Part shown: positions 1 to 45,288 of the stretch, in pieces
How the letters are laid out: each line of letters starts with the position of its first letter
How positions within the stretch are numbered: the stretch's first letter is position 1
DNA from: Clostridiaceae bacterium
GTDB lineage: Bacteria; Bacillota; Clostridia; DSM-8532
NCBI GenBank assembly: GCA_012728015.1
Contig: JAAYFY010000033.1
Coordinates: 1 to 45,288, forward strand
Direction of reading: 5' to 3'
DNA: 45,288 nucleotides
Made by a program: the position numbers and the translations under genes
Notes under the pieces: model-generated
What the model saw: only the letters and a program-made list of their open reading frames with translations
What the model was told of the DNA's origin: nothing
The model's database searches: none

Positions 1-166
1 ATGAGAAAAGGGCGGCTGCTGTTTGAGCGAAGCGAGTTCAGCCGACCCTCATTCGAGTGGTTGATGTTTCGCAGCCGTGCAGCACAGCGGCCGGGCTTTA
101 CGGGATTCCTGCAAACATTTTGATTCTTTTTTTCGTACAGTCTGCCGTCCCCTGTGTATATCATTG
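1..166 (-). repeat. Left copy of the contig-end inverted repeat (3' part of the structured RNA locus)
   Basis: Nearly identical, in reverse complement, to 45065-45231: about 167 bp with only a handful of substitutions and one 1-nt length difference in a T/TA run. Read on the minus strand it contains the same GC-rich terminator hairpin (about 10-48) and the same GCTGTG/CACAGC hairpin, where one pair becomes a G-U wobble so that pairing is kept. Similarity stops at the word TCATTG (161-166). The 5' part of the right-hand locus is absent here; truncated permease coding sequence begins at once. Confidence 0.85.
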
Positions 167-2554
167 ACTACTATGACTCCATATGGATTCTTGCCGGAAA
201 GCCTGAAAACTACCTTGAAACCGAGGAATTTGCGAGGGTCCGGGAGATCATTGATATCACCAACCGGGATCTTATAACCTTCGATATTGTGTACACGTCG
301 GACATATTGTCAATACCGCGTTTCAATGAAGGAAACATGGCGATCATGGAAGGCCGTGCCCTGACCAGGGAAGACACCAGCGCCTGCGTGGTCAACGCAG
401 CCCTCATGGAACAACGGCCTCAAGATCGGAGACAGGATCACGGTAGATCTCTGTGATAAGCTGATATTGCAGCATGGAGAGATGGGTGCCACGGCGGTCA
501 TACCGGAACGGTACGGGAAGCCCGTAAAGACCGTGGAACTCGAAATAGTGGGATCATACCTTGATGTGGATGCGCAGTATGTGCGTGATGGAGAGAACTG
601 GTGGTGCTATACGCCAAATACCATATTCGTACCGTCATCCCTCCTGCCTGTGGAGCCGCCGGCGGACCACGAGATTAGGCCCGGGGAATTTAGCTTAGTG
701 ATAGACGATGCTTACCAGATAGAAGCATACCTTGAGGCGGCGGAACCCCTGGCAAAGGAGATGGGGATAACACTTCGCTTTTCCGATAAGGGCTGGATGG
801 GGCTTAAGGACAGCATTGACACCAGCAAGGCCACATCGCTTATAACGACAGCCCTTTATATAGGAGCGGCCGCTGTTGCGCTGCTTCTAACGTCATACCT
901 GTACATAGGGCGCCAGAAAAAGGCTTATGCCATCATGCGCGCTCTGGGTACACCGCGAAAAAAGGCGAGGAACGCTCTGGCGCTGCCACTTGCTGTGCTG
1001 TCGGTTGCGGCCATACCCTCGGGAGGCATAGCAGGGATGGTCTACGCGTCCAGAACCCTTTCTGATGCACTGAATGAACTGGCCGCGATAATGGAGAACT
1101 ATACGCCCGATGTATCGCTGCCGGCCGGCGTGATGGTCCTTTGCCTGGTGTGTGAAGTATTGCTGCTTACTGGTCTTGCGGCGCTGTTCATGAGAAAACT
1201 TGCAAAGATGCCTCCGCTGGCCCTGCTGCAGGGCGATGCGGTACGTGTGAAGGCGAAGAAAGCCAGGAAAAAGGCCATGCAGGCTGCGATGGACGAATCA
1301 ACCCCGGTACCGCAACTGACCCTTTCATTTCCCATAAGCCGGGATCTCCCCAGGGGTGGAAACTACAGCCCGGCAAGGCATGTATCCCGCTATATCCTGC
1401 GCCACATGAGCCGTGCGGGATGGAGAACGGTGATCGCCGTGGTTCTGGCGTTTCTGCTTACGGGAGCCATGGGCCTTTTTGCTCTCACGAGGCAGTCCTA
1501 CAAGGAAATGTTTGACAGAACTGAGGTGAAAGGAACCCTTAACAACTATTCATCGAGTGCCATCATGAAGGCTTCCCGATCCGGGCTGATGAAAGACCTG
1601 TATTACAACGGCGGCTTTTGGGTCCTTTTGAATGAGATACCTGCCGGAGCGGGCTATTTCTTTGCCATCACCAATGATATCGACCGCTATATTCAAAGTA
1701 TTTCGCCCTTTGAATACGGCATTGATTATACCGAAGGCTGTGATTCCTCGCTGTTTTCGGAAAATGTACCCTGGTGCGTCATGGGAGAGTTGCTGGCAGA
1801 GATGTACGGGGTCAAGCCCGGTGATACTGTAACCCTGATAAGTTGGGAAGGGTATTTGGTACTGTCAGATATGTATGAGGATCGGGACGAGCTTGTATCA
1901 CAGATGAAGACGAAAAGCCAGGAGTTTAAGGTGGCCGGCCTGGTAAAGACTGAGGATACTCGTATCAGTAAAGCGTTTATATTTGCGCCATTAAGCGAAA
2001 CCGCAGAAAGGACAAGTCAGTACATCGAATACCCGTTCCCTGTGGAAGTAGCCGAATTTGCACTGATGGATAAAGAGAATCCCCAAAGGCTTATCAGCTA
2101 TATTAAGGAACTGGCGATGGATGACAGAAAATACACCGATACCCTGGCGTACGAAATGGACACCACCGAGCTGGACAACGTGAGGCGCATGCGGGATATG
2201 CTGAACATGCTGTTCCCCATTGCCACTGCGGCGGTGATACTGATAGGTCTTATCGCACCGGTGATGATCATCATGCAGTCGTCGAGGGAGGCCGCAATAA
2301 TGCGGATACTGGGTACCACGAAACGGCGTTCCCGCTGCATGCTGGCCATAGAGCAGATATGCCTGTGCATCCTGGGCCTTGTTATAGCCGGCATCGGGCT
2401 TGCGATTTACGATGCAGGCCTGTTTACAAGGAGTGCTGACACGCTGATTTTATGCGGTGGGCTGTACATTGTGGCCTGTGCCCTGGCCGCATCCACTACG
2501 GCTGCCATGGCTACCCGTCGCAAAGCGCTGGAACTGTTGCAGGTTAAGGAATAA
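167..2554 (+). pseudogene. FtsX/MacB-type ABC transporter permease, 5'-truncated and frameshifted
   Basis: Remnant of a large ABC exporter permease. The readable part starts inside the extracytoplasmic domain in one frame to about 411 (ends NAALME), then continues in the next frame (NGLKIGDRITV...) through to the TAA at 2554; removing one base near 412 restores a continuous reading. The downstream ~700 residues show the FtsX layout: helices near 840-900, 970-1050 and 1120-1190, a second helix near 1420-1480, a second periplasmic domain, and a last three-helix bundle from 2210 to 2510. The usual N-terminal helix and any start codon are missing because repeat 1-166 abuts the gene. The next gene is its frameshifted ATPase. 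Probably a dead antimicrobial-peptide or lipoprotein exporter; sequencing errors cannot be excluded, but other long genes in the window are intact. Confidence 0.75.
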
Positions 2555-2557
2555 AAT

Positions 2558-2604
2558 CAGGGGGACGGTTCTGCTGGCTTGACCAAACAGGGTGAAGCAA
2601 TCTC
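2558..2604. repeat. Intergenic repeat, GGGGACGGTTCT type
   Basis: Lies between the permease and ATPase remnants. It carries GGGGGACGGTTCTGCTGG followed by CCAAACAG and then GAAGCAATCTC. It is a diverged relative of the perfect palindrome at 3385-3441, and it ends with the GCAATCTC word that recurs at 11501, 44687 and 44751. Confidence 0.6.
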
Positions 2605-2700
2605 TATTTCGTATATAGAAAGATTTTTATGAATATGCCTTTAGGCAGTGACCGGCAACATCAGGCAGCGATACTGCACTAAAAGAAAGGAAGGGTATAA

Positions 2701-3367
2701 ATGTCCACATTGACGCTTACCAATGTTTCATACACATACCGCGGCGCGAAAAAACCCGCGGTTTCCAATGTGAACTGTTCCTTTGAACCGGGCAGGCTGT
2801 ATGCCATAATCGGTCCCAGCGGTTCGGGTAAATCCACGCTGCTGTCCATGATGGCGGGTCTCGACCTGCCGACAGAAGGCACCATAGCCTTCGATGGACA
2901 AAGCATTGCCGATATGGATCTGGACCGCTACCGCCGTGAATGCATAGCCATGATCTTTCAGATGTTTCATCTGTTCCCGCTGCTTACGGTCCTGGAGAAC
3001 GTATGTTATCCCATGGAGCTTTGCGGCGTAAAGCCTGCTGATGCGAAACCGCACGCCGAGCGCCTTCTGAAAAGCGTGGGAATAACGAAGAGCAGATGAA
3101 GCGCTTTCCGTCACGCCTGTCGGGCGGTGAGCAGCAACGCGTGGCCATAGCACGGAGCCTTGCAACGGGCGCGAAGAACTTCTTGGTGATGAGCCCACGG
3201 GCAACCTGGATGTGGCCAACACCAACAACATTATGGAAATATTGAAAGCCCTGGCCCATCAGGAGGACTATTGTGTTGTTATCGTCACCCATGACCTCGA
3301 TGTCGCGGAAGCTGCCGATGTTGTATACAGGATGAAGGATGGCGTACTGACCCTGCAAAAATCATAG
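2701..3367 (+). pseudogene. LolD/MacB-type ABC transporter ATP-binding protein, two frameshifts
   Basis: Intact frame from ATG 2701 gives Walker A (GPSGSGKST), the Q-loop (MIFQ) and typical LolD-like sequence up to about residue 128. A one-base loss near 3086 moves the reading to another frame, which carries MKRFPSRLSGGEQQRVAIARSL (signature motif). A second shift near 3175-3182 leads to a third frame with Walker B/D-loop (GDEPTGNLD) and the H-loop (VTHDLD), ending in TAG 3365-3367. All family motifs are therefore present but spread over three frames, so no full-length product is expected. A ribosome site (AAGGAAGGG) precedes the start. With the broken permease upstream this is a decayed exporter operon. 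Confidence 0.85.
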
Positions 3368-3384
3368 TTACCGGTGTATATAGG

Positions 3385-3441
3385 CCAAGGGGACAGTTCT
3401 GCTGGTTTGCGTTTGCCCAAACAGCAGAACTGTCCCCTTGG
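3385..3441. repeat. Perfect 20-bp palindrome, GGGGACAGTTCT family
   Basis: Arms 3385-3404 and 3422-3441 are exact reverse complements, around a 17-nt centre that itself contains GTTTG/CAAAC. It lies between the ATPase remnant and the end of galM, which is transcribed towards it. It could act as a transcription stop, but there is no adjoining clean T-run. The same core occurs at 2558, 11370, 25442 and 44709. Confidence 0.8.
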
Positions 3442-3460
3442 CTTTCCTTGGCTTTGATTT

Positions 3461-4516
3461 TTACCTTGCTCCAAACTTGTAGATGGTAATATGATGGTAG
3501 ACTTCACCTGCCCTGAGGATGGGCGAAGGGAAGTGGGTGTGCTTCATGGAATTGGGAAAGTACTGGGTTTCCAGGCACAGCCCGCTATGCTTTCGGTAAT
3601 GTGTGCCGCCCTTACCTTTAACATTAACGTGGTTCCCTGAATAGAACTGCACTCCGGGCTTGGTGGTATAAACCTCCATGAAACGGCCGCTTTGAGGATC
3701 ATACAATTCCGCAGCCTTCTCAGGGGCTTTCCCGCTCACGTCCAGGACAAAGTTGTGGTCATAGCCGCTTCCAAACTTCATCTGTTCATCGTCCATGCAT
3801 TCCAGCAGGCCTTTCCCGACTGCCTTCATCTTTGTAAAATCAAAGGGGGTTCCGGCCACATCGCGTATCTCCCCCGTGGGCAGGCAGGCCTCGGATATGG
3901 GGGTGAACCTGCGGGCATTGATCATGAGCTGGTGGTTGTGAATGTTGCCTGAATCATGACCGGACAAATTGAAATATGCGTGGTTGGTCAGGTTGACCAC
4001 CGTATCCTTGTCTGATACCGCATGGTAATCTATAACCAATTCATTACGGTCATTGAGGGTATAGGTTACTGTTACGTCCAGGTTGCCCGGATAGTTCTCT
4101 TCCATATCGGGGCTCAGGCATCTCAACCGGAGGCTTTCCTGCCCGGAATCGCCAATTATTTCAGAAGACCAGACCTTTTTATCAAACCCTTCGAGCCCGC
4201 CATGGAGCTGATTTTTGCCTTCATTGGGGTTGAGTTTGTACAACACGCCATTGAGGGTGAACGATGCGTCCTCCAGACGGTTGGCATGGCGTCCGATTAT
4301 GGCGCCGAAGAATGGGTGTGGATGGATATAATCCTCAAAGTTATCGAAACCCAGTGTGACATCTTTATTGTTTCCGTCCCTGTCAGGCACATACAATGAA
4401 ACAATAATGCCTCCATAGTTGGTGATTTCAGCTTTCATTCCATTGCTGTTGACCAGGGTATACAGGAAAACTTCCTGGCTATTTGTCTTTCCAAAAGGTT
4501 TTTTGGTAATTCTCAT
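3461..4516 (-). CDS. galM: Aldose 1-epimerase (galactose mutarotase)
   Basis: Interconverts alpha and beta anomers of aldoses such as galactose or glucose in the cytoplasm, feeding sugar breakdown. The 351-residue protein has the usual family length and signatures: NYGGIIVSLYVPD near the N terminus, GRHANR around residue 75, QLHGG around 103, NLTNHAYFNLSG with the catalytic His around 180, YDHNF around 250, and ETQYFPNS with the catalytic Glu near the C terminus. AAGGAGG sits a suitable distance before the ATG at 4516. It is transcribed alone, divergently from the PRPP synthase gene. A sugar role fits the neighbouring GH43 enzyme. Function call is secure; preferred sugar unknown. Confidence 0.93.
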   Translation of the reverse strand: MRITKKPFGKTNSQEVFLYTLVNSNGMKAEITNYGGIIVSLYVPDRDGNNKDVTLGFDNFEDYIHPHPFFGAIIGRHANRLEDASFTLNGVLYKLNPNEGKNQLHGGLEGFDKKVWSSEIIGDSGQESLRLRCLSPDMEENYPGNLDVTVTYTLNDRNELVIDYHAVSDKDTVVNLTNHAYFNLSGHDSGNIHNHQLMINARRFTPISEACLPTGEIRDVAGTPFDFTKMKAVGKGLLECMDDEQMKFGSGYDHNFVLDVSGKAPEKAAELYDPQSGRFMEVYTTKPGVQFYSGNHVNVKGKGGTHYRKHSGLCLETQYFPNSMKHTHFPSPILRAGEVYHHITIYKFGAR

Positions 4517-4654
4517 GATAGCTTTGCCTCCTTGCGGATTATTGATAAATCTTCCAGTTACTATTATAACAAAACAGACTCATAGAGAATACTGAATATA
4601 GAGAACCGGGCCGGGTGAAGATTGCTACATAACGCTGAATTTGCTGAGCTGTGT

Positions 4655-4683
4655 TTTACAGAAATGAATATGTGGTCTATAAT
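4655..4683 (+). promoter_or_regulatory. Sigma-A-type promoter for the PRPP synthase gene
   Basis: TTTACA at 4655-4660 and TATAAT at 4678-4683 are separated by exactly 17 bp, about 70 bp before the start codon at 4756. One mismatch from consensus overall. It lies in the galM/prs divergent spacer. Confidence 0.7.
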
Positions 4684-4755
4684 GTGATGGGCGATAGCAA
4701 TTTACCGGGAATGTTTTTTAATAAGCAAAAATAACCATATGGGGGACATGCGGAT

Positions 4756-5937
4756 ATGATTCAGAAGACTTATTCTATCGGCGGTGAGCATGAAATACCG
4801 GTGGGGCCTCTTGGGATTATACCCATGCAGGGGACCCATGAACTGGCGATGCTGGTGAACCATCATCTGGTAAGGATGAGGAAAAGCCAGTTTTCCGAGG
4901 AAAATCCCATGAGCCAGCACTATCTGAAGGAATCCTATATAATTTCCGCATCCTGTCCCAGGTTCAGTACTGGCGACGGCAAGGGTGTTATACATGAATC
5001 GGTGCGCGGCTATGACATATATATCATTTCGGATGTGGGTAATTACAGCTGCACATACAAGATGTTCGGGGAAGAATGCCGCATGAGCCCTGATGACCAT
5101 TTCCAGGATATTAAAAGGATAATCTCAGCAATAGGCGGAAAGGCCAGGAGGATAAACCTGATAATGCCCATGCTGTATGCGGGGAGGCAGCATAAACGCG
5201 TTTCCAGGGAATCCCTGGACTGCGCCATAGCCCTCCAGGAGCTTGAGGACCTGGGGGTTGAGAATACCCTTACCTTTGACGCCCATGACCCCAGGGTTCA
5301 GAATGCCATTCCCATAAAGGGCTTTGAGAATATACTTCCCACCTATCAGATTATAAAGGCCCTTGTAAACAGTGAGCCCGATCTTAAGATAGACAAATCG
5401 GGAATGATGGTGGTAAGCCCTGACGAGGGCGGTCTTACAAGAAACATCTATTATGCCAACGTGCTGGGGCTGGATTTGGGCATGTTCTACAAACGCCGTG
5501 ACCTGACCAGGCTGGTGAACGGGAAGAACCCCATCATAAGCCATGAGTTCCTTGGAGAATCAGTTGAGGGGAAAAGTGTTTTAATCATTGATGATATACT
5601 GTCCTCCGGTGATTCGGTTATTGATATTGTAAAGGAACTGGAAAAACGGAAGGCAGCGAAAATATACGTGGGCATCACCTTTGCCCTGTTCACCGAAGGG
5701 CTGGACAAGTTCCATGACCTGTATGAACGGGGGATGCTGACGAGATTATTCTCCACAAACCTGACCTACAGGAAGGAAGAATTGAAAAAGGTTCCCTGGT
5801 ATGTGGAGGTGGATATGTCCAAGTTCCTTGCGCTGCTGATCAATACCCTCAATCATGACTGCTCCCTAAGTTCTCTCCTGGATCCTACCGAAAAGATCCA
5901 TACCCTTATGGAACGCCGCAACGCAAAGAAAAAATAA
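4756..5937 (+). CDS. prs: Divergent ribose-phosphate pyrophosphokinase (PRPP synthase)
   Basis: Makes phosphoribosyl pyrophosphate from ribose 5-phosphate and ATP for nucleotide, His and Trp synthesis. The sequence shows RFSTGDG...ESVRGYDIYII in the N-terminal half, the substrate region MPMLYAGRQHKR, the flag-like TFDAHDPRVQNAIP, a second-domain VVSPDEGG, and the PRPP-binding loop LIIDDILSSGDS around residues 275-286. At 393 residues it is some 70 longer than the usual Prs (about 315), with extra sequence at the N terminus and between the ESVRG and MPMLYAG blocks. GGGGGA precedes the ATG, and a good promoter lies upstream. The GH43 gene follows after 22 bp, so the two may be co-transcribed. 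Family assignment is firm; the kinetic role of this long form is inferred. Confidence 0.85.
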   Translation: MIQKTYSIGGEHEIPVGPLGIIPMQGTHELAMLVNHHLVRMRKSQFSEENPMSQHYLKESYIISASCPRFSTGDGKGVIHESVRGYDIYIISDVGNYSCTYKMFGEECRMSPDDHFQDIKRIISAIGGKARRINLIMPMLYAGRQHKRVSRESLDCAIALQELEDLGVENTLTFDAHDPRVQNAIPIKGFENILPTYQIIKALVNSEPDLKIDKSGMMVVSPDEGGLTRNIYYANVLGLDLGMFYKRRDLTRLVNGKNPIISHEFLGESVEGKSVLIIDDILSSGDSVIDIVKELEKRKAAKIYVGITFALFTEGLDKFHDLYERGMLTRLFSTNLTYRKEELKKVPWYVEVDMSKFLALLINTLNHDCSLSSLLDPTEKIHTLMERRNAKKK

Positions 5938-5959
5938 GGCTGGTCCAGCCTATGATGAG

Positions 5960-7531
5960 GTGGTCAATATACAGGATAAAGGTTCCCTATACTTTGAGAA
6001 TCCCATTCTGCCGGGATTTTATCCCGATCCGTCCATATGCCGTGCGGGTGAGGACTATTACCTGGTAACGTCAAGCTTTGCCTATTACCCCGGAGTTCCG
6101 ATTTTTCACAGCCGGGATCTGGTCCACTGGGAGCAGATAGGCCATGTTCTTGACAGGCCTTCCCAATTGGACCTGGACGGTGTGGAGCATTCTCAGGGGA
6201 TCTATGCCCCCACCATACGATACCATGACGGCCGGTTCTATATGATCACCACAAATGTCACCAAGGGCGGAAACTTCATTGTGACCTCGGAAAAGCCTGA
6301 GGGCCCCTGGTCCGATCCATACTGGCTGGCCGATGCGCCGGGAATCGACCCCTCACTGTTCTTTGATGATGATGGACGATGCTACGTGACGGGTACCTGG
6401 GAGGTGCCTGAAGGGCCTGCCTACTACGGCGATAACGAGATATGGATGAGGGAACTAGATCTTGATACCATGACCCTTAAAGGCGAACGTTTCGGGCTCT
6501 GGCGCGGGGCGCTGAAAAACGCCATATGGCCAGAAGCCCCTCATATATATAAGAAAGACGGGTATTACTATCTTATGATAGCCGAAGGCGGGACCGATTT
6601 CCACCATTCGGTGACCATTGCTAGAAGCCGCGATATTACAGTACCTTATGTAGGCTGCCCGTCCAATCCCATTCTGACCCACCGGCACCTGGGAAGAAAT
6701 TATCCCATTGTCAATGCCGGTCATGGGGACCTGGTGGAGACTCAGAACGGGGAATGGTGGATGGTGCTTCTTGCTTCCAGGCCTTATGGCGGGTACTACC
6801 GGAACCTTGGCCGTGAGACCTTTCTTGTTCCTGTAATCTGGGAGGATGGATGGCCGGTGGCAAGTCCCGGAACCGGGAAGGTTGAATTCTCCTACCCATA
6901 TCCCGACCTTCCCCGGTGGGAGATTGAGCCTCCCGCTGCCGTGGACCATTTTGACAAAAGCAGCCTTGATCCTTGCTGGATGTTTTTGCGCACTCCGAGG
7001 GAAGAGTTCTGCAGCCTGACAGAGCGCCCGGGTTATCTGCGGCTTAAGGTAAGGCCCAAAAGACTTACCGAGCTTGCGAATCCAAGCCTGGTATGCAGGC
7101 GCCAGCAGCACATGAGCTTTACTGCGAGAACGGTTCTTGAGTTTGTTCCGGACCCGGGCGAAGCGGCGGGAATGGTCCTGCTCCAGAGCGACCGCTACCA
7201 TTACAGGATGGAGTATGCCCTCGAGGATGATCAGACCATGGTCCGCCTTGTTCGGTGCATGGACGGCATCGAAACGATAATCAACGCCGTTTCCTGGCGC
7301 TCGGACCGTTTTGAGATGATGATAATGTCCCGGGACCAGGATTACAGCTTTTACTTCGGGGATGGCGAGGAGAAGATACCGCTGGCGCAAAATGTTGACG
7401 GCAGGATATTGAGCACCGATGTGGCAGGGGGGTTCGTGGGCACCACCATAGGCCTTTATGCCTCGGGTAATGGCCGGGAGAGCCTTAATACCGCTGATTT
7501 CGATCTTTTTGAATACCGGGTTGTCCTTTAA
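5960..7531 (+). CDS. Glycoside hydrolase family 43 (beta-xylosidase / alpha-L-arabinofuranosidase)
   Basis: Predicted to remove xylose or arabinose from short plant-derived oligosaccharides. No signal peptide is visible, so it probably works inside the cell on imported oligomers. The five-bladed propeller signatures are present: NPILPGFYPDPS with the general-base Asp near residue 24, SRDLVHW, the pKa-tuning Asp in GIDPSLFFDDDG around residue 130, and the general-acid Glu in WPEAPHIYKKDGYYYL around 190. The C-terminal ~190 residues look like the beta-sandwich domain found in xylosidase-type GH43 proteins. The start is a GTG at 5960 with a weak ribosome site; no better in-frame start is seen. 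Located 22 bp after prs. Exact specificity cannot be read from sequence. Confidence 0.88.
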   Translation: MVNIQDKGSLYFENPILPGFYPDPSICRAGEDYYLVTSSFAYYPGVPIFHSRDLVHWEQIGHVLDRPSQLDLDGVEHSQGIYAPTIRYHDGRFYMITTNVTKGGNFIVTSEKPEGPWSDPYWLADAPGIDPSLFFDDDGRCYVTGTWEVPEGPAYYGDNEIWMRELDLDTMTLKGERFGLWRGALKNAIWPEAPHIYKKDGYYYLMIAEGGTDFHHSVTIARSRDITVPYVGCPSNPILTHRHLGRNYPIVNAGHGDLVETQNGEWWMVLLASRPYGGYYRNLGRETFLVPVIWEDGWPVASPGTGKVEFSYPYPDLPRWEIEPPAAVDHFDKSSLDPCWMFLRTPREEFCSLTERPGYLRLKVRPKRLTELANPSLVCRRQQHMSFTARTVLEFVPDPGEAAGMVLLQSDRYHYRMEYALEDDQTMVRLVRCMDGIETIINAVSWRSDRFEMMIMSRDQDYSFYFGDGEEKIPLAQNVDGRILSTDVAGGFVGTTIGLYASGNGRESLNTADFDLFEYRVVL

Positions 7532-7697
7532 TCAGATTCTAATCTTTCTTATATCTCCCCTTTAGGATTGGAGTATAGAATAAATAATGGAGCGCTATCC
7601 AGGGAGGGTATGCTGCCCGGGCCGGTATAATCCTTAGAAATACTGGGGTGAACCGGGCGACCAATGGTTTGAGAGTTTATCATGAAGCGGGATAAGG

Positions 7698-9371
7698 ATG
7701 AAAACAATAATTGTTGCCATAAACGCCAAATACGACCATGAAAACCTGGCAGCCTGGTACCTGAAAGCCGCCTGCCTGAAAAGCCAGGTGGACGTTACTG
7801 TTCTTAAGTACTCCATAAATGATTCTCACCAGAAGATCTGGTCGGAAATAATGGATGAGGAGCCTGATGTGGCGTGCTTTTCATGCTATATCTGGAACCG
7901 CGCGCTGGTCCAGGACCTCATATCGGACATAAAAAAGGTCCGGCCTGAGACCGTGATTGTTGTAGGCGGCCCGGAAGTCTGCTATGAAGGCGCGGAGGAT
8001 GATTTCAGGTCATATGGGGCTGATTATGTCATCCAGGGAGAGGGGGAGGGCCGGCTTCCCCGGCTGCTACTACAGCTTGACGGCCGGATGGCGGGCGAAG
8101 TTGTTTCACAGCCTGGTAAATACCCGGAAGATGGGGAATATGTCTCACCATTCGTGCCCGAGTACCTGGAACGGATCAGGGACAGGATAGCATATATTGA
8201 ATCGTCCAGGGGCTGCCCTTACAATTGCTCCTATTGCCTGTCCTCCATAGACAGGGGGCTTCGCCTCTTTCCACAGGAGGAGGTTTTCAGGGGCATCAAT
8301 GCGCTGGTTGAGGCGGGGGCAAGGGTTATCAAGTTTGTGGACCGTTCCTTCAGCGTGAACAGGCAGCATTCCCTGGAGATATGGAAATACATTAAAAGGT
8401 TCTCATCTGATAATGTAACCTTCCATTTCGAGATAAACCCGGACCGGCTGAGTGGTGAACAGATGGAGATCCTGTCATCCATGCCGAAGGGCCTGGTGCA
8501 GGTTGAGGCGGGAATCCAGTCCACCAATCCGGAAACGCTGCGGGCAGTGTCCAGAACAATGGATACTGGTATAGCCCTTGAAAACCTAAAAAGAATAATG
8601 TCCTGGGGCAACATCCATGTCCACACCGATTTGATCGCCGGTTTGCCCCATGAGGATATGGATTCCATCAGGAAATCCTTCAACGCGGTTTATGGTGTGA
8701 AGGCGCACCATCTCCAACTGGGTTTCCTGAAGCTGCTTCCCGGCACCAGGATCAGGATTGAGGCTGGGAAGCACAATTACCTGTATAGGAGCTACCCGCC
8801 CTACGAGGTTTTGTCCAACCGATATATGACAGCCAGGGAGATTACAATACTCAAGGGGATAGAGGAGGCGCTGGACCGCTTCTATAACCCGGGAAGACTG
8901 AAATTCACGCTGGAATACGAGGAAACACTGTTCCCCTCGGCCTTTGATATGTATCTCAGCCTGAGCCGGTGGCTTAAAGAGAAAGGTCTGTTGTTCATGC
9001 CTTTCTCAGCCATAAGGCTTTACGAGCTGTTCCGGGATTTCTCCCTGGAAGCGGGGGCTGATCCCGAGATCCTTGAGAGCCTCCTGTGCCTGGATTATTG
9101 CTGCTCCCTCAAGACCACTGCCATCCATGAATCCCTGCTGAAGGGCGGAGAAAGGAAAACCGGACCGGTAATACTGGAGCCGACAGATTTCGCCGACAGG
9201 GAATGGATTGAGTCTGTGGGGAGGAACCGGTTCAGGAGAAGGTTCATAGGCCTTGAGTGTTACTGCCCTGTGATAAACCGAAATAAGACTGAATATAAGA
9301 GAAGTAGGGCAGTGGTGGATACGAAAACGGTTGACCCCGTAACCCGAAGGGCCGTTATAACCATTGGCTGA
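7698..9371 (+). CDS. B12-binding-domain radical SAM protein (DUF4080-type)
   Basis: Predicted radical S-adenosylmethionine enzyme that also binds a cobalamin. Residues 1-150 form a Rossmann-like B12-binding domain (KTIIVAINAKYDHENLA, IVVGGPEV, ADYVIQGEGE). The [4Fe-4S]-binding CxxxCxxC is in SSRGCPYNCSYCLSS around residue 175. The radical SAM barrel continues with FEINPDRL, VQVEAGIQS and DLIAGLPHE. The C-terminal ~180 residues resemble the DUF4080 extension found in such proteins of anaerobes. Length 557 is normal for that subgroup. The start codon is supported only by a poor ribosome site. It stands alone, more than 100 bp from either neighbour, so the substrate cannot be inferred from context. 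Confidence 0.85.
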   Translation: MKTIIVAINAKYDHENLAAWYLKAACLKSQVDVTVLKYSINDSHQKIWSEIMDEEPDVACFSCYIWNRALVQDLISDIKKVRPETVIVVGGPEVCYEGAEDDFRSYGADYVIQGEGEGRLPRLLLQLDGRMAGEVVSQPGKYPEDGEYVSPFVPEYLERIRDRIAYIESSRGCPYNCSYCLSSIDRGLRLFPQEEVFRGINALVEAGARVIKFVDRSFSVNRQHSLEIWKYIKRFSSDNVTFHFEINPDRLSGEQMEILSSMPKGLVQVEAGIQSTNPETLRAVSRTMDTGIALENLKRIMSWGNIHVHTDLIAGLPHEDMDSIRKSFNAVYGVKAHHLQLGFLKLLPGTRIRIEAGKHNYLYRSYPPYEVLSNRYMTAREITILKGIEEALDRFYNPGRLKFTLEYEETLFPSAFDMYLSLSRWLKEKGLLFMPFSAIRLYELFRDFSLEAGADPEILESLLCLDYCCSLKTTAIHESLLKGGERKTGPVILEPTDFADREWIESVGRNRFRRRFIGLECYCPVINRNKTEYKRSRAVVDTKTVDPVTRRAVITIG

Positions 9372-9488
9372 ATATACTTTACATGGCAATTTTGTACGTG
9401 TAGAATGAACTTACCGAAGCTTTATTATCATTGGCTTTATTCATAAATCAGCGGATATGTGTCCGATCATATATTGGTGGTGAAATAG

Positions 9489-10103
9489 TTGGAAGCTGTT
9501 TTAGGAAAAATAGGATCTGTTTTATTAGGGGTAGGGGGCATTGCGGTCGTGCTGATCGTGCTGCTTGTCGTGATCATTATTGCGTCAATAAGGAGGAGGG
9601 ACGATTTTGTCAACGTCGACAGCGCGACCCGGCAGGAGATCGACAGCACCATAAAGACCGGAAGAAGGCTGACCCTGGCCATGAGACAGGCCTCACACCG
9701 GCTCATGCAGGTGGAGATAAAAAAAGAGATAGAGGGCCTGTGTAAAATTGCCGAATCCATGTTTGAAATGCTCAGGAAGGATCCCAATGATCTGCGCATT
9801 GTCAAGCAGTTTATAACATATTATCTTGAACCCACCCACAAAATTGTCCTGAAATATGTTGAACTGGCCACAACCCGGCCCATGCCGGCCGATGCCGTCA
9901 GCATACTGGATAAGACCGAGAAATCCTTTAAGAGTATTCGTACCGCTTTCCTCCAGCAGAAGGAAAAGATGCTCGCCAACGATGTGATGGATCTGGATAC
10001 TGAAATAAAAGTCTTCGAAACCATTTCCAGAAACATGAGCATGGATGGGGACTCCGGAAAGGATAAAAACCCGCCCCCGGTTTCCACAAGCGGGCAGAAG
10101 TAG
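9489..10103 (+). CDS. xpaC: XpaC-family membrane protein (5-bromo-4-chloroindolyl phosphate hydrolysis protein)
   Basis: A 204-residue protein with one strong transmembrane helix at residues 8-30, a short basic segment (RRR), then a long helical cytoplasmic domain rich in Lys/Glu (residues 60-190). It matches the general build of XpaC proteins, whose biochemical role is unknown despite the name. The start is a TTG at 9489; no ATG is available in frame near the N terminus, and a GGTGG lies upstream. The TelA/YaaN gene follows 69 bp later; the same pairing (xpaC-yaaN) is known in Bacillus subtilis, which strengthens both calls. The pair is linked to envelope stress and toxic-anion resistance, but mechanism is inferred only. 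Confidence 0.7.
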   Translation: MEAVLGKIGSVLLGVGGIAVVLIVLLVVIIIASIRRRDDFVNVDSATRQEIDSTIKTGRRLTLAMRQASHRLMQVEIKKEIEGLCKIAESMFEMLRKDPNDLRIVKQFITYYLEPTHKIVLKYVELATTRPMPADAVSILDKTEKSFKSIRTAFLQQKEKMLANDVMDLDTEIKVFETISRNMSMDGDSGKDKNPPPVSTSGQK

Positions 10104-10172
10104 GGATTGTTAATCGGCAAAGCATTTGGTAAAATGAGTATGTTATCTTAGTCAGGAAAGGTTGGTTAGGAT

Positions 10173-11285
10173 ATGGATGCACAGATACAAACCTCCCCGG
10201 CCCAGCCGGCTGCCGCAACCGACAACTATGATGTGAACAGATGGAATGAGATGACCCCTGAAGAGCAGCAGAAGGTCATTGAACTCTCCAAGAAGATCGA
10301 TGTGAAAGATTCCCAGGCAGTGATACAGTATGGCGCCCTTGCCCAAAACGAGGTATCCAAATTTTCCGACGCAATCCTCGGTCAGATCCGGGCTAAGGAC
10401 AGCGGTGAGGTGGGTACTGTACTTACCGACCTCTTGACCAGGGTGCAGGAAGTGGACGTGGACAGCCTGGATCCAAACAAGCAGGGTTTCTTTGACAGGC
10501 TGTTCGGAAATATTAAAAGGGAAACCGGCAAATTCATGGCCCGTTACGAAAAGCTGAGCGTTCAGATCGAAAAGATCATTGATCAGCTGGAACGCGCCAA
10601 GCTCCAACTCATCAGGGATATTACCGCCCTGGATACCATGTACGCCAAAAACCTGGAGTACCTGAAGGAACTGGATATATATATCATGGCCGGTTCGCTG
10701 AAGCTTAAGGAACTCACCGACAAGGTTCTTCCCGAGATCAGGGAAAAGGCCGAGAGGACTGGGGACCCTGTGGATGCCCAGAAGGTTAAGGATATGTCAG
10801 AGCTTATCTCCAGGTTTGAAAAGAAGATCCACGACCTGAAGCTGACCAGGATGATTGCCATCCAGACCGCTCCTCAGATCAGGCTGATACAGAACAATGA
10901 CCAGACCCTTGTGGAGAAGATCCAGAGTTCCATAATGAATACCATACCTCTCTGGAAGAACCAGATTGCCATTGCCATCACGATGCTGCGCCAGCAGAGC
11001 GCGCTGCGGCTTCAGAAGGATGTAACAAAGACCACAAATGATCTTCTGGCCAGAAACGCTGAAATGCTCAAGACCAGCTCTATTGAAATTGCCAAGGAAA
11101 GTGAGCGCGGCATAGTGGAGATTGAGACCCTTAAGAAGGTTAATGAAGACCTGATGACTACCCTGGAGGAAACCATAAGGATCCAGCAGGAGGGCCGCGC
11201 AAAGAGGCAGCAGGCCGAGATCGAGCTAAGGCACATGGAGGAGGATCTCAAGAGGAAGCTTATCGATCTGCGCGACCGCACATAG
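10173..11285 (+). CDS. telA: TelA/YaaN toxic anion resistance family protein
   Basis: A soluble 370-residue, almost all-helical protein with long coiled-coil segments. The N terminus is Pro/Ala-rich and disordered; the TelA core begins around residue 50. Family-like features are the GFFDRLFGNIKRETGKFMARYEK stretch around residues 105-127, TMYAKNLEYLKELDIYI around 155, and the IPLWKNQIAIAITMLRQQSAL block around 255. AGGAAAGG precedes the ATG. It follows xpaC and ends in a strong intrinsic terminator, so the two genes probably form one unit. In other bacteria TelA proteins are tied to tellurite resistance and membrane stress; the physiological role here is unknown. Confidence 0.88.
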   Translation: MDAQIQTSPAQPAAATDNYDVNRWNEMTPEEQQKVIELSKKIDVKDSQAVIQYGALAQNEVSKFSDAILGQIRAKDSGEVGTVLTDLLTRVQEVDVDSLDPNKQGFFDRLFGNIKRETGKFMARYEKLSVQIEKIIDQLERAKLQLIRDITALDTMYAKNLEYLKELDIYIMAGSLKLKELTDKVLPEIREKAERTGDPVDAQKVKDMSELISRFEKKIHDLKLTRMIAIQTAPQIRLIQNNDQTLVEKIQSSIMNTIPLWKNQIAIAITMLRQQSALRLQKDVTKTTNDLLARNAEMLKTSSIEIAKESERGIVEIETLKKVNEDLMTTLEETIRIQQEGRAKRQQAEIELRHMEEDLKRKLIDLRDRT

Positions 11286-11322
11286 GTATTAGAATTCAGA
11301 TGTTAGGCATGAGGTATAATCG

Positions 11323-11350
11323 ATGCGGCTTTTGAAGCCGCATTTTTATT
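11323..11350 (+). terminator. Intrinsic terminator after telA
   Basis: Stem ATGCGGCTT/AAGCCGCAT (11323-11343) followed by TTTTATT. Perfect pairing; positioned 38 bp after the telA stop. Confidence 0.88.
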
Positions 11351-11362
11351 GGGCGCATAGGG

Positions 11363-11432
11363 GAACCAGGGGGACAGTTCCTGTGGCCAATGCAGGAGAT
11401 TGCTTCGTCGGCTTCGTCTTCTCGCAATGACA
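11363..11432 (-). repeat. Composite intergenic repeat, copy 1
   Basis: Reverse complement of a segment nearly identical over about 70 bp to 44656-44727. It joins a GGGGACAGTTCC core to a TCATTGCGAG...GAAGCAATCTC core. A further TCATTGCGAG...GCAATCTC unit follows at 11472-11508. Confidence 0.75.
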
Positions 11433-11754
11433 CACCGGACTGTCAACGCGAGCGGAAGCCCTTCTTTTATATCATTGCGAGCAAGCGTCAGCGCAGCGCG
11501 GCAATCTCTTAACTGTTTCGCCAGTTATTTCGTGGTTTAGCGCGCTGTTCAATCTCTCCATAGCTCTGCTCCCCGATGGGCATATTTAAGCCTCCTTGTG
11601 ATGATGCCAAAATGATCTGTTGGCGTATAAAACCTGGAAAGCAGGCCGATAATGGAAACAGGATCAATCCTCCGCGAATAATCCCCATCGGCCGACCGAG
11701 GATTATACCCAGCCGGAACCATTGCAGGGCTTGCGGCGCAGCCGCCGGCCGGTG
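11433..11754. other. Gene-free, repeat-bearing spacer upstream of ileS
   Basis: Holds a second TCATTGCGAG...GCAATCTC unit (11472-11508) and an inverted repeat near 11676-11706 (ATAATCCCCATCGG / GAGGATTAT). No convincing gene is seen. A minus-strand reading of 24 residues starting at 11583 has a good AAGGAGG before its ATG but matches nothing I recognise and ends inside the repeat, so it is not called as a gene. Confidence 0.5.
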
Positions 11755-11783
11755 TTGACACGCTGGCACTCATGGCATATAAT
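11755..11783 (+). promoter_or_regulatory. Consensus sigma-A promoter for the T-box/ileS unit
   Basis: TTGACA (11755-11760), 17-bp spacer, TATAAT (11778-11783): a full match to consensus. It lies just before the T-box leader. Confidence 0.88.
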
Positions 11784-11796
11784 CTATTAAGCATAT

Positions 11797-12070
11797 AGCC
11801 GAACAAGAATTATAAAGCGATGACCGGTACGAGTAGGATTTCCGAAACCTTGCAGAGAGTGGGGAACGGGTGGGAGCCCCGCAGGGAACGGGGTCTGAAG
11901 ATCAACCGCGAGCTGCAGCCTGAAAAGCCCGAAAGGCTGATTAAGGTGAGCCGGAATGAGTCCGTTATCCTCAAACAAGTGGTCCCGTAACCATTGGCGG
12001 GTTATGGGGCAATTTGGGTGGTACCACGGAAAGCAGAGCCTTTCGTCCCATTGGACGATGGGCTTTTTTA
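11797..12070 (+). promoter_or_regulatory. T-box leader (isoleucine, AUC specifier)
   Basis: Senses uncharged tRNA-Ile and allows read-through into ileS. Visible parts: the distal stem I motif (GCAGAGAGTGGGGAACG near 11862), a specifier-loop candidate TGAAG-ATC-A with the Ile codon at 11901-11903, the CCGTTATC element near 11962, and the invariant antiterminator sequence GGGTGGTACCACGG at 12016-12029. This is followed by a competing terminator hairpin (about 12036-12065) and a T-run. The TGGT in the antiterminator suits a tRNA with discriminator A, as in tRNA-Ile. The gene downstream agrees with the codon. Confidence 0.93.
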
Positions 12071-12140
12071 TTGATACTAAAAGCCCTGACGGGGCTGTTA
12101 CCGTAAAAACAATAAATGAACTAGATTTGGAGGTATTCAG

Positions 12141-14903
12141 ATGGCAGTTGACTACGGAAAGACACTTAACCTGCCGAAAACTGATTTCCCGATGCGGGGC
12201 GGGCTTCCTGAGAAGGAGCCTCAGATCCTGGAGGAATGGCAGAAAAAGGATGTTTATCATAAAAGGCTTGAGCGTAACCGAAATTCGGGCAAGAAATTTG
12301 TGCTCCATGACGGCCCCCCCTACGCCAATGGCGGTATCCATATGGGGACCGCGCTGAATAAGGTACTCAAGGATATCATTATGCGTTATTATGACATGAA
12401 AGGCTATTATACGCCCTATATCCCCGGTTGGGATACCCATGGCCTTCCCACCGAGCAGCAAGCTATCAAGGAGAGGGGCATGAACCACCATGAGGTGGGA
12501 CCGGTGGTTTTCAGAAAGGCCTGCAAGGAGATCGCATGGAAATACCTGAACATTCAAAGGGATGCCTTCAAGCGCCTTGGGGTAATAGGCGACTGGGATA
12601 ACCCATATATAAGCTACCTGCCTGAGTATGAAGCCAGGCAGATAGCTGTTTTCGGGCAGATGGCAAAGGAGGGCTGCATTTATAAAGGCATGCGCCCGGT
12701 ATACTGGTGCCCGTCTTGTGAGACCGCCCTTGCCGAGGCCGAGATAGAATATGCTGAGGACACTACAAATTCCATCTATGTTAAATTCCCTGTGACCGAC
12801 GACAAGGGTAAGCTCAGAGGGATTACCGATTCCCTTGATAACCTGTATGTGGTCATCTGGACCACCACCCCCTGGACCCTGCCGGGCAACATGGCCGTGT
12901 GTCTGAATCCTGATTTCGTTTACGTGGTCATGGAGGTCAACGGTGAACGCTATATAGTCGCAAAGGACCTGGCTGAGAGCGTGGCAGCCGCCGTGGGGAT
13001 CGACGAATACAGGATCATGGGGGAGCTCATGGGATCCGAACTGGAGTATGCGGTCTGCAGGCATCCGTTCCTGGAAAGGGATTCCCTGATCATTGTCGGC
13101 GACCATGTCACCCTGGACGCCGGTACGGGATGTGTTCACACCGCGCCCGGCCATGGCGCCGAAGACTTCGAAGTATGCAGGAATTATCCCGAACTGGAAA
13201 CCCTGGTGCCCGTTGACGACAAGGGGTTCCTTACAAAGGACGCCGGGCCCTTCGAGGGGCTGTTCTATGAAAAATCCAACAAGGCGATCCTGCAGCTGTT
13301 AAGGGAGAAGAACCTGCTTCTGGCTGAAGAGGTTATCACTCACCAGTACCCCCATTGCTGGCGCTGTAAAGACCCGGTCATTTTCCGGGCAACCGAGCAG
13401 TGGTTCATCTCCATCGACAAGTTCAAGGACGCGGCCCTGAAGGCTATAAAGGAAGTCCGTTGGATCCCGGGATGGGGTGAGGAGCGGATTTCCAAGATGG
13501 TGGAAGACAGGGGAGACTGGTGTATTTCCCGCCAGCGCGTCTGGGGTGTTCCCATTCCCATATTCTATTGCGAAGGCTGCGGCAGGGAAATCATCGATGA
13601 TGTAACCATAAAAGCCGTCCAGGATCTTTTTGCCAAAGAGGGCTCCGATGCCTGGTTCATCCATGAGGCTTCCGAGATCCTGCCAGAGGACTATGCCTGC
13701 AGCTGCGGAGGCCGCAGTTTCAGGAAGGAACAGGACATTATGGATGTATGGTTTGACTCCGGGTCATCCCACGCTGCTGTGGCCGAGCCCAATCCGGAAC
13801 TGGGCTGGCCTGTGGATATGTATCTCGAGGGAAGCGACCAGCACAGGGGATGGTTCCAGTCCTCGCTCCTGACCGCGGTTGCCACAAGAGGCCGCGCCCC
13901 GTTCAGGCAGGTCCTGACCCACGGATATGTGGTGGACGGGCAGGGCAAGAAGATGAGCAAGTCCCTGGGCAATGTCATCGACCCGATGGATGTCTGCAAG
14001 CAGTATGGCGCTGATATACTGAGACTTTGGGTATCTTCCAGCGATTACAAGACCGATATCCGCATCTCCAAAGAAGGCTTCAAGCAGCTTTCAGAGAGCT
14101 ACCGCAAGATCAGGAATACCGCCAGGTTCCTGCTTGGGAATATCCATGATTTCAACCCGGCCGAGCACACCGTGCCATATTCCGAGATGGAGGAACTGGA
14201 CCGTTGGGCGCTTATGAAGCTCAACAGGCTGGTGGATAAGATTGAAAGGGCCTACTCCGAATATGATTTCCATGTGATGCTCTACGCCATCCATAATTTC
14301 TGCACGGTGGACATGTCCAATTTCTACCTCGACGTGACCAAGGACAGGATGTATGCCTCAAAGGCTGACAGCAGGGAACGCCGTTCAGGACAGACAGCCA
14401 TGTACATCATCCTGGATACCCTGACCAGGCTCCTTGCTCCCGTGCTGGTTTTCACCAGCGAGGAGATTTGGAAATACATTCCCCATGACGAGAAGGACAA
14501 TCCCGAGAGCGTCATGCTTAATGACTGGCCGGAGGTCAATCCCGAATACGAGGACCAGGCCCTTGCCGAAAAATGGGACAGGATCCTGGAGGTCCGCGAA
14601 ACCGTCCTGAAGGCATTGGAGGACGCAAGAAACGAAAAGCTCATCGGACAGTCCCTGCAGGCGAAGGTGATCCTTAAGGCAGACAAGCGGCTTTATGATT
14701 TCCTTGAAAGCGTAAAAGAGCTTTTGCCCACAGTCTTCATCACCTCCCAGGTGGTGCTGGAGCCCAGGGACGAGAATGGCCTTGAGGCGGTTGTAAAACT
14801 TGCCGACGGCCAGAAGTGCGAACGCTGCTGGGTGTACTCCGGAACTGTGGGACAAAGCCATGATCATCCCACCCTTTGCGAGCGCTGCGCAAACACGATT
14901 TAG
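12141..14903 (+). CDS. ileS: Isoleucyl-tRNA synthetase
   Basis: Charges tRNA-Ile with isoleucine and edits misactivated valine. The 920-residue class I synthetase is the normal bacterial length. The HIGH-type motif is GPPYANGGIHMGTALNK around residues 55-71. The editing domain includes TTTPWTLPGN and GTGCVHTAPGHG. The KMSKS loop is GKKMSKSLGN around residue 600. A C-terminal zinc finger is formed by CERCWVY and CERCANTI. GGAGG lies 8 bp before the ATG. Expression is governed by the T-box and consensus promoter upstream. No lspA follows; a terminator-like hairpin does, so the unit appears to be single-gene. Confidence 0.98.
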   Translation: MAVDYGKTLNLPKTDFPMRGGLPEKEPQILEEWQKKDVYHKRLERNRNSGKKFVLHDGPPYANGGIHMGTALNKVLKDIIMRYYDMKGYYTPYIPGWDTHGLPTEQQAIKERGMNHHEVGPVVFRKACKEIAWKYLNIQRDAFKRLGVIGDWDNPYISYLPEYEARQIAVFGQMAKEGCIYKGMRPVYWCPSCETALAEAEIEYAEDTTNSIYVKFPVTDDKGKLRGITDSLDNLYVVIWTTTPWTLPGNMAVCLNPDFVYVVMEVNGERYIVAKDLAESVAAAVGIDEYRIMGELMGSELEYAVCRHPFLERDSLIIVGDHVTLDAGTGCVHTAPGHGAEDFEVCRNYPELETLVPVDDKGFLTKDAGPFEGLFYEKSNKAILQLLREKNLLLAEEVITHQYPHCWRCKDPVIFRATEQWFISIDKFKDAALKAIKEVRWIPGWGEERISKMVEDRGDWCISRQRVWGVPIPIFYCEGCGREIIDDVTIKAVQDLFAKEGSDAWFIHEASEILPEDYACSCGGRSFRKEQDIMDVWFDSGSSHAAVAEPNPELGWPVDMYLEGSDQHRGWFQSSLLTAVATRGRAPFRQVLTHGYVVDGQGKKMSKSLGNVIDPMDVCKQYGADILRLWVSSSDYKTDIRISKEGFKQLSESYRKIRNTARFLLGNIHDFNPAEHTVPYSEMEELDRWALMKLNRLVDKIERAYSEYDFHVMLYAIHNFCTVDMSNFYLDVTKDRMYASKADSRERRSGQTAMYIILDTLTRLLAPVLVFTSEEIWKYIPHDEKDNPESVMLNDWPEVNPEYEDQALAEKWDRILEVRETVLKALEDARNEKLIGQSLQAKVILKADKRLYDFLESVKELLPTVFITSQVVLEPRDENGLEAVVKLADGQKCERCWVYSGTVGQSHDHPTLCERCANTI

Positions 14904-14931
14904 CGGGCGAAGAGGTCCAAAGATCATAAGA

Positions 14932-14972
14932 AGGCGGCTGGAACCAGTAATCCGGCCGCTTTATCAGTTTTC
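14932..14972 (+). terminator. Probable terminator after ileS
   Basis: Stem GGCGGCTGG/CCGGCCGCT (14933-14941 with 14952-14960, one or two wobble pairs) followed by a T-rich stretch. Confidence 0.6.
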
Positions 14973-15157
14973 TCGCTTTACAGGGTGTTCTCCAGGAAAA
15001 AGCTGGATGGCACTCATTGCCAGCTTTATGGTATCATATATTCAATGCTGATAAAGCCCGCTGCTTGTGTGGATAATACTTTAGAACGACATGGGGCTTT
15101 TATAACAAAAAGCACAGGCAAGCAGGGGACGAACAGGACCGAATCGAGGTGTATTGT

Positions 15158-16210
15158 ATGGAATGCCGCGACTTGTTGAAAAAGCTTTGCAGCATAGATG
15201 CCGTAACCGGAAGGGAAGACGCGGCTGCTCAAGCCATATCGGGCATATTGTCGGATTATTGTAACGAGGTTAGGGTTGATGCCTTTTATAACGTGATCGG
15301 GCTGAAGAAGGGACACGGGGAAAACCCGCGCAATGTCCTTGTTACCGCCCACTATGACCAGATCGGACTGATTGTCACAGGAATTGACGAAAATGGTTTT
15401 CTAAGGTTTACCAACATGGGAGGAGTTGATCCCAAAACCCTGGCCGCCCAGGAAGTAGCTGTCCACGGCAGAAAGGAAATCCATGGTGTGATCGGCTCAA
15501 AACCGCCCCACCTGACTTCCCCCGAGGATGCGGATAAGCCTGTGAAAATGGAGGACATGCTCATCGACATCGGATACGATGAAAAACAAGCCCGAAAGCT
15601 GGTATCGGTGGGCGATGTGGTATCCTTTAAGTTCCCGGTCCTTGAACTGAAGAATAACAGGATGGCCGGGAGAAGCATGGATAACCGTAGCAGCGTGGCA
15701 GCTTTGGTGGAGATGCTCAAGGAGCTCAAGCGAATCCGGCACCGGGACAATGTTTATGCGGTGGCCACCGTCCAGGAGGAGTCCGGCCTGGTGGGAGCCT
15801 TTATGACCGCATGGAACCTGAAACCGGATCTGGCCATAGCCATAGACGTCTGCCACGGGGATATGCCCGACGCCCCCAGCGATGAAAGTTTTCCCCTGGG
15901 AAAGGGGGTTGCCGTTGCGGTAGGTCCCATATTGAGCCGGCATCATACCCGGGCATGTATGAGGCTTGCCCGGCGGGAGAGGATTCCATACCAGGTCGAC
16001 GCTGAGGAAAAGGATACGGGAACCGAAGCGGCGGTTTATTCTTCGGCGCTGGAAGGCATCCCGACACTGCTTTTGTCCATTCCGGCCAAGTACATGCATA
16101 CAACGGTAGAGATGGTCAGCCTGGACGATATCGAGGCAGCTGCCCGGCTGGCGGCCCGCTATATCGCTTTCAGGGATGAACTGGATCAGGAGGGCAATTC
16201 CAATGACTAA
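15158..16210 (+). CDS. M42 family metallopeptidase (glutamyl aminopeptidase/endoglucanase-like), first of three
   Basis: Cytoplasmic di-metal aminopeptidase that trims short peptides. Metal ligands and catalytic residues of the family are visible: TAHYDQIG (His and Asp, with Tyr and Gln replacing the usual Met and Glu), SMDNRSS (bridging Asp), VQEESGLVGA (base Glu and ligand Glu), IDVCHGD, and MHTTVEMV near the end (last His). The start is taken as ATG 15158 because GAGG at 15146-15149 is then well spaced; the GTG at 15149 would overlap that site. Its stop overlaps the next M42 gene by 8 bp. The least canonical of the three paralogues around its active site, so its substrate range may differ. 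Confidence 0.88.
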   Translation: MECRDLLKKLCSIDAVTGREDAAAQAISGILSDYCNEVRVDAFYNVIGLKKGHGENPRNVLVTAHYDQIGLIVTGIDENGFLRFTNMGGVDPKTLAAQEVAVHGRKEIHGVIGSKPPHLTSPEDADKPVKMEDMLIDIGYDEKQARKLVSVGDVVSFKFPVLELKNNRMAGRSMDNRSSVAALVEMLKELKRIRHRDNVYAVATVQEESGLVGAFMTAWNLKPDLAIAIDVCHGDMPDAPSDESFPLGKGVAVAVGPILSRHHTRACMRLARRERIPYQVDAEEKDTGTEAAVYSSALEGIPTLLLSIPAKYMHTTVEMVSLDDIEAAARLAARYIAFRDELDQEGNSND

Positions 16211-17339
16211 GCAGGGCAAACTTAAGGCCTCAAGGGAATATCCCGAAAGCCTTATTGATACATTGAAAAAGCTTACGATGCTGGACGGGGTTTCAGGCGA
16301 TGAAAAACCCGTGAGGGATTTCATCATGGAAAGGATAAAAGACCGGGCTGATTCCTGGCATGTGGACAATATCGGAAACCTCATCGTCTTCAGTAAAGGT
16401 ACCGGGCTGGGCAAAAAGGTCATGCTGGCCGCCCATATGGACGAAGTCGGGCTGCTGATAACGGGAATCAACGATAACGGCCTTATAAAGTTCAAGACGG
16501 TGGGCGGCATAGAGCCCCGCGTCCTGGTGGGGAAGAGGGTCAGGATCGGCAAGGACAGGGTGCCGGGTGTAATCGGCTATAAGCCTGTCCATCTGCAGGA
16601 CTCCTCCGAGAGGAAAAACGCGGTCAAAAAGAGCGGGCTGACCATCGATATAGGCGCAAAAGACAGGGAACAGGCAGAGGAGAGCGTGGCCGTGGGCGAT
16701 ACGGCAGCTTTTGATTATGATCCGGTGGAATTCGGGGACCATAAACTGATGGCCAAGGCCCTGGACAACCGGGTGGGTTGTGTCATGCTGGCTGAACTTC
16801 TCGGAGGCCGGTATCCCTTTGATCTTTACGGCTGCTTCACGGTCCAGGAAGAGATCGGCCTTAAGGGGGCAAAAGCGGCATCCTACGCTGTTGAGCCTGA
16901 CGCGGCCATTATTCTGGAAGGAACCACCTGCTATGACCTTACGGGGACCGACGAGCATATGATGAGCACACGGCTCGGAGACGGCCCCGCCCTGACCGTC
17001 ATGGACCGCTCGGTGATCCCGGACAGAGACCTGTACAGGTTCATAACCCATACCGCGAAGAGTCTGGGTATTCCCTGGCAGGTAAAGCGGACCATTTCGG
17101 GCGGCACCGATGCCGGAAGGATCCAGGTAAGCGGCAGGGGTGTAAAGGTATGTACCATATCTGTACCCTGCAGGTACATCCATACTCCCGTATCGGTAAT
17201 GGACAAGAGGGATTTCTTTAACACCCTGAAACTGGCGGAGGCAACCCTTGCGGGCCTGGCCGGATGGTTTACCCGAGACGGCAATTCCGGCGCGCATGAG
17301 CCCGAACCGAATGAATCAGGAGGGAAAAGCGATGTTTGA
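16203..17339 (+). CDS. M42 family metallopeptidase, second of three
   Basis: Second paralogue of the tandem. Motifs: AAHMDEVGLLIT around residue 75, ALDNRVGC, VQEEIGLKGA with the catalytic Glu pair, ILEGTTCYD (Glu in place of the usual Asp ligand), and YIHTPVSVM at the C terminus. The 378-residue length is slightly above average, with extra N- and C-terminal sequence. ATG 16203 follows AGGAGGG inside the end of the preceding gene, giving an 8-bp overlap and probable translational coupling. It overlaps the third gene by 8 bp in the same way. Peptide-scavenging role is from family knowledge. Confidence 0.9.
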   Translation: MTKQGKLKASREYPESLIDTLKKLTMLDGVSGDEKPVRDFIMERIKDRADSWHVDNIGNLIVFSKGTGLGKKVMLAAHMDEVGLLITGINDNGLIKFKTVGGIEPRVLVGKRVRIGKDRVPGVIGYKPVHLQDSSERKNAVKKSGLTIDIGAKDREQAEESVAVGDTAAFDYDPVEFGDHKLMAKALDNRVGCVMLAELLGGRYPFDLYGCFTVQEEIGLKGAKAASYAVEPDAAIILEGTTCYDLTGTDEHMMSTRLGDGPALTVMDRSVIPDRDLYRFITHTAKSLGIPWQVKRTISGGTDAGRIQVSGRGVKVCTISVPCRYIHTPVSVMDKRDFFNTLKLAEATLAGLAGWFTRDGNSGAHEPEPNESGGKSDV

Positions 17340-18312
17340 CACTATAAGCACACTGGTGAACGCCTTTGGCCCGTCGGGCCGTGAAAACCGGGTGGCAGAG
17401 GCCATAACCCATTTAATAAAGGACAAGGTGGATGAAATCAGCTCCGACGCCATGGGAAACCTGATCGCGGTAAAGAAGGGTTTCGGCAAAAAGATCATGC
17501 TGGCCGCCCATATGGATGAGATCGGGCTGATTATCACAACAATCGATGAAAAAGGTTTTCTGCGGTTCGGGACCGTGGGAGGTGTTTTGCCCCTGATCTC
17601 CCTGGGCCAGCGGGTCGTCTTTGAGAACGGTCTCACCGGCGTGGTTTGGTACGAAGAGAGCATTGAAAGTATAAAGGATGCCAAGCCCGAGAAGATGTAC
17701 ATTGACATAGGGGCAAAATCGCGGGAGCATGCCGAAGAACTGGTGGAAATAGGCGATATGGCTGTTTTTGAAGGCAGGCCCGTCCAGCAGAACGGTCTTG
17801 TCATCTCAAGGGCCCTGGATGACAGGGTGGGCTGCGCCGTGCTGGCCGAGCTTGCCAGGAGATGCCCTGAAACTGACCATGAGATATACTATGTCTTTAC
17901 TGTGCAGGAGGAAGTGGGCCTGAGGGGAGCCCGCACCGCCGCTTATGCCATCAGGCCCGACCTGGCCCTTGCCATTGACGTCACAAGGACCGCCGATACA
18001 CCAAAGAGCAGGCATGGGGCCGTGTCGCTGGGAAAAGGGCCTGCCATAAAGGTAAAGGACAACAGTGTCATAGCCCATCCCGCAATAAGGGAAAGATTGG
18101 AAAACTGCGCCAGGGAGAACGGTATTCCATACCAGCTGGAGGTTCTTGATAAGGGAGGGACCGACGCCGGAAGCATTCACATCACTGCGGGCGGAATCCC
18201 TTCGGGCGGTGTGTCAATCCCCACGCGGTTCATCCACAGCGCCTCCGAAATAGTCAACCTGGAGGATGCCGGGAATGCCCTGAAGCTTTTGGAGACTTTT
18301 GTGAAGCTTTGA
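17332..18312 (+). CDS. M42 family metallopeptidase, third of three
   Basis: The most typical paralogue (326 residues). Motifs: FGPSGRE near the N terminus, AAHMDEIGLIIT around residue 60, ALDDRVGC, VQEEVGLRGA, IDVTRTADTP, KGGTDAGSIH and RFIHSASEIV carrying the last His ligand. ATG 17332 follows AGGAGGG located inside the second gene, so translation is probably coupled; the 8-bp overlap is the same as between the first two. Forms homo-oligomeric (often tetrahedral dodecameric) aminopeptidases in known relatives; three different subunits side by side may form mixed complexes, which is speculation. Confidence 0.92.
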   Translation: MFDTISTLVNAFGPSGRENRVAEAITHLIKDKVDEISSDAMGNLIAVKKGFGKKIMLAAHMDEIGLIITTIDEKGFLRFGTVGGVLPLISLGQRVVFENGLTGVVWYEESIESIKDAKPEKMYIDIGAKSREHAEELVEIGDMAVFEGRPVQQNGLVISRALDDRVGCAVLAELARRCPETDHEIYYVFTVQEEVGLRGARTAAYAIRPDLALAIDVTRTADTPKSRHGAVSLGKGPAIKVKDNSVIAHPAIRERLENCARENGIPYQLEVLDKGGTDAGSIHITAGGIPSGGVSIPTRFIHSASEIVNLEDAGNALKLLETFVKL

Positions 18313-18381
18313 TATGAAAAATTGTTAAAATAAAAAAATGTGTCGGAACAAATAATAAACTCGAAAGGAGGTAAAGAGGCA

Positions 18382-18978
18382 ATGAGTATTTTTGACGATT
18401 TAACAAGGGATTCCTTTTTGTCAAAGAAGGCTGCCGGCAAACAGAGCAGTGCCGCAAGAAGGAAGAGGGACGCGGAAATCGCTTCTGAATTCGCGGAGAA
18501 AAAGGATGCCGAGGTTGCCCGGGATGCAGTTTCAGGCGCAAAAAGCCGCGGTTTCTCAATTGCGCCTGGTCAAAGAGAGGGAACCCCAGCCAGTGATAAC
18601 AGCGGGATTGCCATGAATGCCTCCGGCAACAATGCCGACACCGAGTTTGGTTCCGACATGGCCGGTGTCGCCCAATATGGCACCCAGACCTATTCCCATG
18701 CGGGCGTGTCCTTTGACAAGCTTTCCGAAAGCGAAGCCAGGATTTACTATTCGGGGCTTTTGTCAAAGTCGGGGGCTGACAGGGTTATAGGCGTATACGG
18801 CTATGGCAGCAACCAGAACTGGGAGGATGTATCCGAGGTCGTCCTGACCAGGGACACCACGGGCAGCTTTACTGCGACAATACCCATTACGAGGGGCAAA
18901 AATATCAACTTTGCTTTCAGGGACACCGCGGAAAACTGGGATAACAATTCGGGCCTCAACTATACCTTTGTGAACTGA
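18382..18978 (+). CDS. Small cytoplasmic protein with a C-terminal CBM25-like starch/glycogen-binding domain
   Basis: A 198-residue protein without a signal peptide. Residues 1-90 are charged, Ala/Lys/Glu-rich and low in complexity. From about residue 110 to the end lies a domain resembling starch-binding CBM25/CBM53: YYSGLL, a VYGYGSNQNWEDV strand with the aromatic, then GSFTATIPI, INFAFRD and WDNNSGLNYTF. AAAGGAGGT precedes ATG 18382. A strong terminator follows, and glycogen synthase starts 305 bp downstream, which supports a role in glycogen handling (granule tethering or recruitment). There is no catalytic domain. Domain call is by pattern only. Confidence 0.7.
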   Translation: MSIFDDLTRDSFLSKKAAGKQSSAARRKRDAEIASEFAEKKDAEVARDAVSGAKSRGFSIAPGQREGTPASDNSGIAMNASGNNADTEFGSDMAGVAQYGTQTYSHAGVSFDKLSESEARIYYSGLLSKSGADRVIGVYGYGSNQNWEDVSEVVLTRDTTGSFTATIPITRGKNINFAFRDTAENWDNNSGLNYTFVN

Positions 18979-18988
18979 TTTGGGATGA

Positions 18989-19014
18989 CGCGGGCTTTTA
19001 CAAGCCCGCGTTTT
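18989..19014. terminator. Intrinsic terminator after the CBM25-like gene
   Basis: Perfect 9-bp stem CGCGGGCTT/AAGCCCGCG (18989-18997 with 19002-19010) followed by TTTT. It also lies at the end of the convergent small gene at 19014-19163. Confidence 0.85.
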
Positions 19015-19163
19015 CACAGCTCATGCTCGTTGACCCAATCACGGGCCGCTTCAACACCTTCGTCAGATACGTAAGGAACCTTTGCGGCATGATCGGTTTT
19101 TTCAATATCCTGCTGTGCCGCGGTTCCTTCAGGATTCGGGACCCTTTTCTTTTTCTTTGTCAT
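19014..19163 (-). CDS. Small spore-associated protein, DUF3787-like
   Basis: A 49-residue protein starting MTKKKKRVPNPEG, with a central TAAQQDIEKTD and a tail EAARDWVNEHEL. This resembles DUF3787 (CDIF630_02480-like) spore surface proteins of Clostridia, which share the TAA..IE and EAK.WV.E.E pattern. ATG 19163 is preceded by GAGG; a longer reading from 19229 lacks a ribosome site. It is convergent with the CBM25-like gene. The family match is from memory of the pattern, so moderate confidence. Confidence 0.55.
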   Translation of the reverse strand: MTKKKKRVPNPEGTAAQQDIEKTDHAAKVPYVSDEGVEAARDWVNEHEL

Positions 19164-19282
19164 AATTACAACCTCGCAGATATCCAAGTTCTCTGTCCAT
19201 AGTATTTCCTGTATTAGTGTGTTTTTCATTAGAAAAATGTGGGATAATCAATATATGCCCTACGGCTTAAGGAGGTAGCAGC

Positions 19283-20743
19283 GTGAAGGATATCAAGATA
19301 TGGTTTGCTTCTTCAGAGGCGGCGCCCTTTGCCAAAACAGGCGGTCTGGCCGACGTGGCAGGCTCACTGCCGAAAGCGTTGAGAAAGCTGGGCGCCGATG
19401 TGCGGGTGGTGATGCCCAAGTACAGGCAAATACCGCCGGAATACGCGGATCGGATGAAATTCCTGGGCTATACCATGGTGGATCTGACCTGGCGCAAGCA
19501 ATACTGCGGCGTGTTTTCCCTGGAACATGAGGGGGTAACCTGGTATTTTCTGGATAACGAATACTATTTCTTCAGGGATTGGTATTACGGGATGTACGAT
19601 GACGGTGAGCGTTTTGCCTTTTTCTCGAAAGCCGTCCTGGAAGCGCTTCCCCTTATCGGTTTCAAACCAGATATCATCCATCTCAACGATTGGCAGACAG
19701 GCCTGGTGAGCGTCCTGCTCGATGCCCACTATAGGGATTACCGATGGAACGGGTTTTATAAAAAGATCCATACCGTGTTTACAATCCACAACCTTAAATA
19801 CCAGGGCATTTTTCCGAAACAGATCATGGATGATGTAATTGGTCTTGACTGGAGGTTCTTTGGCCAGGACGGGATTGAGTTTTACGATGATGTCAACTAT
19901 TTAAAGGCCGGACTGGCATATTCCACAGTGCTGACCACCGTAAGCAAAACCTATGCGGAGGAGATCAGGCACGATTTCTTTGGAGAGAATCTTCAGGGAC
20001 TTATTTCAAAGAGATCCGCCGATCTTTACGGTATCGTCAACGGCATAGACTATGAAAGGAACGATCCGGAGAATGATGAGCGGCTTTACAAAACCTATTC
20101 GGTTAATAATATCGAAGGCAAGTATGAAAATAAGAAAAGGCTCCAGGAGGATTGCGGTCTTGATGTTAAGACCGATACGCCCTTAATCGGGATTATTTCA
20201 CGCCTGGTCCAGCAGAAGGGCTTTGACCTGATCGAGTACATGATGTCCGAGCTCATGGACCTGGGTCTCCAGATCATCGTCCTTGGCACAGGAGACCGGC
20301 GTTACGAGGACTATTTCAGATGGGCCCAGTCCCGGTATCCGGGGAGGGTTTCAGCCAATATATGCTATGACCCGGTCCTGGCACAAAGGATCTATGCGGG
20401 CAGCGACATGTTTCTCATGCCCTCGCTCTTTGAACCCTGCGGCCTGAGCCAGCTTTTCAGCATGCGGTACGGAACGGTTCCAATCGTAAGGGAAACGGGC
20501 GGACTCAAGGATACGGTGATCCCATATAACATGTACACCGGGGAGGGTACGGGCTTTACCTTCGCCAACTATAACGCCCATGAGATGAAGGACGCGGCGG
20601 CGCGTGCCATCGGGGTTTACCGGGACAGGGACAAATGGATGAAGCTTATGAAAAACTGCATGTCCCAGGATTTCAGCTGGGACCGATCAGCCATGCAGTA
20701 TATTCAGCTTTACAACATGATACTTGACCGTTATGGGAGCTAG
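19283..20743 (+). CDS. glgA: Glycogen synthase (GT5, ADP-glucose-dependent)
   Basis: Extends alpha-1,4-glucan chains from ADP-glucose in glycogen storage. The 486-residue protein has the normal length. The ADP-glucose-binding KTGGLADV is at residues 15-22, followed by LPKALRKLGADVRVVMPKY. It also has HLNDWQTGL, TIHNLKYQG, the nucleotide-binding ISRLVQQKGFDL, and the catalytic SLFEPCGLSQLFSMRYGTVPIVRETGGL around residues 375-405. The start is a GTG at 19283 with AAGGAGGT 6 bp upstream. No glgC or glgB is in the window. With the CBM25-like protein upstream and glgP 5 kb away it forms a loose glycogen set. Confidence 0.97.
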   Translation: MKDIKIWFASSEAAPFAKTGGLADVAGSLPKALRKLGADVRVVMPKYRQIPPEYADRMKFLGYTMVDLTWRKQYCGVFSLEHEGVTWYFLDNEYYFFRDWYYGMYDDGERFAFFSKAVLEALPLIGFKPDIIHLNDWQTGLVSVLLDAHYRDYRWNGFYKKIHTVFTIHNLKYQGIFPKQIMDDVIGLDWRFFGQDGIEFYDDVNYLKAGLAYSTVLTTVSKTYAEEIRHDFFGENLQGLISKRSADLYGIVNGIDYERNDPENDERLYKTYSVNNIEGKYENKKRLQEDCGLDVKTDTPLIGIISRLVQQKGFDLIEYMMSELMDLGLQIIVLGTGDRRYEDYFRWAQSRYPGRVSANICYDPVLAQRIYAGSDMFLMPSLFEPCGLSQLFSMRYGTVPIVRETGGLKDTVIPYNMYTGEGTGFTFANYNAHEMKDAAARAIGVYRDRDKWMKLMKNCMSQDFSWDRSAMQYIQLYNMILDRYGS

Positions 20744-20808
20744 CCCTGTGTCATGGAACATCTGCCCCGCATAGTATGAATCAGACCAAAAGCAAACGGG
20801 GTGTTCCT

Positions 20809-20952
20809 ATGGGCGATTGCAGAGATTGCGGCGGCTTTTTCGGAGGCGGTTGGGAATGGATTATTATTGTCATTCTGATTATCCTGATATTCTTCCCTGG
20901 TATTTTCAGCGGGCATGACAAATGCCATTGCGGACTCAAGGATTGCTGCTAA
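20809..20952 (+). CDS. Small Cys-rich single-pass membrane protein
   Basis: A 47-residue reading: MGDCRDCGGFFGGGWEW, a hydrophobic Ile/Leu/Phe helix of about 15 residues, then HDKCHCGLKDCC. Start ATG 20809 is preceded by GGGGTG; an upstream ATG at 20776 would add 11 residues. Cys pairs flank a single helix, an arrangement seen in small spore-coat-type proteins such as YjcZ relatives, but I cannot assign it to a family. A terminator follows at 20977. Confidence 0.55.
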   Translation: MGDCRDCGGFFGGGWEWIIIVILIILIFFPGIFSGHDKCHCGLKDCC

Positions 20953-20976
20953 GACAGCGCGCCGTCGGTATGAAAG

Positions 20977-21016
20977 GGGCTGTCTCATAAAAATATGAGA
21001 TAGTTCCTTTTTTGTG
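20977..21016 (+). terminator. Intrinsic terminator after the small membrane protein gene
   Basis: Stem AGGGGCTGTCTCAT / ATGAGATAGTTCCT with a few G-U pairs, followed by TTTTTT. A second short hairpin, CAGGTCC/GGACCTG, lies at about 21035-21050. Confidence 0.7.
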
Positions 21017-21158
21017 ACAAAAAAAATAAACAGCAGGTCCAAAGGACCTGTCAGATGCGGTAGAATGTAATTGAGGCCGGCTGCCGCCGTCGAGATCGTT
21101 TGTTGGTTTAGCGAGACGGTTTGGCCCCGCCTGTAAGGATAAGGAAAGGATGTGGCCT

Positions 21159-21758
21159 ATGAGCCTTGGGGCGTACAAAATCAAACTGCGCAGGAATAAG
21201 GATGCGGGCAAAGGTTTTTACCAATATTCCCTGACCTATAAAAAGGGAACCGGGCATACCAGCCAGGTCAGCTATGATATCCTGTCAGCTATAGCGGGGG
21301 ATTCCGATCTGTTGATAGAACTTAACACCGACTTGTTTTACGGGGTGAGCCCGGAGCCTGACAAATACGCCGAGAAGTTCCTGAAGGACGTACAATCCCT
21401 GAACCTTGAGTACATAAGCCGCAAGGTTCCATCCCAATACCCCGTGACCGTCCTTGGCGTAACCATAAGGAGAAGAGATAATATGCAGGCTTATGAGATT
21501 GCGGCTTACGTTCCCAATGTGATATGGAAAAACGCTTCATTCAAGGATGTGCTGCCGGCTTGCGGGGCAAGGTATTATATCGCAAGGGAGACCATGGATG
21601 CCAAGGCTGTCGTGAATAACCTTCCTGATCTTTCAGAAGAGCAGAAGATTTCCATGTTCAGGCTGGTCGTATTCCATATGGCCGAGTTGGAGAGATTCGG
21701 CATCGTTTCGGCCAGTGATTCGGAAGAAGAACTGCTTGGCCTGCTGGGCTTGAGATAG
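21159..21758 (+). CDS. Unrecognised 199-residue protein
   Basis: I do not recognise this protein. It is soluble, mixed alpha/beta, without signal peptide, helix bundle or Cys motif. The N terminus is basic (KIKLRRNKDAGKGFYQYSLTYKKG). The middle has a beta-rich run (YPVTVLGVTIRRRDNMQAYEIAAYVPNV). The C terminus is acidic (SDSEEELLGLLGLR). ATG 21159 is preferred over ATG 21150, because AAGGAAAGG directly abuts the earlier one. It is monocistronic between two small genes, with no functional clue from neighbours. Confidence 0.7.
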   Translation: MSLGAYKIKLRRNKDAGKGFYQYSLTYKKGTGHTSQVSYDILSAIAGDSDLLIELNTDLFYGVSPEPDKYAEKFLKDVQSLNLEYISRKVPSQYPVTVLGVTIRRRDNMQAYEIAAYVPNVIWKNASFKDVLPACGARYYIARETMDAKAVVNNLPDLSEEQKISMFRLVVFHMAELERFGIVSASDSEEELLGLLGLR

Positions 21759-21762
21759 CCGC

Positions 21763-21945
21763 CTAAGGGGCTTTCCTGCTCACCCTGGGCTTGAAAGCCT
21801 TACAGGGTTCGCCGCTTGATTCCTGGACTACATGTGAAGGAATGCGCGTGCTTTTGAACCCGTAAAACCTGCACCCTCTCGGATGACGGGGATCCCATGT
21901 GACTTGGTAATACTGGCATTTTAAGCATTCTTCTGGCTTTTTCAT
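21763..21945 (-). CDS. Small zinc-ribbon-like Cys protein (often labelled uracil-DNA glycosylase by mistake)
   Basis: A 60-residue protein starting MKKPEECLKCQYYQVTWDP, with CxxC followed by HPRGCRFYGFKS and SSGEPCKAF. That gives four Cys spaced as in a metal-binding knuckle. Short proteins of this pattern are common in Clostridia and are frequently annotated as uracil-DNA glycosylase without the catalytic domain; function is unknown. No ribosome site precedes ATG 21945, but a TATAAT on the minus strand (plus 21953-21958) lies only a few bases upstream, so a leaderless transcript is possible. An 11-bp inverted repeat lies just upstream. Confidence 0.65.
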   Translation of the reverse strand: MKKPEECLKCQYYQVTWDPRHPRGCRFYGFKSTRIPSHVVQESSGEPCKAFKPRVSRKAP

Positions 21946-21962
21946 GTGAGATATTATATCAT

Positions 21963-21998
21963 AAAATGAATATAGCATTTTCAGCTCATATTCATTTT
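21963..21998. repeat. 11-bp perfect inverted repeat
   Basis: AAAATGAATAT (21963-21973) and ATATTCATTTT (21988-21998) with a 14-nt spacer, between the divergent Cys-protein and cyclase genes. A candidate operator or hairpin; no known regulator assigned. Confidence 0.6.
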
Positions 21999-22001
21999 GA
22001 G

Positions 22002-22062
22002 GTTATTACGAAGTAACAAGGTTCCCGGGGACCCACCAGCAATCTGCGATTGCGTGGTGGGT
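22002..22062 (+). promoter_or_regulatory. Leader hairpins upstream of the cyclase gene
   Basis: A short hairpin GTTATT-ACGA-AGTAAC (22002-22017) is followed by a long stem (ACCCACC.GCAATC at 22031-22044 with GATTGC.TGGTGGGT at 22048-22062, one bulge) and then a T-rich run. The layout resembles a small attenuator or terminator 40 bp before the start codon. No known riboswitch class recognised. Confidence 0.45.
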
Positions 22063-22101
22063 GGGGTTCTTATTTTATCATGTTTTTACAAGGGAGGGAA
22101 A

Positions 22102-22737
22102 ATGGTGTTTGAAGGAAGGCAAATTCTCGACGTGACCAGGAAGATTATCAGCGGCATGACGGTATGGCCGGGGGATCCGGGAGTGGTGGCTGAACGGACT
22201 GCCTCCATAAGCAAAGGCTCTGTCGCAAATGTGTCGCGGATCAGCCTGGGCGTCCATTCCGGAACGCATATGGACGCTCCTCTCCATTTTATAGACGGCG
22301 GGAAGGACATAGATTCAGTTGATTTAACTCGCCTTTTCGGCCGGGTTATTGTCGTGGAGGCCAAGTCCGACCAGATCGGGGAAGAATTGCTAAGACCATA
22401 CCATCTTGCCGGGGTTAAGGCCGTTTTCTTCAAGACCAGGGCAAGCCTGAGAGACGAGAATACACCCTTTTGGGAAGAATACCCGGCAATAACCATGGGC
22501 TGTGCCGAATACCTGGTCCAAAACGGGATTCTTACGGTGGGGACCGATTATTTCTCAATTGAACTGAGCGGTGACGACAGCTTCCCGGTGCACAAAAAAC
22601 TTCTATCCCATGAGGTGGTCATCATTGAGAATCTGGATCTTCGGTATGCGGAGCCGGGGGTGTATGAGTTTATCTGCCTGCCGCTCAGGATCGCGGGTTC
22701 GGACGGTTCACCGGTCAGGGTGCTGCTGATAAAGTAG
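22102..22737 (+). CDS. Cyclase-family metal-dependent hydrolase (kynurenine formamidase-like)
   Basis: A 211-residue member of the cyclase superfamily, which includes kynurenine formamidase and other amide or lactone hydrolases. The metal-binding signature is GVHSGTHMDAPLHF around residues 50-63 (HxGTHxDxPxHF). It is preceded by DVTRKIISGMTVWPGDPG and followed by GTDYFSIE and a C-terminal IENLDL...CLPLRIAGSDGSPVR. AGGGAGGG lies just before ATG 22102; longer upstream readings run through the leader hairpins and are rejected. No tryptophan-degradation genes are nearby, so the substrate is open. Confidence 0.88.
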   Translation: MVFEGRQILDVTRKIISGMTVWPGDPGVVAERTASISKGSVANVSRISLGVHSGTHMDAPLHFIDGGKDIDSVDLTRLFGRVIVVEAKSDQIGEELLRPYHLAGVKAVFFKTRASLRDENTPFWEEYPAITMGCAEYLVQNGILTVGTDYFSIELSGDDSFPVHKKLLSHEVVIIENLDLRYAEPGVYEFICLPLRIAGSDGSPVRVLLIK

Positions 22738-22843
22738 CCGGCTATTCCAAAGAAACGCGGCTTGTTGTATAATGTAATAGCTGCCGCCACGTATCCCGGA
22801 TGCGGGCGACAGCATATTTTGGCTTTGAAAGGACGGAAAAGAA

Positions 22844-23963
22844 GTGAGTTTGATCGAACTCGAGCAGGCGAGGCTTGAATTGGAGGAACTGTTGGATAGC
22901 ATAAAGGAATTGGGGGATTCACTTTGACTTCCCTGCCATGGAGAAGGAACTTGAAGAACTGGAGCAGAAGGCAGCCGATCCGGATTTCTGGAATGATGCC
23001 GAGGAATCCCAGAGAATACTCAAGCGGACAAAAGCGCTAAGGTCCAGGCAGGAAGTGTACAAGAAGCTGTTGAGCGATTGTGAGGATGCCCTGACACTTG
23101 CCCAGCTTGGCTTGGAAGAACAGGATGAAACGGTTCTTGAAGAGGTACTGGCAGAATTAAGCCACCTGAAAAACCGCCACGATAAGCTAAGGCTGGAAAC
23201 CCTGCTGACGGGGGAATACGATACCAACGACGCCATATTCACCCTTCATGCGGGAGCCGGAGGCACCGAGGCCATGGACTGGGTGCAGATGCTGCTTCGT
23301 ATGTATATGCGCTGGGCTGAACGAAATGGCTTTGAAACCCGCATCCTGGATCTCCTTGATGGAGAGGAGGCGGGAATAAAAAGTGTAACTGTTGAGGTGT
23401 CCGGGGAATACGCCTACGGTTTTTTAAAATCCGAGAAAGGTGTTCACCGGCTCGTCAGGATCTCCCCATTTGACGCATCGGGCAGGAGGCATACATCTTT
23501 TGCGTCCATGGAGGTGATGCCGGTTCTTGATGACTCGGTGGAGGTAGAGATAAACCCCGACGACATTAAGATGGACGTGTTCCGGGCAAGCGGCGCCGGC
23601 GGCCAGCATGTGAACAAGACTTCTTCGGCTGTGCGCATTACCCATATACCCACGGGAATTGTCGTGTCCTGCCAGAATGAACGGTCCCAGTTCCAGAACA
23701 GGGAAACGGCTATGAAGATGTTGAAAGCCAGGCTGCTTGAGCTCAAGGAGCGGGAGCAGCAGGAAAAGCTCGCCCAGATCAAGGGAGAGCAGATGGACAT
23801 TGCCTGGGGAAGCCAGATCCGGTCCTATGTTTTCTGCCCATATACCCTGGTTAAGGATCACAGGACCAACCATGAGGAAGGCAACATCCAGAAGGTGATG
23901 GACGGGGAAATCGACGAGTTTATCCAGGAGTACCTGGTAAACAGCAATAATCCAAAAGACTGA
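22844..23963 (+). CDS. prfB: Peptide chain release factor 2, with programmed +1 frameshift
   Basis: Releases finished peptides at UGA and UAA. Zero frame starts at GTG 22844 (AAAGGA upstream) and gives about 26 residues, MSLIELEQARLELEELLDSI..., up to CTT TGA C at 22922-22928. GGGGG at 22912-22916 is the internal Shine-Dalgarno-like stimulator. After a +1 shift the reading resumes as DFPAMEKELEELEQKAADPDFWN and runs to the stop at 23963. The total of about 371 residues is normal for RF2. Diagnostic motifs are SPF (RISPFDASGRRH) for stop recognition and GGQ (GAGGQHVNKTSSAVR) for peptidyl-tRNA hydrolysis. The shift site makes the gene self-regulating: low RF2 favours shifting. Confidence 0.97.
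22912..22928 (+). promoter_or_regulatory. Programmed frameshift site of prfB
   Basis: GGGGGATTCACTTTGAC: SD-like G-run, slippery CTT, in-frame TGA followed by C. This is the classic RF2 autoregulatory arrangement. Confidence 0.95.
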
Positions 23964-23967
23964 ATAA

Positions 23968-24007
23968 AACCGCCCTGCCTTGAGGCATAAAGCCATGGCA
24001 GGGCGGT
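23968..24007 (-). terminator. Terminator between convergent prfB and the DacF-like gene
   Basis: Stem ACCGCCCTGCC/GGCAGGGCGGT (11 bp). On the minus strand it is followed by TTTTATT, so it mainly serves the minus-strand gene, though it lies just after the prfB stop as well. Confidence 0.75.
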
Positions 24008-24027
24008 ATTGCGATTAAAAGCATCGG

Positions 24028-25323
24028 TTAGGTAAGATGCCTGTTGTTTCCTGCTGTTTTTCCCTTAAAGCGCTTTTTGCGTACCAGGGTGACCACCTTG
24101 GAGATCAGCAGGATGGCTTCCAGTACCAACAGCCCGATAATGACATAGATCAGTTCCATGTTCTCCTTCATGCGTTCCCTGAGGATCTGGGCTTCTGTTT
24201 TTTTTGGAAGAATCTCTTTGTCAGGATACAGTTCCACGGTGATAACAGTATCATCCATCAGGGTGAAGGTCATGATGCCTACTATGGAGTTCTTCGTGAC
24301 TGGCGGTTTGAGCTTGGCCTCATCCACGTTGATGGACACGTTTTTTATATAGTTCTGCCCCCTGGGGTAGATATAGTGGATATCGGCGGTCGGGATCAGA
24401 TTTACGGTCTCATCACCTATTACTACCGATTTCTGGACGCTTCCGGCGGCCACCAGTGTGCCATACCGGTAATTCTCAAAGCCGTAATTGAACAGTTGGG
24501 CCGACTCGGTATAAGCCTCTTCGGCCGGGACCTCCACCAGGATGCAGATAAGCCGCATGGAGTTCTTGGTGGCGCTGGTTACGATGGATTGGACCGAGGG
24601 ATCAAAATACCCCAGGATACCTCCGTCGGTTCCCTCATAGCTCCAAAACATGTTATTCGCATTGGTAAGCAGCACTGTCCTGTTTTCATCATACCAGGGC
24701 TTGGCCTGCGTGGAGAAAACCCTGTTGAATTCGGCGTTGGCCAGTGCCGTCCGCAGGAGCAGGGCTATGTCGCGGGCGGTGGTGTATTGGCCTTCATCGT
24801 AAAGACCGGTAACATTAGTGAAGCGGGTGTCGGTCATGCCGATCCTGGCGGCGTATTCGTTCATGAGCTGGACAAAACCTGCCTCACTGCCCCCGACATG
24901 CTCGGCGATGGCCTTGGCGGCGTCATTGGCGCCGGTAAGGAGTATTGCGTAGATCATACTGCGCACCGAGTATTTTTCACCGACTGTCAGCTCAAGCGTG
25001 GCGCCCTCCACGTTGACGGCCTCCTTGCTTGCGGTTACCATGGCATCGGCAGCCGACTTCTCCAGCGCGATCAGGGCTGCCAGCAGTTTGTTGGCCAAAG
25101 GAGTCTTGACATGTTCATCAGCGTCTTTGGAATAGATGACCTGTCCGCGCCTCGCGTCCACAAGAAGCGCGGAGATGGCCTCAAGCGACGGCTGGTTCTC
25201 CTGGTCAGCCGCAAAGGCCGTAACCCGTGACAGGGGGGCGGCAATAACAAAACCAACAAGGGCTGCAGTTATGAGCAAAACAAGATATTTGTGGAATAAC
25301 CGTGTTCTTTCGCTTGATAGCAT
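24028..25323 (-). CDS. DacF-like D-alanyl-D-alanine carboxypeptidase homologue, catalytic motifs lost
   Basis: By fold this is a low-molecular-weight penicillin-binding protein (peptidase S11). It has a signal peptide (hydrophobic residues 13-29, AFA cleavage region near 38), the S11 domain at about 45-270, a C-terminal beta domain, and a membrane anchor near 395-415 followed by KKRFKGK. The order of landmarks is kept, but the catalytic residues are not. SxxK is PLANK, with Leu76 (TTG, 25096-25098) where the Ser should be. SxN is TGAND. KTG is GGILGY. The neighbouring ALLVDARRGQVIYSKDAD and EHVGGS segments are well preserved. ATG 25323 is chosen for its spacing from AAGGAAG. Probably a non-enzymatic envelope or spore-cortex protein that still folds like DacF. 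Confidence 0.8.
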   Translation of the reverse strand: MLSSERTRLFHKYLVLLITAALVGFVIAAPLSRVTAFAADQENQPSLEAISALLVDARRGQVIYSKDADEHVKTPLANKLLAALIALEKSAADAMVTASKEAVNVEGATLELTVGEKYSVRSMIYAILLTGANDAAKAIAEHVGGSEAGFVQLMNEYAARIGMTDTRFTNVTGLYDEGQYTTARDIALLLRTALANAEFNRVFSTQAKPWYDENRTVLLTNANNMFWSYEGTDGGILGYFDPSVQSIVTSATKNSMRLICILVEVPAEEAYTESAQLFNYGFENYRYGTLVAAGSVQKSVVIGDETVNLIPTADIHYIYPRGQNYIKNVSINVDEAKLKPPVTKNSIVGIMTFTLMDDTVITVELYPDKEILPKKTEAQILRERMKENMELIYVIIGLLVLEAILLISKVVTLVRKKRFKGKTAGNNRHLT

Positions 25324-25441
25324 TCCCCATACTTCCTTACCTGAAACCATTTACCAAATGATTATAGCACATGATCGGCATGATTTGTATCCCTGGCCAG
25401 GGATGACCAGGGATACGATTTGGGGTGATCCCCTGACGGTG

Positions 25442-25479
25442 TGGGGTAACCAAGGGGGACAGTTCTCCTGGTTACCCCA
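25442..25479. repeat. Hairpin carrying a GGGGGACAGTTCT core
   Basis: Perfect 11-bp arms TGGGGTAACCA (25442-25452) and TGGTTACCCCA (25469-25479) enclose AGGGGGACAGTTCTCC. It lies between the glgP end and the DacF-like gene's promoter region. Same family as 3385-3441. Confidence 0.7.
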
Positions 25480-25506
25480 GGGTTTATCCAATAACCCGGT
25501 GTGCCT

Positions 25507-28065
25507 TCATGCCCACTTGACCAGGGGCAGATCATACTTGTTCATTTGATTGGGGTTCCGGGGAATGACCCTGAATGTGTATCCATATTCGCCCCCATCC
25601 GAGAGGCGCAGGGTTGCCTCGTAATGCCAGGCGCCCGAATCGGTCTGTCGCAACACGCTCATATCCACCGATTTTCCCTGGATGATACGGTCGTTGGACA
25701 GTGGCCCGTAAAAGACTTCTACGCTGACATCTCCGGGGTTGAGCGTCCCCAGCTGTACCGTTACCGACAGCCTGATCTCCTGGTCGGACAGTACATGGTA
25801 ATCGGTCAGGCCATGGATATCCTGGTTGGCTGTAAGGGCAACCTGGGGCCAGGCGGATTCAATGCGACCTTTCCATTCCGCCAGTTCGCGGATAATGGAA
25901 TAGTCGGATTCGTTTATTTTTCTGACACGGTCCATGCACGGAGCGTACATTGCCCGGGTATACTCCTTCACCATGCGTTGGGTCCCATAAACAGGCGCCA
26001 CAGATTTAATGGATTCCTTCATCATCCTGATCCAGCCGGTGGGTATTCCCTTTTCATCGCAGTTATAGTAAAGGGGAATTATTTCCCTTTCTAGGGTCTC
26101 GTAAAGGGATTTGCTGTCTGCGTCATCCTGGTGGTGATCGTTGTTGTAGGGTGTGTCATCGCCTATTACCCAGCCGTTTCTGCCGTTGTAACCTTCGTCC
26201 CACCATCCGTCAACAATGCTGAAATTGATGACGCCGTTGATGCCCGCCTTCATTCCGCTGGTGCCGCTTGCCTCAAGGGGCCTTCTGGGATTGTTCAGCC
26301 AGACATCCACTCCCTGTACCAGGTAGCGCGCCATGGTCATGTTATAGTTCTCCACGAGGAAGATCCTGCCTCTGAAGCCTTCCCTTTTTGCTATGTCGTG
26401 GATGCTCTTGATCAATTCATGTGCTGGACGGTCCGCAGGATGGGCCTTGCCGGCAAAGATGATCTGGACGGGAGTACCTTTGCTGTTCAGTATCCTTTCA
26501 ATCCTGGCAAGGTCGCGGAATATAAGGTCCGCCCGCTTGTAGGTGGCAAACCTTTTTGCGAAGCCGATGGTAATCGCCTCGGTGTCAAGCTGGTTGTCCA
26601 GGTCATTCACCTCGCTCAGGGAAACACCGTTGGCGATATACTGCTTCTTGAGCCGTTCGCGGATGAAGCGAATCATTTGCGCCTTCAAGGCCTTATGGGT
26701 CTTCCAAAGTTCCTCGTCGGGGATTTTGTCCACCGATTCCCAGACCTCCTGGTCATCAACCCGGTATTTCCAGTCGGACGGGAAATATTTATCAAACAGA
26801 TGTCTGTAACCCGGAGCCAACCATGTCATGGTATGTACTCCGTTTGTGATATGGGTGATGGGGACCTCATCCTCATGAAGACCTGGCCATATGCAGCTGA
26901 ATATATCGCGCGAGACGGCGCCATGGAGCGCGCTGACGCCATTTTTCCTTCCCGACATATTGAGGGCCAGGACCGTCATGTTGAAGTTATGGGGATCTCC
27001 GGGTTTCAAACCAAGCCTGATGAATTCATGCCTCTGGAGGCCAAGCTGCCCCCAGTATTGGTGGAAATACCGGTCCACCATATCCAGGGGAAATACGTCA
27101 TTGCCGGCAGGAACCGGCGTGTGTGTGGTAAAGACAGAGGATGAGTAGACCATCTCCCTGGCCTCTTCAAAGGGTATGTTTCTTTCAGCCATCAGCTTCC
27201 GGGCAAGTTCAAGTCCCATAAAGGCCAAATGACCTTCATTCATATGGAATACCGTACCCTTGATCCCAAGCGTGTCCAACGCCCTGACGCCGCCTATACC
27301 CAGGATGATCTCCTGCTGGATACGGGTTTCCCTGTCCCCGCCGTAAAGCCTATCTGTAAGGGAACGGTCATAGGTATTGTTTTCCGGAACATCTGTGTCA
27401 AGAAGATACAGCTTGACGCGTCCCACATCTACCCTCCATATCTTGGCAAAGACAGTGCGGTTGGAAAGCTCAACACTTATGGCAAGCGGCTTTCCGGCGC
27501 CATCGACTACGGGGGTGACGGGGAGCTGAGAGTAGTTTAAGATGCTGAACTGGGTTTCCTGCCAGCCTTCAGCGTTTATCCGCTGGTCGAAATAGCCCTG
27601 CTTGTAGAACAGCCCCACTCCCGTGAAGGGAAGCCCGAGATCGCTGGCTGACTTGCAATGATCACCGGCGAGTATACCAAGGCCGCCCGAGTAGACAGGC
27701 AGCACCTCATGGAACCCGTACTCCGCCGAGAAGTATACTATATGCTCATCCCTGTACTGGGGAAAGTTCCGGATGAACCATGTTTCCTGGTCGTTAAGGT
27801 AGTAGTTGAAATCGTTCATGACCTTTTCATAGCGCTCCATGTAATTGGTGTCGGTCAGCTTTTCCTCAAGTTTCCGGGGGCTGACCTGCTGGAGAAGCCG
27901 CACAGGATTGCGGTCAAGCTTTTCCCAGAGAACCAGGTCGATATCCCGGAAAAGGTCAATGGCTTCGCTGTTCCATGTCCACCAGAGGTTGCATGATAAA
28001 TCCTTAAGTCCCAAAAGAGCTTCGGGTATGGCTGTAGTGACTTTAATCCTTCCAATTTTATGCAT
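25507..28065 (-). CDS. glgP: Alpha-glucan (glycogen/maltodextrin) phosphorylase, GT35
   Basis: Releases glucose 1-phosphate from the ends of glycogen or maltodextrin using phosphate and pyridoxal phosphate. The 852-residue protein is of the shorter type with an N-terminal DUF3417-like segment (ALLGLKDLSCNLWWTWN), rather than the glycogen phosphorylase of animals. Key parts: VYFSAEYGFHEVLPVYSGGLGILAGDH, HMNEGHLAFMGLE, FAGKAHPAD, and the PLP-lysine region EASGTSGMKAGINGVINFSIVDGWW around residue 590. The C-terminal ~130 residues form a beta-rich appendage. GGAGGT stands 5 bp before the ATG. Its counterpart glgA is 5 kb away on the other strand, completing storage and mobilisation. Confidence 0.95.
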   Translation of the reverse strand: MHKIGRIKVTTAIPEALLGLKDLSCNLWWTWNSEAIDLFRDIDLVLWEKLDRNPVRLLQQVSPRKLEEKLTDTNYMERYEKVMNDFNYYLNDQETWFIRNFPQYRDEHIVYFSAEYGFHEVLPVYSGGLGILAGDHCKSASDLGLPFTGVGLFYKQGYFDQRINAEGWQETQFSILNYSQLPVTPVVDGAGKPLAISVELSNRTVFAKIWRVDVGRVKLYLLDTDVPENNTYDRSLTDRLYGGDRETRIQQEIILGIGGVRALDTLGIKGTVFHMNEGHLAFMGLELARKLMAERNIPFEEAREMVYSSSVFTTHTPVPAGNDVFPLDMVDRYFHQYWGQLGLQRHEFIRLGLKPGDPHNFNMTVLALNMSGRKNGVSALHGAVSRDIFSCIWPGLHEDEVPITHITNGVHTMTWLAPGYRHLFDKYFPSDWKYRVDDQEVWESVDKIPDEELWKTHKALKAQMIRFIRERLKKQYIANGVSLSEVNDLDNQLDTEAITIGFAKRFATYKRADLIFRDLARIERILNSKGTPVQIIFAGKAHPADRPAHELIKSIHDIAKREGFRGRIFLVENYNMTMARYLVQGVDVWLNNPRRPLEASGTSGMKAGINGVINFSIVDGWWDEGYNGRNGWVIGDDTPYNNDHHQDDADSKSLYETLEREIIPLYYNCDEKGIPTGWIRMMKESIKSVAPVYGTQRMVKEYTRAMYAPCMDRVRKINESDYSIIRELAEWKGRIESAWPQVALTANQDIHGLTDYHVLSDQEIRLSVTVQLGTLNPGDVSVEVFYGPLSNDRIIQGKSVDMSVLRQTDSGAWHYEATLRLSDGGEYGYTFRVIPRNPNQMNKYDLPLVKWA

Positions 28066-28414
28066 AGTATACCTCCAACGTATGCGATATAAGAAGTATA
28101 GGTTTATATATACCCCTTTTATGTTTTTATTAGTACCCCAACATAAAACCGCGACAAAAAGACAGTTTTATGGATTGATGCCACAGGCTTCCAATGCCCG
28201 GCAAGCGATGGGGCAGCAAAGGGTTACAGGCTAAATAAACAGTTGTAAATTGGCGACTTTTACTATATTATATATTTATCTGTGATTCAAGGCTTCTGTG
28301 GGCTGGGCTTTTTACCTGGAACGGGCCGGGGAGGGTTACTGGTGAACTGTATCCATCACATCCGGCAGTTTGAGAAACGGGCTTTGATATTAGTCCAAAA
28401 GGAGAGTGTCGCAA
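28066..28414. other. Divergent spacer glgP / DivIVA-like gene
   Basis: About 350 bp without a gene. AT-rich segments at 28100-28135 and 28258-28282 could hold promoters for both directions, but no clean consensus is seen. A 7-bp inverted repeat ATAAAAC...GTTTTAT lies at 28143-28171. A G/C-rich stretch sits at 28318-28340. Confidence 0.4.
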
Positions 28415-28915
28415 ATGCCTGGAGAGAAGAAATTTGGAACATCGCTTTTTGGGTTCAGCAAATCGGACGTCAATGCCTACATAGAAAAGATAATCCATGA
28501 ATTTGACCAGCGTCTGAAAGAGAAAGACGATGAGATCTCAAACCTGAAACTGCAGATCAGGGAAATGAAGGCGCGGTTTGAATCTGTTGTCGGCGAATCC
28601 GAGTCCCTGGCCAGGGAAAAGGAAAAGATAGCCAGCGCCCTTATCACGGCACAGGAAAAAGCAGAGTCCATATTGGAGGAAGCCAAAAGCAAGGCGGAGC
28701 AGGAAAAGGTCAGGCTTGACGCGGCCCTTGAGGCCGAGCGTGAGAAGATTATCGATATCAAGCACGATATAAAGATGATGAAAAACCAGATCGTGGAGGC
28801 GCTTGCAAAATATCAGGATTTTTTGAATGAAGCCGAAGCGTTCATAGAAAGCAAAGAGCAGGAATATTATAAAGAACGGGAGCATTCTGAGGAAGACAGC
28901 CAGGAATCCCAGTAA
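28415..28915 (+). CDS. DivIVA-domain coiled-coil protein
   Basis: A 166-residue protein. The N terminus (KKFGTSLFGFSKSDVNAYIEKIIHEF) carries the DivIVA signature of a short hydrophobic tip followed by a coil. Residues 30-155 are continuous heptad-type coiled coil rich in Glu, Lys and Ala. The acidic tail is SEEDSQESQ. DivIVA-like proteins mark curved membrane at poles and septa. AAGGAG is best spaced to ATG 28415; the GTG at 28406 is too close. A terminator follows, so it is expressed alone. Its exact job (division, sporulation or polar anchoring) cannot be told. Confidence 0.75.
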   Translation: MPGEKKFGTSLFGFSKSDVNAYIEKIIHEFDQRLKEKDDEISNLKLQIREMKARFESVVGESESLAREKEKIASALITAQEKAESILEEAKSKAEQEKVRLDAALEAEREKIIDIKHDIKMMKNQIVEALAKYQDFLNEAEAFIESKEQEYYKEREHSEEDSQESQ

Positions 28916-28976
28916 CCGGACACCGCGGGCGGCCATTTCAAACGGGCCGGGTGCCGGAATACCGAAATAATGGAAT

Positions 28977-29002
28977 CCCTGCTTTCTGCAAGCAGGGTTT
29001 TC
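28977..29002 (+). terminator. Intrinsic terminator after the DivIVA-like gene
   Basis: Perfect stem CCCTGCTT/AAGCAGGG (28977-28984 with 28990-28997) followed by TTTTCTT. Confidence 0.85.
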
Positions 29003-29046
29003 TTGTAGTTTTGTCCAACATATGCATTTTGAAAGGGGTAATAATC

Positions 29047-29529
29047 ATGCAGCAGGAAATACTTGAGATCCTGAGGACCAACAGCCGGATAAGCGATGAG
29101 GAGCTGGCGGTCATGCTGGGTACCGACGTGGATTCGGTCAAAGCGGTCATCAAGGATATGGAGGAAAAAGGGATTATCACAGGGTATAAAACGCTGATAG
29201 ACTGGGAAAAGGCAGACCAGAGTGTAGTTACGGCATTTATAGAGGTTCGTGTTACCCCCCAGAGAGGTCGGGGATTCGATAAAGTTGCCGAAAGGATTTA
29301 CCAGTATCCGCAGGTAAAGGCCTGCAGCCTTATATCGGGTGGATTTGACCTCTTTGTGGTGGTTGAGGGGAAGACCATGAAGGAGGTTGCCCTTTTTGTA
29401 GCCGAAAAGCTGGCCACAATTGAATCGGTATTGAGCACCTCCACCCATTTTGTACTGAAAAACTACAAGGATAATGGTATCATCTTCGACCGTAACGGAA
29501 GGGACGAAAGGGAGGCCGTGGTGTTATGA
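29047..29529 (+). CDS. Lrp/AsnC-family transcriptional regulator
   Basis: A 160-residue regulator: winged helix-turn-helix at residues 1-50 (ILEILRTNSRISDEELAVMLGTDVDSVKAVIKDMEEKGIITGYKTLID) and a C-terminal RAM ligand-binding domain (TAFIEVRVTP, VKACSLISGGFDLFVVVEG). Family members respond to amino acids. AAAGGGG precedes ATG 29047. The stop overlaps the aminotransferase start by 4 bp (ATGA), so it probably governs or senses the product of that enzyme's reaction. Confidence 0.93.
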   Translation: MQQEILEILRTNSRISDEELAVMLGTDVDSVKAVIKDMEEKGIITGYKTLIDWEKADQSVVTAFIEVRVTPQRGRGFDKVAERIYQYPQVKACSLISGGFDLFVVVEGKTMKEVALFVAEKLATIESVLSTSTHFVLKNYKDNGIIFDRNGRDEREAVVL

Positions 29530-30695
29530 AAATAAAGGATAGAATAAAGTCCCATATCCTGGCTACGCCGCCATCGGGAATCAGGAAATACTTTGACCTG
29601 ATCAATGAGATGAAGGATGCAATATCCCTTGGCATTGGCGAGCCCGATTTCGAAACGCCCTGGGTTATCCGCGAGGAGGGTATCTATTCCCTGGAGAAGG
29701 GAAAAACCTTCTATTCATCCAATGCGGGTTTCATTGAACTGAGGGAAGAAATCGCCGGTTACATGACCAGAAAGTATAACCTGCAGTATGATCCAGCCAG
29801 CGAGATCCTGGTCACGGTGGGCGGCAGCGAGGCTATCGATATTGCCCTTCGTACCTTCGCCGGGCCTGGTGACGAGGTGATTATCCCGGAGCCTTCCTTT
29901 GTTGCTTACAAGGGATGCACCATGTTCTGCGGGGCTACGCCCGTTCCGCTGGAACTGAAGGCCGAGCACCAGTTCCGTATCCAGCCGGAGCAGCTGGAGA
30001 AGTGTATAATCGACAGGTCCACGGCCATAATCATCGCGTATCCCAATAACCCTACAGGCGCGATCATGGAGTATGAAGATTATGCAAAGATCGTCGAGGT
30101 GTTAAAGGGTAAGGATATCATCGTGATATCCGACGAGCTGTACGCGGAGCTGAACTATAAGGGAAAGCATGTTTCCATAGCCCAGTTCCCTGAAATGAAG
30201 GACAGGACCATAGTCATCAACGGCTTTTCAAAAGCCTTTGCCATGACGGGCTGGAGGATAGGCTTCGCCTGTGCTCATCCTGACGCGATGGAGCAGATGA
30301 AGAAAATACACCAGTATGCCATCATGTGCAGCCCGACCACCGCGCAGTTCGCGGCTATCGAAGCCCTAAGAAGCGGTGAGCCCGAGGTAAGGAGGATGGT
30401 TGATGAATACAACAAGAGAAGGCGCGTAATGCATGATGGCTTCAACAAGATTGGGCTTTCCTGTTTTGAACCCTTCGGCGCTTTCTATTGTTTCCCGGAT
30501 ATCCGGTCAACCGGCCTCAGTTCCGATGAGTTCTGCGAAAGACTGCTAATTGAAGAGAAGGTGCTGACTGTTCCGGGCAATGCCTTCGGTGCCTGCGGCG
30601 AGGGCTTTGTCAGGGCTACATACGCCACATCGGTAGGTAATATACGCGAAGCCCTGTCACGTATTGCCCGATTTGTTGAAAGGGTAAGGCCATAA
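29526..30695 (+). CDS. Class I/II pyridoxal-phosphate aminotransferase
   Basis: A 389-residue cytosolic fold-type I transaminase. Landmarks: GIGEPDFETPW near residue 37, the cofactor-binding VGGSEAIDIA, AYPNNPTGA around 175, ISDELYAELNY around 203, and the PLP lysine in NGFSKAFAMTGWRIGF around residue 236; the substrate-carboxylate Arg is in FVRATYATS near the end. It resembles aspartate/aromatic/branched-chain aminotransferases of subgroup I-gamma. Translation is coupled to the Lrp-type regulator upstream. Substrate is not determined by sequence. Confidence 0.92.
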   Translation: MKIKDRIKSHILATPPSGIRKYFDLINEMKDAISLGIGEPDFETPWVIREEGIYSLEKGKTFYSSNAGFIELREEIAGYMTRKYNLQYDPASEILVTVGGSEAIDIALRTFAGPGDEVIIPEPSFVAYKGCTMFCGATPVPLELKAEHQFRIQPEQLEKCIIDRSTAIIIAYPNNPTGAIMEYEDYAKIVEVLKGKDIIVISDELYAELNYKGKHVSIAQFPEMKDRTIVINGFSKAFAMTGWRIGFACAHPDAMEQMKKIHQYAIMCSPTTAQFAAIEALRSGEPEVRRMVDEYNKRRRVMHDGFNKIGLSCFEPFGAFYCFPDIRSTGLSSDEFCERLLIEEKVLTVPGNAFGACGEGFVRATYATSVGNIREALSRIARFVERVRP

Positions 30696-30731
30696 AGCCG
30701 GTGCTTCGGGTATCGCTGCAGTTCCTGCGAA

Positions 30732-30767
30732 AAAGGGCGGGTCCGCTTATTCACGGTTCCGCCCTTT
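30732..30767. terminator. Hairpin between aminotransferase and Spo0E-like genes
   Basis: Stem AAAGGGCGG/CCGCCCTTT (30732-30740 with 30759-30767), overlapping the 3' end of the convergent Spo0E-like gene. Likely a shared terminator, though the T-run is short. Confidence 0.55.
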
Positions 30768-30911
30768 GATTATGTACTTCTTATACTGCGCTTTCATCTT
30801 TTCCAGAATCAGATCGTCCAAATACTGGCTGATGGATAGAATATCATCCTTTTTGCACCCGTTTTCAAGCGCTTTGTTGAGCTGGTAGCGCACGGCTTCA
30901 ATTCTTTTCAT
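30747..30911 (-). CDS. Spo0E-like sporulation phosphatase
   Basis: A 54-residue two-helix protein. The signature SQxLD appears in ISQYLDDLI, as in Spo0E-family phosphatases that remove phosphate from Spo0A~P and hold back sporulation. ATG 30911 follows GGGGGGAG; a longer reading from 30935 is not needed. A TGTCGAA word (minus strand, plus 31018-31024), identical to the core Spo0A box, lies about 110 bp upstream. This supports the view that the organism sporulates. Confidence 0.85.
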   Translation of the reverse strand: MKRIEAVRYQLNKALENGCKKDDILSISQYLDDLILEKMKAQYKKYIIKGRNRE

Positions 30912-31017
30912 TTGTATCTCCCCCCGGAAAAGCAATGAATATTAATTATTTACCTGTTTGCTAAATCATAACATATTTCGATCCATAAGTCAATAAAAAC
31001 GGCTTCTGAAGCGGGTT

Positions 31018-31042
31018 TTCGACATTCTTCGTCATATGACGA
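31018..31042. promoter_or_regulatory. Possible Spo0A box and 14-bp palindrome in the spo0E-like/fabI spacer
   Basis: TTCGACA (31018-31024; TGTCGAA on the minus strand) lies next to the exact palindrome TCGTCATATGACGA (31029-31042). Either could be an operator for the divergent genes. The 7-mer is short enough to occur by chance. Confidence 0.35.
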
Positions 31043-31202
31043 CATTGCCGGTTCGTATGAAGTAAAATGGGGAGCGGGGAATATACTATGGCAATAAAAG
31101 GCTGTATAATTTATAATTGGCTTAGGCTTCAGGAAAAGCCCGCCGGTCCGGGCGGATAAACCCGGAGGTGCCGGGAGGGAAGTGAGAGAAAGGAGATAAG
31201 AT

Positions 31203-31973
31203 ATGGGAGAACTGTTATCAGGAAAGAATATACTGATCATGGGAGTAAGGAACAAATGGAGCATTGCCTGGGGGATTGCCCAGGCGGCTTACAGAGAAGG
31301 CGCAAACCTGATATTTACCTATCTTGGCGACAGGGAAAAGGAAGAGCTGGAAAAGCTGACAGCCGATATGGGGACGCTTCGCGCCCATCCTTGTGATGTC
31401 ACCTGCGATGAAGACATTGAAAAGCTATTCGACTGGGTAAAGACCGAGTTCGGCGTGCTACACGGCCTGGTCCATGCCATTGCCTTCGCGAAAAGTGAGG
31501 ATCTTAGGGAATCCTTCCTAAATACAAGCCGTGATGGTTTCAGGCTGGCCCTGGATGTCAGCGCCTATTCACTGGTGGCTGTCTGCCGGCATGCGGCTGA
31601 GCTCATGGCAGAGGGGGGAAGCATAATAACCCTTACTTACCGGGGTTCAATGAAGATAGTGCCCGGCTACAACGTGATGGGTGTTGCCAAAGCCGCCCTG
31701 GAGGCCAGCGCGCGATATGCCGCTTATGAGCTGGGCAGCAGGAATATACGTGTCAATTCAGTATCATCTGGCCCCATAAAGACGCTTTCCGCAAAGGGCA
31801 TCAAGAACTTCAGCGATGTGCTGAAAATAGTGGAGGAGCGTTCACCGCTAAAGCGGAACGTTACACTGGAGGACCTGGGGAAAACGGCGGTATACCTCTT
31901 AAGCGACCTGTCATCAGGTGTGACCGGCGAGGTAATTTATGTGGATTCGGGATACAACAACATGGGATTGTAA
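31203..31973 (+). CDS. fabI: Enoyl-[acyl-carrier-protein] reductase (NADH), FabI type
   Basis: Reduces enoyl-ACP in the last step of each fatty-acid elongation round. The 256-residue short-chain dehydrogenase fold starts SGKNILIMGVRNKWSIAWGIAQAA, the FabI variant of the Rossmann glycine motif. The active-site pair is in PGYNVMGVAKAALE (Tyr, then Lys six residues later), and RVNSVSSGPIKTLSAKGI forms the substrate loop. AAAGGAGA precedes the ATG. The 5' leader (31130-31180) has two GC-rich hairpins. No other fab genes are adjacent. Confidence 0.95.
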   Translation: MGELLSGKNILIMGVRNKWSIAWGIAQAAYREGANLIFTYLGDREKEELEKLTADMGTLRAHPCDVTCDEDIEKLFDWVKTEFGVLHGLVHAIAFAKSEDLRESFLNTSRDGFRLALDVSAYSLVAVCRHAAELMAEGGSIITLTYRGSMKIVPGYNVMGVAKAALEASARYAAYELGSRNIRVNSVSSGPIKTLSAKGIKNFSDVLKIVEERSPLKRNVTLEDLGKTAVYLLSDLSSGVTGEVIYVDSGYNNMGL

Positions 31974-32036
31974 TTTTTACAAATTGTTCACATTTTGTTC
32001 ATCTATATGGTTCATAATGGATTTGACCATTGGGTC

Positions 32037-32080
32037 GCGGGTGTCTGCTGACGGATTGAACGGGCATACCCGCTCTTTTA
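32037..32080 (+). terminator. Weak terminator between fabI and the ABC cassette
   Basis: Stem GCGGGT/ACCCGC (32037-32042 with 32068-32073) with a long loop, then TCTTTTA. Confidence 0.4.
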
Positions 32081-32105
32081 TAGTATCCCGTAAAGGAGGA
32101 ACAGC

Positions 32106-33056
32106 ATGATTGAGATTCAAAACCTTACCAAGGATTATGGAAAGGTCAAGGCGATTGATGATGTCAGCTTTACGGTGGAAAAAGGAGAGATTGTCGGGTT
32201 CCTCGGTCCCAATGGCGCCGGGAAGTCCACAACCATGAATATCATCACCGGATTTATATCTTCCACATCCGGAACGGTCCGGGTAGCGGGATATGATATT
32301 CTTGAGAACCCCGTGGGGGTTAAAAGGCATATCGGTTATCTCCCGGAACAACCGCCCCTGTATCATGACATGACTGTAAGCGAATTCCTGGATTTTTGCG
32401 CCAGGCTCAAAAAGGTTGCGCCCAGGGAATGGAAGAACCAGAAAAAGGACATCATGGAGCTGGTTAAGGTTACACATGTAAGCCACCGGCTTATTAGAAA
32501 CCTTTCAAAGGGATACAAGCAAAGGGTGGGACTGGCCCAGGCCCTGGTGGGTTCCCCTGAGGTGCTTATCCTGGATGAGCCCACTGTGGGACTCGACCCC
32601 AAGCAGATCATAGAGATACGCAAGCTGATAAAGGCTTTAGGTAAAAAGCATACAATCATCCTGAGTTCTCACATACTTCCCGAAGTCAGTGCCGTATGTG
32701 ACCGCGTCATAATCATCAACAGGGGCAGAATCGTCGCTGTGGACACCCCTGATAATCTCTCAAAAAAGCTAAGCGACTTCTCAAGGTTCACCATTACAGT
32801 TGCAGGACCCGAGAAAATGATCGGGGACATCCTGCGGGGGGTTGACGGAGTAAAGAATGTGGAGGTCAGCGCGATTGGCGGCGAAGATGAAGCCAGCTTT
32901 ATGGTGGAGGCTGACAAGGATATTGATGTGCGCAAGCCCATCTTCAACCAGCTGGCATCAGCCGGTTATCCCATTCTGGAGCTCAAGTCCATGAACCTGT
33001 CCCTTGAGGAAGTATTCCTGCATCTGACCACAACCGAGGCGAAGGAGGTAGTCTAA
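32106..33056 (+). CDS. ABC transporter ATP-binding protein (GldA-like)
   Basis: ATPase of a four-gene ABC-2-type cassette. The 316-residue protein has Walker A (GPNGAGKST) at residues 37-45, a Q-loop (YLPEQPPLY), signature (LSKGYKQRVGLAQAL), Walker B (LILDEPTVGLDP) and the H-loop (ILSSHI). The last ~90 residues form the accessory domain common in ABC-2 exporters. GGAGGA precedes the ATG. The permease begins 3 bp after the stop. Similar cassettes (GldA/GldF/GldG plus DUF4340) are named after gliding bacteria but occur widely in non-gliding ones; the substrate is unknown. Confidence 0.9.
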   Translation: MIEIQNLTKDYGKVKAIDDVSFTVEKGEIVGFLGPNGAGKSTTMNIITGFISSTSGTVRVAGYDILENPVGVKRHIGYLPEQPPLYHDMTVSEFLDFCARLKKVAPREWKNQKKDIMELVKVTHVSHRLIRNLSKGYKQRVGLAQALVGSPEVLILDEPTVGLDPKQIIEIRKLIKALGKKHTIILSSHILPEVSAVCDRVIIINRGRIVAVDTPDNLSKKLSDFSRFTITVAGPEKMIGDILRGVDGVKNVEVSAIGGEDEASFMVEADKDIDVRKPIFNQLASAGYPILELKSMNLSLEEVFLHLTTTEAKEVV

Positions 33057-33059
33057 ACC

Positions 33060-33767
33060 ATGCTGGCCATTATAAAGCGCGATTTCAGGTCCTACTTCAA
33101 TTCTCCCATAGCCTATGTGCTCATAGGTTTGTTTATCTGCATCATGTCACTGTATTTCGTGGACAGCCTGAACGCGGGCATAGCCTCTTTTTCAAGCAGG
33201 TTTATAAGCAGCATGAGCTATACGCTGCTGATCATTGTGCCCATACTTACCATGAGAACTTTTGCAGAGGATAAGAAATCGGGAACCGAAGTGCTGCTGC
33301 TGACCTCACCCGTAAAGCTGTACCAGGTGGTCATAGGCAAATACCTGGCCGCGACTTGTGTTTTCCTGGTACTGGCCGCTGCGTCCCTGGTTTTTCCGCT
33401 GGTTCTGCTGGTCTACGGAAAACCTGATGGTGCCACACTGTTCAGTTCCTACCTTGGGTTTATCCTCCTGGGAATGGTCTTCATATCGGTGGGAGTATTC
33501 GCTTCGTCCCTTACCGAGAACCAGATTGTTTCGGCCATCATTTCCTTTGTATCCATCTTCATACTGGCACACATCAGTTATATAGGAAATTATGTTGGGG
33601 GGGTCGCAGGCAAGGTGTTGAGCCAGATATCATTTATGGAAAGATACGGCGAGTTCACCACCGGCATCATCGATATCACCTCCATCATATTCATGCTGAG
33701 TTTTGTGGTGGTGTTCGTGTTTCTGACCTACAGGATACTTGAACGCAGAAGATGGAGCCAGGGGTGA
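33060..33767 (+). CDS. ABC-2 type permease (GldF-like)
   Basis: A 235-residue integral membrane protein with six predicted helices: residues 17-36, 57-75, 99-125, 135-157, 164-185 and 208-228. The cytoplasmic motif RTFAEDKKSGTEVLLLTSPV, between helices two and three, is typical of ABC-2 permeases that pair with GldA-like ATPases. AAGGAGGT overlaps the end of the ATPase gene. The stop abuts the GldG-like start. Confidence 0.88.
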   Translation: MLAIIKRDFRSYFNSPIAYVLIGLFICIMSLYFVDSLNAGIASFSSRFISSMSYTLLIIVPILTMRTFAEDKKSGTEVLLLTSPVKLYQVVIGKYLAATCVFLVLAAASLVFPLVLLVYGKPDGATLFSSYLGFILLGMVFISVGVFASSLTENQIVSAIISFVSIFILAHISYIGNYVGGVAGKVLSQISFMERYGEFTTGIIDITSIIFMLSFVVVFVFLTYRILERRRWSQG

Positions 33768-33772
33768 TGACT

Positions 33773-35203
33773 ATGAAGATTAAGGATTTGTTCAGTAAGA
33801 AAAGCTTCAAATATGGATCTTACTCAATTATTATAACTGCGGTTGTTATTGCCGTTATCATACTGGTGAACATCCTTCTGGGGATGTCCAATCTCCCAAA
33901 ATGGCTGAGGTTTGACATCACACAGAACAAGATGTTTTCCATCAGCCAACAGAGTATCGACCTTGTGAAAAACCTGGAAAAGGAAGTGGAAATCTTTATA
34001 CTCGCGCCTGAAAGCAGCTATTCCTATCTGCCGGTCACAGAGGCGCTGGACCAGTATGTTGTCCATGGAAACGGAAAGGTTATCGGCCCCCGCTATGTTG
34101 ACCTGGACAAGGATCCCACCTTCATCAGCAAGAACTTTGACCCGGACCGGGTTTCGGGCATCAGCGCGGGAGACATTATCGTGCGTTGCGGCAGCAATAT
34201 CAGGGTGCTGAGCAACCACGATTTCATGGAAATAGCCTATGATTATTACGGTGGCGCGCATGTTACCGGTCTCAAGATTGAGCAGGCCTTTACCAGTGCC
34301 ATTAAAAGCGTAACCTCCGATGAAGCCAACACCGTTTATTTCGTCAGCGGTCATGGAGAGTACAGGAGCGATGATCTGTCCCAAATCAAATCGGCTCTTT
34401 CGCTGAACAACTATGACATAAAGGACACAACCCTCACCGGGCCCGTTCCCGAAGACGCGGATATCCTGTTTTTCCCTTCTCCTACCGCCGATCTTCTGGG
34501 AAGCGAGTTGGAGAACCTGCTGGTTTATCTGGAAAAGGGCGGGGATGCCATCTTCCTGTTCGATGTCCAGAATTCCCTTCAGGACCTGCCGAATTTCAAC
34601 GAAGTCTTCAGCCGCTATAACCTGCAACTCAATTACGACCTGGTCCATGAGTTCACCCAGGCCAACTACCTTAAGGAAAACTGGATGATCAGACCCATGG
34701 TATACATGAGCGATGTGACAAAGAATCTGAACCCGGATCAGCTGTTCATATACCTGCCCATGTGCAGAAGCGTCAGCGTGCTTAACGTGGAGAAGCAGAA
34801 CCTCGAGATATCCATTCTGTTCGGGACCACCGACGACTCAACCAGTATTGATCTGAATTCCGGCATGCAGAGGTTCGGTTCCTTCCACCTGGGCGCCCTG
34901 GCCGATTTGGAGATTGGGGGAACCACCCACAGCAGGATCGCCCTCATCGGAAACTGCACATTTATTACAGACGAATTCATGTCCGAACTCGGGAGTAATG
35001 GAAGCCGCTATATACTGTCCATGCTGAACTGGATGCAGGACCGAAAAGATGAGATCATGATTCTGGCCAAGTCCCTGGCGCAGCCTCCGCTGAACATGAG
35101 CCAGCAGAGCAGGATATTCGTATTCATCCTGCTGATCGCGGTTATTCCTCTCATCATAATAGGCGCAGGATTATTTGTCTGGATCAGGAGGAAGAATCTA
35201 TGA
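33773..35203 (+). CDS. GldG-like ABC auxiliary membrane protein
   Basis: A 476-residue protein with one helix near the N terminus (about residues 17-40) and one at the C terminus (455-472), enclosing a large extracytoplasmic domain. The sequence RFDITQNKMFSISQQSIDLVKNLEKEVEIFIL and VYFVSGHGEYRSDD match the GldG/DUF4350-type fold. ATG 33773 is chosen because AGGGG is then well spaced; ATG 33767 and 33752 are alternatives. It overlaps the DUF4340 gene by 4 bp. Family assignment is good; biochemical role is unknown. Confidence 0.85.
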   Translation: MKIKDLFSKKSFKYGSYSIIITAVVIAVIILVNILLGMSNLPKWLRFDITQNKMFSISQQSIDLVKNLEKEVEIFILAPESSYSYLPVTEALDQYVVHGNGKVIGPRYVDLDKDPTFISKNFDPDRVSGISAGDIIVRCGSNIRVLSNHDFMEIAYDYYGGAHVTGLKIEQAFTSAIKSVTSDEANTVYFVSGHGEYRSDDLSQIKSALSLNNYDIKDTTLTGPVPEDADILFFPSPTADLLGSELENLLVYLEKGGDAIFLFDVQNSLQDLPNFNEVFSRYNLQLNYDLVHEFTQANYLKENWMIRPMVYMSDVTKNLNPDQLFIYLPMCRSVSVLNVEKQNLEISILFGTTDDSTSIDLNSGMQRFGSFHLGALADLEIGGTTHSRIALIGNCTFITDEFMSELGSNGSRYILSMLNWMQDRKDEIMILAKSLAQPPLNMSQQSRIFVFILLIAVIPLIIIGAGLFVWIRRKNL

Positions 35204-36651
35204 AGAGATGGCGAAATGTGATCATCCTGGGATTGGTCCTTTCTGTCCTGGTGGTGGCATACTTCCTGCTTCGGGGCAGGGAAGCGGCGTCTGACCCGGA
35301 ATCTTCCGCTGTTCCCGAAGAAAACCCTGAGGCAGTCAAGATGATTGATTTTGAACGGGAGGATATAGTAAAGGTCGTCCTGAAATATGACCACGATGAT
35401 GAGGTAGTTCTGGAAATGACGGACAAGGATGTTGAGTTCAGAACCATCGAAAGTGACGGAACTGAGACGGTCACCATAAACAAGGTGAAGATGTGGGACA
35501 GCGATGCTTTCCCGCCCGATCAGACGGTGATCGGTGACATTGTTTACGGGGGAACCTATGCCAAAACCAACAGGCTCATAGATGCCGATCCGCAGGACCT
35601 GTCCATCTATGGACTGGATAAGCCGTATTCGGTTACCTTTTTCAACGAGGCGGGCGAATCCCGGACCATTGAAGTGGGCAACGCCACACCCACGGGGGAT
35701 CATTATTATGTGAAAAAGGGTGATGGGAAAGAGGTCTACACCCTGGTGCGCTATCTTGCCGAATACCTGAAACCCGACAGGTACAGCCTGGTTTCCAAGT
35801 TCCTTTACCACAGGAGCGACCTTTCGGTGGATGATATGACAGAATTGACCTTTTACAGGGATGGTGAGCTTGTATTTTCCGCTTACCTGAAAAAGCCTCC
35901 CGTGGACTGGTTTATAACCGAGCCTCTAGAGATCAGTGTCAATCTCCAGAACATGGACCGTATTCTTCGCGGGCTTTCCGGAATTAAAGCCGCGAAGATT
36001 GTGGATGACCTGTCCTCGGACCTGAAGCAATATGGTCTGGACGAACCCCGCTGTGTATTCAAATATACTCTGGGTGGGCAGCCTTATGAACTAAAAGTGG
36101 GGAGCCGGGACGGCGCCGAATACTATGCCATAATGGAAGGCAAGGACTTTGTCTTCACCGTCAGTTCCGAAAACCTGAATTATCTTGATACATCGCTGAA
36201 GGACGTGGCACAGATGATGGTGTTCACTCCTTCCATCTTCGACATGTCAAAGCTTGTCATAGAATTGGACGGCAGGACTGACGTACTGGAGATGGATATA
36301 AGCCAGCCGTTTTCCGAGAATGACGTCTATGTAATCAATGGAACGAAGATAGAGGACAAAGATGACCAAAGCCTGTTCAGAAAGTACTACCAGGGGGCTA
36401 TCGCCATATCGGGCGACAGGCTTGACCTTGATGCCCGGCCCGAAGGGGAGCCTGAAGTAAGGCTGACGTATATCTCCAGGGCGGGAGAGGTAACCGTGGT
36501 TGAACTTGTCCCCACCTCCGACGGTTACGGTTACTATGCCATGAAAAACGGCAAATATACCGGGCTGGTTTTGGGGAAGAGAGAGCTGGACAAGGGTGAC
36601 ATGGGAATCCGCAAGGCTTACCAGGACTTAATGGAAGGATTGAGTGACTGA
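35200..36651 (+). CDS. DUF4340 domain protein of the Gld-like cassette
   Basis: A 483-residue protein with an N-terminal membrane anchor (residues 7-24) followed by an Ala/Glu/Pro linker and a large exposed region. Two similar blocks are visible: LSIYGLDKPYSVTFFNEAGESRTIEVGNATPTGDHYYVKKG near residue 130, and LKQYGLDEPRCVFKYTLGGQPYELKVGSRDGAEYYAIMEG near residue 280. These are the repeated DUF4340 unit. The start overlaps the GldG-like stop (ATGA). A terminator follows, closing the four-gene unit. Confidence 0.87.
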   Translation: MKRWRNVIILGLVLSVLVVAYFLLRGREAASDPESSAVPEENPEAVKMIDFEREDIVKVVLKYDHDDEVVLEMTDKDVEFRTIESDGTETVTINKVKMWDSDAFPPDQTVIGDIVYGGTYAKTNRLIDADPQDLSIYGLDKPYSVTFFNEAGESRTIEVGNATPTGDHYYVKKGDGKEVYTLVRYLAEYLKPDRYSLVSKFLYHRSDLSVDDMTELTFYRDGELVFSAYLKKPPVDWFITEPLEISVNLQNMDRILRGLSGIKAAKIVDDLSSDLKQYGLDEPRCVFKYTLGGQPYELKVGSRDGAEYYAIMEGKDFVFTVSSENLNYLDTSLKDVAQMMVFTPSIFDMSKLVIELDGRTDVLEMDISQPFSENDVYVINGTKIEDKDDQSLFRKYYQGAIAISGDRLDLDARPEGEPEVRLTYISRAGEVTVVELVPTSDGYGYYAMKNGKYTGLVLGKRELDKGDMGIRKAYQDLMEGLSD

Positions 36652-36669
36652 TCCTGTAATCTCCTTCAT

Positions 36670-36703
36670 GAGCGCTCCATTATTTACTGGGGCGCTCTTT
36701 TAA
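36670..36703 (+). terminator. Intrinsic terminator after the DUF4340 gene
   Basis: Stem GAGCGCTCCA/TGGGGCGCTC followed by TTTTAAT. A second hairpin with TTTTT follows at about 36717-36748 (AACGCGGAACA/TGTTCTGCGTT). Confidence 0.82.
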
Positions 36704-36820
36704 TAGTTCAGGAAATAACGCGGAACACTTAAAATGTTCTGCGTTTTTCACAAAAAAATACGGAAAACCTGCCTTACACTTGTTAAAAAAGCCATATTGA
36801 ATACTTCTTTGACTTTCCTG

Positions 36821-36850
36821 TTGATATGTATACCGGATACCTGTTATAAT
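36821..36850 (+). promoter_or_regulatory. Promoter of the hydrogenase operon
   Basis: TTGATA (36821-36826), 18-bp spacer, TATAAT (36845-36850), 65 bp before the NuoE-like start. A TTGACT at 36809 is too far away to serve. Confidence 0.7.
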
Positions 36851-36861
36851 GAAATCAAAGA

Positions 36862-36879
36862 TCGTTAATATGTTCACAA
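36862..36879 (+). promoter_or_regulatory. Candidate Rex operator
   Basis: TCGTTAA-TATG-TTCACAA: an 18-bp site with 7-4-7 layout, close to the Rex consensus TTGTTAANNNNTTAACAA / TTGTGAANNNNTTCACAA. It lies 11 bp after the -10 box, over the expected transcription start, the position of a repressor site. Confidence 0.6.
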
Positions 36880-36914
36880 TATAGATGAGCATAATCATCG
36901 GGAGGTATTTTGAA

Positions 36915-37412
36915 ATGGGCGTTTGCTGTTGCAAGGAATCAATGGAACAGAAACTTGACGAGATAATCGCAAAGTATAAGGATACTTGTGGCGCGCTGAT
37001 TCCTGTTTTGCATGAAGCACAGGAGCTATACGGTTATTTGCCCATGAGTGTTCAGAAAAAGATTGCGGAAGGGCTCAATGTTTCCCTGGCTGATGTTTAT
37101 GGTGTTGTCACGTTCTACACCCAGTTTTCACTTGAACCAAAAGGAAAGTACAAGATCAATGTTTGTCTGGGTACCGCATGCTACGTTAAAGGGGCCGGCG
37201 CTATTCTTGACAAGCTGAGCGAGATTTTGAAAATCAAGAGCGGGCAAAGCACCAAGGACGGACTCTTTTCACTGGAAGCCTGCCGCTGTATCGGAGCCTG
37301 CGGCCTTGCCCCTGTTATCATGATCAATGATGATGTCTATGGCAGGCTGACATCCGACGATATTCCCGGCATCATCAAGTCCTACAGGGACAGAGAGGCA
37401 GAGGCCGTATAA
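36915..37412 (+). CDS. hydC: NuoE-like [2Fe-2S] subunit of NADH-linked [FeFe] hydrogenase
   Basis: Thioredoxin-fold electron carrier, the gamma subunit of electron-bifurcating or NADH-dependent hydrogenases. The 165-residue protein has ALIPVLHEAQELYGYLP, VYGVVTFYTQFSLEPKG, and the four cluster ligands in CLGTAC (around residues 88-93) and CRCIGAC (around 127-133). It begins MGVCCC, an unusual Cys run. GGGAGGT precedes ATG 36915. First gene of the operon, directly behind the promoter and candidate Rex site. Confidence 0.93.
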   Translation: MGVCCCKESMEQKLDEIIAKYKDTCGALIPVLHEAQELYGYLPMSVQKKIAEGLNVSLADVYGVVTFYTQFSLEPKGKYKINVCLGTACYVKGAGAILDKLSEILKIKSGQSTKDGLFSLEACRCIGACGLAPVIMINDDVYGRLTSDDIPGIIKSYRDREAEAV

Positions 37413-37451
37413 ATATTTCCCGCTGCGCCGGCTGCTGGCAGGGAATTGATT

Positions 37452-38024
37452 ATGAGAGATTTATCATTGCATATATTGGACATTGCGCAAAATGCGATAG
37501 GGGCGAAGGCTGATCGTATAGCCATCAGCCTGACGGCGGAAGGCCGGCCTGCCGTACTGAAAGTTGTTATATCCGATAACGGCAGAGGAATGGAGCCTGA
37601 CTTTCTGGAAAGAGTGACAGATCCGTTTACAACCAGCAGGAAAACCCGCCCGGTTGGTCTTGGGATACCACTGTTGAAACAATCGGCAGAATTGGCGGGG
37701 GGTGTATTCAGCATAAAATCGGTTGTCAATGAAGGGACGGAGATCAGTGCAACATTCCCTGTGGACAGCGTGGATCGAGTCCCGGCAGGCAATATTGCCG
37801 ACACCCTGCTTATGATGATAGCGTCCCATCCAGAAATAGGCTGGGAGATAAGATTCGCAAGTGAAAGCCAGCAGTTTGAATTCAGCCTGGATGATGTAAA
37901 AAAAGCTTTAAAAGGTGTATCAATCACCAACAAACATGTTCAAGAATGGATACAGAATACATTAAGTGAAGGATTCCGATCGGTATTTGGAGGTGTTTTG
38001 GATGAAGTCAATCAAAGAGCTTGA
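37452..38024 (+). CDS. HATPase-domain protein of the hydrogenase operon
   Basis: A 190-residue protein with a GHKL-type ATP-binding domain: N-box HILDIAQNAIGAKAD near residue 10, G1 box SDNGRGM near 45, F/G2 region DPFTTSRKTRPVGLGIPLL near 63, and NEGTEISATFP near 98. There is no phospho-acceptor His domain or membrane segment, and the C-terminal ~80 residues are unlike known kinases. ATG 37452 follows AGGGA. The next gene overlaps it by 23 bp. The same gene order is known in Clostridium thermocellum-type hydrogenase operons; the role there is unproven. Possibly a regulator or an assembly ATPase. Confidence 0.85.
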   Translation: MRDLSLHILDIAQNAIGAKADRIAISLTAEGRPAVLKVVISDNGRGMEPDFLERVTDPFTTSRKTRPVGLGIPLLKQSAELAGGVFSIKSVVNEGTEISATFPVDSVDRVPAGNIADTLLMMIASHPEIGWEIRFASESQQFEFSLDDVKKALKGVSITNKHVQEWIQNTLSEGFRSVFGGVLDEVNQRA

Positions 38025-38370
38025 GGCCATTCGTGAGAAAGCTCTCAAGGAGATTGCAGTACGAGACAATGAGAACAAGACAAGGATTGTTGTCGGAATG
38101 GCCACATGCGGCATTGCAGCCGGAGCCAGACAGGTTATGAACGCATTTGTTGAGGAATTGAACAAACGGAACATTCATTCCGTCAACGTGACCATGACAG
38201 GATGCGTTGGCGTTTGTCGTTTTGAACCCATCGCCGAGGTCATTGAGACCAACGGCGAGAAAACAACCTATGTGAAACTCGATGCTGAGAAGGCAAGAAG
38301 GATTGTGGCCGAACACATCGTTAACGGAAGACCGGTTTTTGAGTTCACAATCGGTGCCGCCGAGAAGTAA
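38002..38370 (+). CDS. [2Fe-2S] ferredoxin-like protein of the hydrogenase operon
   Basis: A 122-residue thioredoxin-like ferredoxin. The cluster ligands are in MATCGIAAGARQ and MTGCVGVCRFEP. The third and fourth positions are compacted relative to NuoE, as in stand-alone (2Fe-2S) ferredoxins of hydrogenase operons. TTGGAGGTG precedes ATG 38002, inside the HATPase gene, so translation is probably coupled. Probably relays electrons to or from the NuoF-like subunit. Confidence 0.88.
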   Translation: MKSIKELEAIREKALKEIAVRDNENKTRIVVGMATCGIAAGARQVMNAFVEELNKRNIHSVNVTMTGCVGVCRFEPIAEVIETNGEKTTYVKLDAEKARRIVAEHIVNGRPVFEFTIGAAEK

Positions 38371-38397
38371 GAATATGAGGTCAGGGAGGATGAAAAT

Positions 38398-40188
38398 ATG
38401 ATTTACAGATCGCATGTGCTTATATGTGCCGGTACCGGTTGTACCGCCTCAAAATCTGCTGATATCGAAGAGGCCCTGCATAAGCTCCTTGTTGAACACG
38501 GGATTGACAAAGAGGTCAAGATCGTTAAGACAGGATGCTTTGGGCTTTGCGAAAAGGGTCCCATCATGGTTATCTATCCTGAAGGGGCTACATATTCGAA
38601 GGTAACCGTAAAGGATGTTCCCGAAATTGTTGAGGAACACCTTGTTAAAGGCCGTATTGTCAAGCGTATGCTGCTTGGGGACAAGGAAGCCAGGGATGTG
38701 GCCAAGTCCCTGGAAAATGTGGGATTCTTCAGTAAACAGAAGAGGATTGCCCTCAGAAACTGCGGCGTTATCAATCCTGAGAATATTGACGAGTATATAG
38801 CTTATGACGGATACAGGGCATTGGCCAAGGTTCTTACCGGGATGAAACCCCAGGAGGTAATAGATCTTATCAAGAAATCCGGCCTTCGCGGACGCGGCGG
38901 CGCGGGGTTCCCCACAGGCTTGAAGTGGCAGTTTGCGGCCGATGCTGAGGGTGACCAGAAATATGTATGTTGTAACGCCGATGAGGGTGACCCCGGAGCG
39001 TTTATGGACAGGTCGGTGCTGGAGGGTGATCCCCATACAGTACTGGAGGCCATGACCATAGCAGGGTATGCCATTGGTGCCAACCAGGGCTATATATATG
39101 TCCGCGCCGAATATCCCATAGCTGTTAAAAGGCTCAATATAGCCATTGAGCAGGCCAGGGAATACGGTCTTCTGGGCGAGAATATATTTGGGACCGCTTT
39201 CTCCTTTGATATTGACCTTCGCCTTGGAGCCGGCGCATTCGTCTGCGGTGAAGAAACCGCCCTCATGACTTCCATTGAAGGACACAGGGGTGAACCCAGA
39301 ACGAGACCTCCGTTCCCGGCTGTGAAAGGCCTGTTCGGAAAGCCTACCCTGCTCAACAATGTTGAAACATATGCCAATATACCGGTCATAATCAATAAAG
39401 GGCCCGAATGGTTCACTTCCATCGGTACCGAAAAGAGCAAGGGAACAAAGGTGTTTGCTGTTGGCGGTAAGATCAACAACACGGGTCTGGTTGAGATCCC
39501 CATGGGTACAACCCTGCGCGAGGTTATTTATGATATCGGCGGCGGTATCCCCAATGGCAAGAAGTTCAAGGCTGCCCAGACCGGCGGTCCTTCGGGCGGA
39601 TGCATACCCGCAAGCCATATCGATACCCCGATCGATTATGATACGCTGACAGCGCTGGGTTCCATGATGGGTTCCGGCGGCCTCATCGTAATGGACGAGG
39701 ACAACTGTATGGTGGATATCGCCAAGTTCTTCCTGGAATTCACCGTTGACGAGTCCTGCGGTAAGTGTCCGCCCTGCCGTATAGGAACCAAGAGGATGTA
39801 CGAGATCCTGGAGAAGATTACCCAGGGCAAGGGCGATGAATCTGATATAGAGAAGCTTGAGATCCTTGCCGATAACATAAAGAAATCCGCCCTGTGCGGA
39901 CTGGGCCAGACCGCGCCCAATCCCGTGCTCAGCACGCTGCAATACTTCCGGGATGAGTACCTGGCCCATGTCAGGGAAAAGAAGTGCCCGGCAGGCGTGT
40001 GCAAGGCTCTTGTGCAATATGTGATCATTGAAGACAAGTGCAAGGGCTGTACCCTGTGCGCGAAGAAATGTCCTGTGGGCGCTATCAGCGGCGAGCTGAA
40101 AAAGCCCCATACCATCGATATATCAAAATGCATCAAATGCGGCGTTTGCATGGAGTCATGCAAATTCAAGGCCATCATTACCCAATAA
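38398..40188 (+). CDS. hydB: NuoF-like NADH-binding subunit of [FeFe] hydrogenase
   Basis: Beta subunit that binds FMN and NAD(H). The 596-residue protein has, in order, an N-terminal thioredoxin-like [2Fe-2S] domain (CAGTGC, CFGLC), the NADH/FMN core (GLRGRGGAGFPTGLKW around residues 160-175, NADEGDPGAF, GAFVCGEETALM), a [4Fe-4S] site (ESCGKCPPCRIGT around 450), and a C-terminal two-cluster ferredoxin (CKGCTLCAKKCP, CIKCGVCMESC). This is the fused layout typical of HydB. A GGGAGG ribosome site lies before the ATG; HydA begins 19 bp after the stop. Confidence 0.95.
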   Translation: MIYRSHVLICAGTGCTASKSADIEEALHKLLVEHGIDKEVKIVKTGCFGLCEKGPIMVIYPEGATYSKVTVKDVPEIVEEHLVKGRIVKRMLLGDKEARDVAKSLENVGFFSKQKRIALRNCGVINPENIDEYIAYDGYRALAKVLTGMKPQEVIDLIKKSGLRGRGGAGFPTGLKWQFAADAEGDQKYVCCNADEGDPGAFMDRSVLEGDPHTVLEAMTIAGYAIGANQGYIYVRAEYPIAVKRLNIAIEQAREYGLLGENIFGTAFSFDIDLRLGAGAFVCGEETALMTSIEGHRGEPRTRPPFPAVKGLFGKPTLLNNVETYANIPVIINKGPEWFTSIGTEKSKGTKVFAVGGKINNTGLVEIPMGTTLREVIYDIGGGIPNGKKFKAAQTGGPSGGCIPASHIDTPIDYDTLTALGSMMGSGGLIVMDEDNCMVDIAKFFLEFTVDESCGKCPPCRIGTKRMYEILEKITQGKGDESDIEKLEILADNIKKSALCGLGQTAPNPVLSTLQYFRDEYLAHVREKKCPAGVCKALVQYVIIEDKCKGCTLCAKKCPVGAISGELKKPHTIDISKCIKCGVCMESCKFKAIITQ

Positions 40189-40207
40189 GGAAAGGAGAGT
40201 GCAGTAA

Positions 40208-41956
40208 ATGTCTGATTTTGTTACTTTGACCATAGACGGTAAGGAAGTAAAAGCCCCGGTTGGATCCACAGTCCTGGAGGCGGCAAAACTCGCGGGCATT
40301 CATATCCCGACACTTTGCTACCTTAAAGGGATTAATGAGATTGGCGCATGCCGCATGTGTGTTGTTGATGTAGGGGCAAGAAGCCTGCAGGCAGCATGTA
40401 TGTATCCTGTATCAGAAGGGCTGAAGGTGGTTACAAACAGCCCCGAGATCAGGGAGTCCAGAAGGGTTACCCTGGAGCTGATTCTTTCCAGCCATGAAAA
40501 GAAGTGTCTTTCCTGCGTAAGGAGCATAAACTGCGAATTGCAGAAGCTGGCCCGTGATCTGAACATCCAGGACATCCGCTTTGAGGGCGAGGAACAGAGC
40601 TTCCCCATAGACGACCTGTCGCCTTCCATTGTGCGGGACCCCAACAAATGTATCCTGTGCCGCCGCTGCGTCGCTGTTTGTAAGAACATTCAGACCGTAT
40701 CGGCTATTGAGACAGTGGACAGAGGCTACAATACCATTGTGGCATCACCTTTCCACATGCCCCTTAAGGATACTCCCTGCGTAAACTGCGGACAGTGTAT
40801 CACCGCTTGTCCGGTGGGGGCCCTGCGAGAGAAGAGTGCTACTGAAAGGGTCTGGGAAGCACTGCGTAACGAGGATCTGCTTGTGGTTGTTCAGACCGCC
40901 CCTGCTGTCAGAGCGGCCCTGGGAGAGGAATTTGGCCTTCCCATCGGGACACCGGTTACCGGCAAAATGGTGAGCGCACTTAAGAAGCTTAAGTTTGACA
41001 AGGTTTTTGATACAGATACAGCAGCCGACCTGACCATCATGGAAGAAGGCACCGAACTGGTGAACAGGATAAAGAACAATGGGAAGCTCCCGCTCATCAC
41101 ATCGTGCAGTCCGGGCTGGATCAAGTTCTGCGAGCACAATTTCCCGGATATGCTGGACAACCTGTCCACCTGCAAATCGCCGCATCAGATGTTTGGCGCC
41201 TTGCTGAAGTCCTATTATGCTGAGAAGGCCGGAATAGATCCATCGAAGGTATTTGTGGTATCCATTATGCCTTGTACTGCCAAGAAGTATGAGGCTCAGA
41301 GGCCTGAGCTGGCAGCAACGGGTTATCCTGATGTGGACGAGGTCCTGACCACCCGCGAGCTGGCTGAGATGATCAAGGAAGCGGGTATCGACTTTGTGAA
41401 CCTTGAAGATGAGACATTTGACGATCCCATGGGCGAAGCCACCGGCGCAGGCGTAATATTCGGCGCTACCGGCGGTGTTATGGAGGCTGCCTTGAGAAGC
41501 GTTCCGTATCTTCTGACCGGAAAAGACCCCGATCAGGTTGAGATCACCGCGGTACGCGGAGAAGACGGCATCAGGATTGTGGAACTGGAGGTTGCCGGCA
41601 TGAAGGTCAGGGCGGCTGTAGCCCATGGTCTCGGTAATGCCAGAAAGCTCATGGAAAAGGTTAGAAGCGGTGAAGAGACCTTACACTTCATCGAGATCAT
41701 GGCATGCCCCGGCGGTTGTGTAACAGGCGGCGGCCAGCCAATACAGCCTGCTTCGGTAAGGAACGAGATAGATATCCGCGCTGAAAGGGCCAAGGCCATA
41801 TACCAGGAAGATGCGTCCAGCACCTTAAGGTTCTCGCACCACAACCCCACTGTACAAAGATTCTATGAGGAATACCTGGGAGAACCCGGAGGACACAAGT
41901 CTCACGAGCTGCTGCACACTCATTATACAGCCCGTGAGAATTACCCCGAAAACTGA
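40208..41956 (+). CDS. hydA: [FeFe] hydrogenase catalytic subunit
   Basis: Produces or oxidises H2 at the H-cluster. The 582-residue protein holds an N-terminal plant-type [2Fe-2S] domain (CYLKGINEIGACRMC), a His-ligated [4Fe-4S] (HEKKCLSC), a two-cluster ferredoxin domain (CILCRRCVAVC, CVNCGQCITACP), and the three H-cluster signatures: TSCSPGW around residue 298, MPCTAKKYE around 355, and ACPGGCVTGGGQP around 500. A C-terminal small-subunit-like tail ends in HTHYTAREN. GGAAAGGAG precedes the ATG. The maturases HydE, HydF and HydG are not in this window. With HydB and HydC it should use NADH, perhaps together with ferredoxin (bifurcation); that is inferred from subunit make-up. Confidence 0.97.
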   Translation: MSDFVTLTIDGKEVKAPVGSTVLEAAKLAGIHIPTLCYLKGINEIGACRMCVVDVGARSLQAACMYPVSEGLKVVTNSPEIRESRRVTLELILSSHEKKCLSCVRSINCELQKLARDLNIQDIRFEGEEQSFPIDDLSPSIVRDPNKCILCRRCVAVCKNIQTVSAIETVDRGYNTIVASPFHMPLKDTPCVNCGQCITACPVGALREKSATERVWEALRNEDLLVVVQTAPAVRAALGEEFGLPIGTPVTGKMVSALKKLKFDKVFDTDTAADLTIMEEGTELVNRIKNNGKLPLITSCSPGWIKFCEHNFPDMLDNLSTCKSPHQMFGALLKSYYAEKAGIDPSKVFVVSIMPCTAKKYEAQRPELAATGYPDVDEVLTTRELAEMIKEAGIDFVNLEDETFDDPMGEATGAGVIFGATGGVMEAALRSVPYLLTGKDPDQVEITAVRGEDGIRIVELEVAGMKVRAAVAHGLGNARKLMEKVRSGEETLHFIEIMACPGGCVTGGGQPIQPASVRNEIDIRAERAKAIYQEDASSTLRFSHHNPTVQRFYEEYLGEPGGHKSHELLHTHYTARENYPEN

Positions 41957-41977
41957 CCCCAAATAATCCCATTATTA

Positions 41978-42024
41978 AGGAGTTGACAGACCATGCCCAG
42001 GGCTTGATCCGTCGACTCCTTTTT
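41978..42024 (+). terminator. Intrinsic terminator after hydA
   Basis: AGGAGTTGAC (41978-41987) pairs with GTCGACTCCT (42011-42020, one bulge), followed by TTTT. It closes the hydrogenase operon. Confidence 0.7.
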
Positions 42025-42142
42025 GCATGCTTATTCGCGGCTGCGCCTGAACCAGGTATCCTGGTACCGTTGCCTGTTCCAAGGGAAAAATCCGGAGTGA
42101 TCATGGCATATACATGTATCAGTAGACCCGGCATCGGGGAGG

Positions 42143-42649
42143 TTGGCGGCAATCGGCAAAATAGCGCTTGTGAATGAAAAGAAGGACAGCATTATTCTTC
42201 TGGCCAGCGTATCCATCAGCTTGGGAACGGGTATAATCAGCTCATGGTGTTCTCCTGGCATGCGCATGACCTATGAGATGATGTACAAGCCGGACATAGC
42301 GCCGCCGGGGTGGGTTTTCGGCCCAGTGTGGGCCTTTCTTTACATACTGATGGGTATTTCCGCATACAGGGTGTTTGTGACTGACCGGGACAGGGCTGAG
42401 GCCAGGGACGCCCTTTTTTACTACGGCTCCCAGCTGGTCTTAAATGCCATGTGGCCTGTCCTGTTCTTCAGGTTCAGCCTGGAAGGGACCGCGCTGCTGG
42501 ATGTGATAACCCTGGCGGTACTGGTTTTCATAACCACGGTGAAGTTCTCAAGGATTGATGCCGCAGCAGGCTGGCTCATGATTCCCTATTTGCTTTGGGT
42601 GATATATTCCGGAGTCCTGAATTACGCCATTGTTTCGGCCGGTCGGTAG
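42143..42649 (+). CDS. TspO/MBR-family membrane protein
   Basis: A 168-residue protein with five predicted helices. The family landmarks are PDIAPPGWVFGPVWAFLYILMGISAYRV (helix two region) and QLVLNAMWPVLFF (helix four). TspO relatives bind tetrapyrroles and are linked to stress responses. The start is uncertain: TTG 42143 directly follows GGGGAGG, and a GTG at 42170 is the only other nearby in-frame choice. It lies 180 bp after the hydA terminator region, so it is probably expressed independently. Confidence 0.8.
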   Translation: MAAIGKIALVNEKKDSIILLASVSISLGTGIISSWCSPGMRMTYEMMYKPDIAPPGWVFGPVWAFLYILMGISAYRVFVTDRDRAEARDALFYYGSQLVLNAMWPVLFFRFSLEGTALLDVITLAVLVFITTVKFSRIDAAAGWLMIPYLLWVIYSGVLNYAIVSAGR

Positions 42650-42823
42650 GCCAGGCCGCATGAGGCTTTCGGGATACAAGTCAGCCCTGGTTTATGGTTT
42701 TCCAGACACATGCCATCGAGCTTCTGCCATCATGTCCATTGCTTAATCGGACTGTATCGGGTAAACTGGTATTCAAAGCCGTCCATCAGTCATAATGACA
42801 TGGATTTAACCGGGGGTATACCG

Positions 42824-43735
42824 ATGGATCTCAGGTTGGTTATGAACCAGGTTCTGGTTCTTTTTATAATATTGCTCATGGGATTTGCGGCGGGCAAGGC
42901 AGGGGTTATTGACCAGACCGCGAGCAAAAAGCTTGCCGGCGTAATGCTGTATGTCACATCCCCCATGCTTGTTCTTAAGTCCTTTTTTATCACCTTTACC
43001 GGAGAAAGGCTCATCAATATCTTTTGGACGATGGGGATGGCCATGTTCATGTTCCTCCTTTCCATATGGCTCTCCAAGCTGATCTATGGAAGATTTCCTG
43101 AGAAGACCTCGCCCATATTGAGGTTCACGGCTGTATTCTCCAACTGCGGATACATGGGTTTGCCCATCATGTATGCCCTTTATGGCGATGATGGAGTTAT
43201 TTACGGTTCGGTTTATATTGTTGCCTTCAATATCATGTTGTGGACCTATGGCTATGCACTGTTCGGAGGCCGTGGAACAAAAAGGGAGATAGCCGTTAAG
43301 GTTTTTGCAAATCCATGCATAATAGCGGTTTATACCGGGATGATAATCTTCATTTTCGGCCTTGCTGTGCCAGTACCTGTTGCCAGCGCCGTAACGGTTG
43401 TGGGTGATATGACCATGCCTGTTTCCATGCTTATAATCGGGGCGGTGATCAGTTCTGCAAGGCTGAGGGATGTCTTCTCAGACTGGAGGGTTTACCTTTC
43501 CTCCTTCGTCAGGCTGGTCCTGATGCCGCTGATAGCCCTTGCCCTGGCCAGTATCCCTGGAATACCCCACATGCCTGCGGCCGTAATTGTAACAGCTTCA
43601 GCCATGCCTGCGGCCGCCAATACCACTGTTTTTGCCGAGATGTTTGATAAGGACGCTATGTTTGCATCGAAATGCGTTTCGGTATCCACGCTTCTTTCAA
43701 TAATAACCATACCGACTATCGTAAGCCTGATATAG
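42824..43735 (+). CDS. AEC-family transporter (auxin efflux carrier-like)
   Basis: A 303-residue inner-membrane carrier with about ten helices in two inverted halves. Typical features: MGFAAGKAGVID after the first helix, the SNCGYMGLPIMYALYG motif in helix four, and ASAMPAAANTTVFAEMFDKD in the second half, the discontinuous helix. ATG 42824 follows CGGGGGT; the longer reading from 42710 adds non-membrane sequence without a ribosome site. metF begins 20 bp downstream, so the two may share a transcript. Substrate is unknown; relatives move organic acids. Confidence 0.88.
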   Translation: MDLRLVMNQVLVLFIILLMGFAAGKAGVIDQTASKKLAGVMLYVTSPMLVLKSFFITFTGERLINIFWTMGMAMFMFLLSIWLSKLIYGRFPEKTSPILRFTAVFSNCGYMGLPIMYALYGDDGVIYGSVYIVAFNIMLWTYGYALFGGRGTKREIAVKVFANPCIIAVYTGMIIFIFGLAVPVPVASAVTVVGDMTMPVSMLIIGAVISSARLRDVFSDWRVYLSSFVRLVLMPLIALALASIPGIPHMPAAVIVTASAMPAAANTTVFAEMFDKDAMFASKCVSVSTLLSIITIPTIVSLI

Positions 43736-43755
43736 ACAGGAGGAGGTAAAACATA

Positions 43756-44619
43756 ATGAAATTGTCCCGTTTGTTCCGGAATAACAGGCAGATCCTGTCC
43801 TTTGAGGTCTTTCCGCCAAAGCCCGAGGTTCCCCTGGAAACCCTTTTTGAATCCATCCCAGGCTTTAAGGCATTGTCGCCCGATTACATCAGCGTGACAT
43901 ACGGGGCTGGCGGAAGCACCAGGGGAAGAACGGTGGAAATCGCATCGACGCTGAAAAACACCTACGGGATCGAGGCCATGGCCCACCTCACCTGTGTAGG
44001 GCACGGCGCGGAACAGATAGATGAGATACTGGAAAGACTCAAGCGAGAGAATATTGAGAATATACTGGCACTGAGAGGGGATCCCCCCATAGACCAGCCC
44101 GATTTTGATTATAGCAGGGGCGCCTTCCGGTATGCCAATGAACTGATATCCCATATAAGAAAGCAGGGAGATTTCTGCATCGCTGCAGCCGCTTACCTTG
44201 AGGGACATGTGGACAGCAGAAGGCTGGATGAGGACAGAAGGTGGCTGAAGAAGAAAGTGGATGCGGGTGTGGACTTTCTGGTCACCCAGCTGTTCTTTGA
44301 TAACAGGCTGTACTTCGACTTTTTGGACCGGGCTGCGCAGATAGGTATAGACTGTCCCATCGTACCGGGGATCATGCCCATCTTCAGCGCGAGGATCAAG
44401 ACCATGACGGCCAGAAGCGGTTGCTCCATCCCGGCCAAGCTGGTGCTTATGATAGATAAGTACCAGGATAGCCCGGAGGATTTGCGTAAGGCCGGTGTAG
44501 AATACGCTGGAAAGCAGATAAAGGAGCTACTGGACGGCGGCGCCCCCGGTATCCATCTCTATACCATGAACAGGCTTAAATCCACCACCGAGGTTTTACA
44601 GGCTGCAGGACTGCGCTGA
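43756..44619 (+). CDS. metF: Methylenetetrahydrofolate reductase
   Basis: Reduces 5,10-methylene-THF to 5-methyl-THF for methionine synthesis or, in acetogens, the Wood-Ljungdahl methyl branch. The 287-residue TIM barrel starts FEVFPPKPEVP with the catalytic Glu, then has VTYGAGGSTRGRTVEIA, HLTCVGH, NILALRGDPP around residue 112, FLVTQLFFDNRLYFDF around 175, and VPGIMPI. AGGAGGAGGT precedes the ATG. No metV (zinc subunit) gene is adjacent, favouring the simple methionine-pathway enzyme. Repeats follow directly. Confidence 0.93.
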   Translation: MKLSRLFRNNRQILSFEVFPPKPEVPLETLFESIPGFKALSPDYISVTYGAGGSTRGRTVEIASTLKNTYGIEAMAHLTCVGHGAEQIDEILERLKRENIENILALRGDPPIDQPDFDYSRGAFRYANELISHIRKQGDFCIAAAAYLEGHVDSRRLDEDRRWLKKKVDAGVDFLVTQLFFDNRLYFDFLDRAAQIGIDCPIVPGIMPIFSARIKTMTARSGCSIPAKLVLMIDKYQDSPEDLRKAGVEYAGKQIKELLDGGAPGIHLYTMNRLKSTTEVLQAAGLR

Positions 44620-44655
44620 CTTGGGTGTCATTTCGAGCGGAACGCCCTGCATTTA

Positions 44656-44727
44656 TGTCATTGCGAGGAGGCGAAGCCGACGAAGCAATCTCTTGCATTA
44701 ACCACAGGAACCGTTCCCCCTGGTTGC
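44656..44727 (+). repeat. Composite intergenic repeat, copy 2
   Basis: About 70 bp nearly identical to the reverse complement of 11363-11432: TGTCATTGCGAG, then GCGAAGCCGACGAAGCAATC, a short linker (TTGCATT), and CCACAGGAACCGTTCCCCC. Another GCGGCAATCTC follows at 44748-44758. Confidence 0.75.
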
Positions 44728-44779
44728 TCCCCGCCCTCAGCGACATGCGGCAATCTCTGCAAAGAAAGTTATAATGGCG

Positions 44780-44785
44780 TATAAT
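44780..44785 (+). promoter_or_regulatory. Possible -10 box of the structured RNA gene
   Basis: TATAAT about 22 bp before the first helix at 44808; a second TATAAT lies at 44770-44775. No convincing -35 hexamer is seen. Confidence 0.35.
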
Positions 44786-45040
44786 GTACGCATTTACCTA
44801 AAAGAGACGTGCTGTTTCTGTCTCGAATGACTCCGCAGGAGCAGCTGAAGTTGTATGCGAAATGCGAAGAATCGAGCGGAAAAAAACAACCGGATGTTGT
44901 TTTTAGCCGGCAGTCGCATGGATGCGACGTTACCGGCGGCCCTGCGAGATCGAGCATGAGCATGTACAACTTCCTGCGACGAGGACCGAAGGAGAGACTG
45001 AACAGCACGGCTACAAGACGCATTAACTCACGAAACGTAA

Positions 45041-45069
45041 ATAGAGATTGCCGTGCTTTGCCCGCAATG
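45041..45069. repeat. Short TCATTGCG...GCAATCTC repeat inside the RNA locus
   Basis: Reads AGAGATTGCC...GCAATGA, the reverse complement of the unit at 11472-11508. It separates the RNA core from the 3' segment shared with the left end, and that shared segment breaks off within this repeat. Confidence 0.6.
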
Positions 45070-45231
45070 ATATACACAGGGGACGGCAGACTGTACGAAA
45101 ATATAGAATCAAAGTGTTTGCAGGAATCCCGTAAAGCCCGGCCGCTGTGCTGCACAGCTGCGAAACATCAACCACTCGAATGAGGGTCGGCTGAACTCGC
45201 TTCGCTCAAACAGCAGCCGCCCTTTTCTCAT
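45065..45231 (+). repeat. Right copy of the contig-end inverted repeat
   Basis: Reverse complement of 1-166 with few differences. It contains the hairpins at 45115-45167 and the terminator at 45184-45229. Having one copy at each end suggests the contig stops at a multi-copy sequence. Confidence 0.85.
45184..45229 (+). terminator. Intrinsic terminator at the end of the structured RNA locus
   Basis: GGG(T)CGGCTG (45184-45193) pairs with CAGCCGCCC (45214-45222), followed by TTTTCTC. It is conserved in the left-hand copy. Confidence 0.7.
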
Positions 45232-45288
45232 TCTCGCGGGATGTTTCGGCGCCTTATCGCAAGGCGGCCTTGTTTTACGGGATCCCCC

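Follow-up and report, generated by a model that had tools for sequence, protein, structure and literature searches.

A dispersed, structured RNA related to TwoAYGGAY with two GGA hairpins, a candidate CsrA decoy in Clostridia

Introduction

In Gammaproteobacteria, RNAs that antagonise CsrA are well known. GGA in the loop of a hairpin is the signal that CsrA recognises, and a pair of such hairpins is a known CsrA format; at the same time, many bacteria that possess CsrA carry no homologues of the known antagonist RNAs, and in Bacillus it is a protein, FliW, which antagonises CsrA (PMC4894983). For TwoAYGGAY RNA (Rfam RF01731), binding by CsrA was proposed in 2014 based on motif matches (PMC4333381). 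We found no literature that deals directly with CsrA-antagonist RNAs of Clostridia or with structured REP-like repeats.

Here, we describe a structured RNA at the right end of a 45,288-nucleotide contig of a Clostridiaceae bacterium (the whole stretch is referred to as the window), which is related to TwoAYGGAY, carries two GGA hairpins and is repeated across its genome.

Results

A structured RNA without a gene layout of its own

The first-pass annotation had placed a structured, probably non-coding RNA gene at 44808-45229, with nested helices in 44808-45009 inside an outer stem (CGTGCTGTTT / GAACAGCACG). The helices are borne out by the folding energy as well as by covariation among homologues. 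The stretch 44808-45009 reaches a minimum free energy of -84.9 kcal/mol compared with a mean of -59.3 (sd 4.2) for shuffled sequences (z -6.1; equalled by 0 of 200 shuffles), and its shape is that of a single long interrupted stem bearing two hairpins. Since the full 44808-45229 folds with a far weaker z of -2.4, we conclude that the structure is confined to the first ~200 nt. The coordinates of the features are summarized in Table 1.

Table 1 Features of the structured RNA and of the repeats surrounding it. Positions are those of the window.
Feature	Position	Strand	Basis
Unit A, dispersed repeat holding the structured RNA (edges approximate)	~44804..45058	+	13 matches in own genome and 16 in G003; also in six other family genomes
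Unit B, second dispersed repeat with the 45184-45229 hairpin, cut by the contig end	~45043..45288	.	separate matches in own genome (G000) and four sister genomes
Structured RNA including outer stem	44808..45009	+	z -6.1; double changes in 28/53 pairs, 35 copies
Outer stem P1, 5' arm	44808..44814	+	double changes in 5/7 pairs; 98.8% of cells paired
Outer stem P1, 3' arm	45003..45009	+	same P1 covariation as 5' arm
Hairpin 1, loop CGGAU, GGA at 44892-44894	44882..44904	+	stem covaries, double changes in 5/9 pairs
Hairpin 2, loop UGGA, GGA at 44920-44922	44906..44937	+	stem covaries, 6/11 pairs
Core common to TwoAYGGAY RNA (stretch of model R1)	44841..44977	+	R1 finds 18/44 RF01731 loci
Palindromic REP-like repeat CATTGCGAG...GCAATCTC, on the left side of unit A	44659..44692	.	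dispersed in genome
GCAATCTC, inner end of left REP-like arm by unit A	44750..44757	.	same place in many copies
GAGATTGC, inner end of right REP-like arm	45044..45051	.	same place in nearly all copies of own genome

The covariation analysis was based on an alignment of 35 full copies of unit A, the repeat which holds the RNA, and on a structure written from the window fold and the RNAalifold consensus. In the written structure 96.6% of the cells are paired and compensatory double changes affect 28 of the 53 pairs (0 of 500 shuffles as high), and pairing falls to 30-47% if the partner is slid by 1-3 columns as a control; RNAalifold on the same copies gave double changes in 25 of 43 pairs. The stem of hairpin 1 varies by genome and reads AACAAC/GTTGTT, ATCTGC/GCAGAT or AGCAGC/GCTGCT. 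Cells with G-U outnumber those with A-C by 51 to 19 in the 35 copies, although 21 of the 51 come from two columns, and by 38 to 11 in the recovered RF01731 loci described below. This excess favours the plus strand as the putative RNA and, the copies being related, is to be read as a lean and not as proof. Single-base indels across the copies shift the open frame present in the window, and substitutions track the base pairs; from the broken frame we conclude that unit A is not a protein gene. Altogether, a structured non-coding RNA is strongly supported.

The same does not apply to the promoter and terminator that had been assigned to it. TATAAT is indeed present upstream, even twice (44770-44775 and 44780-44785), but is not retained in the other copies. 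Scoring gave no sigma-70-like promoter for the structured RNA, and no conserved promoter or terminator was seen. The hairpin at 45184-45229, which had been taken for the terminator, exists, but it belongs to a separate dispersed repeat, unit B. We therefore reject the picture of a single 200-430 nt gene equipped with promoter and terminator; what had been read as such is rather one repeat copy abutting another repeat. The first-pass observation is thus sound for the first 200 nt and not for the gene picture, and the repetitive nature of the element was not visible from the window sequence alone.

Unit A RNA is a divergent relative of TwoAYGGAY by homology

No Rfam family reached its cut-off at 44808-45229; the sole hit in the window that did is a T-box at 11811-12053. 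Directly upstream of this T-box, window positions 11396-11559 hold an inverted REP-like pair together with a short stretch like the right edge of unit A. In a permissive scan (E up to 10), the only match to the structured RNA was TwoAYGGAY, which covered 44834-44987 at full length with 31.4 bits (E 0.0066) and therefore lies below the RF01731 gathering cut-off of 43 bits. RaiA, HEARO, OLE and 6S RNA were rejected, since none gave a covariance match even at this permissive threshold, and with raiA falls the family suggested by the first-pass annotation. Whole-genome scans of the own genome and of G003 with RF01731 matched no unit A copy, nor did the model match any of 15 loci of the unit A family at E up to 1.

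We also built a covariance model from unit A copies alone (R1; stretch as in Table 1), which recovered 18 of the 44 loci fetched with RF01731 (E up to 1), in each case at the same place, on the same strand and over the full model, with a best E of 4.5e-11 and 17 of the 18 at E <= 1.1e-4. Double changes were found in 43 of 46 pairs of 17 recovered TwoAYGGAY loci, in an alignment which is itself fitted to the model, and slid controls were 37-46% paired. Since the window copy fails the curated threshold and yet R1 finds RF01731 loci, we conclude that unit A RNA is, as judged from covariance-model homology, a divergent relative of TwoAYGGAY, i.e. a previously unrecognised branch missed by Rfam, and not a filed member. 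The earlier suggestion that the RNA may be undescribed holds insofar as Rfam's model does not claim it, but its homologue TwoAYGGAY is a described RNA.

TwoAYGGAY itself is multi-copy in many carriers (28 matches in G046 and 12 in G051, for example) and is in most cases antisense to, or convergent with, the neighbouring genes. Copy number and orientation do not fit the type 'Cis-reg' which Rfam assigns to the family, and both the RF01731 model and this type appear to understate it.

Two GGA loops are nearly invariant

The RNA presents two side-by-side hairpins, whose GGA loops are 28 nt apart and whose neighbouring stems change freely. The three GGA bases are kept in 33, 34 and 35 of the 35 unit A copies in loop 1, and in 34, 35 and 35 in loop 2; in the RF01731 loci, GGA is kept in 14 of 17 (loop 1) and 17 of 17 (loop 2). 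Regarding the loop form AYGGAY, loop 2 of the window copy reads AUGGAU and loop 1 CCGGAU, which lacks the leading A, with GGA in both. With 6 GGA in total compared with 4.1 expected, the window copy does not exceed chance (162 of 1000 shuffles), and an overall enrichment was therefore rejected. Near-invariant GGA loops on changing stems are the pattern of CsrA sites, which suggests binding by CsrA as a prediction from sequence.

Two dispersed repeats meet at the contig end

Matches in the own genome (97 contigs) resolve the right end of the window into two repeat units, A and B. Unit A gave 13 matches in this genome, some of which are partial (about a dozen sites), and 16 in G003, which belongs to the same genus; copies 70-76% identical are present in G005, G022, G023, G025, G026 and G030, and carriers beyond the own genome comprise seven genomes of the same bacterial family. 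Among GTDB genomes, an exact 20-base core pattern is limited to a few MAGs of Clostridia, which bear the titles Clostridiaceae or Bacillota bacterium. It has no match in viral contigs, and blastn against phages and plasmids gave no match either, so that a phage or plasmid origin of unit A was rejected. Unit B was found in five of five genomes of the genus, and it occurs without an adjacent unit A in all four sister genomes and elsewhere in the own genome. Both ends of the contig (45043-45288 and 1-166) are unit B copies with the inverted repeat CCCGTAAA / TTTACGGG, from which we conclude that the contig probably breaks at unit B repeats.

Of the unit A copies read in the own genome, most are flanked by inverted REP-like arms, CATTGCGAG...GCAATCTC and GAGATTGC...CGCAATGA, and GCAATCTC occurs 9 times in the window compared with 1.75 expected. 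The arms in G023 are quite different (GGGCTGTCTCAAAA / TTTTGAGACAGCCC); in copies of this genome such as L071 and L064 they resemble the ends of insertion sequences. The own genome has one Y1 transposase gene (PF01797), near which GCAATCTC occurs once and a REP pair is absent; this gene is thus not supported as the mover of unit A.

At one orthologous gene pair, unit A is present in the own genome and a remnant of it in G003; G001 and G002 have no more than a short REP pair there, and the site in G004 holds unit B. Since the occupancy of this site differs between sister genomes, we conclude that unit A spreads; inverted arms and variable occupancy are both features of the REP/MITE type. Furthermore, three loci in two genomes represent copies without a core, which keep the outer stem, have lost both GGA hairpins and share a common deletion junction, CTCCGCATGAGCATG. 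The GGA core is thus probably not needed for the spread, although the common junction may also reflect recurrent deletion at short homology. If the core is indeed dispensable in this respect, it would be kept for another reason. Nested repeats were seen in L083 and L084 (both G003) and L110 (G022), in which the core is swapped for another long hairpin or a tandem insert (CTGCTCGGCTATGCGACCTAGCCTGGTCGTTACG) is present.

Copies are intergenic and prefer convergent sites

Unit A copies are intergenic, with 13 at convergent and 2 at divergent sites. At codirectional sites the strand of the upstream gene is not preferred (7 vs 8; 10 vs 17 for TwoAYGGAY loci), and the gene on the 3' side lies on the opposite strand for 22 of 33 unit A copies and 28 of 43 TwoAYGGAY loci. 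The copies L057, L059, L064 and L072 are located just after stop codons, with closing stem and T-run. This orientation pattern is evidence against a leader; it favours an independent transcript or, alternatively, a repeat at the DNA level.

Carriers are flagellated and mostly possess csrA

The own genome encodes csrA (C48:5907-6059). In a class sample of 393 genomes, RF01731 was found in 34, csrA in 135 and fliF in 154 (over cut-off). The RF01731 carriers possess csrA in 32 of 34 cases (Fisher p 3e-14, which ignores phylogeny) and fliF in all 34. If carriers of the unit A family are included, fliF is present in 41/41 and csrA in 38/41, compared with 113/352 and 97/352 of the other genomes, numbers that are likewise uncorrected for phylogeny. 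Carriers without a detected csrA are G021 and G025 (one copy each) and G185 (400 contigs) and, outside the class sample, G030 (86% complete). Restricted to flagellated genomes, csrA is present in 38/41 carriers and 96/113 non-carriers, which is not significant (p 0.28), and an association with csrA at this level was rejected. The distribution thus fits a role connected to CsrA or to flagella, and due to the non-significant csrA link within flagellated genomes the data do not separate the two.

Discussion

The reading that we favour, and to which we give an even chance, is that unit A is a dispersed, intergenic decoy RNA with two CsrA sites, which belongs to the TwoAYGGAY lineage and, in this genus, is hosted by REP-like arms. 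Building on the observed homology and conserved structure, the plus strand of unit A would be transcribed, its two GGA hairpins would bind CsrA, perhaps a single dimer, and the many copies would jointly titrate CsrA, a regulator of flagellin and motility. Such a decoy would resemble CsrB or RsmZ in its action, but consist of small units spread over the genome in place of a single long RNA, and it would act beside the protein antagonist FliW. Less in keeping with this reading are the non-significant csrA link within flagellated genomes, the carriers in which csrA was not detected, the GGA total at chance level, the lack of conservation of any promoter or terminator, and the CCGGAU of loop 1.

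Possible, though in our view doubtful, is a REP- or MITE-like DNA repeat without any RNA function, the fold of which is relevant only to the DNA or to its mobility, e.g. as a cruciform or for recognition by a transposase. Dispersal, bounds of inverted repeats, variable occupancy, copies with internal deletions and a lack of orientation bias would all be accounted for in this way. However, a fold needed merely as DNA fits neither the bias of G-U over A-C nor GGA loops that stay invariant while their stems change; moreover, G023 and the TwoAYGGAY genomes combine the same fold with arms of a very different kind, and deletion copies spread without the core.

Somewhat less probable still, we consider that the RNA is structured for a partner other than CsrA, or that it serves as a stabiliser or 3' end element for the RNAs of neighbouring genes. 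The preference for convergent over divergent sites and the four copies placed just after stop codons point in this direction, as does the finding that csrA is statistically not required within flagellated genomes. Evidence to the contrary is that codirectional copies do not favour the upstream gene's strand, and that a pair of GGA hairpins is a known CsrA format (PMC4894983).

A cis-regulatory leader, as implied by Rfam's typing of RF01731, is very improbable and was rejected on orientation, since the gene on the 3' side usually lies on the opposite strand and the flanking genes differ between copies. A protein encoded by the open frame 44809-45183 (124 aa), which is intact in the window, is refuted by frame-shifting single-base indels within and between genomes and by substitutions that follow the pairing.

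Returning to the CsrA decoy, a broader and decidedly speculative extension would be that TwoAYGGAY-type RNAs constitute a mobile decoy system, in which REP-hosted cassettes spread two-site traps for CsrA through the genomes of flagellated Clostridia. If true, the copy number of a repeat would set the level of free CsrA and hence flagellin synthesis. Given a repeat RNA with GGA loops that is restricted to flagellated Clostridia in the class sample, the prediction of 2014 (PMC4333381) becomes directly testable.

Compared with known systems, unit A RNA shares with raiA RNA (RF03072) the size of about 200 nt and the occurrence in Clostridia, but has no Rfam match to it. With REP/BIME and MITE elements, unit A has in common that it is a short intergenic repeat with inverted arms, many copies, a preference for convergent sites and no protein; in contrast to these, the arms of unit A enclose a structured RNA with phylogenetic conservation, and one orthologous site holds differing cargo. 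The likeness to TwoAYGGAY comprises the same order of helices across the model, a pair of adjacent GGA-loop hairpins, multiple copies, flagellated Clostridia as hosts and covariance models that mutually detect each other, whereas unit A RNA differs by its score below the Rfam cut-off, a pentaloop CCGGA(U/A/C) in place of AYGGAY in loop 1, a conserved outer stem of its own and, in this genus, the REP-like arms. CsrB/CsrC and RsmX/Y/Z, to which unit A has no sequence match in Rfam, likewise present GGA in hairpin loops as CsrA sites; however, these RNAs of Gammaproteobacteria each come from one gene and carry numerous GGA loops, while unit A, as a putative CsrA binder, is a unit of two hairpins repeated genome-wide.
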